Assembly (NCBI GenBank): GCA_036703275.1
Contig: DATNPK010000111.1
Span: 124,001 to 188,000, forward strand
DNA from: Coleofasciculaceae cyanobacterium
Lineage (GTDB): Bacteria > Cyanobacteriota > Cyanobacteriia > Cyanobacteriales > Xenococcaceae
DNA length: 64,000 bases
Direction: 5' to 3'
The notes under the pieces are model-generated. The model was not told the DNA's origin, ran no database searches, and saw only the letters and a program-made list of their open reading frames with translations. Positions within the stretch are counted from its first letter, which is position 1. Each line of letters starts with the position of its first letter. Positions 1 to 64,000 of the stretch are shown one piece after another. A program made the translations under genes and the position numbers.

Positions 1-2738
1 TTCAAAGGATTATCTTCAGGATCCATGTCTTTATTGGCGATCGCTTCGGCCTCTTGATAAATAGCCAGCATCGCATCGCAATAGCGATCTAGCTGTTCTT
101 TAGATTCACTTTCGGTAGGCTCGATCATCACTGTACCAATCACGGGCCAAGATACCGTTGGCGCATGAAAACCAAAATCCATCAATCTTTTGGCTACGTC
201 ATCAACTTCAATCCGCGCTCGTTTTTTCAGAGGGCGCAGATCGATGATACATTCGTGAGCGACAAAACCAGATTCTCCTTTAAATAACACCGAGTAACAG
301 GGTTCAAGACGCTTTGCCATATAGTTAGCGTTGAGAATTGCCACCTTGGTTGCCTGGGTCAAACCAGCTTCTCCCATCATGGCAATATACATCCAGGAAA
401 TAGTCAAAATACTGGCACTTCCCCAGGGAGCGGCCGAAATAGCACCGATAGGTTGGGCATCTTGAGCAGTTTTGGGTGTGGCAGGTAAAAAAGGTACTAA
501 ATGAGACATTACTCCGATGGGACCAACCCCTGGACCACCACCACCATGAGGAATACAGAAGGTTTTGTGGAGATTAAGGTGACAGACGTCTGCGCCAAAA
601 TCGCCAGGACGACATAAACCAACTTGAGCATTCATATTTGCTCCATCCATATAAACTTGTCCTGCGTACTGATGCACAATGGCACAGATGCTTTTAATTT
701 CCGCTTCAAACACCCCATGAGTTGAGGGATATGTCACCATCAGTGCCGCTAAATTAGCTTGATGCTTTTCGGCTTTGGTTTGTAAATCTTGCAGGTCAAT
801 ATTGCCAAAGCGATCGCATTTTACTGCCACCACCTTCATGCCACACATTACCGCACTGGCAGGGTTAGTGCCGTGAGCCGATTCAGGAATTAAACAAATA
901 TTACGATGTCCTTCTCCTCTGGATTGATGATATTGGCGAATTACCTGTAGTCCTGCATATTCTCCCTGCGAACCCGCATTAGGTTGTAAAGAGATACCTG
1001 CAAAACCCGTAATTTCTGCCAGCCATTCTTCTAGTTCAGCAAAAAGTTTTTGATAACCTTGAGCTTGTTCTAAAGGAGCAAAAGGATGAATATTGCCAAA
1101 TTCTGCCCAAGTCACGGGAATCATTTCCGCTGTAGCATTGAGCTTCATAGTGCAAGAACCCAGCGGAATCATCGAGGTAGTCAGGGATAAATCCTTGGTT
1201 TCTAGCTGATGTAAATAACGCAGAAGTTTAGTTTCTGAATGATAGCGATTAAATACTTCGTCTGTTAAATATTGACTAGTACGTAACTGCTGCTGAGCGA
1301 TAGTTGGCGATTGGTTAACCAGCAATTGTGCACAGTCAAAAGGTAAATCTGTATCTCCGGCAAAGATTTGCCACAGCTGAATAATATCTTGTTCGGTGGT
1401 AGTTTCATCTACAGAGATGCCGATCGCCTTGGTATCAAGCCAACGCAAATTTATTTGATTGTTGGCAGCAATTTTAAGAATATCCGCAGCGTTTTTAGCT
1501 CCTGTCTCGATTTCAATCGTGTCAAAGAAAGATTGGTTAACAACTTGATAACCTAGTTTTTCTAACCCAGTTGCCAAACTCGCTGTAAGTTGGTGTATTC
1601 TTTGAGCGATCGCTTTTATCCCAGCTGCACCATGATATACGGCGTACATAGACGCTATTACCGCCAATAGAACCTGAGCCGTACAAATATTGCTGGTGGC
1701 TTTTTCTCGACGAATATGCTGCTCTCTGGTTTGTAGTGCTAATCGCAAAGCAGGTTTCCCATGAACATCTTTGGAAACCCCCACGATACGTCCAGGAACT
1801 TGCCGTTGATATTTTTCCTTAGTAGCAAAATAGGCTGCATGAGGACCACCATAACCCAAGGGAACACCAAACCTTTGTGTGTTTCCTACCGCAATATCTG
1901 CCCCAAATTCTCCAGGAGGAGTTAAAAGCGTTAAGCTGAGAATATCTGCTGCTACAGTGGCTAAAGCTTTGGCTTCGTGTACCTGTTTAATAAAGGCACG
2001 GTAATCATTAATCGTGCCATTAGTAGCAGGATACTGTAATAGCGCGCCAAAAATCGGCGTAGAAAAATCGAAATTGGCATAGTCAGCCACAATTACTTCA
2101 ATATCTAAAGGTAAAGCGCGGGTTTTGACTACTTCTATGGTTTGAGGATGGCAAAGCGCATCAACAAAGAAAGCGTTAGCCTTGGTTTTACATAACCCAT
2201 AACTCATGCCCATGGCTTCGGCGGCGGCTGTCCCTTCATCCAATAAAGAAGAGTTAGCAATTTCTAAACCCGTCAGGTCAACAATCATGGTTTGATAATT
2301 GAGCAGTGCTTCTAATCTTCCTTGAGCAATTTCTGCCTGATAGGGAGTGTAGGAAGTATACCAGCCAGGATTTTCTAAGACATTACGCAAGATAACCGCA
2401 GGAGTGATGCAATTATAGTAACCTCTGCCAATAAAAGAGCGATATACTTGGTTTTGAGCTGCGATCGCTTTTAACTTAGCTAAGGCAGCCGACTCGCTTT
2501 GCGCTTCTGGCAACCGCAATGGTTTATTGAGACGAATTGCGGCGGGAACAGTCTGCTCGATCAATTCATCCAGACTAGCAATTCCCAATACCTGCAACAT
2601 TTGCTCAATTTGCTGCTGCCCTGGACCAATATGCCTTTGAGCAAACGTACTAGTATGTTGATTTAAAGAATTTTTATAATTAGAATTTGCCTCTGTCTCC
2701 AAAATTTTGGACTCTGTAGCAAAATTTAGATTAACCAT
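1..2738 (-). CDS. gcvP: Glycine dehydrogenase (decarboxylating), P protein, C-terminus off the window
   Basis: P protein of the glycine cleavage system. It decarboxylates glycine with PLP and passes the aminomethyl group to the lipoyl arm of GcvH; in cyanobacteria it serves photorespiratory glycine. About 912 codons are visible, starting [11 protein letters not shown]. The family is usually 950-980 residues, so roughly the last 60-70 lie beyond base 1. Near the N-terminus is the usual QRHIGP motif. Around residue 725 the PLP-lysine motif [18 protein letters not shown] reads clearly on the minus strand. gcvH lies 291 bases upstream in the same direction, so the two are probably co-regulated. 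No glycine riboswitch was recognised ahead of either gene. Confidence 0.96.
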
Positions 2739-3029
2739 ACTATCTATTAAATTTGGCTTATAGGTAAAAAAAATGGTGGTTTATTGCCAGCAACCTGGCG
2801 CAACCACTTTTTTAGACGATTTGTAATAAAGGTTAACAAATTTTACCGATAAAAAGAGTAATTAATTTGTCAGCAAATGTCGTAATTGTTTTGCTTGATA
2901 AGCAAACACACCTTGGTAGCAAAACATAATTGGCTACAGAAATTTATAGAGCGAGCAGAACAAAATAATTGTTTAGTTAGATTAGCTAGAAGCTGAATGT
3001 ACGGCAATTCAAAAACTAGGTAAACCAAC

Positions 3030-3434
3030 TCATGATGATTCATCCATTCCTTCTACCTGAGCGCGATATTCCTTGGCAGAAAGAGCATCGGCTAATTCAT
3101 CATCAGGATCGCCAACTTTTACTTTGATCAACCAGCCTTCTCCATAAGGATCGTCGGCGAGAGTTTCTGGCGCATCAATTGCTGTTTCATTGCGCTCAAT
3201 TACTGTTCCCGACACTGGTGGATATAGATCTTCTACGGCTTTTACTGATTCAATTGTGCCTAAAGTTTCTCCTACTGCTACTGCATCACCAACTTCAGGA
3301 AGCTCTAAAAAGACTACATCTCCTAATTGATCGAGTGCAAAGGCACTAACTCCAATCGTAGCGATTTCACCATCAAAACGAACGTATTCGTGACTATCTA
3401 GGTATCTTAAATCTTCTGGATATTCTATCTCCAT
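3030..3434 (-). CDS. gcvH: Glycine cleavage system H protein
   Basis: Lipoyl carrier protein that shuttles the aminomethyl group between the P, T and L proteins. With the start chosen here it is 134 residues, normal for the family. The lipoylated lysine is K65 in the motif [12 protein letters not shown], and the biotinyl/lipoyl-type fold continues through GxGWLIKVK. The reading frame is open to an earlier ATG at 3458 (eight residues longer). I chose 3434 because AGAGG sits about seven bases before it and [11 protein letters not shown] is the usual beginning of cyanobacterial GcvH. It lies upstream of gcvP on the same strand. Confidence 0.95.
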
Positions 3435-3777
3435 TCTTAACCTCTCAATCGTGAGCAAAATCTAGTTTACAACACCAGTACTTATTGCAGCGTTAAGTGT
3501 TGAATTTAAAATTTTTCTATCTTTAAGCACAAGCAGCTACCTAGAACTATCACACTAATGTGAAAGTACTTAATTGTGTGCTTAGAAGCAGATTACAGAA
3601 TATTAGGGGGTCTGTTTCCAGATAGTACTCTGCCTGTTTGCTCATTTCTAAGTTGACCAACGGTCCGTGCCGTCTCCGTCGTTTTATATGCCCTAAAGGA
3701 TATGCCCTAAAGGATTCCCTTCGGTCTCGGAGCGGTATGCTTTAGCACTAGCTTCGCGTGACGCGCTAGCTAATCCT
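3435..3777. other. Intergenic stretch upstream of gcvH, with start of repeat element
   Basis: No gene was recognised. The part nearest gcvH is AT-rich leader and promoter sequence without a clear conserved box. From about 3680 onward it merges into a GC-richer block of short palindromic modules (see the repeat entry). Confidence 0.5.
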
Positions 3778-3806
3778 TTAGGACGCGGAGCGGTATCCGT
3801 GATAGA
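3683..3806. repeat. Dispersed palindromic repeat, copy 1
   Basis: Block of short modules: TGCCCTAAAGGAT twice in tandem, then TCCCTTCGGTCTCG, GCTAGCTTCGCG-like palindromes and TCCTTTAGGACGCGGAGCGG. The same modules recur at 5886-6000 and 60538-60640. The block is clearly richer in GC than its surroundings. It runs into the C-terminal codons of the reading frame ending at 3778, supplying the last residues and the stop. Confidence 0.7.
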
Positions 3807-4631
3807 CGGCGGAGTAATCTGTGACTGGTTTGCCTTGACCATTAATCAAAAATGAGGTTGGCGATCGCAATTTAACTGCATTTTTCGTGTTACTTTTATC
3901 TTTGGCTACAAGTTTGAGATAATTATTTTGCTCGAGTTCAGCTAATTGTTCTCGATCGAGTTTAATTGAGCGATTGAGTCGTAAAATTTGGTCAAAATCG
4001 CCATCAGGCGCACCAGTAATTCGGTGGGCGATATATTGCTCTGAATCATCACCAAAAAGAATATATTCCGCTTTGGTGGGAGGAACTTTGGGCATACAAT
4101 TAGGATCGGCAAAATCACAAACGAAAATAGCCTGCTCAATTTTTACTTCTACTTCTGGATTATTGGAAATTAAGGGTATAGGACAAAATTTAGTTCCTCG
4201 CGAATTTTTACGCAAGCATTCTTCAATATCTCCGCGGTAAATTTGACCTTTAAATGATTTGAGCGAGCCATTTAAAAGTTTTGTTTTAGTGAAACCTTCA
4301 GTTGGCATTAATGTATATTCTTTCAGGGTGTTTTTTTCGCGATCGCTTAAATATATTTTCGTGGATCTTGCTCGCTTAAGCCGCTGAATTTTACTTGATA
4401 AATAGCTTGGAAATTGTGAGCTTTGCTAGGAGTATTGAGAAATGGTTTATGAGTAATATAAATTTGATTTTCCCCAAAAACTCTCATCCCGTGAACCAAA
4501 TCAGGATCTAGTTGGGAACTAGGACATTCTTGCTGACAAGGTTGAGAAGTTACTGGTTTAGATAGTAAGCCTACAATCGCCAAAATTGTTAAGCTGGTTA
4601 TTAAGATTAATTTGATAGCTTTTCTCATCAA
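3778..4631 (-). pseudogene. Frameshifted secreted protein of unknown function
   Basis: Two reading frames form one gene. The upstream part (4631-4347) starts MMRKAIKLILITSLTILAIV, a signal peptide, and continues with HGMRVFGENQIYITH, but stops after DPRKYI. The second part (frame of 4308-3778) is open upstream of its ATG and reads KIYLSDREKNTLKEYTLM across the junction. Adding one A to the AAAA run near 4353 would join them as DPRKIYLSDREKN. This looks like a single-base deletion. The tail SFKGQIYRGDIE resembles a cyanobacterial periplasmic family whose function I do not know. The final eight or so residues are encoded by the palindromic repeat. The gene may be dead, or a sequencing indel may be involved. 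Confidence 0.6.
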
Positions 4632-4883
4632 TAAGCTTTAGCATAATTATTTATTTATGTTTTATTTTTTACCATTAATACAGCCTAAAAATAAAATAAT
4701 ATTAGTTTAATCCCCAAGCTTGTAGTCGAGAGAAGCGGTTTACAGGGCAAATTAGCGTTGAGTTCAAAACTCGATTGAGAAATGCGATCGCAACTTTGGG
4801 TGCAGCTCTTTGCAAGAGCCAATTGTAGTTAAAATAATACCAGCCATAGTTTTACCTCAAATTACTAAAGCGATCTCTAGTTC

Positions 4884-5363
4884 TCAACAGGTTAAATTTT
4901 TTTCCATAAATACAGTACAGAGACTATCGTTGTACCGTTCAATTGCAAAGAAACCTAATTTTTTATAAAAATTTAGAGCTTGCAGTTGATTTTTCTCATT
5001 AGCTAAATCAAGCCTTACTTTTTGATATTTTTCTTTTCTGGCAAAATCGAAGAGTATTTGTGCCATTTTCTGACCTAATCCTTGTCCTCGATATGGTTTG
5101 AGAAACCACATTCGCTTAAGTTCGCAGATATCACGACTAAGTTGCCGAATTGCTCCAGTACCTACAACTTGCTCTCTATCAACTAAAACCAGAAATAAAC
5201 CTCTGTTGTCAAAATAGTCTGATTTGACATTACTAATATCAGACATTGAATCAATACGTTTCAAATCTGTTGCTGATAATGTCCCCTGCCAAATTTCTAA
5301 ACTAATGATGACAATTTGTGCCTGTTCAATTTGATGTTCCTCGATCGGTTTAATTACAACCAT
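4884..5363 (-). CDS. GNAT family N-acetyltransferase
   Basis: 159-residue GCN5-related acetyltransferase, cytoplasmic; transfers acetyl from acetyl-CoA to an unidentified amine. The CoA pyrophosphate-binding loop is visible as YRGQGLGQKM (residues 91-100), preceded by the strand ICELKRMWFLKP and followed by the helix and ALNFYKKLGF near the C-terminus. Length is normal. Neighbours are remnants and give no clue to the substrate. Confidence 0.85.
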   Translation of the reverse strand: MVVIKPIEEHQIEQAQIVIISLEIWQGTLSATDLKRIDSMSDISNVKSDYFDNRGLFLVLVDREQVVGTGAIRQLSRDICELKRMWFLKPYRGQGLGQKMAQILFDFARKEKYQKVRLDLANEKNQLQALNFYKKLGFFAIERYNDSLCTVFMEKNLTC

Positions 5364-5393
5364 TGATTGAATATCTGCCTGTGTTCCTAACTC

Positions 5394-5480
5394 TTAGAGT
5401 TTGATTGATAAACCCAAATTGCATATTATTTCACTATCAACTAGTGTGTCATCGCAATCGAAAATCACACATTCAATCAT
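5394..5480 (-). pseudogene. HAD hydrolase N-terminal remnant
   Basis: A 28-codon minus-strand frame beginning MIECVIFDCDDTLVDSE, the unmistakable first motif (DxDDT/GT) of a HAD-family phosphatase. It ends at a stop soon after, with no cap or later motifs downstream. It is best read as the truncated start of a lost HAD hydrolase gene. The GNAT gene begins just beyond it on the same strand. Confidence 0.6.
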
Positions 5481-5977
5481 AAAAATACTATTTAACTGCT
5501 GTTAAGGTCATCTCTATATTTTTAATTAAATTAATATAAATTTCGCTTTCTTTAAGTAAAAGCTCTACCTTGTGTTTGCCATTCAAGATTTAGCCGTTTG
5601 GAAAACCTACTTAATCCTACAGATGTTATGGGACGAACATGAGTCGGATCGTGAAAAAAGCGCTCGCTACGATGATGACGTTTGACTCCACACCGTAGAT
5701 TTAAGCACCTGTTAACCATTTTTGTTGACACCTGAAAGTTTTTCTATTTTTTTGAGGTATATTAAGCGATCGCTATTTTCTATTTTCTTACACTTACCCT
5801 AAATTAATTACCACTCTGTTGCTATAGTTGTGAACGCGGAATTAGAGATATAATTCTTACATATTTCTTACTTTTGTCAGATTCCCTGCCGTCCTAAAGG
5901 ACGACGCGAAGGACGCGCCTCCAGGCGCTAATGCTTTAGGGCATATGCCCTAAAGGATACCGCTCCGCGACGCGAAG
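5481..5977. other. Non-coding stretch with second repeat copy
   Basis: No intact gene. On the minus strand about 32 codons ending near 5508 are open without a start and may be gene debris. The right third holds repeat copy 2. Confidence 0.45.
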
Positions 5978-6000
5978 CTAGTCCTTTAGGGCATATGCCT
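5886..6000. repeat. Dispersed palindromic repeat, copy 2
   Basis: Contains GTCCTAAAGGACGACGCG, ATGCCCTAAAGGATACCGCT and AGTCCTTTAGGGCATATGCC. These are rearranged versions of the modules in copy 1. It overlaps the 3' end of the GST-like remnant and supplies its last codons (AQAYALKD). Confidence 0.7.
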
Positions 6001-6205
6001 GAGCGTTAGTCATAAAACCGAACTTTTCTTGAGGTTTACTACTATTAGATTTAGTTTGTTGACAGACTTGTTTTTGCATCAGGCGATCGCGCCATTTCTC
6101 AATTTGCTGAATTTGACTTAGATCGAAACCTAATTTAGCAACTAATAAAGCGATCGGAACACGACGGGGTAAAGGAGAAAGGGGATTGCAATAAAATTTC
6201 AACAT
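5978..6205 (-). pseudogene. Glutathione S-transferase N-terminal remnant
   Basis: 75 codons starting MLKFYCNPLSPLPRRV, which matches the thioredoxin-like N-terminus of bacterial GSTs (LKFYxxPLSPxxRRV). The rest (IALLVAKLGFDLSQIQQ...) does not continue the thioredoxin fold, and the final codons come from the palindromic repeat. The remnant of the GST C-terminal domain lies just upstream at 6252-6521, so the order is scrambled. It could be a small expressed protein, but a scrambled remnant is more likely. Confidence 0.45.
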
Positions 6206-6251
6206 GATTTATTAATTACTAATTACTGTTCGGGCAATTCACGGATTACCA

Positions 6252-6521
6252 CTACTGTCTATGTTCTCGATACATACGCATAACTAATTTACCTGCTGGT
6301 GTTGTCCGTAATTCTTCGATTATCGCAACCATTTCTGGGGGAAGTTTTGACAATTGATCATCATAAACGGGATGATATTCTGGGCAGATAACGGGAGAAG
6401 CGAGGGCAGCAAAAGTGATGTCTGTTGAGGATAAGCAATCGCCAACTAGATATTGTGATATAAATTCATGTTTTCCTCTCAAAATAATCATTTTTTGCCA
6501 GCAGCACTTACAAAAAACCAC
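6252..6521 (-). pseudogene. Glutathione S-transferase C-terminal domain remnant
   Basis: 89 codons with the helical C-terminal GST signature YLVGDCLSSTDITFAALASP followed by a TPAGKLVMRMYREHR end, which resembles full-length GSTs of about 230 residues. The N-terminal thioredoxin domain is missing in front of it. Instead the frame opens within the last codons of the thioesterase gene upstream (shared base 6521). Likely non-functional. Confidence 0.5.
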
Positions 6522-6928
6522 TAATATTGGGTGTAAATCTCTTTAAATTCTTCGGGGATAGCGATCGCACGCCTAGTTTCTAAACTAATAAAAAATCCCA
6601 CTTGCGTCGCGGTAGCAGCTATTTCTTGTCCCAGACATATCTCGGCTTGTACACTACAGCGTAAACGCCCCAATTGAGACATCCACATTTTGCCCACAGG
6701 GCGATCGCCTAAGTGCAAAGCCTTCTGGTATTTGATTTGGGTTGAGTTAATAATTGGACAGTAACCCTTTGCCATTAATTGTTCTATCGGGAAATGAGAC
6801 TCTAGCATTTTCAGTCGTAAGTCTTCTAACCAGCGAATATAAACAATATTGCTTACAATTCCTGCAAAATCGATGTCATAGGTTTTTATTGCTAATTCTA
6901 GGCTTATTTCTAAAGGTTTTGCTTTCAT
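6521..6928 (-). CDS. Acyl-CoA thioesterase, 4HBT hotdog family
   Basis: 135-residue single hotdog-fold protein of the YbgC/4-hydroxybenzoyl-CoA thioesterase type, hydrolysing an acyl-CoA or acyl-ACP thioester. The catalytic helix region YDIDFAGIVSNIVYIRWLED (residues 17-36) holds the conserved Asp. The central strands continue as QIKYQKALHLGD. Substrate is unknown. A perfect TetR-type palindrome lies 24 bases upstream of its start, between it and the TetR gene on the same strand, so it is probably repressed by that regulator. It overlaps the GST remnant by one base at its end. Confidence 0.85.
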   Translation of the reverse strand: MKAKPLEISLELAIKTYDIDFAGIVSNIVYIRWLEDLRLKMLESHFPIEQLMAKGYCPIINSTQIKYQKALHLGDRPVGKMWMSQLGRLRCSVQAEICLGQEIAATATQVGFFISLETRRAIAIPEEFKEIYTQY

Positions 6929-6951
6929 TTGAGATTAATAATTCTATTTAC

Positions 6952-6965
6952 AGACCGATCGGTCT
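6952..6965. promoter_or_regulatory. TetR operator, perfect 14-bp palindrome
   Basis: AGACCGATCGGTCT is a perfect inverted repeat between the TetR gene and the thioesterase gene. A near copy (12 of 14 bases) lies upstream of the TetR gene at 7690-7703. The classical reading is an operator for the adjacent TetR repressor. Binding itself is inference. Confidence 0.7.
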
Positions 6966-6994
6966 TTTTGAAGTCAAAAAAATTTAATGGCGTT

Positions 6995-7585
6995 TTACAC
7001 CAGAGTATTCTGAATGTACTTTTGCAGATGGGCGATCGCTCTTTGTAAATGAACAGGATTTTTTTCTAGCTGACTCATCATAATCGCTCCTTCAATATTA
7101 CAGATAATAATCGTGGCGACGGTATCGGGTTCTATGGTTGCGGGTATTTCTCCCTTTTTGATACCCTTATTGATAATGCGCACAATTAAATTACGCCAAT
7201 TATTAATAGCTGCGATCGCGCGATCGCGTAAAGGGGAATCAGTATCATCAGCTTCAATCGCCGTATTTAAAATCGGGCATCCACCGACAATTGGCGGCGT
7301 TTCAACGTAAGCTAAATAGCCCGATACTAATGCCTGTAGTCTTTCAATCGCATTACGTTTAGTTTTCACGGCACTCCAAACTTTTTGACTCATTTTTGCG
7401 ACTGCATAGTCAAACGCAGCTATAGCCAGTTCATCCTTACTTTTGAAATGGTTGTAAATCCCTCCTTTTTTTAAGCCAGTTGCCTGCATAATATCCGCAA
7501 TCGAAGAACCTGCATAACCTTTCTGGTTAAACAACTCTGCTGCTTGCTCGATTATACGAGCTTTGGTTTGCTGTGCTTTAGACAT
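6995..7585 (-). CDS. TetR/AcrR family transcriptional regulator
   Basis: About 196 residues from MSKAQQTKARIIEQ; an in-frame ATG at 7603 would add six residues. The N-terminal helix-turn-helix is clear: ELFNQKGYAGSSIADI then ATGLKKGGIYNHFKSKDEL. The C-terminal ligand-binding domain is of the TetR_C type found in YxaF/AcuR-like regulators, with GGCPILNTAIEADD. Matching palindromes flank the gene, so autoregulation plus control of the thioesterase is likely. The inducer is unknown. Confidence 0.9.
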   Translation of the reverse strand: MSKAQQTKARIIEQAAELFNQKGYAGSSIADIMQATGLKKGGIYNHFKSKDELAIAAFDYAVAKMSQKVWSAVKTKRNAIERLQALVSGYLAYVETPPIVGGCPILNTAIEADDTDSPLRDRAIAAINNWRNLIVRIINKGIKKGEIPATIEPDTVATIIICNIEGAIMMSQLEKNPVHLQRAIAHLQKYIQNTLV

Positions 7586-7689
7586 TATTTTTACTGTTAA
7601 CAATTAACACTAAGTAACAGCAAGTGCTTTGCTTGTAGTATTAGTCTCAGATATTTTCTCCTAATTAATTAAACTGACAGCTATTTTTA

Positions 7690-7703
7690 AGACCGTTCGG
7701 TTT
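7690..7703. promoter_or_regulatory. Second TetR operator-like palindrome
   Basis: AGACCGTTCGGTTT, with perfect half-sites ACCG-N2-CGGT, matches the palindrome at 6952 in 12 of 14 positions. It sits about 105 bases upstream of the TetR start, in the promoter region of that gene, consistent with autorepression. Confidence 0.6.
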
Positions 7704-7914
7704 GTAATAACACAATAACATCAGATTTGATCGACATCAAATATTTGAAGCTTAAGAAAAGCAGTTGACTAATTCTTCAAGGAGTACTATATTACTAGTT
7801 AAGTTGACAATTCCTATAGATGACTCTAATTAGGGACTATGCTGGTTGTAGGCTAGTTCCCTTTTCTATCTTTTTGCAAGTTTACAGGCAATATTATTAC
7901 AATACTTTTGTGAT
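7704..7914. other. Intergenic stretch downstream of the monooxygenase remnant
   Basis: No gene recognised. An imperfect hairpin (AGGGACTA ... TAGTTCCCT) near 7833-7863 is followed by T-rich sequence on the plus strand and may act as a terminator. Confidence 0.4.
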
Positions 7915-9354
7915 TCAATTTAAACCAAAATTACGACTCAAGCTTTCTATGTCACGACTATAAACCACGTCACTATAATCTTCCCATTTTTCTTGTGACC
8001 AATTGTGATTGTGCATGGTGGCGTCTTGAACCTGTTCGATTAAAGGACGACGAAGCTGTTCGTATTTGCTAAATTGCTGAGAAATAATTTCTCGATTATC
8101 CAAAGCATTATGATGAATAATATTGGCGATCGCTGTACCGATTATGGCAGCATCTTCTAAACCCTGATTAGCTCCTTGTGCAGCAAAAGGAGGCATTCCA
8201 TGAGCAGCATCTCCTACCAAAACCAATCGCTCACTACTCCAAATTCGTTGAGAACTAGGGATATTTGCAGGGTGAATATAGTAAGGTCGATGAATTAATG
8301 TTTGAGGAGAGGATAATCTAACTACCTGGGCAAAAATAGCAGGAAAATTCGCCTTGGTTAAAATATCTACTGCTAAATTTATAATTGCTTCGGGTAATTT
8401 ATTTTGGAGTGAATTTAAGCTCAAAGGAGCATGGAATAAATAACCAAGGGCATTTTTAGCTTTTCTAATTAAGATCAACCGAGGTGACTCAATATTGCGA
8501 GATTGAAGTTGAGGAGAATCATTTCGTAACGTGACTACCATATCACCTTGAAAATATTTGTCTTCTAACTGTTGCATTATCTCATTAGATACATCATCGA
8601 TTTGCAAACAACCAATTGCGGCAAAACCAGAATATTGCGCTTTTGCCCATTGGCTTAAATCTGAATTTTCGTAAATTAGCTGACGAAGTGTCGAATTAAT
8701 TCCATCTGCTGCTACAACCAACTTAGCCTGAAATTGGTGATGGTCAGCCATTTCCCGATCGGAAAACTGATAAGAATTAGTATCTGTTGTCTTGTCTGAT
8801 ATTTGTGTTTCCCAATGAGCGAAAGGATTAGAAGAGACTTCATTATTGGAAACACAGTTTACTAGTATCGAGCTAGCTTCTTGAACGACATTTACACAAC
8901 GATGATTGGCTTTAACTATTTCTGGTGGAAGTAAATTTCTCAAGTTAGTTTGTAAACGATACCAAGGAATTGATACTCTTCCTTCTCCATATCGGTTATA
9001 CCAAAAGTCAAAATCTAAAGGAATTTAGCGAACAACTTTACCCTGCAAGTTTTTTTGACGCCAAAATCTTTTTTGAGTCGCTTTTTTTTCTTTGCCCTCG
9101 CTATTGTGGCGACGAGCTTGAATAAATTCTAAACCTGTTGTTTTTATTTGCTGATAAGCATCTTCATTGATATACTTGAGTGCTTTTAAACCGTTGGGCA
9201 AAATATCAACTACTTGCCCCGTTTGCCGAAAACTACGAGTTTGGTCGATTATCAAGATATTATCTATGCCACGTTGAAGTAGAGCGATCGCTGTGGCCAA
9301 TCCTACTGGACCTGCACCAACAATCAAAACATCGTAGATTTGGTTTAAACTCAT
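7915..9354 (-). pseudogene. FAD-dependent monooxygenase with an internal stop codon
   Basis: FAD-binding aromatic-ring-type hydroxylase. The Rossmann start is DVLIVGAGPVGLATAIALLQ (GxGxxG) and the second FAD motif is GDAAHGMPPFAAQGANQGLEDA. The frame from 9354 hits one TAA at 9025-9027, then stays open in the same frame to 7915. The sequence across the stop is GKVVR-stop-IPLDFDFWYNRYGEGR, which is uninterrupted family-like protein, so a single sense codon became TAA. Total would be about 479 codons. The first part alone (110 residues) lacks the active site, so the gene is presumably dead unless the stop is read through or is a sequence error. An in-frame start at 9378 adds eight residues. Confidence 0.8.
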
Positions 9355-9381
9355 GCTATTTTCTTTAAAAGCCGCCATTCT

Positions 9382-10014
9382 TTATTTGGCGATCACAGTT
9401 CCTAAAACGCAAGCTCGCTCTAGGTTCGCCCCATCGATATTACTACCTTCTAGTTCAGCACAGAGTAAGTTTGCCCCCGTTAAATTTGCCCCAGCTAAGT
9501 TTGCGCCCCGTAAGTCGGTTTCTTCTAAGTTGCTTTCGCTCAGGTTTGCACCCTGGAGATCTGCCTGAGATAAATTTGCTCCCTTAAGATTAGCACTGTT
9601 AAGATTTACCCCCCGTAAATCTGTACCACGCAAGTCTACTCCCTTGAGATTTACCCCTGTTAAATTTGCTCCGCTTAAGAATGCTCCAGATAAAGAAGCC
9701 TGGGCCAATTTAGCCCCCATTAAATTTGCTCCTCTCAGGTTGCTACCGCGTAAGTCGGCACTACTTAAATCTGCCTGCATTAAGTTTGCACCCAAAAGGT
9801 TCGCCCGCAAATCTGTAAGTTTTAAATCTGCGCCCAACAGGTTTGCTCCATCTAATCTTGCTCCTTTGAGGTTAGAGCGAGAAAAATCTACTCCAACCAA
9901 ATTTGCTCCAGCTAAATTAATTTTTTCTAGCTGGCAGTCAGTCAAATCTTCATCTTCTAAATCTATCCCGGGAAAATGCTTTTCTTGTCCTGCGCGGATG
10001 GTATCTACGGTCAT
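9382..10014 (-). CDS. Pentapeptide repeat protein
   Basis: 210 residues. From about residue 17 to 205 it is almost entirely A(N/D)LxG-type pentapeptides (for example LTDLRANLLGANLMQADLSS), which form a right-handed quadrilateral beta helix. There is no signal peptide or membrane segment, so it is likely cytosolic. Cyanobacteria have many such proteins; few have known functions and this one cannot be assigned. The strongly repetitive DNA leaves an open frame on the other strand that is not a gene. Confidence 0.9.
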   Translation of the reverse strand: MTVDTIRAGQEKHFPGIDLEDEDLTDCQLEKINLAGANLVGVDFSRSNLKGARLDGANLLGADLKLTDLRANLLGANLMQADLSSADLRGSNLRGANLMGAKLAQASLSGAFLSGANLTGVNLKGVDLRGTDLRGVNLNSANLKGANLSQADLQGANLSESNLEETDLRGANLAGANLTGANLLCAELEGSNIDGANLERACVLGTVIAK

Positions 10015-10086
10015 TATTTACGTTTAAGTTTTTGGTTAAAAATGAATTTTATTGTATGAGCTATCAGCTATCAACTTTTAAAGAAT

Positions 10087-11460
10087 TTAAGAAGATGCGG
10101 TTTTATTTTTACTGGCATTATTAGAATCTACTAGCCACATTCCCGTAGCAATTTTGGGTCTATATGCCTCTAGAGTCATTCCCTGCTGCATTCCCATTAC
10201 CAAGAGAGATAAAGCGTCTAACAGTTTAGGATCGTATCGCTTACCTGCTAGAGCCTGACAATCTGCCAAGGCTTGAGTCATCGGATTTTTATCCAAGGAA
10301 TACTGCTTATAAGCCTTCATTTTTTGTTGAAAGTCTGCCAGCAAACAAATAATTCGCGACTCTAAGGGAATGGAATCGTACGATAATCCGGCGGGAATGC
10401 CTGAGCCATTCCAAGCTTCTCTTTGATGAGTCAAAATTCTCGAAACCGCCTCTAATTGAGGCATTACTCGCAACACTGATGCTTTAGAAGCAGGTTGATT
10501 CTGCTCAAAAGCTTCTTTTAAGGCTTGAGACTGTTTGTTGCGCTCTTTTGTCACCTCAGGTAACCCAACACGATGTAACAAACCAGATAAATATAATCTC
10601 TTAGCTTGCCATGCAGGCAGATCGAGCAGTTGTGACATTGCTTCTGCCATTGCTGCGACTTCTGAAGCTGCCATCGGATTACTGACATCAGTAGCATCCA
10701 GCAGCTGAGCCATGCGTAAAAAAGCCTGCATCTCATTAGAAACAATATTTTCACTCAAATCTTGGAAGCCTCTAAAGCCAGCAGCCTGCTGTGGTTGCTT
10801 CAGTATTTTACGGGAGTTCTGAAGATATCTAACTACCTGAGAAACCACCGCATCCAAGTTATCTCTTTGTCTAGTAGCAGACTCGGCGGTCATTCTAGCT
10901 ACTTTAGCAGTCATCAAATCGGCTAATTTTGGCTCATAGCTTTTGATATGAGCGATCGCTATTTCTACAGTTTCGCGGACTAATTTGGGTTCAAATGTCC
11001 AAAAGCCGTAGAATTTGCGTTCCAAATCTTCTTTTGGCTTGTTTACCCCATAGTCTGCGTCGGATAATTCCTGGCATAGTACCATTGCCGTATAAGTAGG
11101 AGAAAGAATTATCAAGTGCCACTCTTCGGCAACGGGATCTTGTGGCTGGAGATGAACTAACGCCACGTTTTCTTTCTTGCTAGTGGGGTGATTATCAAAC
11201 CCAGAATCTGGAGTAGCCAAAATAGTGACGTGTTCGGATTTATCAGCCAAATCATTATAGCGATCGGCTTCTTCTAAATACCATTTGCCACGCTGAAAGG
11301 CTGTTATCATCAAGGGGGCACTTTTAGAATCTAAGATAAAATCTTCTAAAGCATGGCAGAGCGCAACCAAAGTATTTTTATAATAAACACCTAGATTTAA
11401 TGGCCGTTTGCCATGGCGATGAGCTTCATCTAATCTTTGTAATATTGAACCTTCCAGCAT
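10087..11460 (-). CDS. DICT-domain sensor with degenerate HD-GYP-like domain
   Basis: 457 residues. The N-terminal 170 residues resemble the cyanobacterial DICT sensory domain found next to diguanylate cyclases and two-component proteins (GKRPLNLGVYYKNTLVALCH, then FQRGKWYLEEADRYNDLADKS). The C-terminal half resembles an HD-GYP phosphohydrolase, but the usual HDxGK is replaced by LLHRVGLPE and HHExxDGxGYP by HQREAWNGSGIP. Later LESRIICLLADF and GKRYDPKLLDAL match the family. The metal site is therefore doubtful and it may bind rather than cleave cyclic di-GMP. No membrane segment. Confidence 0.75.
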   Translation of the reverse strand: MLEGSILQRLDEAHRHGKRPLNLGVYYKNTLVALCHALEDFILDSKSAPLMITAFQRGKWYLEEADRYNDLADKSEHVTILATPDSGFDNHPTSKKENVALVHLQPQDPVAEEWHLIILSPTYTAMVLCQELSDADYGVNKPKEDLERKFYGFWTFEPKLVRETVEIAIAHIKSYEPKLADLMTAKVARMTAESATRQRDNLDAVVSQVVRYLQNSRKILKQPQQAAGFRGFQDLSENIVSNEMQAFLRMAQLLDATDVSNPMAASEVAAMAEAMSQLLDLPAWQAKRLYLSGLLHRVGLPEVTKERNKQSQALKEAFEQNQPASKASVLRVMPQLEAVSRILTHQREAWNGSGIPAGLSYDSIPLESRIICLLADFQQKMKAYKQYSLDKNPMTQALADCQALAGKRYDPKLLDALSLLVMGMQQGMTLEAYRPKIATGMWLVDSNNASKNKTASS

Positions 11461-11532
11461 AGTAGATAATTGATTATTTTAGTCAAGGCGCGATAAATAA
11501 CGTACCTTATGAATAATGGTTAAATTTTGCTT

Positions 11533-13101
11533 CTATACAGCAGTTAATTGCTGATTATTTAATTTCACAGGGGCAGTCAATGCTTCCTCGAGAGTGGCTT
11601 TACCTAACTTATTTTCCAAAATCTGCATTACTTCTCTGCCAAAGTCATTAGGGTTCTGCTTCCAGGCTTGAAGACACACTTCGCCAAAGAAAGAACCTAA
11701 AGGTTCTGGATTCCAAAGTAGCTTTTTAGCTGTCCAAGGCATTAAGCTCATCGGATTATATCCAGGCTGGAGAACTTTGTTTTCAAAAGCATATTCCTCT
11801 AAATGGGTATGAGGTTGCAAACCGATAAAGAAAATAGCTGGTTCTACCTTATCTGCACCAAAAACTGCTTCTAGCTCTCGATGATAGGCAATGGTTTGTC
11901 TAATTGTTTCATAAGTTTCGTCAATTACATTAAAAGAATAATTAACTGAAACCAAATCGTTAAACCCTGCTGTTTTTAAATCGCGACAGTTCTGCAACAC
12001 AGTACGTAGGTTATAGCCCATACGCATTTTACGTACTAGTTCCTGAGAACCGCTGGTAATACCAATTTCAAAGTAGTTCATCCCTGTTTTGACCATGAGT
12101 TTAGCCAGTTCAGGGGTAACATTGTCAGCGCGGATATATGCTGCCCAATGAATATCTTCCATGCCCGAATCGACAATTTTCTGTAACAGCTCTATCGCAT
12201 CAGGAATATATTTTTTAGCAGGAATAAACTGAGCATCGGTAAACCAGAAATTGCGAATTCCTCTATTATAGAGCTGGCGCATTTCTTTAACTACTTCGTC
12301 AGCCGGATTAATTCTTACCTGTTTTCCCTCTACTACTGTGTAAACGCAGTAGCAGCAGTTATGAGGACAGCCTCTTTTGGTTTGTACTCCCAGATAAAAA
12401 TCGTTTTCCTGAAGATAGTAGTCAAATTCAGGCCACACTTTAGCAATATAATCGTAGTTACAGGCGGTTTTTTCAATCGGGGTAGGCCATTCGTGGATCA
12501 GCTTTTCTCTGATTTGGTTTTCTCCCACTACGTAACAGCGTTCATCACGAAACTCTCGGTTGCTTAAGATTTTTTCTAATAATTGTTCTCCTTCACCTAC
12601 GGAAACAATTGTACCTTTGGGCAACTGTTGTTGTAATTGCTCGTAAAACACGCTTACAGCACCACCACCCACCACAGCACGAGCTTGTGAATAATATTTT
12701 CTGGCTCGATTTAAACCTCGCTTAATTAGGCTGTTATTGCGCCATAGTTCGCCGTAATAGGCTGTAGCTACTTTAAAACCACCCAATGCCCCCCGTAATC
12801 TGATCAAAGGATTTTTAGCATAATAAAATTCAAAAGCGTTTTGTAATGGATTTCCGCCTCTACCACCTACTGGAGCATAAATTTGAATATCTCTCCAAGA
12901 GAATACCAGTAAAGATGGCTGAAATTCATCAATACAACGATCGAGAGCGCGATTAAAATCTAATGGTGGAACTGTACCAAGGTCAAAAATTCTTTGTTCG
13001 ATCTCAGGAAAAAACTTATGAACATGGTCGCAAAGATACACCACTCCAATCGGGAATATAGGGTTACAGGGAAGACGAACATAAAGAATTCGCTGAGTCA
13101 T
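11533..13101 (-). CDS. B12-binding-type radical SAM protein (PSII high-light acclimation family)
   Basis: 522 residues. The N-terminal third resembles a cobalamin-binding Rossmann fold (RILYVRLPCNPIFPIGVVYL). The radical SAM core begins at the cluster motif CPHNCCYC (C245, C249, C252, spacing CX3CX2C), preceded by GVQTKRG and followed by a TIM-barrel-type region. From memory it closely resembles the cyanobacterial family named photosystem II high light acclimation radical SAM protein. The substrate is unknown. It stands alone between the DICT protein and a DUF1830 gene. Confidence 0.82.
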   Translation of the reverse strand: MTQRILYVRLPCNPIFPIGVVYLCDHVHKFFPEIEQRIFDLGTVPPLDFNRALDRCIDEFQPSLLVFSWRDIQIYAPVGGRGGNPLQNAFEFYYAKNPLIRLRGALGGFKVATAYYGELWRNNSLIKRGLNRARKYYSQARAVVGGGAVSVFYEQLQQQLPKGTIVSVGEGEQLLEKILSNREFRDERCYVVGENQIREKLIHEWPTPIEKTACNYDYIAKVWPEFDYYLQENDFYLGVQTKRGCPHNCCYCVYTVVEGKQVRINPADEVVKEMRQLYNRGIRNFWFTDAQFIPAKKYIPDAIELLQKIVDSGMEDIHWAAYIRADNVTPELAKLMVKTGMNYFEIGITSGSQELVRKMRMGYNLRTVLQNCRDLKTAGFNDLVSVNYSFNVIDETYETIRQTIAYHRELEAVFGADKVEPAIFFIGLQPHTHLEEYAFENKVLQPGYNPMSLMPWTAKKLLWNPEPLGSFFGEVCLQAWKQNPNDFGREVMQILENKLGKATLEEALTAPVKLNNQQLTAV

Positions 13102-13547
13102 AGCTAAGTATTATTGTTAAATTTTGCAAGCTTTATGAGTTTATATGAAGATTAGAAATAGATTTTTGGTTTTCAACGATAATAAACTTTTCATATAACT
13201 TAACTTTAGCGAGATTAGCTGCTAGGATCAACCAAAATTAAAGAATTTCAGGAAATTACTTTATTTAAGTCCAAGATAAATTAGGACATGAGCCTCAATA
13301 AAATAGTCTGAATCTACTAGAGATCGAGATTAACAATTATGAATTATGAGAATTCAACTCATAAAATACTAGTTTTCCTCAAAAATAAAATCTAACTAAG
13401 CTTAAACAGTATTTTTTTTTATAAGTACTCAATCAAAGATTAGATAAATATCTATCGGTAGCTTGTTTTACAGCTAATAGGGATCGGGAAATGTTAGCTT
13501 GTGTACATTGCTCAGAAAATTAATTTATTTAACATTCTTCAATAGTT
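13102..13547. other. Intergenic stretch between divergent genes
   Basis: AT-rich region between the radical SAM gene (minus) and the DUF1830 gene (plus). It must hold both promoters. No gene, repeat or recognised operator was seen. Confidence 0.4.
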
Positions 13548-13928
13548 ATGTCTCAAATCTTAGATCCTCTACCAAATAATGAAAACAACAGCATTCTTTG
13601 TTGCTACGTAAACGCTACAAGCAGAATTCAAATAGCTCGGATCACTAACATTGCTAACTGGTATTTTGAGCGAGTCGTGTTTCCAGGTCAAAGATTAGTA
13701 TTTGAAGCAAATTCCAGCGCCATTTTGGAGATCCATTGTGGGATGATGGCCAGTGCTATATTGTCTGATACAATCCCCTGCACTAAGCTCAAATTGCACA
13801 AAAATGGAGAGGAGCAGTCTCTGCCAAAGAAGCAAAAGGTGACAAATATTGAGCAGGCAAGAAATACAGCCGTAACTAATTCGTTAAACAGCTCTGAGGT
13901 TTCATCCTCAATCAATCTGGCGGTTTGA
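13548..13928 (+). CDS. DUF1830 family protein
   Basis: 126 residues. Residues 17-75 carry the DUF1830 pattern of cyanobacteria: ILCCYVNATSRIQIARIT, NWYFERVVFPGQRLVFEA and a following LEIHCG strand. Function is unknown; no signal peptide. The C-terminal 40 residues are low in conservation and polar. A hairpin 50 bases after the stop may end transcription. Confidence 0.8.
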   Translation: MSQILDPLPNNENNSILCCYVNATSRIQIARITNIANWYFERVVFPGQRLVFEANSSAILEIHCGMMASAILSDTIPCTKLKLHKNGEEQSLPKKQKVTNIEQARNTAVTNSLNSSEVSSSINLAV

Positions 13929-13978
13929 AAGTCAATAATAAGCCACTAGTTTTTTAAGTAATATTGAAGATAATTGTT

Positions 13979-14002
13979 GGGGTTGTAAAGATCGCCAACC
14001 CC
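13979..14002 (+). terminator. Hairpin after DUF1830 gene
   Basis: GGGGTTG and CAACCCC pair around a ten-base loop; the sequence after it is AT-rich but has only short T runs. Likely a weak terminator for the upstream gene. Confidence 0.45.
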
Positions 14003-14066
14003 ATTATTTATATTGATTGGTAAGATTAAAATATTATCAGTACAAAGTAATACCTGATTAGTAAAT

Positions 14067-14501
14067 TTGGACTTACCATCTTTTCTTTGGCTCTGGAAGA
14101 TTGCTGCTTGGGCAATGGGCGGTGCGATCGCCTTTTATCTGATGCTTCTCGTTTCAGGAGCTTTAATGTTTTATAGTCGTGTTACTAAAGTTGGTCGTCC
14201 GCCTTGGCTGCGAAATGCACATTACATCGGCGGAATAATTATTGTCTTTCTAGTTTTATTGTTGCTGGCGATCGGCGTAGTTGGAACAGTTGGATATTAC
14301 GGCAGCTTAGGACATTCTACGCATTTGTGGGCTGGTTTGTTCGTGGTGGGTCTAATTTGTCTTTCCGCTTGGAGTGCTAACCAGATTGATGTCCGTAATA
14401 CTTGGGCGCGATCGCTCCACATTTCAGTCAACGCCGTGCTGTTTGTCGGTTTAGCCTATGTATCTTGGACAGGTTGGGAAGTGGTGCAAAAATATTTATA
14501 A
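14067..14501 (+). CDS. DUF4079 membrane protein
   Basis: 144 residues with four predicted membrane helices (around 11-33, 52-74, 86-105 and 116-135). It matches the DUF4079 family of cyanobacteria and chloroplasts (GxLMFYSRVTKVGRP, RNAHYIGG, STHLWAGLFVVGL). Function is unknown. The frame is closed by a stop four codons upstream and has no ATG before residue 17, so the TTG at 14067 is the most likely start. Confidence 0.78.
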   Translation: MDLPSFLWLWKIAAWAMGGAIAFYLMLLVSGALMFYSRVTKVGRPPWLRNAHYIGGIIIVFLVLLLLAIGVVGTVGYYGSLGHSTHLWAGLFVVGLICLSAWSANQIDVRNTWARSLHISVNAVLFVGLAYVSWTGWEVVQKYL

Positions 14502-14567
14502 ATTTCTGTCGAGTCAACTGATTCACATTGTTACCTGGCGGCAATCTTGGTTACTTCCACATAAATA

Positions 14568-14604
14568 AAGGAGGTAAATCAGAAAAAACTGACAATACCT
14601 CCTT
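14568..14604. terminator. Hairpin between convergent genes
   Basis: AAGGAGGTA and TACCTCCTT pair perfectly with an inner partial stem (AATCAG/CTGACA). It lies between DUF4079 (plus) and the beta-barrel gene (minus). Runs of T are short on either side, so it could serve both directions weakly. Confidence 0.5.
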
Positions 14605-14658
14605 AAATACGGCAATTTACCTTAAGAATGTCTAAATTAGCAGTTTGCTTTTATCAAA

Positions 14659-15468
14659 CTAGAATTTGAAGTTGGCTCCAGCTTCTATTGAGAAAGCATT
14701 AAAGTTTTTGTCTTCAGTCTCAGAAACAGTGCCACCTTGACCAAATTGGGTTGTTTCGATCGCACTAAAAGCATTGAAGTATCTTGCTTGAGCAATAATG
14801 TCGATGTTATCTGAAACAGGATAACCAGCACCAGCCTTGACTTGCAGAGCCAATCCAGTTCCTGAGTCGCTATCGTCTAAAGCATCAGAAAGATCGTCGC
14901 CAAAATTAATTCCAGCTAGACCAATACCAGGACTAGCAAATACATATATGCTTCTATCGTTATTTGGGTCAATAGTATAAGTAAATCTGGGATTAACGAA
15001 AAAGCCATAGGAGGTATAGGATGAATCAAAAGGTTCGGCACCACCGCCAAAAACGAACGCTTCTATATCGGCACCAATTAGCTCGCTAAACTGATAACCA
15101 CCGTAGACGCTACCACCAAATCCACTACCAGGATCGACTGTCTCTAGATTAGTTACATTACCTGGTCCTTCTACTCCTACCTGAAAATCATCGATTTCAC
15201 TGGGAAAAAATACTCCAAGAGTTCCACCTGCATAGTATTTACTATCAAGGCTACTACTACGAGTGCGGCGAGGTCTAGTTCTTCTTGTTTGAGCAACTTT
15301 ATCGCCATCGGATTGTTCGTAATTAACCTGAAAATCGTTACATTCTGCACCAGAGTCACAGGCAACCTGATAGTTTTCGTAGTCATTTACATCTTGCGCC
15401 TGAACTGCTACGGGAAGACCAGTAGCCAAAATAGTTGCTAGAACAACAGTTTTAATATTCATATTCAA
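14659..15468 (-). CDS. Outer-membrane beta-barrel protein
   Basis: 269 residues. A cleavable signal peptide is clear (TVVLATILATGLPVAVQAQD, cleavage after AQA). After an acidic and then Arg-rich linker (residues 35-75) the rest alternates in beta-barrel style: KYYAGGTLGVFFPS, GGSVYGGYQFSELIGADIEA, and a terminal aromatic, FSIEAGANFKF, ending in Phe as BAM substrates do. It resembles the OmpA-like/porin-family barrels of about eight strands. No peptidoglycan-binding domain. Ligand unknown. Confidence 0.75.
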   Translation of the reverse strand: MNMNIKTVVLATILATGLPVAVQAQDVNDYENYQVACDSGAECNDFQVNYEQSDGDKVAQTRRTRPRRTRSSSLDSKYYAGGTLGVFFPSEIDDFQVGVEGPGNVTNLETVDPGSGFGGSVYGGYQFSELIGADIEAFVFGGGAEPFDSSYTSYGFFVNPRFTYTIDPNNDRSIYVFASPGIGLAGINFGDDLSDALDDSDSGTGLALQVKAGAGYPVSDNIDIIAQARYFNAFSAIETTQFGQGGTVSETEDKNFNAFSIEAGANFKF

Positions 15469-15761
15469 TCACACCACGTATTGATTGTTCTTTGGTATAG
15501 CTGATTAAGCTAAGTAATTAATAGTAACTAACTTTGTTTTTTTAAGGTTCTTTCAAGAGACAGATTTTTAACTGGCAGTTTTGGCTTTTTAAGTCAGGAA
15601 TAATTAAGCTTAAGGTTTATCGAGAATAAAAAGCAATAGATTGGATTTAAGTCAATAATTCCGATAATTCTGTTAAATAATTAATTTATGCTTTCTCTTT
15701 CATAAATATTTTGCATTTATTGATATATAAGGGAATTGAACTTATTTTTTTCAAAAAACTG

Positions 15762-16256
15762 ATGCACTCAAGATTTGAAATTCGCCAAGCGATCGCCAAA
15801 GATGTACCGCAGATATTTAGTCTAATCCAGGCATTAGCAGAATACGAAAAATTGAGCCATCAGGTTACAGGTACAGTCGAAAACTTACACGAAGATCTAT
15901 TTGGTAGTCGAATTTATGCTGAAGCGATTATTACAGAAATAGAGAGCAAGATGGTTGCTTTTGCCTTATTTTTGCCTAACTACTCAACATTTCTGACTAA
16001 ACCTGGTATTTATTTAGAAGATTTATTTGTGTTACCAGAATATCGCCGTCGAGGCATTGGTAAAGCAATGTTGGCTTATTTGGGCAAGTTAGCTCTGGAT
16101 CGAGGTGCAGGACGATTGGAGTGGAGCGTTTTAGATTGGAACGAAAGCGCGATCGCTTTTTATCAAAGCATGGGGGCAAAGGTCTTGCCTGACTGGCGTA
16201 TTTGTCGCGTCACTGACGATGCTTTGCAGAAGTTAAGCGAAAAATCGAGGTATTAA
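15762..16256 (+). CDS. GNAT family acetyltransferase, diamine N-acetyltransferase-like
   Basis: 164 residues from MHSRFEIRQAIAKDV. The frame is open 17 codons further upstream, but those residues (MHLLIYKGIELIFFKKL) are atypical. The CoA loop is YRRRGIGKAML, preceded by YLEDLFVLPE, and the C-terminal NESAIAFYQSMGAKV is the usual end. The pattern fits the spermidine/spermine N-acetyltransferase-like subgroup. The actual substrate is unproven. Confidence 0.85.
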   Translation: MHSRFEIRQAIAKDVPQIFSLIQALAEYEKLSHQVTGTVENLHEDLFGSRIYAEAIITEIESKMVAFALFLPNYSTFLTKPGIYLEDLFVLPEYRRRGIGKAMLAYLGKLALDRGAGRLEWSVLDWNESAIAFYQSMGAKVLPDWRICRVTDDALQKLSEKSRY

Positions 16257-16337
16257 AATCAACTTTATTTTGTTAAGAATCGATAATTTAAAATCTAATA
16301 AAGATAGTTTATAGTTAACTTTTTAGACAATGATTAT

Positions 16338-18422
16338 TTATGAATTGTCTTGCTCAAACTCGCGAGAAATTTTGCGTTCATATTCTCTCAGACTAACCAG
16401 CATATTTTCAGCCGATTGATATGTTTGATCGAGAAGTTTGTTTTGTTCTTGTTGATTTTCAAATAAACCTTCGTTGATTAGCTCTAAGCAATCCAATAGG
16501 GCATTTAGATTAGTACGAACTTCTGAGGACATATTGCTGTTGGTATGCTGAGCTAATTTTTGGGCGATTTTTTGAGCAAGTTTTTGTTGACGAGATTGCT
16601 GGCTAGTTTTAAACTGCATCGAATATAGTCGTTGATAAACATTACTCTGTTTTAGTAGTTCTGCATGAGTGCCTATTTCAATAATCCTACCTTTGTTTAA
16701 GACAACAATTTGGTCGGCTTGTTGAGCTAGTTTTAATTGGTTAGTCATAATTAAAATAGTGCGATTGGGCGCAGCCCACGCTCTGCGATCGCAACACAAT
16801 GATTCAATTACACTTTGAATGGAGTCTGGCAAATTGGAATTGTGATCGAGAATATTAATTGGCTCATCTAATATCAGAATTTCAGGGTTACGTAAAAAAG
16901 CTCTAGCCAGACTAATTCTTTGCTTTTGCTCATCACAAAGTACCACTCCCCCTTCACCAACTTGTGTAGCTAATCCTTGAGGAAGCTGACTAATAAATTG
17001 ATAGATTCTGGCTTTTTTAGCAGCATCAATAATCTCTGCTTGAGTAGCGTTCTTTACGCCATAAGCTATGTTGTATGCTAGAGAATTACTAAACAAAAAA
17101 GTATTGCGGCTGACTACGGCGATCGCTCTTCTCAAGTTAACCAGATCGTATTTTTTTAGCTCTATACCATCAAGTAAGATTTTGCCTTCAATCGGATCGT
17201 AAAACCTAATTAGCAAGTCAGCCAAAGTAGATTTTCCCGCTCCAGTAGAGCCAACCACAGCAATAGTTTTTCCTAGTGGAATTCGCAGATTAATTTTATC
17301 TAGAACTATCTGAGCCTGTTGTGGATAGGCAAAAGTAACCTGTTGCAATTCAATACCTGTTTGCAATTTGGAGAAAGCAATGTTGCCAGAGCTTAAAATA
17401 GGTTTATTAGCTTCAGTTAAAAAATTAGCTACTGTTGCCACACTAGAGCGAGTATTAATCAATTGCAGTCTCGCCTGATTAAACTGGCTGACAACAGGTA
17501 GTACCCCCAATAAAATAACTAAATAAACTAGAAAGAGAGCAAATTCTTGTATTTGCTGAGGCTGTAAATAATAGCTAACAATAATCAAAAATAAGACCAT
17601 TATTATTACTGCAATCTCAGTAATTGGTTTAATAATTGTGGAGATTAATTGAGCGTGTAACTGTGTTCGATCTTTCTCTTTAATTGATTTGGTTATAGCA
17701 CTATATTCGGCGTATTCATTGGCGGCTGTTTTGATTGAGCGAATTCCAGTTAACAACTCAACTATCTGACGAGATGATGAAAATTTTTCAGGCATCGAAT
17801 TCTTGTTTTTAATAAAAACAAGCAATTTATTAAAATAAAAAGTTAATAGTAGTAATATTAAATTTATTAAAGTCAATTGCCATGAAATTGAAATTAAAAC
17901 TAGACATACCAAAAAAAATATGAAGGAAATTACTAATATATTTTGAATACTTTTAATAGCCAAGGCAGCTTTTTCTATTTCTCGATTTAGCTTTAATAAA
18001 ATATCTGCTGCATTGTTTTTATGATAATAATCTAAATCTACTCTACATAGTAAACTTAAACCTTGTGTTTTCATTTTATAAATCAAATACTTGGTGTAGT
18101 TAAAGCCAATTATTGTATTAATATAGTTGGCTATTATTTTAAAAATAAAGAGCAAACACATGGTAAAAATTATGCTCACAAACTGACGTTGCGTTTGACC
18201 ATAAGCAAACAAAGTAAAAAAGTATTTAATATAGATTGGGTAATTAGATGTAGTTATCTGCTCATAATCTTTAAATAAGATAGCTAAAACTGGAATTAAT
18301 AAAATAGTTCCTATTATATTAAAAGTAGTGCTGCTCAAGCTTAAAATAAAAAAAATAAATATATAGCTAGGCTTTTCTTTAATTTGTTTAAACCAAAATT
18401 TATTAGCGGAACTATTAAACAT
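16338..18422 (-). CDS. ABC exporter (MsbA/HlyB type) with degenerate ATPase motifs
   Basis: 694 residues. The first 330 hold about six membrane helices of a type IV exporter fold. The nucleotide-binding domain (about 355-610) has Walker A GSTGAGKST (391-399) and Walker B ILILDEP (515-521). The Q-loop reads VVSRN (Arg for Gln at 439), the signature is LCDEQ instead of LSGGQ (495-499), and the switch His region reads IMTNQL (Asn561 where His is usual). A short insert, RAWAAPNR (547-554), precedes the H-loop. Residues 640-694 form a charged coiled-coil tail. It is probably slow or inactive as a homodimer and may pair with a second subunit or be decaying. Substrate unknown. Confidence 0.82.
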   Translation of the reverse strand: MFNSSANKFWFKQIKEKPSYIFIFFILSLSSTTFNIIGTILLIPVLAILFKDYEQITTSNYPIYIKYFFTLFAYGQTQRQFVSIIFTMCLLFIFKIIANYINTIIGFNYTKYLIYKMKTQGLSLLCRVDLDYYHKNNAADILLKLNREIEKAALAIKSIQNILVISFIFFLVCLVLISISWQLTLINLILLLLTFYFNKLLVFIKNKNSMPEKFSSSRQIVELLTGIRSIKTAANEYAEYSAITKSIKEKDRTQLHAQLISTIIKPITEIAVIIMVLFLIIVSYYLQPQQIQEFALFLVYLVILLGVLPVVSQFNQARLQLINTRSSVATVANFLTEANKPILSSGNIAFSKLQTGIELQQVTFAYPQQAQIVLDKINLRIPLGKTIAVVGSTGAGKSTLADLLIRFYDPIEGKILLDGIELKKYDLVNLRRAIAVVSRNTFLFSNSLAYNIAYGVKNATQAEIIDAAKKARIYQFISQLPQGLATQVGEGGVVLCDEQKQRISLARAFLRNPEILILDEPINILDHNSNLPDSIQSVIESLCCDRRAWAAPNRTILIMTNQLKLAQQADQIVVLNKGRIIEIGTHAELLKQSNVYQRLYSMQFKTSQQSRQQKLAQKIAQKLAQHTNSNMSSEVRTNLNALLDCLELINEGLFENQQEQNKLLDQTYQSAENMLVSLREYERKISREFEQDNS

Positions 18423-18749
18423 ATTAGTTAGGGGTATTTAATCTAAATACTAAAAAACAATCATCAATTGTCAAGGTTAAAGCAGTCTTTGGCGCATCAC
18501 AGAGCAAAAATATTCAACTTAATGTAGTAAAAATTCTTTAGATCTCGATCGCGCTAATCAGCGATCGCCAATTAGTAATTACACTTTGCGAAACTAATCG
18601 CTCTATACTCTGGCTCTATTTCAACTAGAAGTAAAAGTTTTCGCGTTGTAAACTGTATTGAGATATAAATTACCCGATCTTTTTTTAATATGATGGAATA
18701 CAGTGCCTAAAAACGTCGAGAGTATAATCCTCAAAATATTGATTCCCAA
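18423..18749. other. Intergenic stretch between divergent genes
   Basis: Region between the ABC exporter (minus) and glyoxalase II (plus). It has two HIP1-like GCGATCGC/GATCTCGATCGCG sites and AT-rich promoter-type sequence. No gene was seen. Confidence 0.4.
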
Positions 18750-19523
18750 ATGGAAATTAAACGTATTCCTGTTCTATCAAACAACTATATTTTTGTTTTA
18801 TCCGATCCTGAACGAAAGATTGCCGCAGTAGTCGATCCAGCAGTAGCACAACCTGTAATTGACTATTTAGCCAAAATTGATGCCCAATTAATTGCTATTT
18901 TCAATACTCATCACCATTCTGACCATGTTGGCGGAAACAGACAGTTGGTTAAATATTTTCCCGATCTTTGTGTTTACGGTGGCGTAGAAGATCGAGGAAG
19001 AATTCCCCATCAACAGTTCTTCCTAAACGAAGGCGATACGGTACAATTTGCTGCCAGAATAGGTCAAGTATTTTTTGTTCCAGGACATACCCGCGCTCAT
19101 ATTGCCTACTATTTTCCGCCGACAACACCCGAAGAGACAGGAGAATTATTTTGTGGCGATACAGTCTTTGCTGGAGGGTGTGGCAGACTATTTGAAGGGA
19201 CTCCAGCTCAAATGGTCAATTCTATCGACAAACTGCGTCAGCTTCCTGACGACACTCGCGTCTGGTGCGCTCACGAATATACTCTAAATAATCTCAAGTT
19301 TGCTCTTACCGTAGACCGTGAAAATGTCAACCTACAGGATAGGTATCAAGAAGTACAGAAGATTCGGAGTCGAGGACTTGCTACTGTTCCTTCATTGTTG
19401 GGTATAGAAAAGCAAACTAATCCTTTTTTGCGTTGGGATACTCCTGCTTTACAAGCTACCGCCAAACTTAATGATCCAGCCAGAGTGTTTGGTCGTATTC
19501 GTGAGATGAAAGATCGATTTTGA
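18750..19523 (+). CDS. gloB: Hydroxyacylglutathione hydrolase (glyoxalase II)
   Basis: 257 residues, normal length. It hydrolyses S-lactoylglutathione to lactate and glutathione in methylglyoxal detoxification. The binuclear zinc site of the metallo-beta-lactamase fold is complete: THHHSDHVGG (H54, H56, D58, H59), then PGHTRAH and GDTVFAGGCGRLFEG, and CAHEYT further on. The substrate-binding C-terminal helical part (NLKFALTVDREN, ending in RIREMKDRF) is present. DUF3386 and nfu follow on the same strand. Confidence 0.95.
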   Translation: MEIKRIPVLSNNYIFVLSDPERKIAAVVDPAVAQPVIDYLAKIDAQLIAIFNTHHHSDHVGGNRQLVKYFPDLCVYGGVEDRGRIPHQQFFLNEGDTVQFAARIGQVFFVPGHTRAHIAYYFPPTTPEETGELFCGDTVFAGGCGRLFEGTPAQMVNSIDKLRQLPDDTRVWCAHEYTLNNLKFALTVDRENVNLQDRYQEVQKIRSRGLATVPSLLGIEKQTNPFLRWDTPALQATAKLNDPARVFGRIREMKDRF

Positions 19524-19607
19524 ATTAAATTTGGCTTTAGTTGCGGTTAATTGAGGTAAATTTTCTTAAACTAGATAAGGAAAAGAAACAACATTTTAAG
19601 AGAAAAT

Positions 19608-20261
19608 ATGACAGATCAGACTGCACGCGATCGCTTTCGCGCAGCTTACGAAAATCGTTACACTTGGGATAGCGACTTTCCTGGCTACACTACTAAACTA
19701 GAATTGAAGCAAGCAGACGAATTATATACCGCCGAGATCAAAGTCAACAGCGATCTATCTGTAGAGGTCAATGGTATTGAAGACGAGAAGGTGTCAGAAA
19801 GCGTCTACAATCACATGAGAGACGTAATTACTCACCGTAAACGCAACACCTTTGAAAATGCTCACGGTAAAAGCACTTTTACTCTAGGAGAAGAGGATGC
19901 TTCTGGCGCGGTGGAAATTTTGGTTAAAGGCGACTCTATGGGATCTAACTATAAGATTCGCGGTACAGAAATTTCTCAGGTTAGCCGTGTTATGGGACCA
20001 ATGGCATTTGTGATTAACACCAATGAAAGCCTAGATACTGGAGAAGGGTATATTTCTACTGGTTACAACGCTATTTTCCGTGATTCTAAAACCAACGATC
20101 TAAAAGCTAAACGCGAGTTTAACGAAAGCTACGAAAAATTAGGTAAATATTACGTTCCTCAACATCAGGTGATTGAATCTATCGACCCTAATCAAGATAC
20201 AATTACCACTGAATTTATCTTTTCTGAAAGCAAGTTGTTAGAACCTGCTGCGGTAGCATAA
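19608..20261 (+). CDS. DUF3386 family protein
   Basis: 217 residues, soluble, without signal peptide. It matches the DUF3386 family of cyanobacteria and plastids (AARDRFRAAYENRYTW, GFPGY-like DFPGYTTKLEL, and TGEGYISTGYNAIFRD). The fold is probably all beta. Function is unknown. It lies 84 bases after gloB and 72 before nfu on the same strand, so it may share a transcript with one of them. Confidence 0.8.
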   Translation: MTDQTARDRFRAAYENRYTWDSDFPGYTTKLELKQADELYTAEIKVNSDLSVEVNGIEDEKVSESVYNHMRDVITHRKRNTFENAHGKSTFTLGEEDASGAVEILVKGDSMGSNYKIRGTEISQVSRVMGPMAFVINTNESLDTGEGYISTGYNAIFRDSKTNDLKAKREFNESYEKLGKYYVPQHQVIESIDPNQDTITTEFIFSESKLLEPAAVA

Positions 20262-20333
20262 ATTTCTGCTGTCACACGCTAGGATCAATTTATAGAAATT
20301 ACAACTTAATTAACTTAATCAACCTAAGCAACC

Positions 20334-20570
20334 ATGGCATTAGCATTAACTCAAGATAACGTAGAAACCGTCTTAGACGAACTACGTCCATATTTAATGG
20401 CTGACGGCGGTAACGTCGAACTAGCCGAAATTGAAGGCCCAATTGTAAAATTAAGACTCCAGGGTGCTTGTGGATCTTGTCCTAGTTCAGCAATGACGCT
20501 CAAAATGGGTATCGAACGTCGTTTGAGAGAAAAAATTCCTGAAATTGTTGAAGTAGAACAAGTACTTTAA
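20334..20570 (+). CDS. nfu: NifU-like iron-sulfur scaffold protein
   Basis: 78 residues consisting only of the NifU C-terminal (Nfu) domain, the usual cyanobacterial form. The cluster-binding pair is C46 and C49 in [14 protein letters not shown]. In cyanobacteria this small protein is the main scaffold that delivers 4Fe-4S clusters, notably to photosystem I (established for the family). A strong terminator follows 53 bases after the stop. A second Fe-S gene, sufA, is at 49 kb. Confidence 0.93.
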
Positions 20571-20623
20571 TACTCTCGGTAGTTCGAGAAAAGTTCTAAG
20601 GTTTGAAAAAACTATATATCGAC

Positions 20624-20659
20624 AACAGGGGATAAAACTATTTTTATCCCCTGTTTTTT
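20624..20659 (+). terminator. Rho-independent terminator after nfu
   Basis: Perfect 14-base stem (AACAGGGGATAAAA with TTTTATCCCCTGTT), four-base loop, followed by TTTT. The chelatase gene converges from the other side at 20700; in that direction the stem is followed by GTCGAT, so it mainly serves nfu. Confidence 0.88.
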
Positions 20660-20699
20660 AGCTATATCATAATTGTTCGAGCAATTTGAATATCTAATT

Positions 20700-21701
20700 T
20701 TAAGGTGTTTTCCAAATACGCTGATGATAATCTTCTAACTTGGCATAAGGATCGATATTGTCGTCATGATGGTGTCCGTGGTGATGATCGTGTCCGTGTC
20801 CGTGTCCGTGTCCGTGTCCATGCCCATGTTCATCTGCTGCTGCAAGACGAAACTTACACATTTCACAGTTCATTGCTACTTGACCTAACTGTGCCTCAAT
20901 TTCTCGTTCCCTAAATACCTGTAATAATTGAGAAGCAATTCCCATTTCGGGTAAACAGGCAAAATCAATCTCAGGATGCTGTTCTTCTTGCTCAGCAGTG
21001 ATGTTAAAGATTTTCTCCATCAAAGTTCCCGTAAACAAGAAATAAGGCAAAACAATTACCCGTTTTGCTTGATACATATATGCTCGACGAAAGCCTTCTT
21101 CTAAACGAGGATGAGTAATACCGACGAAACAAGTTTCCACTGTCTTGTAGCCACTTCCTTCCCAAATAATTCGCGCTAGTTTACAGACATCACCATTAGC
21201 ATCAGGATCGCTAGAACCTCGCCCCACAAATAATACTACTGTATCTTTACGGTCTATACTACGAGGATTATGTTCTGGCTGGTCTAATTTTGCCAGGCGA
21301 TCGCGCCACAGTTCAATAATTTTCGGGGTAATCCCAAAGTGACGACCATAACTAAAATTAATCTGAGGATAAGGCGATCGCGATCGATCTAGTTCGTTAG
21401 TAACGTCAAACTTATTGTGTCTGGCTGCAAACAACAATATTGGCAAAGCAGTAATCTCTGTATAACCACGTTCGACACAGGCTTCTACTCCCTGCTGAAT
21501 TGTGGGTTTAGTTAATTCCAGAAAACAGGGAATTACAGGTCGAGAAGTATCTAATTTTTGGTAGATTGCCACAAAATCTAAGAAAGTCTGCCTGCCGCGA
21601 TCGTTTCTCGTACCGTGACCAATTGCCAGCAAGGGTCTTTGGTAAGGCAAAGCAGGCAGTTGAAGAGAATTAAGATTTGGTTGAATTAAAGAATTGACCA
21701 T
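20700..21701 (-). CDS. Sirohydrochlorin chelatase, CbiX/SirB-like, with His-rich tail
   Basis: 333 residues with two CbiX repeats. The first contains the active-site [13 protein letters not shown] and [15 protein letters not shown]; the second has [15 protein letters not shown] and [15 protein letters not shown]. It inserts Co2+ into sirohydrochlorin for cobalamin (or Fe2+ for siroheme or Ni2+ for F430 in other members). A cobalamin riboswitch just upstream argues for cobalt. After a conserved CEMC pair the C-terminus has a HG-repeat tract (about residues 293-313), a metal-storage type tail. [10 protein letters not shown] is the chosen start, the first ATG after the riboswitch. Confidence 0.88.
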
Positions 21702-21748
21702 GAACTATCTGTACCTCGCAGATTTGTTGATTTGATTAGCGATCGCGC

Positions 21749-21880
21749 TCGGCGGGCATCCTGACTAAGAGATTTTGTTTAGGCTTATCTCATTACAGTT
21801 GCGGGACAGCGTTGGATTTGCACCTAACTTTCCCCATTGCTTTTAATGGCTGTTCCCCATTAAAACCGAACGTTGTATAG
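21749..21880 (-). ncRNA. Cobalamin (B12) riboswitch
   Basis: Read on the minus strand, the region contains GGTGCAAATCCAACGCTGT, CCCGCAACTGTAATGAGATA and the B12 box AGTCAGGATGCCCGCC, in the order and spacing of the cobalamin riboswitch, with the 5' part TTTTAATGGGGAACAGCCA. It ends about 50 bases before the chelatase start. In the family, adenosylcobalamin binding lowers expression of the downstream gene, which fits feedback control of cobalt insertion. Boundaries are approximate. Confidence 0.93.
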
Positions 21881-22065
21881 CCTATTAATACTACCCCTAA
21901 TTTAAGCTAACTAAATCGAAAATTTAGCTTAAGGTTAAATAAACAAATAAATAGACAAAGAGTTTGGCAAACAATTACTCGTTCAACCAAACTCTTATAG
22001 TGTTCAAAATGTATTTAATTTATTAGTGCAAAAGCATAACCTTGTAGGTTAGACAGTTAGGGAGA

Positions 22066-22209
22066 TTACATGATTCCTAACTGACCGAGAATTCCTTGAC
22101 CAGTAAAATATTCAACAGCCATAGCTGCAACAAAGCCCAACATAGCTAAACGACCGTTCCAGAGTTCTGAAAATCGAGTAAAGCCGAATTTGTTTTCTTG
22201 GTTTTCCAT
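22066..22209 (-). CDS. High light-inducible protein (one-helix LHC-like)
   Basis: 47 residues, MENQENKFGFTRFSELWNGR then LAMLGFVAAMAVEYFTGQGI. It has a single membrane helix with the chlorophyll-binding motif ELWNGRLAMLGF (ExxNxR) of the Lhc superfamily. HLIPs bind chlorophyll and carotenoid, and protect photosystem assembly intermediates under strong light. It is too short for most ORF cut-offs. The next gene upstream is a 68-residue hypothetical on the same strand, 259 bases away. It fits the photoprotection genes that follow (sodB, frp, ocp). Confidence 0.93.
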   Translation of the reverse strand: MENQENKFGFTRFSELWNGRLAMLGFVAAMAVEYFTGQGILGQLGIM

Positions 22210-22468
22210 CAGTTGTAACCTTATTAAGAATTTGTACCTACCATTATAAGTAATATAAATTTTTGTTGCAATAAATTTACAAACAGGTCGGTACTAAGGT
22301 TATTTGATTAAGAAAAATTGCGCTCAGGGTAATTTATTTAAACTTTTGCTACACGAGCTTGACTAAAATTTTGGCAACCATTGGAAAACGCTTAAGTAAG
22401 TCAGCTCAAAGTTACTATGTCGTTTTCAATAGCGTAGTCTACACCTAAATTCAGGCAACCTAAATCGA

Positions 22469-22675
22469 TTACAGTTTTTTGTCTATCCATTGTTTGGCTC
22501 TTTTAATTGCATCCATAGGAGTCATGGCGCTAGGAACTGCAACAGCACAACCTCGATCGTGGTTAACCCAGGCTGCATAAATACAATGTCCATCCAATTG
22601 ATCGCGGTCAATTTGAATTTTGCAGCCACGGTAAGCAAAAGAAAGAATAATCTGAGGATAATGAGGTTCGCTCAT
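22469..22675 (-). CDS. Conserved small protein of unknown function
   Basis: 68 residues, MSEPHYPQIILSFAYRGCKI and ending AIKRAKQWIDKKL. Soluble, with no recognised domain. It reads like a small alpha/beta protein (two strands, then MTPMDAIKRAKQWID as a helix). The open frame, sensible composition and isolated position support a real gene, and I recall similar small proteins in other cyanobacteria. The frame on the opposite strand over the same bases looks non-coding. Confidence 0.6.
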   Translation of the reverse strand: MSEPHYPQIILSFAYRGCKIQIDRDQLDGHCIYAAWVNHDRGCAVAVPSAMTPMDAIKRAKQWIDKKL

Positions 22676-22734
22676 AATGTGTCTGTGTTTTACTAAAATG
22701 CAACGCCGTAATTAAGATTAAGTAGTTAAATCGG

Positions 22735-22884
22735 TTATTTTCCTAGACTTCGGCAGTTTTTATCTCGCTCTCTTGCCTCAACAATATTCCAAACTTCTTG
22801 CCATCTTTCAGAAATTATGGTCGTCATTTTATTTAATTGCCATTGAGAAACGCGGTTGTTGTGATTATTTTTGACTCTGTTCAT
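22735..22884 (-). CDS. Small hypothetical protein
   Basis: 49 codons, MNRVKNNHNNRVSQWQLNKM and then a helical stretch ISERWQEVWNIVEARERDKN. No domain recognised. The amphipathic, charged helix gives it a protein-like look, but there is no independent support; chance is possible. It lies between the 68-residue protein and sodB on the same strand. Confidence 0.35.
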   Translation of the reverse strand: MNRVKNNHNNRVSQWQLNKMTTIISERWQEVWNIVEARERDKNCRSLGK

Positions 22885-22955
22885 GATTTTCTTGAATATA
22901 AAATTAAACGGATATTAAAATTAAATATCCTAAATATCCGCCTAGTAATTGATGC

Positions 22956-23555
22956 CTATGCAGCAGCTAAATTTTGAGCGACAAAATCCCAGTTGACTAG
23001 CTTACCGATAAAATTATCAATATAATCAGGACGTTTATTTTGATAATCAAGATAATAAGCGTGTTCCCAAACATCCATAGTTAATAAGGGAATTTGTTCT
23101 TTAGTTAAAGGATTATCAGCATTAAGAGTTTTAGTAACTTTGAGGGTATCGCCATCTAGCACTAACCAAGCCCAACCGCTACCAAACTGAGTTGCACCTG
23201 CATTTTTGAAAGCTTCGATAAACTGCTCAAAACTACCAAAGTCAGCCTCAATTTTTTTAGCTAATTCGCCAGTAGGAGTGCCGCTGGCGTTAGGTTTCAT
23301 ACAGTGCCAGTAAAAAGTATGATTCCAAGCTTGGGCAGCATTATTAAATAATCCGCTTTTACTTTCATCTTTTGCTATTGCTTTAATAACTTCTTCAATT
23401 GGTTTGTTATCCCATTCTGTATCTTTAACTGCGTCATTGTACTTACTGACATACGCAGCATGGTGTTTATCGTGATGAAACTCCAGAGTGCTTTTAGAAA
23501 TTAATGGTTCTAATGCCGTGTAATCGTAGGGAAGAGATGGTAATTCGTAAGCCAT
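22956..23555 (-). CDS. sodB: Iron superoxide dismutase
   Basis: 199 residues. Dismutates superoxide to peroxide and oxygen in the cytosol. Metal ligands are H27 (EFHHDKHHAAYV), H79 (AWNHTFYW), D161 and H165 (DVWEHAYYLDYQNKRPDY). The residues AAQAWNHTFYW and QFGSGWAWLV mark the iron rather than manganese type. No signal peptide. About 116 bases upstream of its start is a conserved two-box element also found ahead of ocp, suggesting shared light or oxidative control. Confidence 0.95.
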   Translation of the reverse strand: MAYELPSLPYDYTALEPLISKSTLEFHHDKHHAAYVSKYNDAVKDTEWDNKPIEEVIKAIAKDESKSGLFNNAAQAWNHTFYWHCMKPNASGTPTGELAKKIEADFGSFEQFIEAFKNAGATQFGSGWAWLVLDGDTLKVTKTLNADNPLTKEQIPLLTMDVWEHAYYLDYQNKRPDYIDNFIGKLVNWDFVAQNLAAA

Positions 23556-23967
23556 GAGTATTCGTCCTCTCTCAGAAAATATACGTACTGAAGTTGAAGA
23601 ATATTACAGTCTGTTTGTAGACCCATTAGCTGTAGGCAACAGACTGTGAGCCAATTTTCAACTTCTTTGCTGATAGTAACGTAGTTTTGACTCTTGCCAT
23701 ATCCGCATCCCCAGGAGGGGGAATAGAAAGTATATGGAGACGATGTATTGAGTTGCTCCAGTAAAATATTTTATTGTGGCTACTCACTATTTGCTACTCA
23801 ATCTCTAGCATTCGCGAAGCAGATGCAACATCAAATAAGAAAGAGTTGGGTAAAAACTTAGATCAAGATTTCGCATTGCCGAAAGGCTTAAGGAAATACT
23901 CGAATAGGCAGCTTCTAACTCCAACTCTTATAGATTAAATATTTAATTATCTTGAGAATATTGAGAT
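23556..23967. other. sodB leader and frp downstream region
   Basis: No gene seen. Contains the conserved two-box element at 23671-23730. The 150 bases nearest frp are AT-rich without a clear hairpin. Confidence 0.45.
23671..23730 (-). promoter_or_regulatory. Conserved two-box element upstream of sodB
   Basis: On the plus strand: TGATAGTAACGTAGTTT (23671-23687), 24 bases, then CAGGAGGGGG (23712-23721) followed by AATAGAAA. The same arrangement with exactly the same 24-base spacer lies upstream of ocp at 25728. Both precede minus-strand photoprotection genes. On the minus strand TACTAT inside the first box could be a -10 hexamer, which would place CCCCCTCCTG near -50 as an activator site. This reading is inference. 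Confidence 0.6.
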
Positions 23968-24264
23968 TTACATCCGTGCTAACGCTGATATTTTAGATTG
24001 CATTTCTGGTTGCAAATCTTTTAGCTCATGGAGATGTAGCCATCCTTCTTTTACTAATTGAGCAAAGTCAAAAATAATAGTAGAAGAATTATAGTCATAC
24101 TTGCCATCTATTTCGTATCTTTTAGTACTCAATAAATCGTGTATATACCATAAATCCTTGAGTTCTGTAATCGAACTAGTGCGATCCCTAACACTGGCGA
24201 TTAAAGCCGATGTTTCTCTTTTATAGGCTGTTTGCAAAAGTTCTTTTGCTGTACTTTCCTCCAT
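23968..24264 (-). CDS. frp: Fluorescence recovery protein
   Basis: 98 residues, all-helical. FRP binds activated (red) OCP, detaches it from the phycobilisome and speeds its return to the orange form. The conserved active-surface residues are present with the right spacing: W39, H42, D43 and R49 in LWYIHDLLSTKRYEIDGKYD (Synechocystis W50, H53, D54, R60). The C-terminal VKEGWLHLHEL is also typical. It is the next gene after ocp on the same strand with a 264-base gap, so it may have its own promoter as in other cyanobacteria. Confidence 0.93.
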   Translation of the reverse strand: MEESTAKELLQTAYKRETSALIASVRDRTSSITELKDLWYIHDLLSTKRYEIDGKYDYNSSTIIFDFAQLVKEGWLHLHELKDLQPEMQSKISALARM

Positions 24265-24528
24265 TTTAGATTACTTAATCGCACTTACTTGTACTGGTAA
24301 CATTAATATTAAATTTTGATTTAATACATAGGTTTTAATTATGGTAATTCTAACATAAAAGCTTTAATTATAACCTTAGTAAAAAATTTATATTTATAAG
24401 TAATAAATAGTCGATCGCTTGATTAAATATTAGCGATCGACCAAAAATGTATTTAATTAATTATCTCTCTTTAGTAAGAGAAAAGAAAGTTGGATGTTAA
24501 TTAGTCGATTAACGATTAGGGGTTGGGT

Positions 24529-25488
24529 TTAACCAGCTAAATTGAGTAATTCTTTGGGAGATGCTAAAAGATCGATCGCCACAAAGAAAATTTTGTTTTC
24601 AGAATTAAGCAAAAATCTCCAGGACATATTCATCCCAACGCCAGCACCAAACCAAGGAGTCTGCACTTTTCCCGTGACTTTAATTTGAGTGTATCCATCT
24701 TCAGCCGGTTCAGAAACACCACGCTCTGGGGCTAATTTCAGATTAGGACATTCCTCTTTGAAAAATCTCAACACCGCATCTTGTCCAACAATTGGTCTTT
24801 TGAAAGGAGGTTGCAATGCACTATCGGAAATAAATAGTTTAATCAATTCATCAAAATCATTAGCATTTAACAAGTTCATGTAGTTTAATACAGTCTGATT
24901 AGTTACCCCTGCAATAGCAACTTCGGTTCGCTTGGACATTTCTGTGGGAGGAGCAACTGGTTCACTTACTCTTTGGAAACTTCCCATTTTAGAAATGTCA
25001 AATCCCATATCTAGCACTGTATTTCTCAATACCGTAATTTGTTGACCCGCATCTAACCCTTGGAGGGTTTGCAAGACAGCATTAGCATTGGCTGATAGCT
25101 TATAGCCTTTGGGAATAGGAGCAACAATCCCCTTTTCCATCCATTCTCCCAAACGAAACCAAAAGCCTAGCTTAATGTTGGCAGTCCAAGTAGCATAAGT
25201 ACGGCAAATTGGAGTGTCTGCACGATTCGCTAGATCGCACATTACTTGAGACTGTTGCTGGAAGTTCATCTTCTTAATTTCATCAAGAGTAGGCTCAGCA
25301 AATTGCATATTAGCAGCTCCAGGAGCAGCAACTGTAATAGTTTTACCCATCTCTAAATATGCAAACCAAATCCATGCTAATTGGTCTTCTGCACTAAGCT
25401 GATTGAATCTAGCTGTTAATGCTGGCACGGCATCAGCAGATAAGGTATCGGGAAATATGTTACGAGCTGAGTCAATAGTAAATGGCAT
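24529..25488 (-). CDS. ocp: Orange carotenoid protein
   Basis: 319 residues, full length. Blue-light photoreceptor that binds a keto-carotenoid and quenches phycobilisomes. The all-helical N-terminal domain (1-165) carries W41, Y44 and W110 of the carotenoid tunnel and R155 of the inter-domain salt bridge. The NTF2-like C-terminal domain (about 190-315) carries the keto-group partners Y203 and W290 (Synechocystis Y201 and W288) and a Glu pair at 245-246 for the salt bridge. Presence of frp next to it suggests the OCP1 type. A two-box element shared with sodB lies 240 bases upstream. Confidence 0.97.
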   Translation of the reverse strand: MPFTIDSARNIFPDTLSADAVPALTARFNQLSAEDQLAWIWFAYLEMGKTITVAAPGAANMQFAEPTLDEIKKMNFQQQSQVMCDLANRADTPICRTYATWTANIKLGFWFRLGEWMEKGIVAPIPKGYKLSANANAVLQTLQGLDAGQQITVLRNTVLDMGFDISKMGSFQRVSEPVAPPTEMSKRTEVAIAGVTNQTVLNYMNLLNANDFDELIKLFISDSALQPPFKRPIVGQDAVLRFFKEECPNLKLAPERGVSEPAEDGYTQIKVTGKVQTPWFGAGVGMNMSWRFLLNSENKIFFVAIDLLASPKELLNLAG

Positions 25489-25907
25489 AGATGATCTTCC
25501 AATAAGTTATCGTGCAATTAAATTAAACAACGTTGATGATTTCCAACGTTGACTCTATTGTAAACATATACTTAGGAATATTAAAATTTTTTACAAAAAT
25601 TTCAGTTTTATTTACATAACTTGATTTCTATGGTAGTGCAATAATCATCACTATCTAATTGAAACCAAATCTTTTATCTATTTATTAATTTGTTAAATAG
25701 ATCTACATCCTCTTCTAATGCCATTGGTGATAGTAACGTAGTTTGGAGCGATCAAAAATACTTATCCTCAGGAGGGGGAAGAGAAAATAAAACTAATCCT
25801 GGTTGTTCTGAACAATTAAAAACTGCTGTAAATCTTTAAGCTAAATTCTGGTTAATCTATGATTTTATTGTTATCCTGAATTCTGCTTTATTCAGTAATT
25901 TGAGCGT
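25489..25907. other. Divergent region between ocp and GH116
   Basis: No gene seen. Holds the second copy of the two-box element (25728-25787). The leader between that element and ocp is long and AT-rich. Confidence 0.45.
25728..25787 (-). promoter_or_regulatory. Conserved two-box element upstream of ocp
   Basis: TGATAGTAACGTAGTTT (25728-25744), 24 bases, then CAGGAGGGGG (25769-25778) followed by AAGAGAAA. Boxes and spacing match the sodB copy; the spacer itself is not conserved. The conserved pattern inside AT-rich non-coding DNA argues for a functional site, either promoter with activator or a structured RNA. Confidence 0.6.
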
Positions 25908-28346
25908 ATGATACCCAACCAAAAGCCAAATCCTCAGATTCCCAATTGTGCCTGGCAACGTCCCATCGGCAAAGGATGGGACAATCCTTACACTGTTCGC
26001 TATGCCAGTAATTTGGATGATGGACCTTGGCATGGAATGCCCCTTGGTGGGATGGGTGCGGGGTGTATTGGGAGATCGACCAAAGGAGATTTTAACCTAT
26101 GGCACTTAGATGGTGGGGAACATATTTTCAAGTCTCTTCCCGCCTGTCAATTTAGTGTTTTTGAACAGACAGAATCGGCAACTCAGGCTTATGCTTTGTG
26201 TACGGAAGCACCAGAGGATAACACTTTATCTCGTTGGGCTTGGTATCCAAAAGAGAAGGGTATGTATAGCGCGCTGTATCCTCGCAGTTGGTTTGAGTAT
26301 CAAGAAGTTTTTGCGGCAGATATAACCTGTGAGCAGTTTTCGCCGATATGGGCAGAGAATTACCAAGAATCTAGCTATCCAATAGTTAATTTTGACTGGA
26401 CGGTACACAATCCTACCGATAAACCGATTACTCTAAGTATCATGCTGACTTGGCAAAATACTGTCGGCTGGTTTACCAACGCAATTAAATCACCCACAAT
26501 TGAGGTGCGAGATGATGGTAGTCCAGAATATGAGTATCAACCTAAATGGCGTGACAGCACAGGAAACTATAATGAGTGGATACAGGATAACTATCGGGTA
26601 GGCTGTTTGTTAAATCGGGTATATGCGAAGCGTCGTCCTTTAGGACAGCCTCATGAATCAGTACAAGAAGGAGACGGACAAATTGCGATCGCCTCAGTCT
26701 ATAATCCTAGCGTGGAAGTATTTTATCTCAGTCGTTGGAATCCTGATGGAGACGGTGCAGAAGTATGGGACTATTTTGCAGCCGATGGCTCGTTACCCGA
26801 TCTACAAAATGAAACCCCAGCCGATCCTGGTGAACAAATTGCCTGTGCGATCGCAATTCGGTTTAAGATCGAGCCAGGTAAGACTAAGAAAATTCCCTTT
26901 ACTTTAGCTTGGGACTTGCCTATTACTGAATTTAAGCAAGGCATTAATTATTATCGTCGTTATACAGACTTTTTCGGGCGCAATGGTAAAAATGCCTGGA
27001 GTATGGTTAGAACTTCTCTCAAGCATGGTGAGATGTGGCGGGAAAAAATCCAGGCTTGGCAACAGCCAATTTTGCAACGGGATGACTTACCCGACTGGTT
27101 TAAGATGGCGTTGTTTAACGAGCTATACTTGCTGGCTGATGGTGGTACTCTCTGGACAGCAGCTACTGAAAACGATCCTGTAGGGCAGTTTGGGGTATTG
27201 GAGTGCATGGATTATCGCTGGTATGAAAGCCTAGATGTGCGCCTGTACGGTTCATTTGGCTTGATGATGTTGTGGCCACAATTAGATAAATCTGTTTTAG
27301 AAGCCTTTGCCAGAGCCATTCCCGATCATGATGATACACCGCGCACTGTAGGTTACGATCGCTCTAGTGCCATCAGAAAAGAAGGTGGTGCAACGCCTCA
27401 CGATCTGGGCGCACCAAATGAACATCCGTGGGAGGAAACTAACTATACTTCCTATCAAGATTGTAATCAATGGAAAGATTTACCCAGCGATTTTGTCTTG
27501 CAAGTATACCGAGACTATCTGCTAACAGGCGCTCGAGATACTGACTTTCTCTGGGAATGTTGGCACAGTATTACTCAAACCTTGGCATATCTTAAGAAAT
27601 TCGATCGCGACAACGATGGCATTCCCGAAAATTCTGGCGCACCCGATCAAACTTTTGATGACTGGAAGTTAAGAGGCATAAGTGCCTATTGTGGCGGTTT
27701 ATGGATAGCCGCCTTAGAAGCAGCAATTAAAATCGGTAAAATTCTGAGCGACAATCCGCCGACAAACCCCAGTCTACAAGTATCGGACTTTTGTGCAGGT
27801 ATCGAAAATACGATTGATAACTATCATAGTTGGTTAGAGCAATCGCGATCGCTCTATCATAATGCTTTGTGGAATGGCGAATACTATCGTCTCGATACCG
27901 AAAGTGGTTCAAATGCAGTGATGGCAGATCAACTCTGTGGACAATTCTATGCTCGTTTATTAAATTTACCTGACGTAGTAGAAGAACAATACATTAAGTC
28001 TACTTTAAACAAAATTTATGATGCCTGTTTTCTCAAATTTCATCACGGCAAATATGGCGCAGCCAACGGCGTTTTACCCGATGGAAGTCCAGTTAATCCC
28101 AATGATACCCATCCCCTAGAAGTCTGGACAGGAATCAACTTTGGTTTGGCTGCTTTTATGATTCAAATGGGTATGAAAGAAGAAGCTTTCCAACTAACAG
28201 AAACTGTAGTTAAGCAAGTATACGAAAATGGCTTACAGTTTCGCACTCCTGAAGCTATTACCGCAGTTGGTACTTTTAGAGCGAGTCATTATTTAAGGGC
28301 GATGGCAATTTGGGGTATTTATGGTGTTTTGACTGATTGGAAGTAG
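25908..28346 (+). CDS. GH116 beta-glucosidase / non-lysosomal glucosylceramidase-like
   Basis: 812 residues. Retaining glycoside hydrolase of the GBA2/TxGH116 family, acting on beta-glucosides or glucosylated lipids. The N-terminal beta domain has GMPLGGMGAGCIGRS; the C-terminal (alpha/alpha)6 barrel holds the nucleophile E432 (VLECMDYRWYESLDV) and the probable acid/base D584 (PDQTFDDW). ENSGAPDQ and GLWIAALEA also match. No signal peptide. The segment VYAKRRPLGQPHE (near residue 245) is encoded by bases resembling the dispersed TCCTTTAGGAC repeat, possibly a small insertion. True substrate is unknown. Confidence 0.88.
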   Translation: MIPNQKPNPQIPNCAWQRPIGKGWDNPYTVRYASNLDDGPWHGMPLGGMGAGCIGRSTKGDFNLWHLDGGEHIFKSLPACQFSVFEQTESATQAYALCTEAPEDNTLSRWAWYPKEKGMYSALYPRSWFEYQEVFAADITCEQFSPIWAENYQESSYPIVNFDWTVHNPTDKPITLSIMLTWQNTVGWFTNAIKSPTIEVRDDGSPEYEYQPKWRDSTGNYNEWIQDNYRVGCLLNRVYAKRRPLGQPHESVQEGDGQIAIASVYNPSVEVFYLSRWNPDGDGAEVWDYFAADGSLPDLQNETPADPGEQIACAIAIRFKIEPGKTKKIPFTLAWDLPITEFKQGINYYRRYTDFFGRNGKNAWSMVRTSLKHGEMWREKIQAWQQPILQRDDLPDWFKMALFNELYLLADGGTLWTAATENDPVGQFGVLECMDYRWYESLDVRLYGSFGLMMLWPQLDKSVLEAFARAIPDHDDTPRTVGYDRSSAIRKEGGATPHDLGAPNEHPWEETNYTSYQDCNQWKDLPSDFVLQVYRDYLLTGARDTDFLWECWHSITQTLAYLKKFDRDNDGIPENSGAPDQTFDDWKLRGISAYCGGLWIAALEAAIKIGKILSDNPPTNPSLQVSDFCAGIENTIDNYHSWLEQSRSLYHNALWNGEYYRLDTESGSNAVMADQLCGQFYARLLNLPDVVEEQYIKSTLNKIYDACFLKFHHGKYGAANGVLPDGSPVNPNDTHPLEVWTGINFGLAAFMIQMGMKEEAFQLTETVVKQVYENGLQFRTPEAITAVGTFRASHYLRAMAIWGIYGVLTDWK

Positions 28347-28733
28347 GTAAGCGAGGAAAACTCAATTACTCGTTCACTTAAATGCAAGAAATGGACTGAA
28401 ATTTGGAATTATCTCTTGGCAGCTAATCTATATTTAACTGAGTGTCCAATAAATTGTGATTAATTATGTCAAGCAAAAAATTGTTTTTTCCTGACATAAT
28501 TAATTAATACTAGATGTCTAGTGTTAATTAACTTTAAATTAAGAAAATTAATAATCTTTGTAGTAGGTTGGGCAAAGTAACTATAAGCGAAAAACGTTTC
28601 AGGATGAGCTTGCTTGCTCACCAATAAATTAATGTTGATTATCAGACATGGATAAACAAGGGCAATCGCTTATAATTAAAATCTTAGTAAAAGTTTTAGT
28701 GCGATCGCCTTTGTATCTAAAAAAATATTTCAA
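28347..28733. other. Intergenic stretch after GH116
   Basis: No gene recognised. Contains a long hairpin (28459-28504) and, just before the antitoxin, a HIP1-like GCGATCGCC site. Confidence 0.4.
28459..28504 (+). terminator. Hairpin downstream of GH116
   Basis: TTAATTATGTCA pairs perfectly with TGACATAATTAA (12 to 13 pairs) around a 20-base loop containing A and T runs. It is AT-rich, so stability is modest; it may act as terminator or be an RNA-end structure. Confidence 0.45.
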
Positions 28734-28964
28734 ATGACATTGCAAGAAGTCCTTCAACTAGCCAAACAACTAACCCCAATAGATAAAGTACGACTTATTC
28801 AACAGCTAACCCCAGATCTAGAACGAGAATTATCCACGATAAAACCTCAACCTAAAAAATCTTTACTGGGTTTATGTGCAGACTTGAGCAAAGCACCGTC
28901 AGAATCAGAAATAGAACGAACTCGCAATGAGGTATGGAATAACTTTCCCAGAGAGGATATCTAA
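28734..28964 (+). CDS. Antitoxin of a PIN-domain toxin-antitoxin pair
   Basis: 76 residues: N-terminal helical MTLQEVLQLAKQLTPIDKVR, then a Pro/Lys linker and an acidic C-terminus ending FPREDI. It resembles the small cyanobacterial antitoxins placed before VapC-like PIN toxins. The stop codon abuts the ATG of the next gene (28962-28964 then 28965), typical translational coupling. Its toxin partner is interrupted by a stop codon, so this may be an orphan antitoxin. Confidence 0.7.
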   Translation: MTLQEVLQLAKQLTPIDKVRLIQQLTPDLERELSTIKPQPKKSLLGLCADLSKAPSESEIERTRNEVWNNFPREDI

Positions 28965-29366
28965 ATGATTGTAGCGGTGGCAGATACCCACACGATTATC
29001 TGGTATTTGTTTAATGATGAGAGACTTTCTAACATTGCACAGCAAACAATTGAAACAGCAGCAGTAGATGGAAATCAAATCGGTATTGCTTCGATTACTC
29101 TGGCTGAAATAGTTTATTTAAGTTAAAAAAACCGTATTCCAGAACAGACATTGGAACGTTTAGTAAATGCAATAGATGAAGAAAATAGCGTATTAATCGA
29201 AATTCCTTTGGATAAAAATGTAGTTAAAACTTTAGTTCGAGTAGACAGAACACAAATTTCCGATTTACCAGATCGTATTATTGCTGCTACTGCTTTGTAC
29301 ACCAAAGTTGCAGTAATTAGTAGAGACAGAAAAATTAAGTTATCTAATATTCAGACTATTTGGTAA
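28965..29366 (+). pseudogene. VapC-like PIN toxin, interrupted by a stop codon
   Basis: Begins MIVAVADTHTIIWYLFNDER with the first catalytic Asp (D7). It continues to ITLAEIVYLS, then meets TAA at 29124-29126 (codon 54) and stays open in the same frame to 29366 (NRIPEQTLERLVNAI, then LPDRIIAATALYTKVAVISRDRKI). Restored it would be a normal 133-residue PIN RNase with all acidic residues. A single substitution in the codon before AAA AAC explains the stop. The first 53 residues alone cannot form the active site, so the toxin is presumably inactive. Confidence 0.8.
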
Positions 29367-29482
29367 TCAAAAAAATTGCGATCGCTATAATTACAGTTGT
29401 AGTCAAAATATTAGTGCGATCGCAAATTATAGGAAATAGCTAGTTTTTACTATAGTTAATGATTATGAAGGAAACTAGTTTA

Positions 29483-29945
29483 TGTAGAAACTAGTATTTT
29501 TGGCTATCTGACTGCAAGATCGACTGCAAATTTAATTTTGGCAGCTAATATCAAAGTTACCCAAGACTGGTGGGATACTTGTCGTAGTGCTTTTACTGTT
29601 TATGCTTCCGAACTTGTAGAGGATGAAGTTGCTAGAGGAGATGAAGCGATCGCGAACCAAAGGCTTGATCTATTGAAACCCATAATGTATCTCGATATCA
29701 TCGAAGAAGCAGTAGAATTAGCACAAGCATTCTTACAGCAAAGTAATTTACCGTCCAAAGCCTCCAATGACTCTCTGCATATGGCTTTAGCAACAGTTTA
29801 CGGCTTGGATTACTTGCTAACATGGAATTGCAAACACATGGCAAATGCTCAAATTCAGAAGAAGCTATCGCAAATAAGTTTGCAACTTGGATACGAGTTA
29901 CCAATAATCTGTACGCCCTACGAATTAATGCAATACAATTTATAA
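29483..29945 (+). pseudogene. PIN-domain toxin with disrupted N-terminus
   Basis: The frame reads VYVETSIFGYLTARSTANLI from about 29483, the normal first strand of a PIN-family toxin with its first acidic residue. It continues through QDWWDTC and DSLHMALATVYGLDYLLTWNCKH to 29945. It has no start codon: a stop lies just upstream and the nearby ATG (29467) is in another frame. A two-base change in GAAGGAAACTA would restore MKLVYVETS. The only in-frame start is TTG at 29538, which would lose the first strand. Probably inactive, or started in an unusual way. Its antitoxin follows. Confidence 0.65.
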
Positions 29946-29956
29946 CGAGAAAAATT

Positions 29957-30121
29957 ATGTATAAAGACGAAATTATTGAAGAAATTCATAAAAATAGAGA
30001 AGAGTACGCTAGATCTTTTAACTACGATCTAAACGCTATATACAAAGATTTAAAAAGCAAACAAAAGGCTCATTCGGACAAGATTGTAAAGCTTCCAGTC
30101 AAACAAAAGTTTACTCAATAG
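29957..30121 (+). CDS. Small antitoxin paired with the preceding PIN protein
   Basis: 54 residues, MYKDEIIEEIHKNREEYARS, then FNYDLNAIYKDLKSKQKAHS and a basic tail KLPVKQ. This KDEIIEEIHxxREEYAxxFNYDLxAIxxDL pattern is common in small cyanobacterial antitoxins encoded just after PIN toxins of the kind at 29483. The frame is open further upstream, but this ATG, 11 bases after the toxin stop and preceded by a GAGA, is the natural start. Confidence 0.72.
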   Translation: MYKDEIIEEIHKNREEYARSFNYDLNAIYKDLKSKQKAHSDKIVKLPVKQKFTQ

Positions 30122-30291
30122 TTTAAGTAAATTGAATTAAACCAAGGATAAAAAGCGATCGCTATAATTAAAATCGTAGTAAAAATTTAAGGCGATCGCC
30201 TTTCTACTCAATTTGAAAAAATGGTACGATACACGGTACGCATTGAAACTAATTTTGATAAACTCCCGCCACAGATAACACTATAGTAAAA

Positions 30292-31887
30292 CTACCAATC
30301 ATCTTCTAGCTGCGCTACCATCTCTTCGACTACCTCTGCTTCTTCTCCCTCATCAAGATCTTCATCGCCCCAGGCTTCAGATAATGGCTGTACTACTTTA
30401 GAGATCGCATCTTGGACAAAGGATTTGACAAACTCATCCCGCCGACTGAGTTGAAACTGTTGCTGCACGACTTCTGTTATGCCCCCGTCTCCCCAATCAA
30501 GATTGCGCCTAAAATATTCAATAAAGCTTTTACCTGCAATGCGAGTTAGGTAGGCGGCAGATACAGCTTGAATCGCTTTACCGACAATATAAGTGGCAAA
30601 GTGGAACTGGAGGGCTTTAGCTAAGATATCTACCGCACCTTTGACTACGCCCAAGCTAACCAAAGTTTTACCGAGAGATAAGGCTAATTCTTTACCTTGT
30701 TCGAGATCGAGTTCAATATTATAGATTCTGCCGATTTCGATTACCATTTGGGCATTAACCGCAGCGGTAGCTAACATATCGACTACTGGTACAGGAGTTA
30801 CCGCAATTACGCCCGCGCTGATCCACTGATAGCGAGCGATTATTCTATCTGATTCTCGACGACGCTGGTTCTCGATAATGGTGCGGGCTTCTTCTCCCAA
30901 GCGATGAGACTGAAGCAAAATGTTATCGGCAATTAAATCTTCTCCCTCTGCCCGCAATACTGCCACCAGTCTTTTGATCAACGGTAAGATCTCTACAGGA
31001 GGCTCGATAATTTCTCCGCTGGCTAGCTGAACTGGTTGGGGGTTGGCGCAAATAGCCGTTACGTCACTAGAAGAGATAAAGGGCTTGACTCTTTCTTTCA
31101 GTCTGCCCAGGATTATTTCTCGATCTTCATCAGTATAAAGATCTGTTTTATTAAAGACTAACAGCGATCGCTTACCGATTTCTGCTAAAGTTCTTAAAGG
31201 CTCGTATTCTGACTGGCGCAAATCATTATCCACGGTAAAGACGAGTAAGTCTGCTTCTGTAGCTAGCTGTTTGGCTATTTTTTCCCGTTCTGTTCCCGCA
31301 ATTCCCGCTTCTAAGATACCAGGGGTGTCAATAATTAAGATTTCTCTACCTACTCCTTTTAGTTTCAGGCTATAGGTTTCTCCTTGGGTAGTTGTTCCCA
31401 TGATGGGGTTGGTTTCTCCCACGATTTCGCCCACCAAAGCATTAACTAAAGAGGTTTTTCCTGCCGATCCTGTGCCAAAGATAACTACCTTGACTTCCCC
31501 TCGCTGGAGATTCGCCTCAATTTGTCGAGATCTACCTAATAAAGCTTTTTGGGCAATTTTGTCCTGTATTTGCCCTACCTGCTGTTTTAATGCCTGAAGA
31601 TTCTGGGCTGCTACCTGATTTTTTTCTTCTGGAACTCTGATTCGTTTAGTACGGCGTTTATCTTTCTTGCGTCGAGAATTACGGGTAGATTTATTAATGT
31701 AATAAACATAGCCTCCCATGATTAACCCGATTAAGACAATTACCAGTAGCAGCAGTAAATTAGCCAAAATGGGGGCGGTAAAAGAGATCTGCATATATAG
31801 GTGAGACAAAGATGTCACCAACCAGATCGATAATCCCAGAATGACGCTAAGACCGAGAAATAGAGCTACTATACGAAACAAAGGCAT
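30292..31887 (-). CDS. Membrane-associated Era/dynamin-like GTPase with DUF697
   Basis: 531 residues. Two N-terminal membrane helices (about 5-27 and 35-62) are followed by a basic stretch. The G domain has P-loop GTGSAGKTS (near 137), GTTTQGE, DTPGILEAG and NKTD. A C-terminal DUF697 (YcjF-like) domain (VVDMLATAAVNAQMVIEIGR) follows, and the acidic end is EDLDEGEEAEVVEE. The family is widespread in cyanobacteria with unknown precise role; membrane remodelling or ribosome-linked roles have been proposed for relatives. Confidence 0.82.
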   Translation of the reverse strand: MPLFRIVALFLGLSVILGLSIWLVTSLSHLYMQISFTAPILANLLLLLVIVLIGLIMGGYVYYINKSTRNSRRKKDKRRTKRIRVPEEKNQVAAQNLQALKQQVGQIQDKIAQKALLGRSRQIEANLQRGEVKVVIFGTGSAGKTSLVNALVGEIVGETNPIMGTTTQGETYSLKLKGVGREILIIDTPGILEAGIAGTEREKIAKQLATEADLLVFTVDNDLRQSEYEPLRTLAEIGKRSLLVFNKTDLYTDEDREIILGRLKERVKPFISSSDVTAICANPQPVQLASGEIIEPPVEILPLIKRLVAVLRAEGEDLIADNILLQSHRLGEEARTIIENQRRRESDRIIARYQWISAGVIAVTPVPVVDMLATAAVNAQMVIEIGRIYNIELDLEQGKELALSLGKTLVSLGVVKGAVDILAKALQFHFATYIVGKAIQAVSAAYLTRIAGKSFIEYFRRNLDWGDGGITEVVQQQFQLSRRDEFVKSFVQDAISKVVQPLSEAWGDEDLDEGEEAEVVEEMVAQLEDDW

Positions 31888-32192
31888 TTGCAGTCGATCA
31901 AAACAGAGGTAATCTACCTATATTAGCGACTTTAAATCAATTTAAGAATAATAGCTAAGCATAGTTGCTTATTTATGATAAAAGTGTTTGGTTTATCTTA
32001 TTCCAGCAAAACAAGACGGTATGATAACCCAATTACTAACTTCGATCCAGTTGAATCTCTGCTTTTTTAATCACTCGATCTCGTTGATTATAGTTGTCTA
32101 ATTAGCGATTAGTAGCGATCGCGCTCTTGCCATTATCATCTAGCTTAAACCCAGGCTGATAAAGCTATTCATCTTACATACCCATATCTTGC
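31888..32192. other. Intergenic stretch between divergent genes
   Basis: Promoter region for the GTPase (minus) and rhomboid (plus). AT-rich, with a HIP1-like site near 32107. No gene seen. Confidence 0.4.
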
Positions 32193-32813
32193 ATGAAAAG
32201 TAGCCATAATAAAATAGCTTATATTACATATATTTTAATTGCCTTAAATTTACTGATATATGCCTTAGAAATCAAATTGGGTGGCAGTCAAAGCGCTTTT
32301 GCATTGGAACGTTTGGGCGCATTAATTCCCCAGAAAGTTCTAGCAGGAGAATGGTGGCGGTTGATTGGAGCTAATTTTCTACATTACGGTTCATTTCATT
32401 TGGCAACTAATATGCTGGCGCTTTTTTTTATTGGGCGTTTGATTGAATTGAGCTTGGGAGCAAAATATTATCTAACTATATATTTATTCAGTGGTATTGG
32501 CTCAATGCTCACTTTTACGCTACTAGCTTTTAGGTTGGGTTTAGACAATGCTTTTTTAGTCGGCGCGTCAGCAGCAATTATGGGGCTGATCGGCGCAATT
32601 TTGGCGATATCGCTCCAGATTTGGTTAAAAAAAAGATATTCACCTACTGCAAAACGCCGACTGCTACAAATTATTTTGATCATCATCATTCAATTTATTT
32701 TTGATAACATAATTCCCCAAGTAAGTTTTCATGCTCATCTGTTTGGCTTTATCATTGGTTTTTTGATTAGTAGTGTTTTGGTATTTATTAAATTTAATTT
32801 AGAAGAGGCTTAA
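32193..32813 (+). CDS. Rhomboid family intramembrane serine protease
   Basis: 206 residues, six membrane helices. The catalytic Ser is S126 in GASAAIMGLIGA (GxSx motif) and the His is H182 in SFHAHLFGFIIGFL. The oxyanion/loop signature EWWRLIGANFLHYGSFHLATN (52-72) is also present. It cleaves membrane-anchored substrates within the bilayer; substrates are unknown. The end converges with the antiporter gene 13 bases away. Confidence 0.9.
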   Translation: MKSSHNKIAYITYILIALNLLIYALEIKLGGSQSAFALERLGALIPQKVLAGEWWRLIGANFLHYGSFHLATNMLALFFIGRLIELSLGAKYYLTIYLFSGIGSMLTFTLLAFRLGLDNAFLVGASAAIMGLIGAILAISLQIWLKKRYSPTAKRRLLQIILIIIIQFIFDNIIPQVSFHAHLFGFIIGFLISSVLVFIKFNLEEA

Positions 32814-32825
32814 AGGATTGACGGA

Positions 32826-34433
32826 TCAGATTAGAGTTACGGGAATATTGCTGCTGGTTATAACTTGTTGAGCTATTGAGCTAAAAGAGCTATTGTCCCA
32901 AGGCTGGGAATTGTTTTTAGCTAGAGTAATAGCTGTAACTTTGTATTCCTTAGCAATACGTAGTATTTCCTCGGATATTGGCTTAGATGTGTTTTGCGTG
33001 GTAATTATCAGTTGATAAGGAACATCTGCCAACAATTTAGCCATTAGCAAGTTTAGTCTATCTGTATTAGTCTGATGAGGGTTATTGGTGACATCAAGAA
33101 TAACGACCGATCCGTTGGTTCTGCGTGTAAGATCGGCTACCTGGGTTAAAACTGCGATCGCACTCTTGAAGCTATGAACCGCACCTAAAATAACTGTTGG
33201 GGTAACTAGATTAGCTTTAGTCGGATCTACCTCATCTTTGGTGAGTAGTTTGGGAGCAAAAGTAGGTATTGCCCAAGCTCCTAAAGGGGCAGTAATCAAA
33301 ATAGATAAAGCGGTGATCGCCAAAATAATCTCGCCTCCTGGTATATTTAAACTAAGAGGAATTGCACCAATAGCAGCCTGTACCGTAGCTTTAGCGGAAT
33401 TTCCAGGTAAGAGAAATAACTTTTCCCGCCAATTCCAGTTACTACCTAATGTAGCTAGATACCAGCCGATTGTACGACCAAAAATCAAGCCAAGGACAAG
33501 CAAGATAATTCCTGGCAACAACACATTTGATAAAACCTGTAGCTGAATTGTTGCTCCCATTAAGACAAAGAGAAAAATCTCTGCCACAATCCACAGATGA
33601 TTAAATTCCTGACGCAAGCGACGTGCCAGGGGAGGACTAAATTCAATCAGAAAAAATCCCATCGCCATTACGGCTAAGTATCCAGAAAAGTAAGGGAAAC
33701 CAGAAGCAAGTACCACTAATAGCAATGCTATGGTGGCAGCAATCAAAGTATCTTGAACGCTATTTTGCGTCCACTTTTGCTTGATAGTGCAGAAGACAAT
33801 TAATTTGGCTGCCAAATAACCAAATATTACCCCGAGAATAATTTGGGCGACTATCTGAACAGGTAACAACCATAGCCCATTACTGGTAATAGTTCCCTGA
33901 GTTAAAAAATTTAACAGCAAGCTAAACAGCAACAAGATTAAAACATCGGACAAAGCACTCCCCGTCAAAATGGCATCGGCGATTCCTTTAGATACCCCCC
34001 AACCCAGGTTTTTAAGACGCAACATTCCTGGGACAATTACCGCAGGAGATTCGGCACCAATGACGCAGCCTAATAACAAACCTGTTGCCCAGTCAAACTC
34101 AAATAGCCAAATTGAAATTAGAGAAATGGCGATCGCTTCGGTCAAAGCAGGCAAAAAACCCAAACGCAAAGCAACACTACCCTGTTGAGCTAGCTTATCG
34201 CGATCTAATCCTAACCCCGCTCGCATCAAGATTACCATTACGGCGATCGTTCTGAGATCATCTGCCAGATCTAAAACCTGCTGAGTAATTAAATTACTTA
34301 TCTGCGATCCTAATAAGATGCCAACGAGCATCATCCCCAGCAAAGGAGGAGCTTTCAGTTTACGGGCAAATTGACCACCCAGAAATCCGAGTAATAGAAT
34401 TAAACCCAGACTAAACAATAAATTGTCAGGCAT
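32826..34433 (-). CDS. Cation:proton antiporter (CPA family) with C-terminal USP-like domain
   Basis: 535 residues. Twelve or so membrane helices over the first 390 form a Na+(K+)/H+ exchanger domain (FSLGLILLLGFLGGQFARK, LLLGCVIGAESPAVIVPGML, with the charged pair typical of the ion site in the fifth helix region). The soluble last 130 residues (VILGAVHSFKSAIAVLTQVA) look like a universal-stress-protein-type nucleotide fold. Ion specificity cannot be told from sequence. Confidence 0.85.
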   Translation of the reverse strand: MPDNLLFSLGLILLLGFLGGQFARKLKAPPLLGMMLVGILLGSQISNLITQQVLDLADDLRTIAVMVILMRAGLGLDRDKLAQQGSVALRLGFLPALTEAIAISLISIWLFEFDWATGLLLGCVIGAESPAVIVPGMLRLKNLGWGVSKGIADAILTGSALSDVLILLLFSLLLNFLTQGTITSNGLWLLPVQIVAQIILGVIFGYLAAKLIVFCTIKQKWTQNSVQDTLIAATIALLLVVLASGFPYFSGYLAVMAMGFFLIEFSPPLARRLRQEFNHLWIVAEIFLFVLMGATIQLQVLSNVLLPGIILLVLGLIFGRTIGWYLATLGSNWNWREKLFLLPGNSAKATVQAAIGAIPLSLNIPGGEIILAITALSILITAPLGAWAIPTFAPKLLTKDEVDPTKANLVTPTVILGAVHSFKSAIAVLTQVADLTRRTNGSVVILDVTNNPHQTNTDRLNLLMAKLLADVPYQLIITTQNTSKPISEEILRIAKEYKVTAITLAKNNSQPWDNSSFSSIAQQVITSSNIPVTLI

Positions 34434-34658
34434 TTTGTCGATTAACTAACGATACGCCCAATATTACTAAACCTCCGCCGAAAAAGCCGATGCCAAAACT
34501 GCACTCTTTGCCCAAACAAACTATCAAAAATATTTAGCGATCGCAAAACGCTCAAATCCACCAAGTTAATTGTCAAGAGAGATAATTATGAGGGATTTCG
34601 TCGCTGGCTCTATAGTTTGATTTAAACTTGGTTATATTTTTATTACTCGTAATCTCAA

Positions 34659-35090
34659 GTGAATTATCGTAATCCTGCACCAACTGTAGATATTATTATC
34701 GAATTGATCGATCGCCCAGGACGACCAACTGTTTTAATCGAGAGAAAAAATGAACCTTTTGGCTGGGCAATTCCAGGAGGATTTGTTGATTATGGAGAGT
34801 CGATTGAAACCGCAGCGATTCGCGAAGCCGAAGAAGAAGTAAGCCTAAAAGTAGAACTGATCGAGCAGTTTTATGTTTATTCAGATCCGCAGCGAGATCC
34901 ACGTCAACATACTCTGGCGATCGTTTTTATCGCTGTTGCCAAAGGTAATCCTGTTGCTGCTGATGATGCTAAAAATTTGGGGATATTTAATCAATGGGAT
35001 TTGCCCTCGAATCTCTGTTTCGATCATCACCGCATTATGAATGATTATTGGAACTATCGTAACTATGGTTTAAAGCCAAAAATAAAATAG
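34659..35090 (+). CDS. NUDIX hydrolase
   Basis: 143 residues. The Nudix box [20 protein letters not shown] is complete except that the Gly near its end is Ser (REAEEEVSL). It hydrolyses a nucleoside diphosphate linked to another moiety; the subgroup resembles ADP-ribose pyrophosphatases. The start is GTG ([13 protein letters not shown]), since no ATG precedes the conserved strand. A terminator follows at 35211. Confidence 0.87.
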
Positions 35091-35210
35091 TTCTTGAGAT
35101 CATTAAATAGCTAATTTGTATGAGGGTTTTGTAAACTGAAAAATTGCGGTAAACAACAGACAACCCTAAGAGCTAGATAGCGATCGCGTTAGACTTAAAC
35201 TAACTCAACC

Positions 35211-35242
35211 ACAACCCAGCTTTCAGGGTTGTTCTTTTTTTT
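35211..35242 (+). terminator. Rho-independent terminator after the NUDIX gene
   Basis: ACAACCC pairs with GGGTTGT around an eight-base loop and is followed by TCTTTTTTTT. Confidence 0.8.
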
Positions 35243-35281
35243 GGTTTTTTGATTATTTTCCAGCTAGATTAGCTTTGATGA

Positions 35282-35998
35282 TTAGTCAGCAGTAGCCAAT
35301 TCTGTGCTGCCACGAACACGGCGGCGAGTTAAAGTATTAAATAACATTACGCCGATCGCTTTGACTAAGTTACCTTCAAGTTCTTGAAATAACTCCATGT
35401 TCATGCCAAAAGCAGCGTTAGCTTCATCAACAATTTTTTCCGCAGTTGCTCGATCTATAGGCAACTCGTCCATTGCTTGGCGGTATTTATTTTTAAAAGC
35501 TTTCTCGTCAGAAATATCCTCAAACTCATAGAAGGCAGTTCCCTCGCCATTGGTCAGATTCATCGCTCTTTGAGAAATCTTCTTCAAAATTTGTCCCCCA
35601 GACAAATCTCCCAGATAACGAGTATAGCAATGAGCAACTAACAATTCAGGTTGAGTCTCAGCTATGGATCTGATACGCGCTACATAAGCTTTTCCAGCTT
35701 TTGTGTTTTTGGCTTCTTCGCGCCAGTTAGCACCATAGTAAAAATGTAAATCTTGTTCCAAACTCTGTTTGCGGTTGAGTTCGGGGAAATAGATTTTAGA
35801 CAGTACAGGATGGTCTTTTAACCTTTCCATTTCCTCTTCCATTGCCGAATAGACGTAGTAAAGGCTAGTTACTAACTTGCGATAAGATTTTTTCTCGACT
35901 ACTCCTTTAAGAAAACATTTAACAAAACCAACGTTTTCTGCCATTGTGTGAGACTTTTTCGTCCCTTCACGCAACATTGTGGCTAAATTAACGCTCAT
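35282..35998 (-). CDS. ho1: Heme oxygenase, biliverdin-producing
   Basis: 238 residues. Opens heme with ferredoxin and oxygen to biliverdin IX-alpha, iron and CO, the first step towards phycocyanobilin for phycobilisomes and phytochromes. The proximal heme ligand is H17 in EGTKKSHTMAENVGF. The distal helix is YLGDLSGGQILKK, with its conserved Gly run. Length matches HO1 of other cyanobacteria; the last 20 residues are variable. Gene symbol by family, not proven to be the aerobic isoform. Confidence 0.95.
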   Translation of the reverse strand: MSVNLATMLREGTKKSHTMAENVGFVKCFLKGVVEKKSYRKLVTSLYYVYSAMEEEMERLKDHPVLSKIYFPELNRKQSLEQDLHFYYGANWREEAKNTKAGKAYVARIRSIAETQPELLVAHCYTRYLGDLSGGQILKKISQRAMNLTNGEGTAFYEFEDISDEKAFKNKYRQAMDELPIDRATAEKIVDEANAAFGMNMELFQELEGNLVKAIGVMLFNTLTRRRVRGSTELATAD

Positions 35999-36483
35999 AC
36001 CAAACTTCCTATTTTTTTATGATTAACTTGCTGTTCTATATTCTGTAACAAAAGATTTAAAAATCCACCTAGTCTGTTAGCGTAAACTGAATTAATGAGT
36101 ATTCTTATTAAGAATTCTTACATCCCAGGATAATCTTAAAAAGCCACAGCGTCACTCAGAAATCGTTCATTTGGTCAAGATATAGGTAAAGAAAAATAAA
36201 CTTAAATTTTCTGGGAATATAATATAAATTTATAGTATTACATTGAGCGGTAAATAGAAATTAAATAGCAACTTTTAACTGCTTGTTTAACAATTTAAAA
36301 ACGTAAATCATATTTGCAATAAAAATTAACGAATATTTAACATAGAACAGATAACTTAAACAGAATGAGCATTTTTGCTTATAATCATGACAGGATTTGT
36401 AATATTTCCTAGTTTTTTGTATTAAATCGAAAAGTTAAACGATCGCGCCATTTACCAAAAATAAACATCGACCATATTATAAG
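35999..36483. other. Divergent promoter region of ho1 and rpaA
   Basis: 485 AT-rich bases with no gene recognised. It must hold the promoters of both genes. No clear conserved operator or hairpin was found by eye. Confidence 0.45.
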
Positions 36484-37224
36484 ATGCCAAGAATACTAGT
36501 AATTGATGACGATCCCGCAATCTCTGAATTAGTCTCTATTAACCTGGAGATGGCTGGCTATGATGTCAATCAGGCTGAAGATGGAATAAAGGGTCAGGCT
36601 CTAGCAGTGCAGCTACAGCCCGATCTGGTGATGCTCGATCTAATGCTGCCTAAAGTTGATGGCTTCACCGTTTGCCAAAGATTACGTCGGGACGACCGTA
36701 CTTCTGATATTCCAGTTTTGATGCTAAGTGCTTTAGGACAAACCCAAGATAAAGTAGAAGGTTTTAATGCTGGTGCAGATGATTATTTAACTAAACCCTT
36801 TGAAGTTGAAGAAATGCTGGCTAGGGTTAGAGCTTTATTGCGTCGTACAGACCGCATTCCCCAGGCAGCTAAACACTCAGAAATTCTTAATTTTGGTCCT
36901 TTAACTCTGATTCCCGAACGCTTTGAAGCTATCTGGTTTGAAAAAACAGTTAAGCTAACCCACTTAGAGTTTGAATTACTGCACTGTCTTTTGCAGCGTC
37001 ATGGGCAGACTGTAGCTCCCCCAGAAATTCTCAAAGAAGTTTGGGGTTACGATCCCGATGATGATATAGAAACCATTCGAGTTCACATTCGCCATTTACG
37101 GACAAAATTAGAACCCGATCCTCGTCATCCCAACTACATTAAAACTGTTTACGGCGCAGGATATTGTCTAGAGCTACCTACTACTGAGCAGATGCTGGTT
37201 CAAGAAGATAAAGCAACTGCATAA
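36484..37224 (+). CDS. rpaA: Response regulator RpaA (OmpR family)
   Basis: 246 residues. The receiver domain (1-120) has the acidic pocket IDDDP, phospho-acceptor D52 ([13 protein letters not shown]) and K in YLTKPF. The winged-helix DNA-binding domain (about 135-235) has [20 protein letters not shown] and [15 protein letters not shown]. It agrees almost residue for residue with RpaA, the master regulator of circadian output and of phycobilisome energy distribution, rather than with its paralog RpaB (recognised from memory of both). Histidine kinase SasA is its known partner and is not in this window. Confidence 0.94.
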
Positions 37225-37324
37225 AAACATAGAAGATTGAGATAGAAGAGTCGGTTATACACAGTGTTAATTATTGCATTGATAGTAAACCCATATGGAA
37301 GTAATATATCGACTCCTCTTCAAC

Positions 37325-38587
37325 CTATTTTTCCCTCTTAAAGTTTGGTTCAGCAGCTAGTAAAGCACTGCCATAAGCTGCCTCAGTATTTGCTGCCACA
37401 GAGACTGGTACTTTTAAATAACGCTGACGAATTTTGCTCCATACAGCATTCTTCGCTCCACCGCCTGCTGTGTATACCCTAGTTAATTGGTCAGCACCTA
37501 AATCTTGTAGTTTTTGATAGCCTAATCCTTCTATACGAGACATACTTTCTAATAAGCCATGTAAAAACTTGGCTGGATTACTCGGACGAGGTTTTAACTG
37601 AGGTAGTAAATTAGGATTGTTAATCGGAAAGCGATCGCCTGGCTCTAATAAAGGATAATATTTGAGCGGGCTTACTGTTGCAGGATTGATTTGCTCAGAC
37701 AGTTGTTGAAGTTGTTCATCAGTAAAAAAGTGCTTGAGAACTGCCCCACCTGTATTAGATGCACCACCAGCTAACCAAAGATGGCCTAACCTGTGACTAT
37801 AAATACCAAATTCAGAGGCGGTAACTTTAGTCCGACTAAGTAATTTTAAAACCAAGGTTGAACCGAGGGAAGTAACAGCTTCTCCTGGCTGGCTAGCACC
37901 ACTGGCAAGAAAAGCAGCAATACTATCGGTAGTTCCCATACGTACCAGACAGTTATTCGGCAGATTTAAGCGATCGCAATTTTCTGGAGTTACTACTCCG
38001 GCAAATGCACCAGGGGCAAGCACTTGAGGATATAAATAACTAAACGGTAATTTCAACCAATCTGGATAGCACAGACGATCTGCGTCATATCCTAACTTGA
38101 GCGCATTATGATAATCACTGATGCCTAACCTGCCGTGTAATAAGTAAGCTAACCAGTCAGCCTGATGCAGCAGATAGCTAGCTCGTTCAAAGTAAGGTTG
38201 TTTTTGCCACCAAAGTAGCTTTGCCAAACTAGAAGTCGCGCTAATTACGACATGATTATCTGGAGCAAGAATTTTAATTTGCTCTAATACCTCTTTCCCT
38301 CTAGAGTCATGGTATAAAATTGGCTCGGTAATCGGGTTGCCTGTAGCGTCGCACAACAACACAGTCGAGGAAGTGCCATTAATGGCGATCGCTTTTAAAC
38401 TGGTTCTAATCGCAACTGGTATCTGGGTAATTAAGCTAAACAGAGTATCTTGCCAAGTTTGAGCTAGTTTATCTGAGGCAATATTAGTCAAGCTAGATTG
38501 TCTAGTATCAATAATCTGTTTCTGGCGATCGATAACTATTGCTCTCGCCCCAGAAGTCCCAAAATCAATGCCCAGATAAAAATGCAT
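37325..38587 (-). CDS. FGGY-family sugar kinase, D-ribulokinase-like (SePSK type)
   Basis: 420 residues from MHFYLGIDFGTSGARAI. An in-frame ATG at 38671 would add 28 unlikely residues. The phosphate-binding D8 (GIDFGTSGAR) and catalytic D221 (MGTTDSIAAFLASGA) match those numbered D8 and D221 in the Synechococcus enzyme SePSK, which phosphorylates D-ribulose. GGGAKNAVW near the end is the adenosine motif. Ends in tandem with a downstream region converging with rpaA. Confidence 0.88.
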   Translation of the reverse strand: MHFYLGIDFGTSGARAIVIDRQKQIIDTRQSSLTNIASDKLAQTWQDTLFSLITQIPVAIRTSLKAIAINGTSSTVLLCDATGNPITEPILYHDSRGKEVLEQIKILAPDNHVVISATSSLAKLLWWQKQPYFERASYLLHQADWLAYLLHGRLGISDYHNALKLGYDADRLCYPDWLKLPFSYLYPQVLAPGAFAGVVTPENCDRLNLPNNCLVRMGTTDSIAAFLASGASQPGEAVTSLGSTLVLKLLSRTKVTASEFGIYSHRLGHLWLAGGASNTGGAVLKHFFTDEQLQQLSEQINPATVSPLKYYPLLEPGDRFPINNPNLLPQLKPRPSNPAKFLHGLLESMSRIEGLGYQKLQDLGADQLTRVYTAGGGAKNAVWSKIRQRYLKVPVSVAANTEAAYGSALLAAEPNFKREK

Positions 38588-38758
38588 AATCATCACTCTA
38601 AAAACATTGCTTAAACCACCCGCATCAAAAGTTTTGTAGGTTGGGTAAAATGCAGTGAAACCCAACATCAAAAACTCTTCGTTATCATCGATATATATGA
38701 AACATGGTCGCTTACAATCATTAGGAAGCAGTTATTTCTTTACCTTAGTCATACCAGT

Positions 38759-39733
38759 TTAAAAAATATATTGATGTACCAAAGTTTGCCATTCACGAGA
38801 AGCGATCAAAGTAGCAACGTCAAACTGTTGACCATATTCAGCCGAATAGTTTTTGAAAGATTCAATCCAGCTTAGAACTGTTTCTGTCGGGTATTTTTGA
38901 CTATAAGACTGAGACTGATACAAATAATCACTCATTTCGATTAAATATCCTGTTTGCTGAAGTCGCCAAGAACTCCAGATTAAAGTTTGATAACGGGATT
39001 GCGCCTCTAAACTTTTGACTTCTGGAGATAAGTTCGATTGAGTAAAAAATTTAGCAGTGATTTGGTTTAATTCTTGAGTTTGCAACAGAGTATTTTTAGA
39101 AGCATTGGCTTCATGCTGGCGATATTTAACCGTTGTTTGTTCTGTCCAAGCAGCAGAACAATTCATCATTGCTAACCGCATTACTAAATCTACATCTGGT
39201 GTCTGTTCTAAGGCAGTATCAAAGCCCTTTGAACGTTCCAGCCACGATCGCCGAAATAGCATTGCTCCGAGAAAAACAGGTTTCCAGATCAGCAGATTGG
39301 CACAGTCGAGATGGGGAATTTGTTGCCAAGGCTGCACCGCTGCCTTTACGTTCCCTAGTTCATCAACAATTTGCCATCCGCTGTTTACCATTCCTAAATC
39401 ACAATTTTGCTTCAGCAGTGCGACTTGAGAAGATAGCTTATGAGGCAGAAAAATATCATCCTGGTCTAAAAAAGCGATATATTCACCTCTAGCTGCTGCC
39501 AATCCGAGGTTACGACTGGCTGCCACTCCTTGATTATTTTGGCTCAGATATAAAACAGTGCTGCCGTATTGCTCGACAATATGACGAGTATTATCTGTTG
39601 AGCCGTCATCAACCACGATAATTTCATAGTCACTATAGGTTTGTGCCAAGACACTATCGATCGCTTCGGCTAAATAGCGATCGCCATTATAAGCAGGAAT
39701 AATTACACTGACTTTGGCCACAGCTTGATTCAA
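38759..39733 (-). CDS. Glycosyltransferase family 2
   Basis: 324 residues. A GT-A fold inverting transferase: VSVIIPAYNGDRYLAEAIDS, EIIVVDDGSTDNT and the DxD-like FLDQDDIF. A helical C-terminal part follows that is not a membrane domain. Acceptor unknown. It is 28 bases downstream of a GT4 gene on the same strand, so the pair likely builds a common polysaccharide or glycolipid. Confidence 0.88.
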   Translation of the reverse strand: MNQAVAKVSVIIPAYNGDRYLAEAIDSVLAQTYSDYEIIVVDDGSTDNTRHIVEQYGSTVLYLSQNNQGVAASRNLGLAAARGEYIAFLDQDDIFLPHKLSSQVALLKQNCDLGMVNSGWQIVDELGNVKAAVQPWQQIPHLDCANLLIWKPVFLGAMLFRRSWLERSKGFDTALEQTPDVDLVMRLAMMNCSAAWTEQTTVKYRQHEANASKNTLLQTQELNQITAKFFTQSNLSPEVKSLEAQSRYQTLIWSSWRLQQTGYLIEMSDYLYQSQSYSQKYPTETVLSWIESFKNYSAEYGQQFDVATLIASREWQTLVHQYIF

Positions 39734-39761
39734 AAATAAACAACAGGTAAGAATTGAATTA

Positions 39762-40904
39762 TTAATTATTAATGATCAATTGTCGATTAGCTATTTCTAA
39801 ATACAATTGTTCTAGCTTAGTAATATTCTGATGTAGGGTATATCTTTCTAATACTCTTTGTCGGGCTTTATTACCTAACAAATTAGTCATCTCAGGATGA
39901 TTACGAAACAGGGGTAATAAAGTTTTAAGTTGTGCCGTCACTCCTTGGGTATCTAACACCACTCCCGCACCATTATCTAACACTTCTCCGTCTGCCCCTG
40001 CATCGGTAGCTATACAGGCTAAGCCACAGGACATAGCTTCGAGAAGAGAAATGGACAAACCTTCTACCAAAGAGGGGAGAATAAAAACATCAGCAGCCCG
40101 CAGAATATTAATCCGCTGTTGTTCATCAGAGATAAACCCGAGCCAAACAATATTATGTTCTTTGCCATAATGAGTCTGGAGAGAGCTTCTAATGGGACCA
40201 TCCCCCACCATTAATAGCTGACAGTCATCTCCCATGTCCGCTATTTTCCAAGCTTTTAGTAGAGCTTCAATATTTTTTTCCGTGGCAATACGTCCTTGAT
40301 AGACAAACAGTTTTTTCGCTTTTAGCTGATATTTGAGACTGGAATAACCTGGAGAATATTTATGTTGATCGACACCATTGGGAATAATTACCACGCGATC
40401 GCCTGGTACTCCCAGCTTAATCAAAAGATCTCGCTGAATTTCACTAAAGACAATTACCCGTTCGTAGTGGGCTAAAAATGGGGCATATAGCTGATAAGTG
40501 AGATATTGAGTACTTGACTTTAAATTGCGGATTTTGCTATCAAAGGGTGGGTGGAAAGTGGCAACCAGGGGAATATTTAACTCCTCACAGATATCTGGTA
40601 AGAGAAAATCTAGGGGAGATAGAGTCAAAGAAGCGTGGACTAAATCTGGTTTTAGCTGGCGTAGCTCTCGCAGCAAGACTTTGCTGGATTTTAAAGTAGG
40701 AATCGTATAAACCTGAGATTTATAAATAAACGGCAGAGAAACTTCATGGCAGTTTGACCAGTTGTGATCATAACTATTTTGCGGTTGAGAGAAATGCAAA
40801 AAGCTAACCCGATAGTCTCGATCTAACAGCGCGTTAGTTATTTCGCGACCATAGGTTACGTTGCCACAAAAGGGCGATTTTTTTCCTAGCCATGCAATAT
40901 GCAT
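39762..40904 (-). CDS. Glycosyltransferase family 4
   Basis: 380 residues, GT-B fold. The C-terminal donor domain has FVYQGRIATEKNIEALLKAW and the EX7E-type PSLVEGLSISLLEAMSCG. The N-terminal acceptor domain begins MHIAWLGKKSPFCGN. No signal or membrane segment. Donor and acceptor unknown; paired with the GT2 gene downstream. Confidence 0.87.
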   Translation of the reverse strand: MHIAWLGKKSPFCGNVTYGREITNALLDRDYRVSFLHFSQPQNSYDHNWSNCHEVSLPFIYKSQVYTIPTLKSSKVLLRELRQLKPDLVHASLTLSPLDFLLPDICEELNIPLVATFHPPFDSKIRNLKSSTQYLTYQLYAPFLAHYERVIVFSEIQRDLLIKLGVPGDRVVIIPNGVDQHKYSPGYSSLKYQLKAKKLFVYQGRIATEKNIEALLKAWKIADMGDDCQLLMVGDGPIRSSLQTHYGKEHNIVWLGFISDEQQRINILRAADVFILPSLVEGLSISLLEAMSCGLACIATDAGADGEVLDNGAGVVLDTQGVTAQLKTLLPLFRNHPEMTNLLGNKARQRVLERYTLHQNITKLEQLYLEIANRQLIINN

Positions 40905-41207
40905 TCAAATGCTCTTTCTTCTAGGCAGCTACAAATTTACCAAATAACTAATAAATTCAACGCCTCGATCGTAATTAGCGATTTAATTTTGGATAGCTAT
41001 CAGTTATTAGTCATTAGCCATTAGCTTAAATTAACTACCTTCATAGTCAATCTCTCATATAGCCGAGCAAATTTTTGGCTGATAGCTAGAATCACAGTTA
41101 ATTTATAACCGTGAAAAGATCCATAATTATTAGATTTATTAGCTTTAGTTAATTTACCAGATTGGGGGTTATGTCTGGCTTTTTCCAATAAAAATCCGCT
41201 TTTAGCC
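40905..41207. other. Intergenic stretch between MFS gene and GT4 gene
   Basis: 303 bases with short TTAG/ATTAGC-type repeats near 41000. No convincing gene; a minus-strand frame overlapping the MFS end looks like chance. Confidence 0.4.
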
Positions 41208-42608
41208 TTAAACTTCGGAGCTAGATGGTAACTCGTCCAAACTATCATCAGCCCGCATCATGTACCAAGTTAAAACGCCTCCTAACGCTGCGATCGCAGC
41301 TAGCACCAAAATTACAGCAGGCAAACCAAAACGAGTTTCAGCTTCGGCGGCTAACACCAAAGGCAAAGAAAGAGCAATATTAATCGCATTGTTTTGTAAG
41401 CCAAAAACCTTCCCTCTCATCTCTATAGGGGTTTTTGACTGGATGGTTGTTTGCATCGGTACACCGACTAAAGCGGCAAATGCCCCTAATAATGCCGTCA
41501 TCGTCAAGGCTAACCAAAGATTTTGAGTAGCAAAGGATAATCCCGTCAAAGAAGCTGCTACGCCAATTGAGCCCACTAAGCTTAAACGAGCGCGCTTGAT
41601 CTTGTGCCCTTTACTACCTAAAATGGCTGCGCTTGTTCCCATACCGATTCCTGCTGCTGCTAACAAGATACCAAATTGTTGCGCCTCAATTTGGGGAATT
41701 TGATCGGCCATGCTTACCGCTAATACCGCCAAGGCTGCAAAAATAGAGAATAAAATTACTAGCTGAATCAAAGCGTTGCGTACACGATGATTTTGCCCTA
41801 AATAGTTAATACCGTCTTGAATATCAGCCAAGACATGAGGCTGTTCTCGATTAGATTGGTCTAACTTTTCTCCTGTGCGCAAGGCAAGCAAAATCATCCC
41901 GGCGATCGCATAAGCTCCTCCAACCAAAATTTCTTTGCCAATACCAGAAGGTAACCCCGTCTGAAAAGCTAACTTATCGGCAAGATCTAACAACGGTTCA
42001 CCAATAGCAAAACCCACAATTAGCAATGCCATCATGGTAGTGGTATAAAGTGAATTAGCAGCTAGCAAATTTCGCTCCTTAACAATTAAAGAAATGACCG
42101 CCTGTTCTGCGGGAGCAAAAAATTGAGTAAAGGTAGAAACGAAAAAAGTAATCCCCAGCATCAAACCAAACCCTAAAGGAATAGCTGTAAATATGCTTTG
42201 TCCTTGAAACACCGATAGCAAAAAGGGTAAGGTTAAGACCAAGATTCCTCGCAATAAATTGGAAACTACCAAAACAGGCTTTTTCTGCCAGCGGTCTACG
42301 TATACTCCAGCCAAAGAACCAAACAACACCGCAGGAATGGTAAAAGCGATCATGATCGGCGATACCCAGCGACTGATTGATTGATTTGGCAACTGAAATT
42401 GATTAGCAACGATCGCGATCATCAATACCAGGTATACTTTATCTGCTAACTGGGAAAATATTTGACCGCTCCACAAGATTAAAAATTGACGATTTTTTAA
42501 AACAGGAGCAAATCCTTGAGAACTAATTTTGGTTTTAGTTTCTGATTTAGGTTGATTTTCTGGAAGATTTTCTGAAGTTTCTGAAGTTTCTGATTCCGAC
42601 AGTCGCAT
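41208..42608 (-). CDS. MFS transporter
   Basis: 466 residues with about 12 membrane helices. An N-terminal cytosolic tail rich in SETSE/PENQPK precedes KNRQFLILWSGQIFSQLADK, typical of the MFS_3 enterobactin-exporter/EntS-like group. LAGVYVDRWQKKPVLVVSN is the conserved loop between helices 2 and 3. Substrate unknown; drug or siderophore efflux is the family default. recO is 27 bases upstream on the same strand, so co-transcription is likely. Confidence 0.85.
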   Translation of the reverse strand: MRLSESETSETSENLPENQPKSETKTKISSQGFAPVLKNRQFLILWSGQIFSQLADKVYLVLMIAIVANQFQLPNQSISRWVSPIMIAFTIPAVLFGSLAGVYVDRWQKKPVLVVSNLLRGILVLTLPFLLSVFQGQSIFTAIPLGFGLMLGITFFVSTFTQFFAPAEQAVISLIVKERNLLAANSLYTTTMMALLIVGFAIGEPLLDLADKLAFQTGLPSGIGKEILVGGAYAIAGMILLALRTGEKLDQSNREQPHVLADIQDGINYLGQNHRVRNALIQLVILFSIFAALAVLAVSMADQIPQIEAQQFGILLAAAGIGMGTSAAILGSKGHKIKRARLSLVGSIGVAASLTGLSFATQNLWLALTMTALLGAFAALVGVPMQTTIQSKTPIEMRGKVFGLQNNAINIALSLPLVLAAEAETRFGLPAVILVLAAIAALGGVLTWYMMRADDSLDELPSSSEV

Positions 42609-42635
42609 TTTATATAGTTGATAGTTGGGCTTATT

Positions 42636-43493
42636 TTAAAATTCAATATAGAGATTATCTACTAGATTAGCGGAACAAATCGTCTTACCTATATGATATT
42701 GGATATATCCGCGCAAAATTTTCTCAATTGTGATCCAAGCAACCTCCAAATTAAACTTTTCTGTGTCTTGGGCGGTAAATAGTTCTTTGGGCGGCAAAGA
42801 ATGATTGTTTAACTGTTGCAGAATAGCTAATTCAATGCCATTAATTCGGCGAGCGATTTTTGGTAGACGAACATTGTAATTCTCTTCATCGTCAAGTTCA
42901 GGCTGCTGAGTTTGTCCTGCTTGTACTACATTTAAATCGACAATCCCTCCCCCTTCAAAGCTAAATCCGACTCGCCAAGAAGCAGAAGTTAAATCAGGTG
43001 GAATTAGACGTTGCGTGACACAACAGTCAAATACTTGAGGAGACAAACCAGCGATCGCTAATAAATGGAATACTGCCTGAGCCAAATAAGGATATACCGA
43101 CTCACCAGCGGTAAGCGCTTCTATGCGCCGAAGATGTTCATTCAGCACTTCATACAGTTCTGGTTGGGGTTGTTCAGCTACCGCCAAAGCAATTGACAAT
43201 TCTGCTAAATATTGAGCTGTGGCAAGCTTGCCCAGATCGCGACTTAAACCTGGATAAGTATATAAGGTATCTGCCTGAATAATTTTATCCAGCGATCGCC
43301 CTTTAATTAACAATAATTGATTAATGACAAATAATTCTGTTCTACCTCGCAATTGTGATTTATACTTTTTCGCCCCTGGTGCAACTGCCCGAATCAAACC
43401 ATGTTCAGGAGTTAACACCGTAACCAGGCGATCGTTTTCTTTGAGCGACGAGCCTTTTAAAATAATTCCTGTAGCTTTATATTTTTGATTCAT
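42636..43493 (-). CDS. recO: DNA repair protein RecO
   Basis: 285 residues. N-terminal OB fold (YKATGIILKGSSLKENDRLV, VAPGAKKYKSQLRGRTELF) and a helical C-terminal domain with the usual AQYLAELSIAL. RecO loads RecA on SSB-coated single strands with RecR in gap repair. The zinc-type cysteines of some RecO are not obvious here. deoC lies 80 bases upstream in the same direction. Confidence 0.93.
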   Translation of the reverse strand: MNQKYKATGIILKGSSLKENDRLVTVLTPEHGLIRAVAPGAKKYKSQLRGRTELFVINQLLLIKGRSLDKIIQADTLYTYPGLSRDLGKLATAQYLAELSIALAVAEQPQPELYEVLNEHLRRIEALTAGESVYPYLAQAVFHLLAIAGLSPQVFDCCVTQRLIPPDLTSASWRVGFSFEGGGIVDLNVVQAGQTQQPELDDEENYNVRLPKIARRINGIELAILQQLNNHSLPPKELFTAQDTEKFNLEVAWITIEKILRGYIQYHIGKTICSANLVDNLYIEF

Positions 43494-43573
43494 TTTGTGC
43501 CTGGAATGAATTGGCTTCGTTGAAATTGATTAGCTATCAGCTTTTGATTTAACTATTTATTACTAATTGTTAA

Positions 43574-44248
43574 TTACTTTAAAGACTCACTTTGTTGGCG
43601 TAGTAGATCGACCCCGCGCGAAGTACCCAGACGAGTCGCCCCTGCGTGAATTAAAGCGATCGCCTGCTGGTAGGTATGAATTCCCCCCGAAGCTTTTATC
43701 CCAATTTGTCCTTTGGTAATTTCTTGGAGAAGCTTGACATCCTCTACTGTTGCGCCACCAAACCAGCCCGTACTAGTTTTGAGATAAGCTACCCCCGCAT
43801 CAAGACAAATCTCTGCTGCTAATCTTTTCTCTTCGTCCGTCAAAACAGTAGTTTCTAAGATTGCTTTAACATTTTGACCAGTTTCCGAGCAGATTTGGGC
43901 GATCTCACGATATATTTTGCCTGTTTCTTGCATTTTAACCCAACCTAAATTGATTACTACGTCTAACTCCGTTGCTCCATTTTCTACCGCTTCTTGAGCT
44001 TCATAAAGCTTGACTGCTGACGTGACAGCCCCCGTAGGAAATCCAATTACAGTACAGACGTTAGGCTTTTTGTCATGTAATAATTCTTTTGCCTGAACTA
44101 CCGAAGCAGGGTAAATACAAACTGAAGGAAAATTATACTGCCATGCTTGTTGGCATATTTGCTTAACTTCTTCAGGAATAGCACTCGGTTTGAGCAGCGT
44201 ATGCTCGATATAAGTAGCAATGTCGATGTCTAAATCGGTTACGGGCAT
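43574..44248 (-). CDS. deoC: Deoxyribose-phosphate aldolase
   Basis: 224 residues. Cleaves 2-deoxyribose-5-phosphate to glyceraldehyde-3-phosphate and acetaldehyde. The Schiff-base lysine is K157 ([10 protein letters not shown]), with K185 (IGIKASGGI) and D96 (ELDVVINLG) completing the active site. GTSRGVDLL ends the TIM barrel. Normal length. Placed before recO on the same strand. Confidence 0.95.
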
Positions 44249-44312
44249 TTTTGGTTGATGAAATAAGCTAGCTACAGTTATTATTTTCGCAAATTTTTGC
44301 TTAGAAGCTTAG

Positions 44313-44444
44313 TTAATTCTGGTAGACGCTCACCAAAACGACATCGATAGCCTATTGTTAGCCGAAAGTGAACAACGACGTGCTGAAGCCGATCGCGAAC
44401 GGGATGATATTTTTTCTCTGTTATTATCAGCTATTAATTACTAA
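44313..44444 (+). other. Possible gene fragment (coiled-coil tail)
   Basis: Forty-four codons ending DIFSLLLSAINY-stop, with a charged coiled-coil-like stretch SLLLAESEQRRAEADRERDD. There is no start codon and a stop lies just upstream of the segment. The composition looks coding, so it may be debris of a lost plus-strand gene between ispD and deoC. Chance is possible. Confidence 0.3.
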
Positions 44445-44464
44445 ACTTAGTTGGTTGTTGACTT

Positions 44465-45148
44465 TCAACTGATTCTCTGACGTAAAATAAATTCAGCGAT
44501 CGCCAAATCTACAGGAGTGGTTACTTTTAAGTTAGTTTCTTCGCCTGCGACAATTTTGACGGGCAGTTCACATTTTTCAAACAAGGCAGCATCATCAGTT
44601 ACCTGCCAACCCAATTCTTTGCCCCGATGGTGACAACGCTTGAGTAATTCTACTTCAAACCCTTGGGGAGTTTGAGCCGCCCATAGATTGCCACGATCTG
44701 GGGTATCAGTGATAATTTCTTGCTGATTAACTACCTTAATAGTGTCTTTGACTGGAATAGCCGCGATTAAACCTTTACAGCCATTTAAAGCTTCAGTACA
44801 GCGATCGAATAGTTCGGGAGTCGCCAAACATCTAGCTCCATCATGAATTAAAACTCGGGTCGCGCTTTTTGGTAAAGACTGTAAACCATTGTAAACAGAT
44901 TCCTGGCGAGTATCTCCGCCGACAATTAACTCTGCTGGTTTAGTTAAATTAAGTTGGCTAAGAATATTTTTAAAGTCAGCAAAATCCGTAGTCTGACCCA
45001 TAATGCCAATCCATTCCACAGTTGAAGACTGTTCCGCAGCCAGTAAACTCCAGGCTAAGAGTGGTTTGCCTAACAGTTCCAAAAAAAGCTTGTTGCGCTC
45101 GCTACCCATGCGACGACCCATACCTGCTGCTGGAATCAATAAGTGCAT
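44465..45148 (-). CDS. ispD: 2-C-methyl-D-erythritol 4-phosphate cytidylyltransferase
   Basis: 227 residues. Transfers CMP to MEP in the non-mevalonate isoprenoid route that supplies carotenoids, phytol and plastoquinone. CTP-binding N-terminus LIPAAGMGRRMGSERNKLFL, catalytic LIHDGARC and NLWAAQTPQGFEVEL, then WQVTDDAALFE are all visible. Divergent from the GT9 gene, with a short promoter region between. Confidence 0.95.
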   Translation of the reverse strand: MHLLIPAAGMGRRMGSERNKLFLELLGKPLLAWSLLAAEQSSTVEWIGIMGQTTDFADFKNILSQLNLTKPAELIVGGDTRQESVYNGLQSLPKSATRVLIHDGARCLATPELFDRCTEALNGCKGLIAAIPVKDTIKVVNQQEIITDTPDRGNLWAAQTPQGFEVELLKRCHHRGKELGWQVTDDAALFEKCELPVKIVAGEETNLKVTTPVDLAIAEFILRQRIS

Positions 45149-45242
45149 TTAATGATGTTTTCCTAAAAATAATCCGCTTTAGCTCTATCATCTACTAAAA
45201 TTGACCTCAGATAAAACTCAAGGACTATATCTTCTTTATAGA

Positions 45243-46187
45243 ATGCGTATACTAGCCCTCGTTCCTGGCGAAATTGGCAATCAAATTCTCTTTTTTCCTA
45301 CCCTGGAAACTATTAAACAACAGTATCCTAAAGCTGCAATTGATGTTTTAGTCGAACCTAGAGCAAAAAAAGCTTATCGAGTTTGTAAAAATGTTGATGA
45401 CGTTCTGGTGTTTGACTTTCAAGACCGCAACAGCTTTGCTGATTATCTCAACCTTTTGGGAACTGTACGCGATCGCGAATACGATGCTCTCATTAGTCTT
45501 AAAACCTCTTGGCGCATCAAATTATTGTTGTGGCTAAATGGAATACCAACTAGAGTAGGTTACCAAGATGATTCTGCACTGTATTTATCTGCTGCTGTTG
45601 CCCGCAAACCAGAGCAGTATACGGCCCAAATGTATCATGATTTGCTAACAGGATTAGGTATTAAGGCTGCTTGTCCTCCCGTTACAATTAATGTCCCGAC
45701 AGAAGATATTAGCTGGGCCGAATCAGAACAGCAGCGTTTGACAATCAAAGATAGTGGTTACATTGTTCTTTGCGATCAACCATTACCAGAAGCAATGAGT
45801 GCTTATCCAATTAAAAGCTGGCAAACAATCATCGATGATATCGAGCAAAGAAAAACAGGTTTATCAATTGTGTTATTGCAGACAGATAATAACCAAGCCT
45901 GGGTAACGGCAATGATTTCGGCTAATGGTAATCTTAAAGCGATCGCTCCTCCCGACGTAGGCAAAATGGCAGCCATAATTGCTGGGGCAAATCTCATGCT
46001 GTGCAACAATAGCACTCCCATGCAGCTATCCATAGCCTCAGACACTTATACCTTTGCCCTATCTACCCCTCAAAACAGCAGCGCAATTCCACCAGGAAAA
46101 GACAACTGCATTGCCATCAAATCAAACACCAGCAACTTAGGAGATATCAAGCCAGAAACAGTTATCGAGCAACTATGGTCAAAATAA
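45243..46187 (+). CDS. Glycosyltransferase family 9
   Basis: 314 residues from MRILALVPGEIGNQILFFPT, the typical heptosyltransferase-like start. A TTG at 45201 would add 14 residues without family support. The C-terminal half shows the donor domain (VLCDQPLPEAMSAYPIKSW, and LMLCNNSTPMQLSIAS in place of the usual NDSGPMHLAAA). It probably works on lipopolysaccharide core or a related glycan; donor unknown. Confidence 0.82.
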   Translation: MRILALVPGEIGNQILFFPTLETIKQQYPKAAIDVLVEPRAKKAYRVCKNVDDVLVFDFQDRNSFADYLNLLGTVRDREYDALISLKTSWRIKLLLWLNGIPTRVGYQDDSALYLSAAVARKPEQYTAQMYHDLLTGLGIKAACPPVTINVPTEDISWAESEQQRLTIKDSGYIVLCDQPLPEAMSAYPIKSWQTIIDDIEQRKTGLSIVLLQTDNNQAWVTAMISANGNLKAIAPPDVGKMAAIIAGANLMLCNNSTPMQLSIASDTYTFALSTPQNSSAIPPGKDNCIAIKSNTSNLGDIKPETVIEQLWSK

Positions 46188-46515
46188 ACTAAGAAAGAGG
46201 AAAAATAGCCAGTAGCAAATTTCAAAATCGAGTATATTTAAGATGCACAACTATCCAAAATTTGCTCTGGTTGTGCATATTTTTTAGCAGTCTAAGCGAG
46301 TATACAAGTGGGCTAGGATGGTGTTTCACCAGTTTCTTGCTCAGCAAAGCTCAAGCGGAGTTCCCCCGTCAACGCTGCTTCGCGCTTGTAGAACATAACC
46401 ACGTAAAAGTTCGGCGAATTCTACACCGTGAACGAGTCTCGATTAGAAGACATCTGTTGTTGTAGCGATATCCGAAGGTGTATCTTTTAGGACTGCACCA
46501 ATCAGCAATTTGCTC
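46188..46515. other. Intergenic stretch upstream of HD hydrolase
   Basis: No gene recognised. A GC-richer part (46330-46450) with CGCTTCGCGC-like palindromic bits may be degraded repeat. A short plus-strand frame there is not protein-like. Confidence 0.4.
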
Positions 46516-47490
46516 ATGAAACAAAATCACAGGGATAAAAAGCCAAGTTCATTTGCAGAAACAGTTCAGCTGGTGGAAAGTTACGTTCGAGCCGAAATTA
46601 TTCAAGAAACCAAGGACAAACGGCTTTACTACCATAATCTAGACCATGCCTTAGCAGTAAAACGTCGAGCCAATAATATTTTTCAAGAGATTAAAATTGT
46701 TCTGTCTCAAGATAACTCTGATGAGGAATTAGAACGGCTAGAAAACTTAATCAATCTTTGTGGGTTAGCTCATGATATGGTGCAGCTATTTGACCCTCCT
46801 AGTGCAGCTAATCAGCCTCGCAAACGTCAGGTAGGACTGAGTGAAACTGAAACTGCTAATAAACTACTGCAATATATTCAAAACTTGAATCAAGAATTGG
46901 CAGCTGGCGATCTCAATCACTCAATTCTTTTTAGCGATCTCGATCGGCAAATTATTCAAGATGCGATCGCTGCAACAATCTGCGATCGCGATCCCCAAGC
47001 AGGTAAAGCGGAGTATACTTTCTCACCCAACTCGATTTATCAGCCTTATCTCTATAATCGTCAACCTAAAATATCCATAGTAGGTAGCATTATTGCTTTG
47101 GCAGATTTAGGTGCTTTAGGCATGGAGGGAATAGAAAATTATATTCAAGATGGAATCTTGGTTTTTTTAGAAGATAATCCCGATCTCGAAGATTTAATTC
47201 TCAATTGCGATCGCTCTAATTATTTTGACGACGACATAATTAAGGCAAGATTACTTGCCATGACTCGGTTTATGATTAGCTTAGCTTACGAAAGACAGGC
47301 TAGATTTGAACTAGAAATTTCGGAATTTGCTCCTCAAGCTCGTCAAATTTTACGAGATAAAATTTTTATTGGCTTCAATCAAGAAAATATGGCAAAAATT
47401 ACTGCAATAATGCCGACGCAAGATAACATCAGTTTGCAAGAATTAATCAATTTCTTTTGTTTAAATAAAAATATCGATTTTACAGATTAA
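46516..47490 (+). CDS. HD-domain phosphohydrolase-like protein
   Basis: 324 residues. Metal ligands fit an HD fold: YYHNLDHALAV (H40, H44) and CGLAHDMVQLF (H86, D87), with ATICDRDPQAGK and a later IIALADLGALG supplying the last Asp. A conserved cyanobacterial protein, substrate unknown. ATG at 46516 is chosen over a TTG two codons earlier. The C-terminal 80 residues are helical without recognised domain. Confidence 0.72.
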   Translation: MKQNHRDKKPSSFAETVQLVESYVRAEIIQETKDKRLYYHNLDHALAVKRRANNIFQEIKIVLSQDNSDEELERLENLINLCGLAHDMVQLFDPPSAANQPRKRQVGLSETETANKLLQYIQNLNQELAAGDLNHSILFSDLDRQIIQDAIAATICDRDPQAGKAEYTFSPNSIYQPYLYNRQPKISIVGSIIALADLGALGMEGIENYIQDGILVFLEDNPDLEDLILNCDRSNYFDDDIIKARLLAMTRFMISLAYERQARFELEISEFAPQARQILRDKIFIGFNQENMAKITAIMPTQDNISLQELINFFCLNKNIDFTD

Positions 47491-47546
47491 TTTTTTGATT
47501 GGGAATCACAACATTAAATGGCTAATTAATGCTATATCATTCACCA

Positions 47547-47927
47547 TCATTCACCGATCAAAGAAGTCTTAATTTGAGATTCCTGCCATAATTTGTACAG
47601 AAAACGTTCGCTTTCAGGACTTAGTTCACAAACAAATATTCCTTTTTCGCTGGTTTGACTTTGCGCTACCCATGTACCCAATAAAGAAACCTCGATATAT
47701 TCGTCATCACAAGGAATAAGATCGAACGACTCTATTTTGGCTAATTTCTCTAAATTTTTGAGTTCAGAAAAATTAATCGGCAGTATTAAGCTGGCAATAC
47801 TAGATTCAATATATATACTTACCGCAGCACGTAAGTTAACTAGAATTCGGTCTGCTTTCCAGGCTTCAACAGACTTTGGCAAACATTCGAGATAGATTTC
47901 GTCCTCTAAATAGGTAATTTTTAGCAT
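47547..47927 (-). CDS. Conserved cyanobacterial protein (alr0857-like)
   Basis: 126 residues, MLKITYLEDEIYLECLPKSV, then DRILVNLRAAVSIYIESSIA, SLILPINF and FLYKLWQESQIKTS. It resembles a small protein family seen in many cyanobacteria and named after Nostoc alr0857. Soluble, function unknown. It converges with the HD-protein gene, 56 bases apart. Confidence 0.68.
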   Translation of the reverse strand: MLKITYLEDEIYLECLPKSVEAWKADRILVNLRAAVSIYIESSIASLILPINFSELKNLEKLAKIESFDLIPCDDEYIEVSLLGTWVAQSQTSEKGIFVCELSPESERFLYKLWQESQIKTSLIGE

Positions 47928-48491
47928 AAGATGCGTGGCTCCTCAAATATAAAATTGTCTTGGCTGTGATTTCAGATTTTCGTAATGCTTGTCAAATTAA
48001 ACAAGTTCATAACTAACTTTTGACTATTTTTGCAGCTTTGGCATTGACACAAATCACTCTTAGCTGGATTATTTTATGTAGGAAAAGCTACAAAAAACCC
48101 CACTGACAGATGTTTGAGTAGCAAGGCTGGTAAATTTTTGTTAAGTTAACAGCTCAAATTAATCGGGCTATCTCGTGTCAATCCTGCCCGCTGTTTGATT
48201 TTGACCTCGAATATTTTTTATTGATTTTTAGGCTATAAGCCTTGCTATATTATTGGTTTCAAGCACTTATAGGTTAGAGTTCTAATAAATATGCCAAATT
48301 GCTTTTTCTGTGAATAAATAGACACTCAGGATCATTTCCTACCCATAAACAATTGTTCGAGCGCGTTATATTAGAAATCTGAATCGGCAAGTAATAAAAA
48401 CCAGATTAAATTTATCGAAAGGGGTTTGCAAACCAGCTTCTTTGTATTACACTTATAGGACCATATATGTCTAGTATCTAGAGGAAAAAAA
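47928..48491. other. 564-base intergenic stretch
   Basis: Lies between a minus-strand and a plus-strand gene. AT-rich, with an A-run and good ribosome-binding sequence (GAGGAAAAAAA) just before 48492. A minus-strand frame ending in SDF at 48371 appears to be chance. Nothing else was recognised. Confidence 0.4.
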
Positions 48492-48827
48492 ATGCGAACT
48501 CTAACTCGCACATCTACAACTGAAATGGAAGTTACCAGTATTCGCTTGGAGCGTAGTCTCAAAGACAAGCTGAAGGAACTATCTGGAAACCAAGGCTATC
48601 AAGCTTTGATTAGAGATATTCTTTGGAACTATGTTCACCAAAAATCTGGAGACTATCGCCCTCAATTTGCTCGTTCTGATATTCGCGCCACAGTTGAGGC
48701 AACCGCTCGTAAAGATGAAAGCTGCGCCCTCACTGGTAAGTTAATCCAAGAAAATGAACCCATGCTTTTGGGATTTACAATCTACGGAGATTTAGTGCCT
48801 CTGAGCGTTGATAGCGTAACCGAATAG
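48492..48827 (+). CDS. Ribbon-helix-helix-type conserved protein
   Basis: 111 residues. The N-terminus MRTLTRTSTTEMEVTSIRLE, SLKDKLKELSG and QALIRDILWNYVHQ has the length and pattern of a ribbon-helix-helix (CopG/MetJ-like) DNA-binding unit. The C-terminus contains CALTGKLIQENEPMLLG. The gene is highly conserved among cyanobacteria as I recall. The role is unknown; a regulator or nucleoid-type protein is plausible. GAGG a few bases upstream supports the start. Confidence 0.75.
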   Translation: MRTLTRTSTTEMEVTSIRLERSLKDKLKELSGNQGYQALIRDILWNYVHQKSGDYRPQFARSDIRATVEATARKDESCALTGKLIQENEPMLLGFTIYGDLVPLSVDSVTE

Positions 48828-48840
48828 TATTTCTAAGGTT

Positions 48841-48902
48841 GGAGAATTAGGAAGCTAAGTGCTATCCAAGTCTCTTTATGCCACCAGGCTTTCTAATTCT
48901 CC
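48841..48902 (+). terminator. Long hairpin after the RHH gene
   Basis: GGAGAATTAGGAAGC pairs with GCTTTCTAATTCTCC (one mismatch in 15) around a 32-base loop. No T run follows, so it may be an RNA-end stabiliser rather than an intrinsic terminator. Confidence 0.5.
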
Positions 48903-49111
48903 ACAAGATCCTCGTTCAAAATTCTAGACATTTTTTAACCTTCTATTTTTGAATTCAGCAATATTACCGAGTTATGATTATCCTCTATTCATTAAGTAGA
49001 AAAAGAATCTAAAATAAAAATAATCTAAGTTCCATAGTAAATTTTTAGCAACTGTACCAAGTTACTGATTTTATTACTTAATCGTAAATTTAAAAGGAGT
49101 TATTAAAACAG

Positions 49112-49468
49112 ATGACAGAAGCTACGAAAACTCGAGAAAGAGGAATTTTACTGACTCCAACAGCTTTTAAACATATTAAAATGCTGCAAGAACAACAAGG
49201 AAAGGAGCTTTGTCTGCGGGTAGGTGTTCGTCAGGGTGGATGTTCGGGAATGTCTTACATGATGGACTTTGAAGAATCAGAAAAGATTAGCGATAGCGAT
49301 GAAGTATTTGACTATGATGGGTTTCAGATTGTTTGCGATCCAAAAAGTCTTTTATATCTCTATGGTTTGGTTTTAGATTATAGCAACGCGATGATTGGTG
49401 GTGGTTTTGAATTTACCAACCCCAACGCTGCTCAAACCTGTGGCTGTGGTAAGTCATTCGGCGTATAG
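49112..49468 (+). CDS. sufA: Iron-sulfur assembly accessory protein (SufA/IscA type)
   Basis: 118 residues. The three cluster-binding cysteines are C44 ([14 protein letters not shown]), C110 and C112 ([11 protein letters not shown]). A-type carrier that receives clusters from scaffolds. GGAG lies 13 bases upstream of the ATG. A terminator follows at 49520. It complements nfu elsewhere in the window; the suf operon itself is not here. Confidence 0.92.
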
Positions 49469-49519
49469 GAATTTTGTAGACATATCGGTAAAATTAGTCA
49501 AATTAAATATTTGCTCAAG

Positions 49520-49547
49520 ACAGACTGATTATATGAGTCTGTTTTTT
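49520..49547 (+). terminator. Rho-independent terminator after sufA
   Basis: ACAGACT and AGTCTGT pair around a nine-base loop and are followed by TTTTTATT. Confidence 0.75.
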
Positions 49548-49657
49548 ATTGCTTGAGGATGAAAAAATTGCCTTCAAATTTTTTATTATCTATATATTTT
49601 TCTTAGCTGCATTTATTTTGAAGCTAATCCAATAGTGACAATTAATAATCAACATCA

Positions 49658-50398
49658 TCAACCAAAGATCGCTTTGATGTATTCTCGACGCATTGATGAA
49701 ATTGCATCTAGGGGAATGCCTTTGGGACAGACAGCAGTGCATTCTCCGTGATTAGAACAGTCGCCAAAGCCTTCGGTTGCCATTTGTGCTGTCATATTGA
49801 GTACTCGTTGTTTACGTTCGGGATGTCCTTGAGGCAGTAATGCTAGATGGGAAACTTTAGCGGCAGTGAATAAAGATGCAGAGGCATTAGGACAAGCTGC
49901 TACGCAAGCACCACAACCAATACAGGCTGCATAATCAAAAGCGCGATCGCTATTTTCTTTAGCTACAGGTAAAGAATTGGCATCGGGTGCAGCACCAGTA
50001 CTAACAGAAATATAACCACCGGCAGCAACAATGCGATCAAATGCAGTGCGATCGACTACTAGATCTTTAATTATAGGAAAAGCTTTAGCACGCCAGGGTT
50101 CTACGGTTATTGTATCTCCATCTTTAAAACTCCTCAGGTGTAACTGACATACCGCAGTTTGTTTTTGCTCTCCATGAGCCACTCCATTAATCATCATGCC
50201 ACAAGAGCCACAAATGCCTTCACCACAGTCAACATCAAAAGCTACAGGTTCTCGACCGCTTTTGATCAACTGTTCGTTTAAAACATCCAGTAGTTCAATA
50301 AAAGACATACTAGGATGAGCATCAGATACGGTGTATTCTTCTAGTTTACCTGAACTATCAGGATTGCTTTGTCGCCAAACTCTTAAATTGATCTTCAT
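49658..50398 (-). CDS. sdhB: Succinate dehydrogenase / fumarate reductase iron-sulfur subunit
   Basis: 246 residues. Transfers electrons from the flavin subunit to quinone. 2Fe-2S ligands C58, C63, C66 and C84 ([15 protein letters not shown]) are followed by two ferredoxin-like clusters: [12 protein letters not shown] and [16 protein letters not shown]. Membrane-peripheral. The flavoprotein is not adjacent, as usual in cyanobacteria. The flanking region upstream is a short tandem repeat (50443-50486). Confidence 0.92.
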
Positions 50399-50442
50399 AA
50401 ATTACGTTTAATCTGCAACAGCTTTGCTGAAATTAACTTTCG

Positions 50443-50486
50443 AAGCTATTAGCTATTAGCTGTTAGCTTTTAGCTTTTAGCTTTTT
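50443..50486. repeat. Short tandem repeat
   Basis: About five successive AGCTATTAG/AGCTTTTAG units of 7-9 bases, between sdhB and the TIGR03032 remnant. Similar scattered TTAGC units occur near 41020 and 43530; no function suggested. Confidence 0.55.
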
Positions 50487-50513
50487 GACTGAACATTACT
50501 TAATTTAACAAAA

Positions 50514-51662
50514 CTAACGGATAGATAGTTTTTCTTTGGGAACATCTGCTAACGCTTCATCGGGTAAAACATAAGAAGAACCGATTAATTGTTCATCCCA
50601 ATCAACAATTTCAGGGAAGCAGATATTAGGTAAGACTTTAACCGCAAATATTTCTTGCACCGCATCTTCAAATTTTAAGCAGGCAATAGTTTGAGCCGTT
50701 TGGATATTTACTACCCAAACACCGCAAATTCTTTCATTAAGTTTTTCAGTTAGAGGAATACCGCTGAATACCGCTGTTTCTCTTGCCTGAGATAGTCCAA
50801 TAAAGGCTAGTGAACCATAAAAATCGATGCCACGGGTAAAGCCAGGCAGAGTAGTAACAGTTTGCAATTTTCCAGTAGTGCAATGACTTTGGCTTGTACC
50901 GCTTAGTTTGGTGCTAGCTTCGCGATCGCCAACGGACAAACTACCTCGTCCAGATTCTAACACCCATAGGCGATCGCCATACCAGCGAGCAGAATGAAGC
51001 ATTGATAAACCCCGACTAACAACCTCATTGCTAACTATGTCCATGACGATACCACCATTAGCTTTATTAGCTCGCCAGCCACCCATACTATCGGTTTCTC
51101 CTAGAGCAGTTACATATTTGGGCTGATGATTCACCATTGCCAAACCATTAAGATGACAACGATCTTCTGGAGTTAGTACGGTAACAAAAATAGACCGCCA
51201 TTGAGGCACAAAGCTATAGTTTTGATCCAGAGTACAAAGAGAAAAGCGAGTATTGACAAACCACAATTGCGATTTATTTGCACCGCCCCATTCCATCTCA
51301 TGAATATCAATATCTCTAATATGGGAGCGACGAGGCAGATAACAAGCATCATGTTTTCCTCTTGGCTCTAGCTTTGCTGCAACAGCAGAAACGTTATTTA
51401 ATTCTCATATCTGACTATTACAGCCAAGGGCGATTTTGTGTCGGTCTACGGCAATTCCCATTGGTTTTTGAAAGAGCCGAAAGTGGGTATTGAGCTGCTG
51501 ATCATCAGCACGTAAGATAATTACCTTCCCTGCTTGGTAAGTAGAAATTACTAAGGAAATGTTTAACTGACGCAGAATTTCAGGAAAATTATTAGTATGA
51601 ACGCTGCGCATTGGTTCATTTTGCGATGTTGCCGCTTCTTTGGCATCAGCAGATTGAGACAT
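50514..51662 (-). pseudogene. TIGR03032 family protein interrupted by TGA
   Basis: A conserved protein of unknown function, broken by one TGA at 51405-51407. The frame starts MSQSADAKEAATSQNEPMRS and reads SLVISTYQAGKVIILRADDQ up to NSQI, then TGA, then ELNNVSAVAAKLEPRGKHDA, CYLPRRSHIRDIDIHEMEWG and on to 50514 without further stops. From memory of the family the lost residue is probably Trp (TGG to TGA). Both halves are well preserved, so the change is recent, an error, or read through. About 382 codons in total. The in-frame ATG at 51689 adds nine residues. Confidence 0.75.
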
Positions 51663-51748
51663 AAAAGTTAAAAAATAGGATAGAAGCAATTAGTCATCAC
51701 TTCGATAGTTTTTATGCCACCTGCTTCAGTATTGATTGGGTTTGCGTT

Positions 51749-52264
51749 TTAAAATCTGATATAGTGCATTAGCTGTGATGTTAAGTCACTGTTGAGATTC
51801 AAGCGACGCTGTAGATCGACGATGTTTCGATAGCTACCGTATTCTTGGCGATTCTTAAAAAACTCTTGAGCTAGGTCAGAATTAATTCCAGCAATAGTAG
51901 CAATTTCAGCAACTGAAGCAGTGTTAAGATTTGTTTTTTCTGGACTGAGAGGACTAAGACGATCGTAATAGGCAAAAGCCAATATAGGTTCTAAAGCTCT
52001 CAAACGCTGTGTAGGAACACTAATAGCAGCAGCAACATCCTCAAGACAAACAAGCTGCACTCCCATTGTGACTAATTCTACTAACGATCGCGCCTGATGA
52101 ATCGACAATCCTGGTAACCTCAGCCAATCATCAACCGTCGCTTGATTAACATCTATTTTAATTCCCAATTCAGCCGCGATCGCAATTTCTCGTAATGATT
52201 GAAAACGATAGTAAGGATCGTTAGCTATTTTATGTCTAATGCCAATTTGAGATAGTTCAAACAT
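51749..52264 (-). CDS. Helix-hairpin-helix protein (ComEA-like domains)
   Basis: 171 residues with tandem helix-hairpin-helix units: LRLPGLSIHQARSLVELV, then KTNLNTASVAEIATIAGI and NSDLAQEFFKNRQEYGSY. No signal or membrane segment, so it is not a competence pilin-type ComEA. Probably a nucleic-acid-binding protein; partner unknown. It runs in series with the TM2 gene upstream. Confidence 0.78.
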   Translation of the reverse strand: MFELSQIGIRHKIANDPYYRFQSLREIAIAAELGIKIDVNQATVDDWLRLPGLSIHQARSLVELVTMGVQLVCLEDVAAAISVPTQRLRALEPILAFAYYDRLSPLSPEKTNLNTASVAEIATIAGINSDLAQEFFKNRQEYGSYRNIVDLQRRLNLNSDLTSQLMHYIRF

Positions 52265-52293
52265 AGAATTAATAGTTTTTAATTGTCTATTGT

Positions 52294-52686
52294 TTAGGCA
52301 ATATGCTCTAATAGCTGACGGCGCTTCTGCTCAAATTCATATTCGGTGAGTAAGCCATCTTCACGCAGGCGATCTAGTTCTCGCAGGGCTTCAGCGATCG
52401 CCTTTACCTGAGGTGAGGTGTTAAGATTTAGATTGTACTGGCTATGACCATTAAATTGACGCTCAAATTGTTCGAGATCTTGAACCAGATACCATACGGC
52501 GTCAACGGCAGCAGCAATGCGAGATATGGGCGTAGACCATAAAAGAAGATAAATAATTCCCCAGACTGGCTGACCTAAATATAGCTTATGGAGTCCTACG
52601 ATCGGTGTAACTGTACCTAGCAAAGCTAACGCTACCGCAATACGTCGATTCTTATAATATTTGAAAAATTTATCCAGCACTAACAT
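52294..52686 (-). CDS. TM2/NINE plus SHOCT small membrane protein
   Basis: 130 residues. Two membrane helices (about 14-35 and 41-62) with GLHKLYLGQPVWGI, the TM2 (NINE) signature. A coiled part leads to RELDRLREDGLLTEYEFEQK, a SHOCT motif. Function unknown. Close to the HhH gene (29 bases) on the same strand. Confidence 0.82.
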   Translation of the reverse strand: MLVLDKFFKYYKNRRIAVALALLGTVTPIVGLHKLYLGQPVWGIIYLLLWSTPISRIAAAVDAVWYLVQDLEQFERQFNGHSQYNLNLNTSPQVKAIAEALRELDRLREDGLLTEYEFEQKRRQLLEHIA

Positions 52687-52771
52687 TTAAAACCTGACTA
52701 AGCTTGAGAATTGAATTTACTTTAGCTTATTTTTTTTGGATGTATGGCAAATGATTGAGGTTAATTATTAA

Positions 52772-52800
52772 AAATAAAAAAGCTTAGTTTAACTAAGCTT
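52772..52800 (-). terminator. Rho-independent terminator after metK
   Basis: Perfect palindrome AAGCTTAGTT-T-AACTAAGCTT; on the minus strand it is followed by TTTTTATTTT. It lies 46 bases past the metK stop. Confidence 0.83.
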
Positions 52801-52845
52801 CATAAAAAATATTAAATTGCTCGCTCAATCTGATAAATTAAGTTA

Positions 52846-54099
52846 TCAAGCTGCGCTTTTTGATAACAAATACTCTTTCAATAGCTGCGCTTTATCAGTT
52901 TTTTCCCAAGATAAATCAAGATCGGTTCTACCAAAATGTCCATAAGCAGCTACATCTTGATAAAAACGACCACCTCTTTCTTGAGGTAAATTACGTAAGT
53001 TGAGAGTTTGAATAATCCCCGCTGGTCGTAACTCAAAGTGTTGTTTAACTAGCTCTAAAAGCTTTTCTTCCGTAACTTTAGCAGTACCAAACGTTTCGAT
53101 AAAGATACTAACCGGTCTGGCAACACCAATAGCATAACTAACCTGTACTTCGCATTTATCGGCTAAACCTGCTGCCACAATGTTATTAGCGACATAGCGA
53201 CAAGCATAAGAAGCACTGCGATCTACTTTTGTGGGATCTTTGCCTGAAAAAGCACCGCCACCATGACGAGAGTAACCACCATAAGTATCAACAATAATTT
53301 TGCGACCTGTCAGTCCAGAATCACCTTGAGGACCGCCAACTACAAATTTACCTGTAGGATTGACTAAAAAACGAGTGTTGTCGTTAGGTTTTAATTTTAA
53401 ATCAGCAAATACAGGCTGAATTACGGCAGACCATAAGTCATCTTTGATTTTCTTTTGAACATCACTACCTTCGGATATATCACCAATAGTTTCGGTGTGC
53501 TGAGTAGAAACAAGTATGGTATCGATTCCGACAGGTTTCCCGTCTTCATATTGAACTGAAATTTGAGTTTTACCGTCAGGACGTAGATAAGATAGTTCAC
53601 CCTGTTTACGTACCTCTGCCAAACGTCGAGACACGCCATGAGCTAAGCTAATCGGCATAGGCATCAATTCAGGGGTTTCATTACAAGCATAGCCAAACAT
53701 TAGTCCTTGGTCGCCTGCGCCAATTTCATCCAGTTCACTGTCACTTAGATTTTCACGCTGCTCTTGAGCAGAGGTTACACCTTGTGCAATGTCTGGTGAT
53801 TGTTCATCCAGAGCAATTAATACTGAACAGCTATTAGCTGAAAATCCATTTTCTGCATGAGTATAGCCAATTTCGGCAATTTTGTTTCTAACTAAATCTA
53901 CATAGTTTACTTGAGCTTTAGTCGTAATTTCTCCTGTAACCAAGACTAAGCCAGTGTTAACAACTACTTCTGCTGCTACACGACTGGCGGGATCTTGAGA
54001 TAATATGGCATCTAAAATAGTATCAGAAATTTGATCGCAAATTTTATCTGGATGACCTTCTGTGACTGATTCGGAGGTAAATAGATAATTATTAGACAA
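52846..54099 (-). CDS. metK: S-adenosylmethionine synthetase
   Basis: 417 residues. Makes SAM from ATP and methionine. [19 protein letters not shown] near the N-terminus supplies the catalytic His and Asp. [12 protein letters not shown] and [15 protein letters not shown] are the ATP/phosphate loops. Length slightly above the bacterial norm (about 385-400), as in other cyanobacteria. An intrinsic terminator follows. A HAD-family gene and rpsA lie upstream on the same strand. Confidence 0.96.
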
Positions 54100-54191
54100 T
54101 TCGTAATCCTCTATGAATTATTGTTACTTGACGTGGTATATCAACCTAAATACTCAACTATTAAAAAATATAATACAGGTTTCTTCAAAAA

Positions 54192-54932
54192 TTACAAAGT
54201 TTGAATTTCTAACAGGCTATTAATCTGTACATCTGCCATGGGAAGTTGGTAATTTTGGTAACGACAAATGCCAATTTTTCCAGCTGCTTTAGCATTCTTT
54301 GCCATCATCATGTCTCCAACAGCATCCCCTACCATTAAGGTTTGCTCAGCTAAAACGCCTAAACTTTGGCAAGCTTGCCAGAAAAGCCGTGGATCTGGTT
54401 TGGTAATTTCATTATCTACTCCTATACATAACTGTATATAGTCTTGTAATTGGTGACTAGCCATAAATTTCTTGACTTCCTCTGTAGAGTCAGCTGAGAG
54501 AATGCCTATTTTTAAACCTGCACTAGTTAAAGATTGAAAAGTATCTCTAACATCAGGAAATAAGGGAGCTGATTCTGAAGTTTTGGTTAAATATTTTGAT
54601 TCAGATATCTCTGTAAAAGCTGACTGGGCAATTTTTCTGGCTTCATGCCAGCTTCTTCCAGTTTCGGCGATATAGGCAGCAGCAGCAATTTCGTTTTCAT
54701 AGCGACTACCCACTGCCATTAAACCTTGAGGATCTAAGATATTATCTAAAATACCAAATGCCATCATCAAAGGTTCTCCTACTCCTGGAATTTGAGCATC
54801 AATCAAACGCGCTCTTTCTGTACCTACTTCTCGCCAAAATGCCAAAGAGTTTTCTAAAGTACCATCCTTATCAAAGATAACGGCAGCTATATTATTAAAC
54901 TTTAAGTCTTGACAGCCGATCTCGATCGACAA
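54192..54932 (-). CDS. HAD-family phosphatase (phosphoglycolate phosphatase-like)
   Basis: 246 residues. Nucleophile D21 with D23 in VIFDKDGTLENS, KIGILSADSTEE (second motif) and KPDPRLF plus LMVGDAVGDMMMAKNAKAAG (third and fourth). The helical cap is of the C1 type. Substrate unknown; phosphoglycolate is only the family default. It sits between rpsA and metK, with a terminator at 54954-54980 separating it from rpsA. Confidence 0.86.
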   Translation of the reverse strand: MSIEIGCQDLKFNNIAAVIFDKDGTLENSLAFWREVGTERARLIDAQIPGVGEPLMMAFGILDNILDPQGLMAVGSRYENEIAAAAYIAETGRSWHEARKIAQSAFTEISESKYLTKTSESAPLFPDVRDTFQSLTSAGLKIGILSADSTEEVKKFMASHQLQDYIQLCIGVDNEITKPDPRLFWQACQSLGVLAEQTLMVGDAVGDMMMAKNAKAAGKIGICRYQNYQLPMADVQINSLLEIQTL

Positions 54933-54953
54933 TTTTTTTCTCCAATTAATTAA

Positions 54954-54980
54954 TAAAAAAAAGAGAGGAAATTTCCTCTC
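54954..54980 (-). terminator. Rho-independent terminator after rpsA
   Basis: GAGAGGAAA pairs with TTTCCTCTC; the minus strand continues into an eight-base T run. Located 34 bases past the rpsA stop and just before the HAD gene. Confidence 0.82.
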
Positions 54981-55013
54981 CTAACATTTAATTCAAACAG
55001 AATGTAATTAAAA

Positions 55014-56063
55014 TTACTCTTCTGTTCCTGCGGCTACCATTTCTCCTTCTAAATCTTCAGTAGAATCTTCGACAATTGTTTCTGTCGCTACTTCCTCAGC
55101 CACATCCTGATCGGCCACTGGTTCGTCAGACGCAACTGCTTCTTCCAAAGTAATTCCTTCAGCTTCGGCTAGGAGTTTCTGACGATATTTTTCGGCCATT
55201 TCTTCGGCTTTCTCGAAGACTATTTCACGATTTTTGAGCATATCACCTGGTTCTGGTTCTAGCTGCTTGGTCGATAGAGATATACGACCTCTTTCTGCAT
55301 CAAGGTCAATAATCATTACCTTGAGTTCATCATTTACTCCAAAAACGCTATGAGGAGTATCAATATGATCGTGAGATATCTCGGAAATGTGAAGCAATCC
55401 GCTTACTCCACCGATATCAATAAATGCACCATAAGGTTTGATACCGCGTACAGAACCTCTGACAACTTGACCCACTTCTAAACCATTCATCTTGCGCTCT
55501 ACCAAGGCACGACGATGACTTAAAACAAGGCGGTTGCGTTCTTCATCAACTTCCAAAAATTTTAAGGGTAAATCTTCCCCCACCAAATCCTCTTTTGCTT
55601 CTCTAGCACTAATATGAGAACCAGGAATAAAACCACGCAATCCTTCAATTCTGACTAATGCACCACCACGATTAGTAGCAAAAACATTAGAACGAACTGT
55701 GGCATCTTCTTGCTGAAGCTGTCTGACACGCTCCCAGGCACGCATATATTCAATGCGTCTAATAGAAAGAGTTAGCTGTCCGTCTTCATTCTCGTCAGTT
55801 AGAATAAAAAACTCTCTTGTCTCGTCTGCCTGAAGAACTTCGCTAGGATTATCAACTCGATTAATCGACATCTCCTGAATGGGTATATAAGCAGCCGTTT
55901 TAGCACCAATGTCAATTAAAGCTCCCCTTGGTTCCATACTAAAAACAGTTCCTGCTACTATATCTCCAGGGCTGAAGTGATAGTCATATTTGTCCAGGAG
56001 AGCAGCGAAATCTTCGTGAGTAAAACCAATATCTTTAGTGCTGTTTGCTTGCTGATTGACCAT
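55014..56063 (-). CDS. rpsA: 30S ribosomal protein S1
   Basis: 349 residues, the three-domain cyanobacterial and plastid form rather than the six-domain enteric type. S1 repeats are at about 31-101 (GDIVAGTVFSMEPRGALIDI), 119-186 (TVRSNVFATNRGGALVRIEG) and 200-268 (VVRGSVRGIKPYGAFIDIGG). The C-terminal 60 residues are acidic and variable. Binds mRNA on the 30S subunit. nrdR and psbT-psbB lie upstream in the same direction. Confidence 0.95.
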   Translation of the reverse strand: MVNQQANSTKDIGFTHEDFAALLDKYDYHFSPGDIVAGTVFSMEPRGALIDIGAKTAAYIPIQEMSINRVDNPSEVLQADETREFFILTDENEDGQLTLSIRRIEYMRAWERVRQLQQEDATVRSNVFATNRGGALVRIEGLRGFIPGSHISAREAKEDLVGEDLPLKFLEVDEERNRLVLSHRRALVERKMNGLEVGQVVRGSVRGIKPYGAFIDIGGVSGLLHISEISHDHIDTPHSVFGVNDELKVMIIDLDAERGRISLSTKQLEPEPGDMLKNREIVFEKAEEMAEKYRQKLLAEAEGITLEEAVASDEPVADQDVAEEVATETIVEDSTEDLEGEMVAAGTEE

Positions 56064-56558
56064 ATGGGTTAGATGTCCTTGTTTATTTCCTTACTTTTTT
56101 GATTGGATGAGCCTCCTGCTTGATGTACACTCACCTACTTATCGTGCAGCCTACACCTAAATTTACCAATTAACTGCTAGAGTCGGCTTTGTCGTTTGCA
56201 GAGCCAAATCGCTTGAGTCGATGCGCTTGATACAAGCCTTGGTGTTGAGCTAGAGGATACAAAGTACCTCCACAGAACGCTTTGCGAAAAAACGTTTTTA
56301 TCTGTTGGCAAGATAGCATTATACCATTGTAACTTTTTATTGGAGTAAGGGTAACTTTTTTTGGGTTTTTAGCCGTTGAGAAATTTTTCTAAAATTTAAT
56401 CAAATTTGATTATCCAAAAAGACTTAAGTTTGGTTTTAACCTAAGAGTAAATAATCAGTTCAAAAATTAATTAATCAAAAAAATAGGCGATCGCTTTATG
56501 ATTAGCCTTACAAGATAAATTTACGCTACTATAACAATGGAACTTAGCAAATAGAAGT
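56064..56558. other. Long leader upstream of rpsA
   Basis: 495 bases without a gene between nrdR and rpsA. It probably includes the rpsA promoter and a long 5' leader; AGGAGG occurs at about 56108-56113 on the minus strand. Several stem-capable segments (GGCTTTG/CAGAGCC near 56180-56205) could form an autoregulatory structure, as S1 mRNAs often do. That is speculation. Confidence 0.4.
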
Positions 56559-57089
56559 TTAAGAAACATAGTCGGCAATTGCGCTTGAAGAATTTGCACT
56601 TGGATTTTGCCAAGCTTGAAAATCAGAATTCTGAGAATTTTCGTTTTGAAGATGATTTAAAGTTTCAACAAAATCTTTGATTCCCTGAAACTTTCTGTAT
56701 ACAGAGGCAAAACGGATGTATGCCACTTCATTTTCGTAACGCAGATTTTGTAAAACTAGTTCTCCAATATCACTACTACTAAACTCATTGCCTGAATTTT
56801 GTTGTAAATTGGCTTCAATACTGTCAACAATAGCTTCCGCTTTTTGATAAGACATTTTAGTTTTTTCGCCAGCTCGTAATATTCCTCGGAGCAATTTGGC
56901 GCGATCAAAAGATTCTCGACTGCTATCCCTTTTAATTACTGTAATGGGAACTAACTCAATGCGCTCGTAAGTTGTAAAACGTTGTTTACAATCGAGGCAT
57001 TCCCTTCGACGTCGAATACTTTGACCACTCTCTGTAGACCGAGACTCTAATACTCTGCTTTCCGTATGTTGACAATTAGGACAGTGCAT
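56559..57089 (-). CDS. nrdR: Transcriptional repressor NrdR
   Basis: 176 residues. N-terminal zinc ribbon (C3, C6, C31, C34 in MHCPNCQH and [12 protein letters not shown]) and ATP-cone domain ([20 protein letters not shown]). It represses ribonucleotide reductase genes when dATP is high. The last 25 residues are variable. It lies immediately downstream of psbT, an arrangement I recall from other cyanobacteria. Confidence 0.94.
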
Positions 57090-57251
57090 TAATTCTAAAA
57101 AGGATGCTTAATTATGTTTGCTATAAATTGTTTATATAAACAACAAATCTGAGCCGTTTTCTTTAATCATAGTCCGTTACGCAATGGACAATAACTAAAA
57201 AAGACTCAGAAATGAAGAGTTCTTAAAAATACTTAACTTTAACTGGCTGAT

Positions 57252-57347
57252 TTATTTTTCAATACGGGGTGGTTCACGAAAAGCGATCGCAAAAAAGAGA
57301 ACTGAAATTGCCATAGCCAAAACCAAAATGTATGCAACAGCTTCCAT
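57252..57347 (-). CDS. psbT: Photosystem II protein PsbT
   Basis: 31 residues, MEAVAYILVLAMAISVLFFA followed by IAFREPPRIEK. A single membrane helix, 5 kDa subunit located at the PSII dimer interface near the QA side, with the usual end FREPPRI. It is 162 bases downstream of psbB on the same strand, as in cyanobacteria and plastids. Too short for usual ORF cut-offs. Confidence 0.94.
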   Translation of the reverse strand: MEAVAYILVLAMAISVLFFAIAFREPPRIEK

Positions 57348-57434
57348 AATTAAATTCCTAAAGTGTCTTTACTAGTTATTTTACCAACAAAATAACTGAA
57401 GTTAGAGTTTTTCAATCAATTGATTGGATTTATG

Positions 57435-57481
57435 TTGGGAAGACATCCAAATTAAATATATTTTAAATATTGTCTTCCCAA
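57435..57481 (-). terminator. Hairpin between psbB and psbT
   Basis: TTGGGAAGACA pairs perfectly with TGTCTTCCCAA (11 pairs) around a 25-base AT-rich loop. No T run follows on the minus strand, so it may reduce read-through or protect the psbB mRNA end instead of fully terminating. Confidence 0.5.
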
Positions 57482-57509
57482 CCATGCTAGACCTTAAAAC
57501 AGCTAAGTG

Positions 57510-59042
57510 TTATGCTTCTTTGGCAGCACGAGTAGATTTATCACCCACTTTCTGGTAAAAGCCCCATTCTACCTGTTCTTCTTCTAGCTCGGGGTCAACG
57601 CCAGCAAATACGTCTCGGTATAATGTACGAGAACCATGCCAAATATGACCAAAGAAAAAGAATAGAGCAAATACAGCATGACCGAAGGTAAACCAACCAC
57701 GCGGGCTAGTACGGAATACACCGTCAGACCCTAAAGTCTCGGTATCAAAATCAAAGGCTTCTCCCAGTTGAGCTTTACGTGCATATTTCTTTACGGTAGA
57801 TGGATTATCAAAGGTTTGACCATTTAATGCACCACCATAAAAGGAAACGCTAACGCCACTTTGCTCAACACTAAGCTTAGACTCTGCACGACGGAAAGGA
57901 ATGTCCGCTCTAACTACACCATCAGCATCGGTCAAAATAACTGGGAATGTTTCAAAGAAATTAGGCATACGACGAACTTCTAATTCGCGTCCTTCAGCAT
58001 CAGTAAATACTGCGTGTCCTAACCAATCTTGAGCAATACCATCGCCACTGTCCATAGAACCTGTACGGAACAACCCACCTTTAGCGGGACTGTTGCCTAC
58101 ATAGTCATAAAATGCTAATTTTTCAGGAATTGTCGACCATGCTTGAGCTTGAGTTAAACCATCGTCCATTGCAGTTTCAACACGACGCTGGATCTCTTGC
58201 TTGAAGTAACCTTGATCCCACTGATAACGCGTAGGACCGAACAATTCGATGGGAGTAGTAGCATTACCGTACCACATAGTTCCTGTAACTACGAAAGCTG
58301 CAAAAAATACTGCGGCAATACTACTAGAAAGAACTGTTTCAATGTTACCCATTCTCAGAGCTTTGTAAAGTCTCTCAGGCGGACGAACACTGAGGTGGAA
58401 CAAACCTGCAATAATGCCTACAACACCAGCAGCAATATGGTGAGCCACAACACCCCCAGGATTAAAGGGATTAAACCCACCAGGGCCCCATTCTGGAGCT
58501 ACTCCCTGGACGTGACCAGTCAACCCGAAGCCATCTGAGACCCACATTCCAGGACCCCACAAGCCAGTAAGGTGGAATGCGCCAAAACCAAAACAAAGTA
58601 GACCAGATAAAAATAAATGAATACCAAACATTTTTGGTAAATCTAAAGCTGGCTGACCAGTACGGGAATCGATGAATAATTCTAAATCCCAATATACCCA
58701 GTGCCATACTGCTGCGAGAAACAGTAAACCAGAAAGAACGATGTGCGCGATCGCCACACCTTCAAAAGACCAAAACCCAGCGCTGGCCCCAGTTTCACCA
58801 GTAACACTCCAGCCACCCCAAGATGTGTCTACACCCAAACGAGCCATAAAAGGTAGTACATACATACCTTGTCGCCACATAGGATTTAGGACAGCATCAC
58901 TAGGGTCAAAAGTTGCCAGCTCAAATAGAGCCATAGAACCCGCCCAACCTGCTACCAAAGCAGTGTGCATTAAATGGACTGAGATTAGTCTTCCTGGATC
59001 GTTCAGGACGACTGTGTGAACTCGATACCAAGGTAGTCCCAT
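57510..59042 (-). CDS. psbB: Photosystem II chlorophyll-binding protein CP47
   Basis: 510 residues, the normal length. Six membrane helices with chlorophyll-ligand histidines ([53 protein letters not shown]) and the large lumenal loop between helices 5 and 6 (about 255-445). Starts [18 protein letters not shown] as in all species. Inner antenna of PSII. Followed by psbT. Confidence 0.98.
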
Positions 59043-59354
59043 AGACTACGCTCCTCCTATCAATTAAATAATTTGTTTAGTATGACCAGATAACACTGGC
59101 TAACTCCAACGTTACTATTAAAATAATAATGCCAAAGCTGACTATTATTTTGTCATCTGTATTTATGCTGCAAGCCTTGTCGTTACCCCAAAAATTCTGG
59201 TATGGTCGACAAAAAATGGGCTTATTCAAGGATGACTTGAAATTACTATTATTTAAAGAAGTGTAACTATTGTTAGAACCTATTGCAAGATTTATCGACT
59301 ATTATCCATAAAAGTTAAGTTATGTAACAAAAATAGTAAAAAATTAATCTGTAC
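59043..59354. other. psbB promoter region
   Basis: No gene. On the minus strand GTTACATAACTTAACTTTT (about 59311-59329) has one good half of the RpaB-type high-light element (G/T)TTACA(T/A)(T/A); the second half is poor. Treat as a weak candidate. Confidence 0.3.
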
Positions 59355-59678
59355 TCAGCTTCTCTTGTTCTTGGTAGCGGAATTAAATATTGATTCAGCA
59401 TGATTTAGCACCTCGATCGCCTGTTCGGCACTGATTAATCGTTTTAGTACTACCTGTCCGATACTAGGCGTAGCTTGAAAATCTCGTTCAGGCTCTACTT
59501 CCACCATTAATACGGCATCCTCGACCGCATAAAGCCAAAGAATTTCTTGCTGCTGTAAGATACCACAGTCAAGACGTTTGATTTCAGGCTTTCGTCCCCA
59601 ACTAACCTGATCCCATAATCCGCCAAACTCCCAAACTCTGCCATAAATCCAGCCATCACTCAGAAAAAAATATTTCAC
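59355..59678 (-). CDS. Conserved cyanobacterial protein of unknown function
   Basis: 107 residues, MKYFFLSDGWIYGRVWEFGG, with many Trp residues, then LWLYAVEDAVLMVEVEP and IGQVVLKRLISAEQAIEVLN. I recall similar small proteins near psbB in several cyanobacteria. Soluble, no signal. Function unknown. Confidence 0.7.
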   Translation of the reverse strand: MKYFFLSDGWIYGRVWEFGGLWDQVSWGRKPEIKRLDCGILQQQEILWLYAVEDAVLMVEVEPERDFQATPSIGQVVLKRLISAEQAIEVLNHAESIFNSATKNKRS

Positions 59679-59859
59679 TGCGCCAAAAGTTATTTACGTC
59701 TAGAATTGGAAATTAACTAAAGTTTTGCAGGCTATCGGCTATTAATTTCCAACTCTTATTTATTTTTTAGAATAAGTCACAAATCATCATGCTTTAAAAG
59801 CCAGAATCGATATTCTTAGATTGGTTTAGCTTGTGGTAGTAAAGATTATGATAACTTAG

Positions 59860-60303
59860 TTAGGCGATCGCCAGTACATAATGATAAAACTCGTCAAATT
59901 TGCGATACCCCATTGATTGATAAAGATTTTGACCAATGCTATTAGTTACTTCTGTAGCGAGAATAATCCGAACAGCATTAGTAGATACAGCATATTCTTT
60001 AGCTGCGTTCATTAACGCTTTAGCAACTCCTTTGTTTCTTTCTGTTGGAAGTACAAACAAATCATTAAGAATCCAGACTCTTTGCATTGACACAGAAGAC
60101 CAAGATGGAAATAGCTGAGTATAACCAACGGGTTGATTATTTTTAGTAGCTAGCAAAATAACCGCATCTTGTTGCTGCAACCTGGTTTTAATAAACTGTT
60201 TTGCCTGTTTTAGATCGGAATTTTGTCGATAGAAGACTCGATATTGGTCAAACAAAAAAGCAACATCATTCAATTGTTTTATGTTGGCTTTAAATATTTC
60301 CAT
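59860..60303 (-). CDS. GNAT family N-acetyltransferase
   Basis: 147 residues. The CoA loop is ERNKGVAKALMNAAK after WILNDLFVLP, and the C-terminal NSIGQNLYQSMGYRKFDEF is standard. Substrate unknown. Confidence 0.85.
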   Translation of the reverse strand: MEIFKANIKQLNDVAFLFDQYRVFYRQNSDLKQAKQFIKTRLQQQDAVILLATKNNQPVGYTQLFPSWSSVSMQRVWILNDLFVLPTERNKGVAKALMNAAKEYAVSTNAVRIILATEVTNSIGQNLYQSMGYRKFDEFYHYVLAIA

Positions 60304-60721
60304 ATGCAGTTTTAGTTCAACGTAAAACCCGAAAAATGCCTTAATTATGGTTGGGTTATGCTGATGCTAAACCAACCAAAAGAGCGCGTCTAGATTGATT
60401 TGTTGGGTATTGAAAATTATTTTCAGCCCCTACCCCAATTCTCGCGCATTCACTCGATAGCCGCACTCTTGCTTTCGCACCCAATGCGGTGGGTGCTTGT
60501 CCTTACCGCAATGAGAATAAACGCCTTTCGGCGATATGCCCGTGCATAATTTGCCCTAAAGGATTCCCTTCGGTCTCGTAGCTTATCCGTAATAGACTAG
60601 CTTTACGTCGCAAAGTGCCGAACCCTTTAGGGGCTCGCTCGCCTTGGGGGAATTAGCCCAGCATTTTAGCCTAGACGTGGTAGTACTTGCTATTTGCTTT
60701 CTCAAATCAAAAACAATTTTT
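60304..60721. other. Gene-free stretch with MITE-like element
   Basis: No gene recognised. Most of it is the element at 60387-60677. Confidence 0.5.
60387..60677. mobile_element. Possible MITE or repeat insertion
   Basis: 291 bases bounded by CGTCTAG and CTAGACG (7-base inverted ends, with partial matching beyond). It is GC-richer than its surroundings and carries no ORF. It includes TTGCCCTAAAGGATTCCCTT and the CTTCGGTCTCG module of repeat copies 1 and 2. No target-site duplication was clear. A small non-autonomous element is plausible but unproven. Confidence 0.4.
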
Positions 60722-60901
60722 TTATACTTTCTCTTCAGGGAAAGTTTCGTTAAATTCTTCAATCAATTCGTCCAATTCTTCCAGGGCTTGATCGACGTCG
60801 ATCCTCAAAGTTCCTAAGTTTGGTCTCTCCAGAAGTTCTACTAAAGAATCTCTCTTAGAATTCATTTGTACGATTTTGGCTTTGATATCTACCTTGTCCA
60901 T
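60722..60901 (-). CDS. Small conserved helical protein
   Basis: 59 residues, MDKVDIKAKIVQMNSKRDSL, then RPNLGTLRIDVDQALEELDE and an acidic end. It looks like a two-helix coiled coil and resembles a short cyanobacterial family in my memory. Start is the first ATG, 70 bases from the divergent DUF2854 gene. Function unknown. Confidence 0.65.
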   Translation of the reverse strand: MDKVDIKAKIVQMNSKRDSLVELLERPNLGTLRIDVDQALEELDELIEEFNETFPEEKV

Positions 60902-60971
60902 AATTTTATTTAAACCTAGTATCCAATAGCTCTAGAATAGACAATATTAACAAATTTAAACAATTTTTTTT

Positions 60972-61511
60972 ATGTTGCGCAAAATACCATTAGCGGCAGT
61001 AGGCTTAACTGTGGGAGGAATTTTAACCGCTGTAGGATTTTATGCCTATGCCGTAGGGATGAACACTCTTAATCTAGCAGGTTTTTTCTATGGAATACCT
61101 CTACTGTTAGGTGGATTAGCCCTTAAAGCGTCTGAGCTTAAGCCAGTACCTTACATGGCAGAGACTACTCCAGAAGTAAAAGCATTGCGATCGCAAGCAA
61201 CTCCCACCCAAGAACAGTTACGTAAAGATGTAACTCGCTTTCGTTATGGGCAAGAAGCGCACCTGGATGACTGTTTGGCTAAATTCGGTTTAAGCCCCAC
61301 AGACGAAGAAAGACCAATATTAGCTGGCATTCAAGAACAATCTAGAGACGGTGCATATACTCTACTGATGCAATACTATTCACCCTTTTTCTCCTTAGAA
61401 GACTGGAAAGAAAGACAAGAGAAAATCGAAAAGTTTTTTGGTCCGGATATTAAAGCGGAAATTACTCAACCTAAAGAATCTCGCATTAATGTGGCATTAA
61501 TCAAATCTTAA
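60972..61511 (+). CDS. DUF2854 membrane protein
   Basis: 179 residues. Two N-terminal membrane helices (about 9-29 and 32-53; LAAVGLTVGGILTAVGFYAY) and a soluble C-terminal domain (QLRKDVTRFRYGQEAHLDDC, LLMQYYSPFFSLEDWKERQE). It matches DUF2854, a thylakoid-type family of cyanobacteria and plastids. Role unproven here. Ends convergent with rnhA. Confidence 0.8.
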   Translation: MLRKIPLAAVGLTVGGILTAVGFYAYAVGMNTLNLAGFFYGIPLLLGGLALKASELKPVPYMAETTPEVKALRSQATPTQEQLRKDVTRFRYGQEAHLDDCLAKFGLSPTDEERPILAGIQEQSRDGAYTLLMQYYSPFFSLEDWKERQEKIEKFFGPDIKAEITQPKESRINVALIKS

Positions 61512-61530
61512 GCTGAAACAAATGTAATAT

Positions 61531-62151
61531 TTAGATTGATTCGGCATAACCCACATCTAATGGTAAATTTCTCTGCTGTGCCGCTGCAACTGCTAGCCGA
61601 TCGCATCTCTCGTTTTCTGGTATCCCAGCATGACCTCTAACCCATTTGAACTCGACATTATGTATTTGACACAGATCGAGTAATTCTTGCCATAGATCGG
61701 GGTTTTTCGCCATTTCTTTGGTATTTCTGCGCCAACCGTTTGACTGCCATTTTTTTGCCCAGCCTTTAACCACTGCATCGACGATATATTTAGAGTCACT
61801 GTGTAGCTTGACTTGAGAATTAGGTTTAAGCGATTTTAAAGCGACGATCGCGCCCATCATCTCCATACGGTTATTAGTAGTAAGTTTGTAACCACCAGAC
61901 AGCTCTTCACGGCGATCGCCATCGATAATTACTGCACCATATCCCCCCGCACCAGGATTTCCCGTACAAGCACCATCTGTATAGATAATAATAGTGTTGG
62001 TGTCTTCTGAAAATGATTTTGGTTTAATTGTTAGCTTTATTTTAGAAGGTGCTGCTTTGGGTTTGAGAGTTTGCACGTAGCTTAATAATTCAGGCAACAA
62101 GGATTCAGGTAGAGATTCAACTTCCGTCATAATTCTATTTTTATAATCCAT
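61531..62151 (-). CDS. rnhA: Ribonuclease HI with N-terminal extension
   Basis: 206 residues from [20 protein letters not shown]. The catalytic set is visible: [14 protein letters not shown] (D), [10 protein letters not shown] (E), [10 protein letters not shown] (D) and [16 protein letters not shown] (D). It cleaves RNA in RNA:DNA hybrids. The 55-residue N-terminal addition ([19 protein letters not shown]) resembles VapB/DUF2281-like small helical domains; most RNase HI are about 155 residues. GAGG seven bases before the ATG supports 62151; a TTG at 62163 is possible. Confidence 0.9.
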
Positions 62152-62352
62152 TGCTAACCTCAACCTCGTAATTTACGCCTATTATGATAATCCATTTAAA
62201 CTTGGGTTTTGCAAGGTTGAACAATCGCGATCGCTTACTCGAGCAAACATAAACATTGAGGAGCGATGTTAAAACAATTAAAACAACTGAGAAACTGATT
62301 GCATCAAGGAATAAACTTGATATTAGAAATCTATATTGATTAACAATTTAGT

Positions 62353-63201
62353 ATGCCGATAGTAGATGTTCGTGGTGTAAATCACTATTATGAGTGGATT
62401 AGACAGTCAGAAAACTCTTCCAAGCCCGTGATGGTTTTTGTTCATGGTTGGGGAGGCTCAGGAAGATACTGGAATAGTACTGCGATCGCTCTTGCCCATA
62501 ATTTTGATTGTCTGCTTTACGATTTACGTGGCTTTGGTCGTTCTACCTTACCAATAGATGCGCCAGATTTGGGATACGCTATGGAAGACTATGCCGACGA
62601 TTTGGCTGCTTTGTTAGATGCCTTAAATCTCGATCGAGTTTATCTGAACGCTCATTCAATGGGAGCTTCAATTGCTACCTTTTTTCTTAACCGCTACACA
62701 GAAAGAGTACAGCAGGCAATTCTTACCTGTAATGGAATTTTTGAATACGATGCCAAAGCCTTTGCCGCCTTTCACAAGTTTGGCGCATATGTAGTAAAGT
62801 TTCGCTATGACTGGTTTTTAAAATTTCCCTTTGCTGACAGAATGTTTATGGCGCGGTTTTTACATCGTCCAATTAATAAAAGCGATCGCCTAGCTTTCTT
62901 AGAAGATTTCTTGCTGGCTGACTACGAAGCTGCGGTAGGAACAATCTATACTTCCGTCAGTAAACAAGCCGTAGAAACTATGCCTCAAGAATTCGCCAAG
63001 TTAACCGTGCCTACTCTGATGGTGTCAGGAGAAAAAGACATTATTATCCCAGCGAAAATGGGGAAACAAGCGGCAGCTCTAAATGACAATATTCACTATA
63101 TAGAGCTGCCTCAAACCTCTCACTTTCCGATGCTAGAAGACAAGACAGCCTATTTGAAAGCAATTAAAGAATTTCTTCAAGTTAATAGCGCAGTTGCCTA
63201 A
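62353..63201 (+). CDS. Alpha/beta hydrolase
   Basis: 282 residues. Nucleophile S102 in NAHSMGASIA (GxSxG variant), oxyanion strand VHGWGGSGRYWNST, later Asp in VSGEKDIIIP and His in TSHFPMLED. No signal peptide. Substrate unknown; similar enzymes include esterases and haloperoxidase-like proteins. Confidence 0.85.
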   Translation: MPIVDVRGVNHYYEWIRQSENSSKPVMVFVHGWGGSGRYWNSTAIALAHNFDCLLYDLRGFGRSTLPIDAPDLGYAMEDYADDLAALLDALNLDRVYLNAHSMGASIATFFLNRYTERVQQAILTCNGIFEYDAKAFAAFHKFGAYVVKFRYDWFLKFPFADRMFMARFLHRPINKSDRLAFLEDFLLADYEAAVGTIYTSVSKQAVETMPQEFAKLTVPTLMVSGEKDIIIPAKMGKQAAALNDNIHYIELPQTSHFPMLEDKTAYLKAIKEFLQVNSAVA

Positions 63202-63328
63202 TCTACCAAATTAAGTCAATTCAAATCACGGCAGCAGCTCTTTTATCTGTGGACAAAATAATTCCCAGATTTAACTTATTAAGATAATTAATGCTCTTGC
63301 AAATAATTCCTGATTCTATTAGAAATAC

Positions 63329-63763
63329 ATGACAGAAAATAATCTTGTTGGTAGGTTAGAATCACTTCGTGATCGAGAGTTAATTCAAAAACTAGAATTA
63401 GCTAGCGTAGATTTGCTGTGGCTTAGTGAAGCAGAATATCCCTTTCAGGTATATTATTGCCAAGATGCAGCAAATTTTGCTCAAAACGTTTTATTGCAGC
63501 ATGATAATTATTCCCCTGAGCTAAAAATAGAGATTCAAGAATTTCACTCTTTCTTTGCCTCTGTTACCCAAGAACAAACATGGCACAATAAAGAGGAGAA
63601 AGACGAAATAAAACGTTATCAGGCTTTAGTAAATTTAATGGCAGAAAATTTAACAGATATCCGAGTTTATTTATTAGGACAAGTAGAAATTGATGTTTAT
63701 ATCTTGGGCGAAACGGCAAATAAAGCGATCGCTGGTTTAACTACTAAAGTAATTACAACTTGA
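63329..63763 (+). CDS. nuiA: Nuclease A inhibitor (NuiA) family protein
   Basis: 144 residues. Matches NuiA of Nostoc, which plugs the non-specific nuclease NucA: LWLSEAEYPFQVYYCQDAAN, then NLTDIRVYLLGQVEIDVYIL and AGLTTKVITT. The C-terminal half is most conserved. No nuclease gene is adjacent in this window. Start at ATG 63329. Confidence 0.82.
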   Translation: MTENNLVGRLESLRDRELIQKLELASVDLLWLSEAEYPFQVYYCQDAANFAQNVLLQHDNYSPELKIEIQEFHSFFASVTQEQTWHNKEEKDEIKRYQALVNLMAENLTDIRVYLLGQVEIDVYILGETANKAIAGLTTKVITT

Positions 63764-63881
63764 AGCAATTTGTATATTCTCTAAAATCATGACTTTTACG
63801 TTCATTTGCCACCTTTTTTATTCGCAAATCATAGCTTAAATCAGCAAGGTCTAATTTTCTTGCTTCTGAAATTGTTGCATC
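63753..63881 (-). pseudogene. Possible gene fragment (downstream part)
   Basis: About 42 codons reading DATISEARKLDLADLSYDL then RIKKVANERKSHD and ending CFKL-stop on the minus strand, without a clear start. It is in a different frame from the segment 63884-64000, which ends HTEVGR-stop just upstream. Together they look like one gene split by a frameshift. Family unrecognised; the end overlaps the 3' end of nuiA on the other strand. Confidence 0.35.
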
Positions 63882-63883
63882 AA

Positions 63884-64000
63884 CTATCTACCTACTTCTG
63901 TATGGTTATTGTTTCGACTTCGTTGTATTGCTTCAGTTAAAATATCTAAGTTTAATCCTGTATAAAATTTGTATTTTATTCTACTAAAAGCGATCGCCCT
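63884..64000 (-). other. Open frame at the right edge (partial)
   Basis: Thirty-eight codons reading KFYTGLNLDILTEAIQRSRN and then NNHTEVGR-stop, minus strand, continuing beyond the window. Protein-like composition; identity unknown. May be the first part of the fragment at 63753. Confidence 0.35.

Follow-up and report, generated by a model that had tools for sequence, protein, structure and literature searches.

A probable sodB promoter element of an undescribed kind in one cyanobacterial branch and its probable local duplicate upstream of ocp

Two minus-strand genes in the window, i.e. the whole stretch of 64,000 nucleotides analysed here, are preceded by what looks like the same pair of short boxes. 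Is this a common code of photo-oxidative defence genes, a dispersed repeat, a leader RNA or a promoter that was copied? The first-pass annotation had placed the copies at 23671-23730 and 25728-25787, and both were found there; the exact part of the pattern, TGATAGTAACGTAGTTT-N-CAGGAGGGGGAA, covers 23671-23723 and 25728-25780 in the window pattern scan. As claimed, box 1 agrees at 17/17 bases and box 2 over 12 bases, with one mismatch and AGAAA beyond, and 24 bases separate the boxes in both copies. Together the two boxes are found two times in the window and in 0/100 dinucleotide-preserving shuffles. The genome assembly (5.6 Mb, 116 contigs) has the same two instances, both in the window, and the backwards control none. 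The box 1 core alone (12 bases, 1 mismatch) gave 27 matches vs 31 in the backwards control. The pair of boxes is the special part; the box 1 core by itself is at background level. The spacer had been described as constant in length and unrelated in sequence. Its length is constant; its sequence, however, is not wholly unrelated, as ATCC(C/T) beside box 2 and several further positions are shared and are kept in relatives. Pfam bore out the genes named downstream, an Fe/Mn-type superoxide dismutase and an orange carotenoid protein, both on the minus strand. Alignments showed that the homologous unit is longer than the boxes: it spans some 100 bp and runs from an upstream box resembling GGTTAG to a point shortly beyond the predicted start. 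The features are collected in Table 1; the 68-aa product of orf68 had no Pfam or NCBIfam match.

Table 1. Positions of the sodB and ocp genes, their neighbours and the putative promoter parts in the window
Feature	Position	Strand	Basis
sodB promoter block, about 100 bp	23660..23760	-	alignments; homologous to ocp copy, conserved in family; edges approximate
Upstream box GGAGCAACTCAAT (alignment consensus GGGTTAGTCTCAATT) of sodB promoter	23745..23758	-	alignment
TCCCC-N5-GGGGA inverted repeat, presumed protein-binding box, sodB promoter	23708..23722	-	sequence; core conserved in 19 copies
Predicted -10 hexamer TACTAT within AAACTACGTTACTATCA, sodB promoter	23673..23678	-	sequence, 19-copy alignment, spacing test
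sodB, Fe/Mn-type superoxide dismutase	22956..23555	-	Pfam PF02777, PF00081
orf68, small conserved protein	22469..22675	-	follows sodB in many relatives
ocp distal promoter block, duplicate of sodB promoter (best explanation)	25717..25803	-	alignment; edges approximate
Upstream box GGATTAG of ocp copy	25794..25800	-	alignment
TCCCC-N5-GAGGA box of ocp copy	25765..25779	-	sequence; model R1 match E 5.8e-16 (copy was in model)
Predicted -10 hexamer TACTAT, ocp distal promoter	25730..25735	-	sequence, alignment, spacing test
ocp, orange carotenoid protein	24529..25488	-	Pfam PF09150, PF02136
frp, fluorescence recovery protein	23968..24264	-	Pfam PF18032, E 2.7e-31

Read on the minus strand, the core consists of TCCCCCTCCNGGGGATNNGNATTTT, 19 bp and TACTAT. 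In an alignment of 19 copies box 2 ran on, free of gaps, into the supposed spacer as ATTCCCCCTCCnGGGGATGAGnATTTTTTATT, then AAACTACGnTACTATC. Mean column identity was 82% over the 60 core columns and 58% over the 184-column alignment of core and flanks. TCCCC-N5-GGGGA, followed by NNGNATTTT, stands at one fixed distance upstream of the conserved AAACTACGNTACTATC, and a further upstream box, GGGTTAGTCTCAATT, starts about 38 bp upstream of TCCCC. Because the 3-mismatch two-box search had itself imposed the gap, the spacing was re-tested without a fixed gap. With this search, blind to spacing, TANNAT was located exactly 19 bp after the half-box in 19/19 promoter half-boxes. TACTAT would then act as a -10 hexamer with the start about 7 bp further on, near 23666 for sodB and near 25723 for ocp. 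Counted from this predicted start the sodB box lies at about -56 to -42, and the box plus the NNGNATTTT arm would occupy about -56 to -32, where a -35 element would be. A TTGACA-like -35 at 17 bp was present in none of the 19 copies, and a plain sigma-70 promoter, TTGACA-N17-TATAAT at 17-bp spacing only, was rejected with at least three mismatches in each. Since such a -35 is missing, the box is probably the target of a DNA-binding protein that, like a class II activator, brings in the main sigma-70-type polymerase. The layout, judged by sequence evidence, is that of class II activator promoters: a box over the -35 region, a fixed distance to the -10 and no -35 consensus. From the position of the box alone we infer activation rather than repression. 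The best reading is thus one of the two offered before, a promoter that depends on an activator, in which TACTAT is the -10 and the C-rich box lies near -50; weaker matches outside the family of the window genome keep the same layout.

The box might also be an operator, occupied by a repressor that is released from the inverted repeat under oxidative or metal stress. Its core is an inverted repeat of the sort that dimeric regulators use, with an arm that reaches into the -35 region, and C/G-rich repeats are reminiscent of CsoR/RcnR-type operators. However, no constant distance from the -10 is required of a repressor site, and this distance was fixed in all 19 half-boxes although they had been found without the -10. 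The fixed distance and the lack of a good -35 fit activator dependence better, and we consider repression unlikely.

Two further readings place the function in RNA. In the first, the C-rich inverted repeat and a T-run form a hairpin that serves as intrinsic terminator or as attenuator, and the second box has no bearing on it. CCCC-N4-GGGG followed by ATTTTTT does look terminator-like in many copies, and two of three weak family matches are located just after reading frames (G015, G022). Yet the T-run is absent in the sodB copy of the window and shortened to TTTT in the sodB copy of G012, in G017 and in G013; the pairing is in part disrupted in G009, G013, G016, G020 and the ocp copy of the window, with 0 compensatory pairs. 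Furthermore, another box is conserved alongside at a fixed distance, and the upstream reading frames differ in length and strand between copies. A terminator is therefore quite improbable. In the second reading, which the first-pass annotation had also raised, sodB and ocp share a structured leader RNA. The element is indeed 5' of the genes, with about 110 nt (sodB) and about 235 nt (ocp) between predicted start and start codon. Against this, positions 22400-26000 had no Rfam match at E up to 1, and covariation was absent (0 pairs with compensatory change), which speaks against a known structured RNA family. In addition, the two G012 copies cease to be similar close to the predicted start, and a transcript would therefore contain little of the shared sequence. 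A common leader is barely credible.

How far does the element reach? Searched in 100 genomes with up to three mismatches and the fixed gap, it gave 14 sites in 11 genomes and none in backwards controls. Eleven sites were before sodB, two before ocp (G000, G012) and one before a truncated sodB (G002). The family of the window genome comprises 27 genomes, 18 of them with a sodB orthologue at 83% identity or more. Because the sodB of G019 runs off its contig end and its upstream region is cut off, this genome was left out of the sodB counts. The element precedes sodB in 14/17 family genomes with a readable sodB upstream region; counted by gene it stands at 16/19 readable sodB copies, including the second sodB of G004 and of G016. 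It was absent upstream of sodB in the readable family genomes G011, G014 and G018 and is thus dispensable for sodB. In relatives, sodB is the constant neighbour of the element and the reading frames on its upstream side vary in length and strand; the element therefore belongs to sodB.

A sequence-only model, R1, was built from the 19 copies. In the 100 genomes, searched with stricter filters by which weak matches may be lost, it had 21 matches at E of 5.7e-8 or below; the next stood at 9.2e-4. The strong ones comprise 17 sodB, two ocp, one truncated sodB and one porin gene adjoining sodB. Nineteen of these 21 were in the model, whereas the truncated-sodB and porin sites were outside the set used to build it. 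Matches near E 0.001, to which the sites before pipX in G029 and G089 described below belong, were not counted; the eight places inspected match just part of the model or fall within reading frames. The upstream half-box alone, at up to three mismatches, matched 22 times in the 27 family genomes (control 0). Nineteen of these were promoters of sodB, ocp, the truncated sodB or the sodB-adjacent porin; the other three (G014, G015, G022; three mismatches each) were in or just after a reading frame. A dispersed repeat, the counter-reading named by the first-pass annotation, is ruled out by the copy numbers and positions in the genome itself (two copies) and in the 27 family genomes.

Some individual sites deserve mention. 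A third promoter copy of G016 (L174, G016:C24:392862-392912, E 5.7e-8) precedes a gene for a 535-aa porin with OprB and SLH domains (Pfam) that is located directly upstream of sodB. The copy in G002:C24 (L041, L210) stands before a truncated sodB of which tblastn covers residues 36-124 only. In G014 (L049, G014:C154:56401-56423) the C-rich box is inverted about 200 bp before sodB, with AATCCCCCTCCCCGGGATAAGTA on the other strand. In two families CCCC..GGGATGGGTATTTTT is found directly before pipX (L177 in G029, L179 in G089) and looks terminator-like; pipX was assigned by Pfam PipX for G029 and by eye for G089.

Do these sites form a multi-gene photo-oxidative regulon in which the sodB and ocp sites arose independently? 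Both genes protect against photo-oxidative damage, and G016 has its third site before the OprB porin gene. The strong non-sodB sites, however, adjoin sodB or precede a truncated sodB, and relaxing the upstream half to three mismatches added only three sites in the 27 family genomes, each within a reading frame or just behind one. An own element at ocp was seen only in G000 and G012 among 39 ocp loci (30 plus nine further paralogues; L196 and L198 with only about 250 and about 130 bp upstream). In the 100 genomes R1 found no other ocp site, and the remaining ocp places were covered by this search alone. The earlier hint at an element common to photo-oxidative genes did not hold up, as the strong sites are at sodB and the ocp site is limited to two genomes; a regulon of this kind is highly improbable.

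Where then did the ocp copy come from? The order sodB-orf68-ocp exists in G002, G003, G006, G008, G010 and G011. In five of these six frp is next after ocp (the G010 locus ends before), and in G008 and G011 a CbiX-type chelatase gene comes after frp. The element precedes sodB in five of the six, G011 being the one without. In G003 the ocp match (L095) is split, with a stop and a frame change near residue 36, possibly an assembly error. In the window and in G012, a Myxosarcina MAG, the order is P-ocp-frp-P-sodB-orf68, then a chelatase gene, and the opposite flank carries a GH116 gene. In G012 the likeness of the ocp and sodB copies spans about 100 bp, from GGATTA to just beyond TACTATC, and is lost on either side; it stops about 10 bp past the predicted start. 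From this comparison, a local duplication of the sodB promoter is the best explanation of the ocp copy. The block P-sodB-orf68-ocp-frp would have been duplicated in tandem, one copy losing sodB-orf68 and the other ocp-frp. Duplication and complementary losses would give exactly the order P-ocp-frp-P-sodB-orf68 and place ocp-frp under a sodB promoter in the common ancestor of the window species and G012. The window showed no remains of the genes presumed lost, and the support for this path is thus the gene order. Judged by eye, the second sodB promoter of G016 is a closer match to the ocp copies than is the sodB promoter of the window itself. The window's ocp copy is 17 bp shorter than that of G012 between upstream box and C-rich box; hence, the upstream box may not matter there. 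Near its start codon ocp keeps ATATGTTTACAATA or a variant in many family members (by eye). With this promoter-like sequence retained, ocp should have two promoters, a proximal one of its own and a distal one that would follow the sodB signal.

Outside the family 51 sodB upstream regions were scored (G027, G036, G045, G084 and G097 were left out; the G085 region had only about 196 bp). The six best, G074, G053, G038, G066, G088 and G065, come from four families and have the same layout, with the element starting 83-96 bp before the start codon. Their scores were reached by 0, 0, 0, 2, 1 and 8 of 200 shuffles, respectively. The next two, G039 (6/200) and G086 (2/200), had their best match at other positions and score against shuffles as well as the weakest three of the six. 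By these sequence scores the matches in G074, G053 and G038 are sound and those in G066, G088 and G065 are weak on score alone; the latter are credited because the position before the start codon is shared. The element was not seen at the sodB genes of G039 and G087, which belong to two of the four families, nor at that of G094 (f28). Elsewhere sodB has a different promoter and 5' end, TAAAAT-N6-GTTAAGTTTTATT, in 7/25 other families (e.g. L119, L123, L067). Under the strict pattern it was present in 14/51 out-of-family and 0/18 in-family regions and in 5/7000 shuffles. It occupies the promoter region of the orthologous gene, but unlike the window-family promoter it has no C-rich box. An exact pattern scan of a named genome collection, which overlooks divergent copies (the sodB copy of the window is one), returned 14 stretches with 15 sites. 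Seven stretches (eight sites) are cyanobacterial promoters of sodB or ocp, namely from Waterburya agarophytonicola, a Prochloraceae MAG, a Myxosarcina MAG (two sites), a Xenococcaceae MAG, an uncultured Pleurocapsa, Hyellaceae CSU_1_1 and Pleurocapsa sp. CCALA 161. The remaining seven come from various unrelated bacteria and archaea and from one more cyanobacterium; four of these fall within long reading frames, and no sodB was found downstream of any of the seven.

In sum, the element is best read as a promoter element of sodB in one cyanobacterial branch and of an undescribed kind. What the two genes share is the descent of one sodB promoter and not a common code of light genes. We favour, as the probable account, a lineage-specific sodB promoter whose ocp copy stems from local duplication and at which a protein bound to the box recruits polymerase. 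In the window genome and one close relative sodB and ocp may respond to the same signal. More tentatively, and with rather more doubt than confidence, the box could be the site of a dedicated, undescribed regulator with sodB as its sole ancestral target, and the promoter duplication could have rewired ocp-frp, a natural promoter capture. If so, phycobilisome quenching would be induced together with superoxide defence. With ocp-frp placed by a natural duplication behind a second, sodB-type promoter, the signal of this promoter should be readable from either gene. The box could serve as a bait for an undescribed sodB regulator in the Pleurocapsa-like group.

Several known motifs were compared with the 19 copies, and those for RpaB, PhoB, LexA, Fur and PerR fitted no better than they did shuffles. 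The HLR1 motif of RpaB consists of two direct KTTACAWW repeats 2 bp apart; the best copy had three mismatches, and the mean of best matches was 4.74 vs 4.59 in shuffles. The Pho box of PhoB, tandem YTTAAYYW repeats 3 bp apart, occurred in 0/19 copies at 0-1 mismatch (mean 3.84 vs 4.12 in shuffles). The NtcA site, GTA-N8-TAC, was present at 0-1 mismatch in 12/19 copies, at least one match being perfect, vs 51% of shuffles, i.e. no clear excess. Fur and PerR boxes, by their consensus sequences, had at least six mismatches in each of the 19 copies.

The box is undescribed in the literature searched, which included the available parts of PMC11126600, PMC5007503, PMC8136909 and PMC8739951, with most subscription journals outside its scope. 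The available text of PMC8136909 states in its discussion that specific elements for the redox control of ocp transcription remain unknown, and that of PMC8739951 gives software-predicted promoter elements for Fremyella ocp homologues. For sodB an indirect control by PrqR is described in the accessible portion of PMC5007503. In Synechocystis, as far as the available text of PMC11126600 goes, RpaB contacted the sodB promoter in a yeast one-hybrid screen, and PhoB is an activator of sodB by one-hybrid, EMSA and mutant data. The window-family copies differ from this PhoB control in that they do not contain the two-repeat Pho box. With the RpaB/HLR1 high-light promoters they have in common the control of light and redox genes, but they do not fit HLR1 (4.7 mismatches vs 4.6 in shuffles). 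Like the NtcA-type class II promoters of cyanobacteria they combine a box over the -35 region with a conserved -10 and no good -35; unlike these, they have TCCCC-N5-GGGGA as their box, its centre at about -49 and one asymmetric arm extending to -32.
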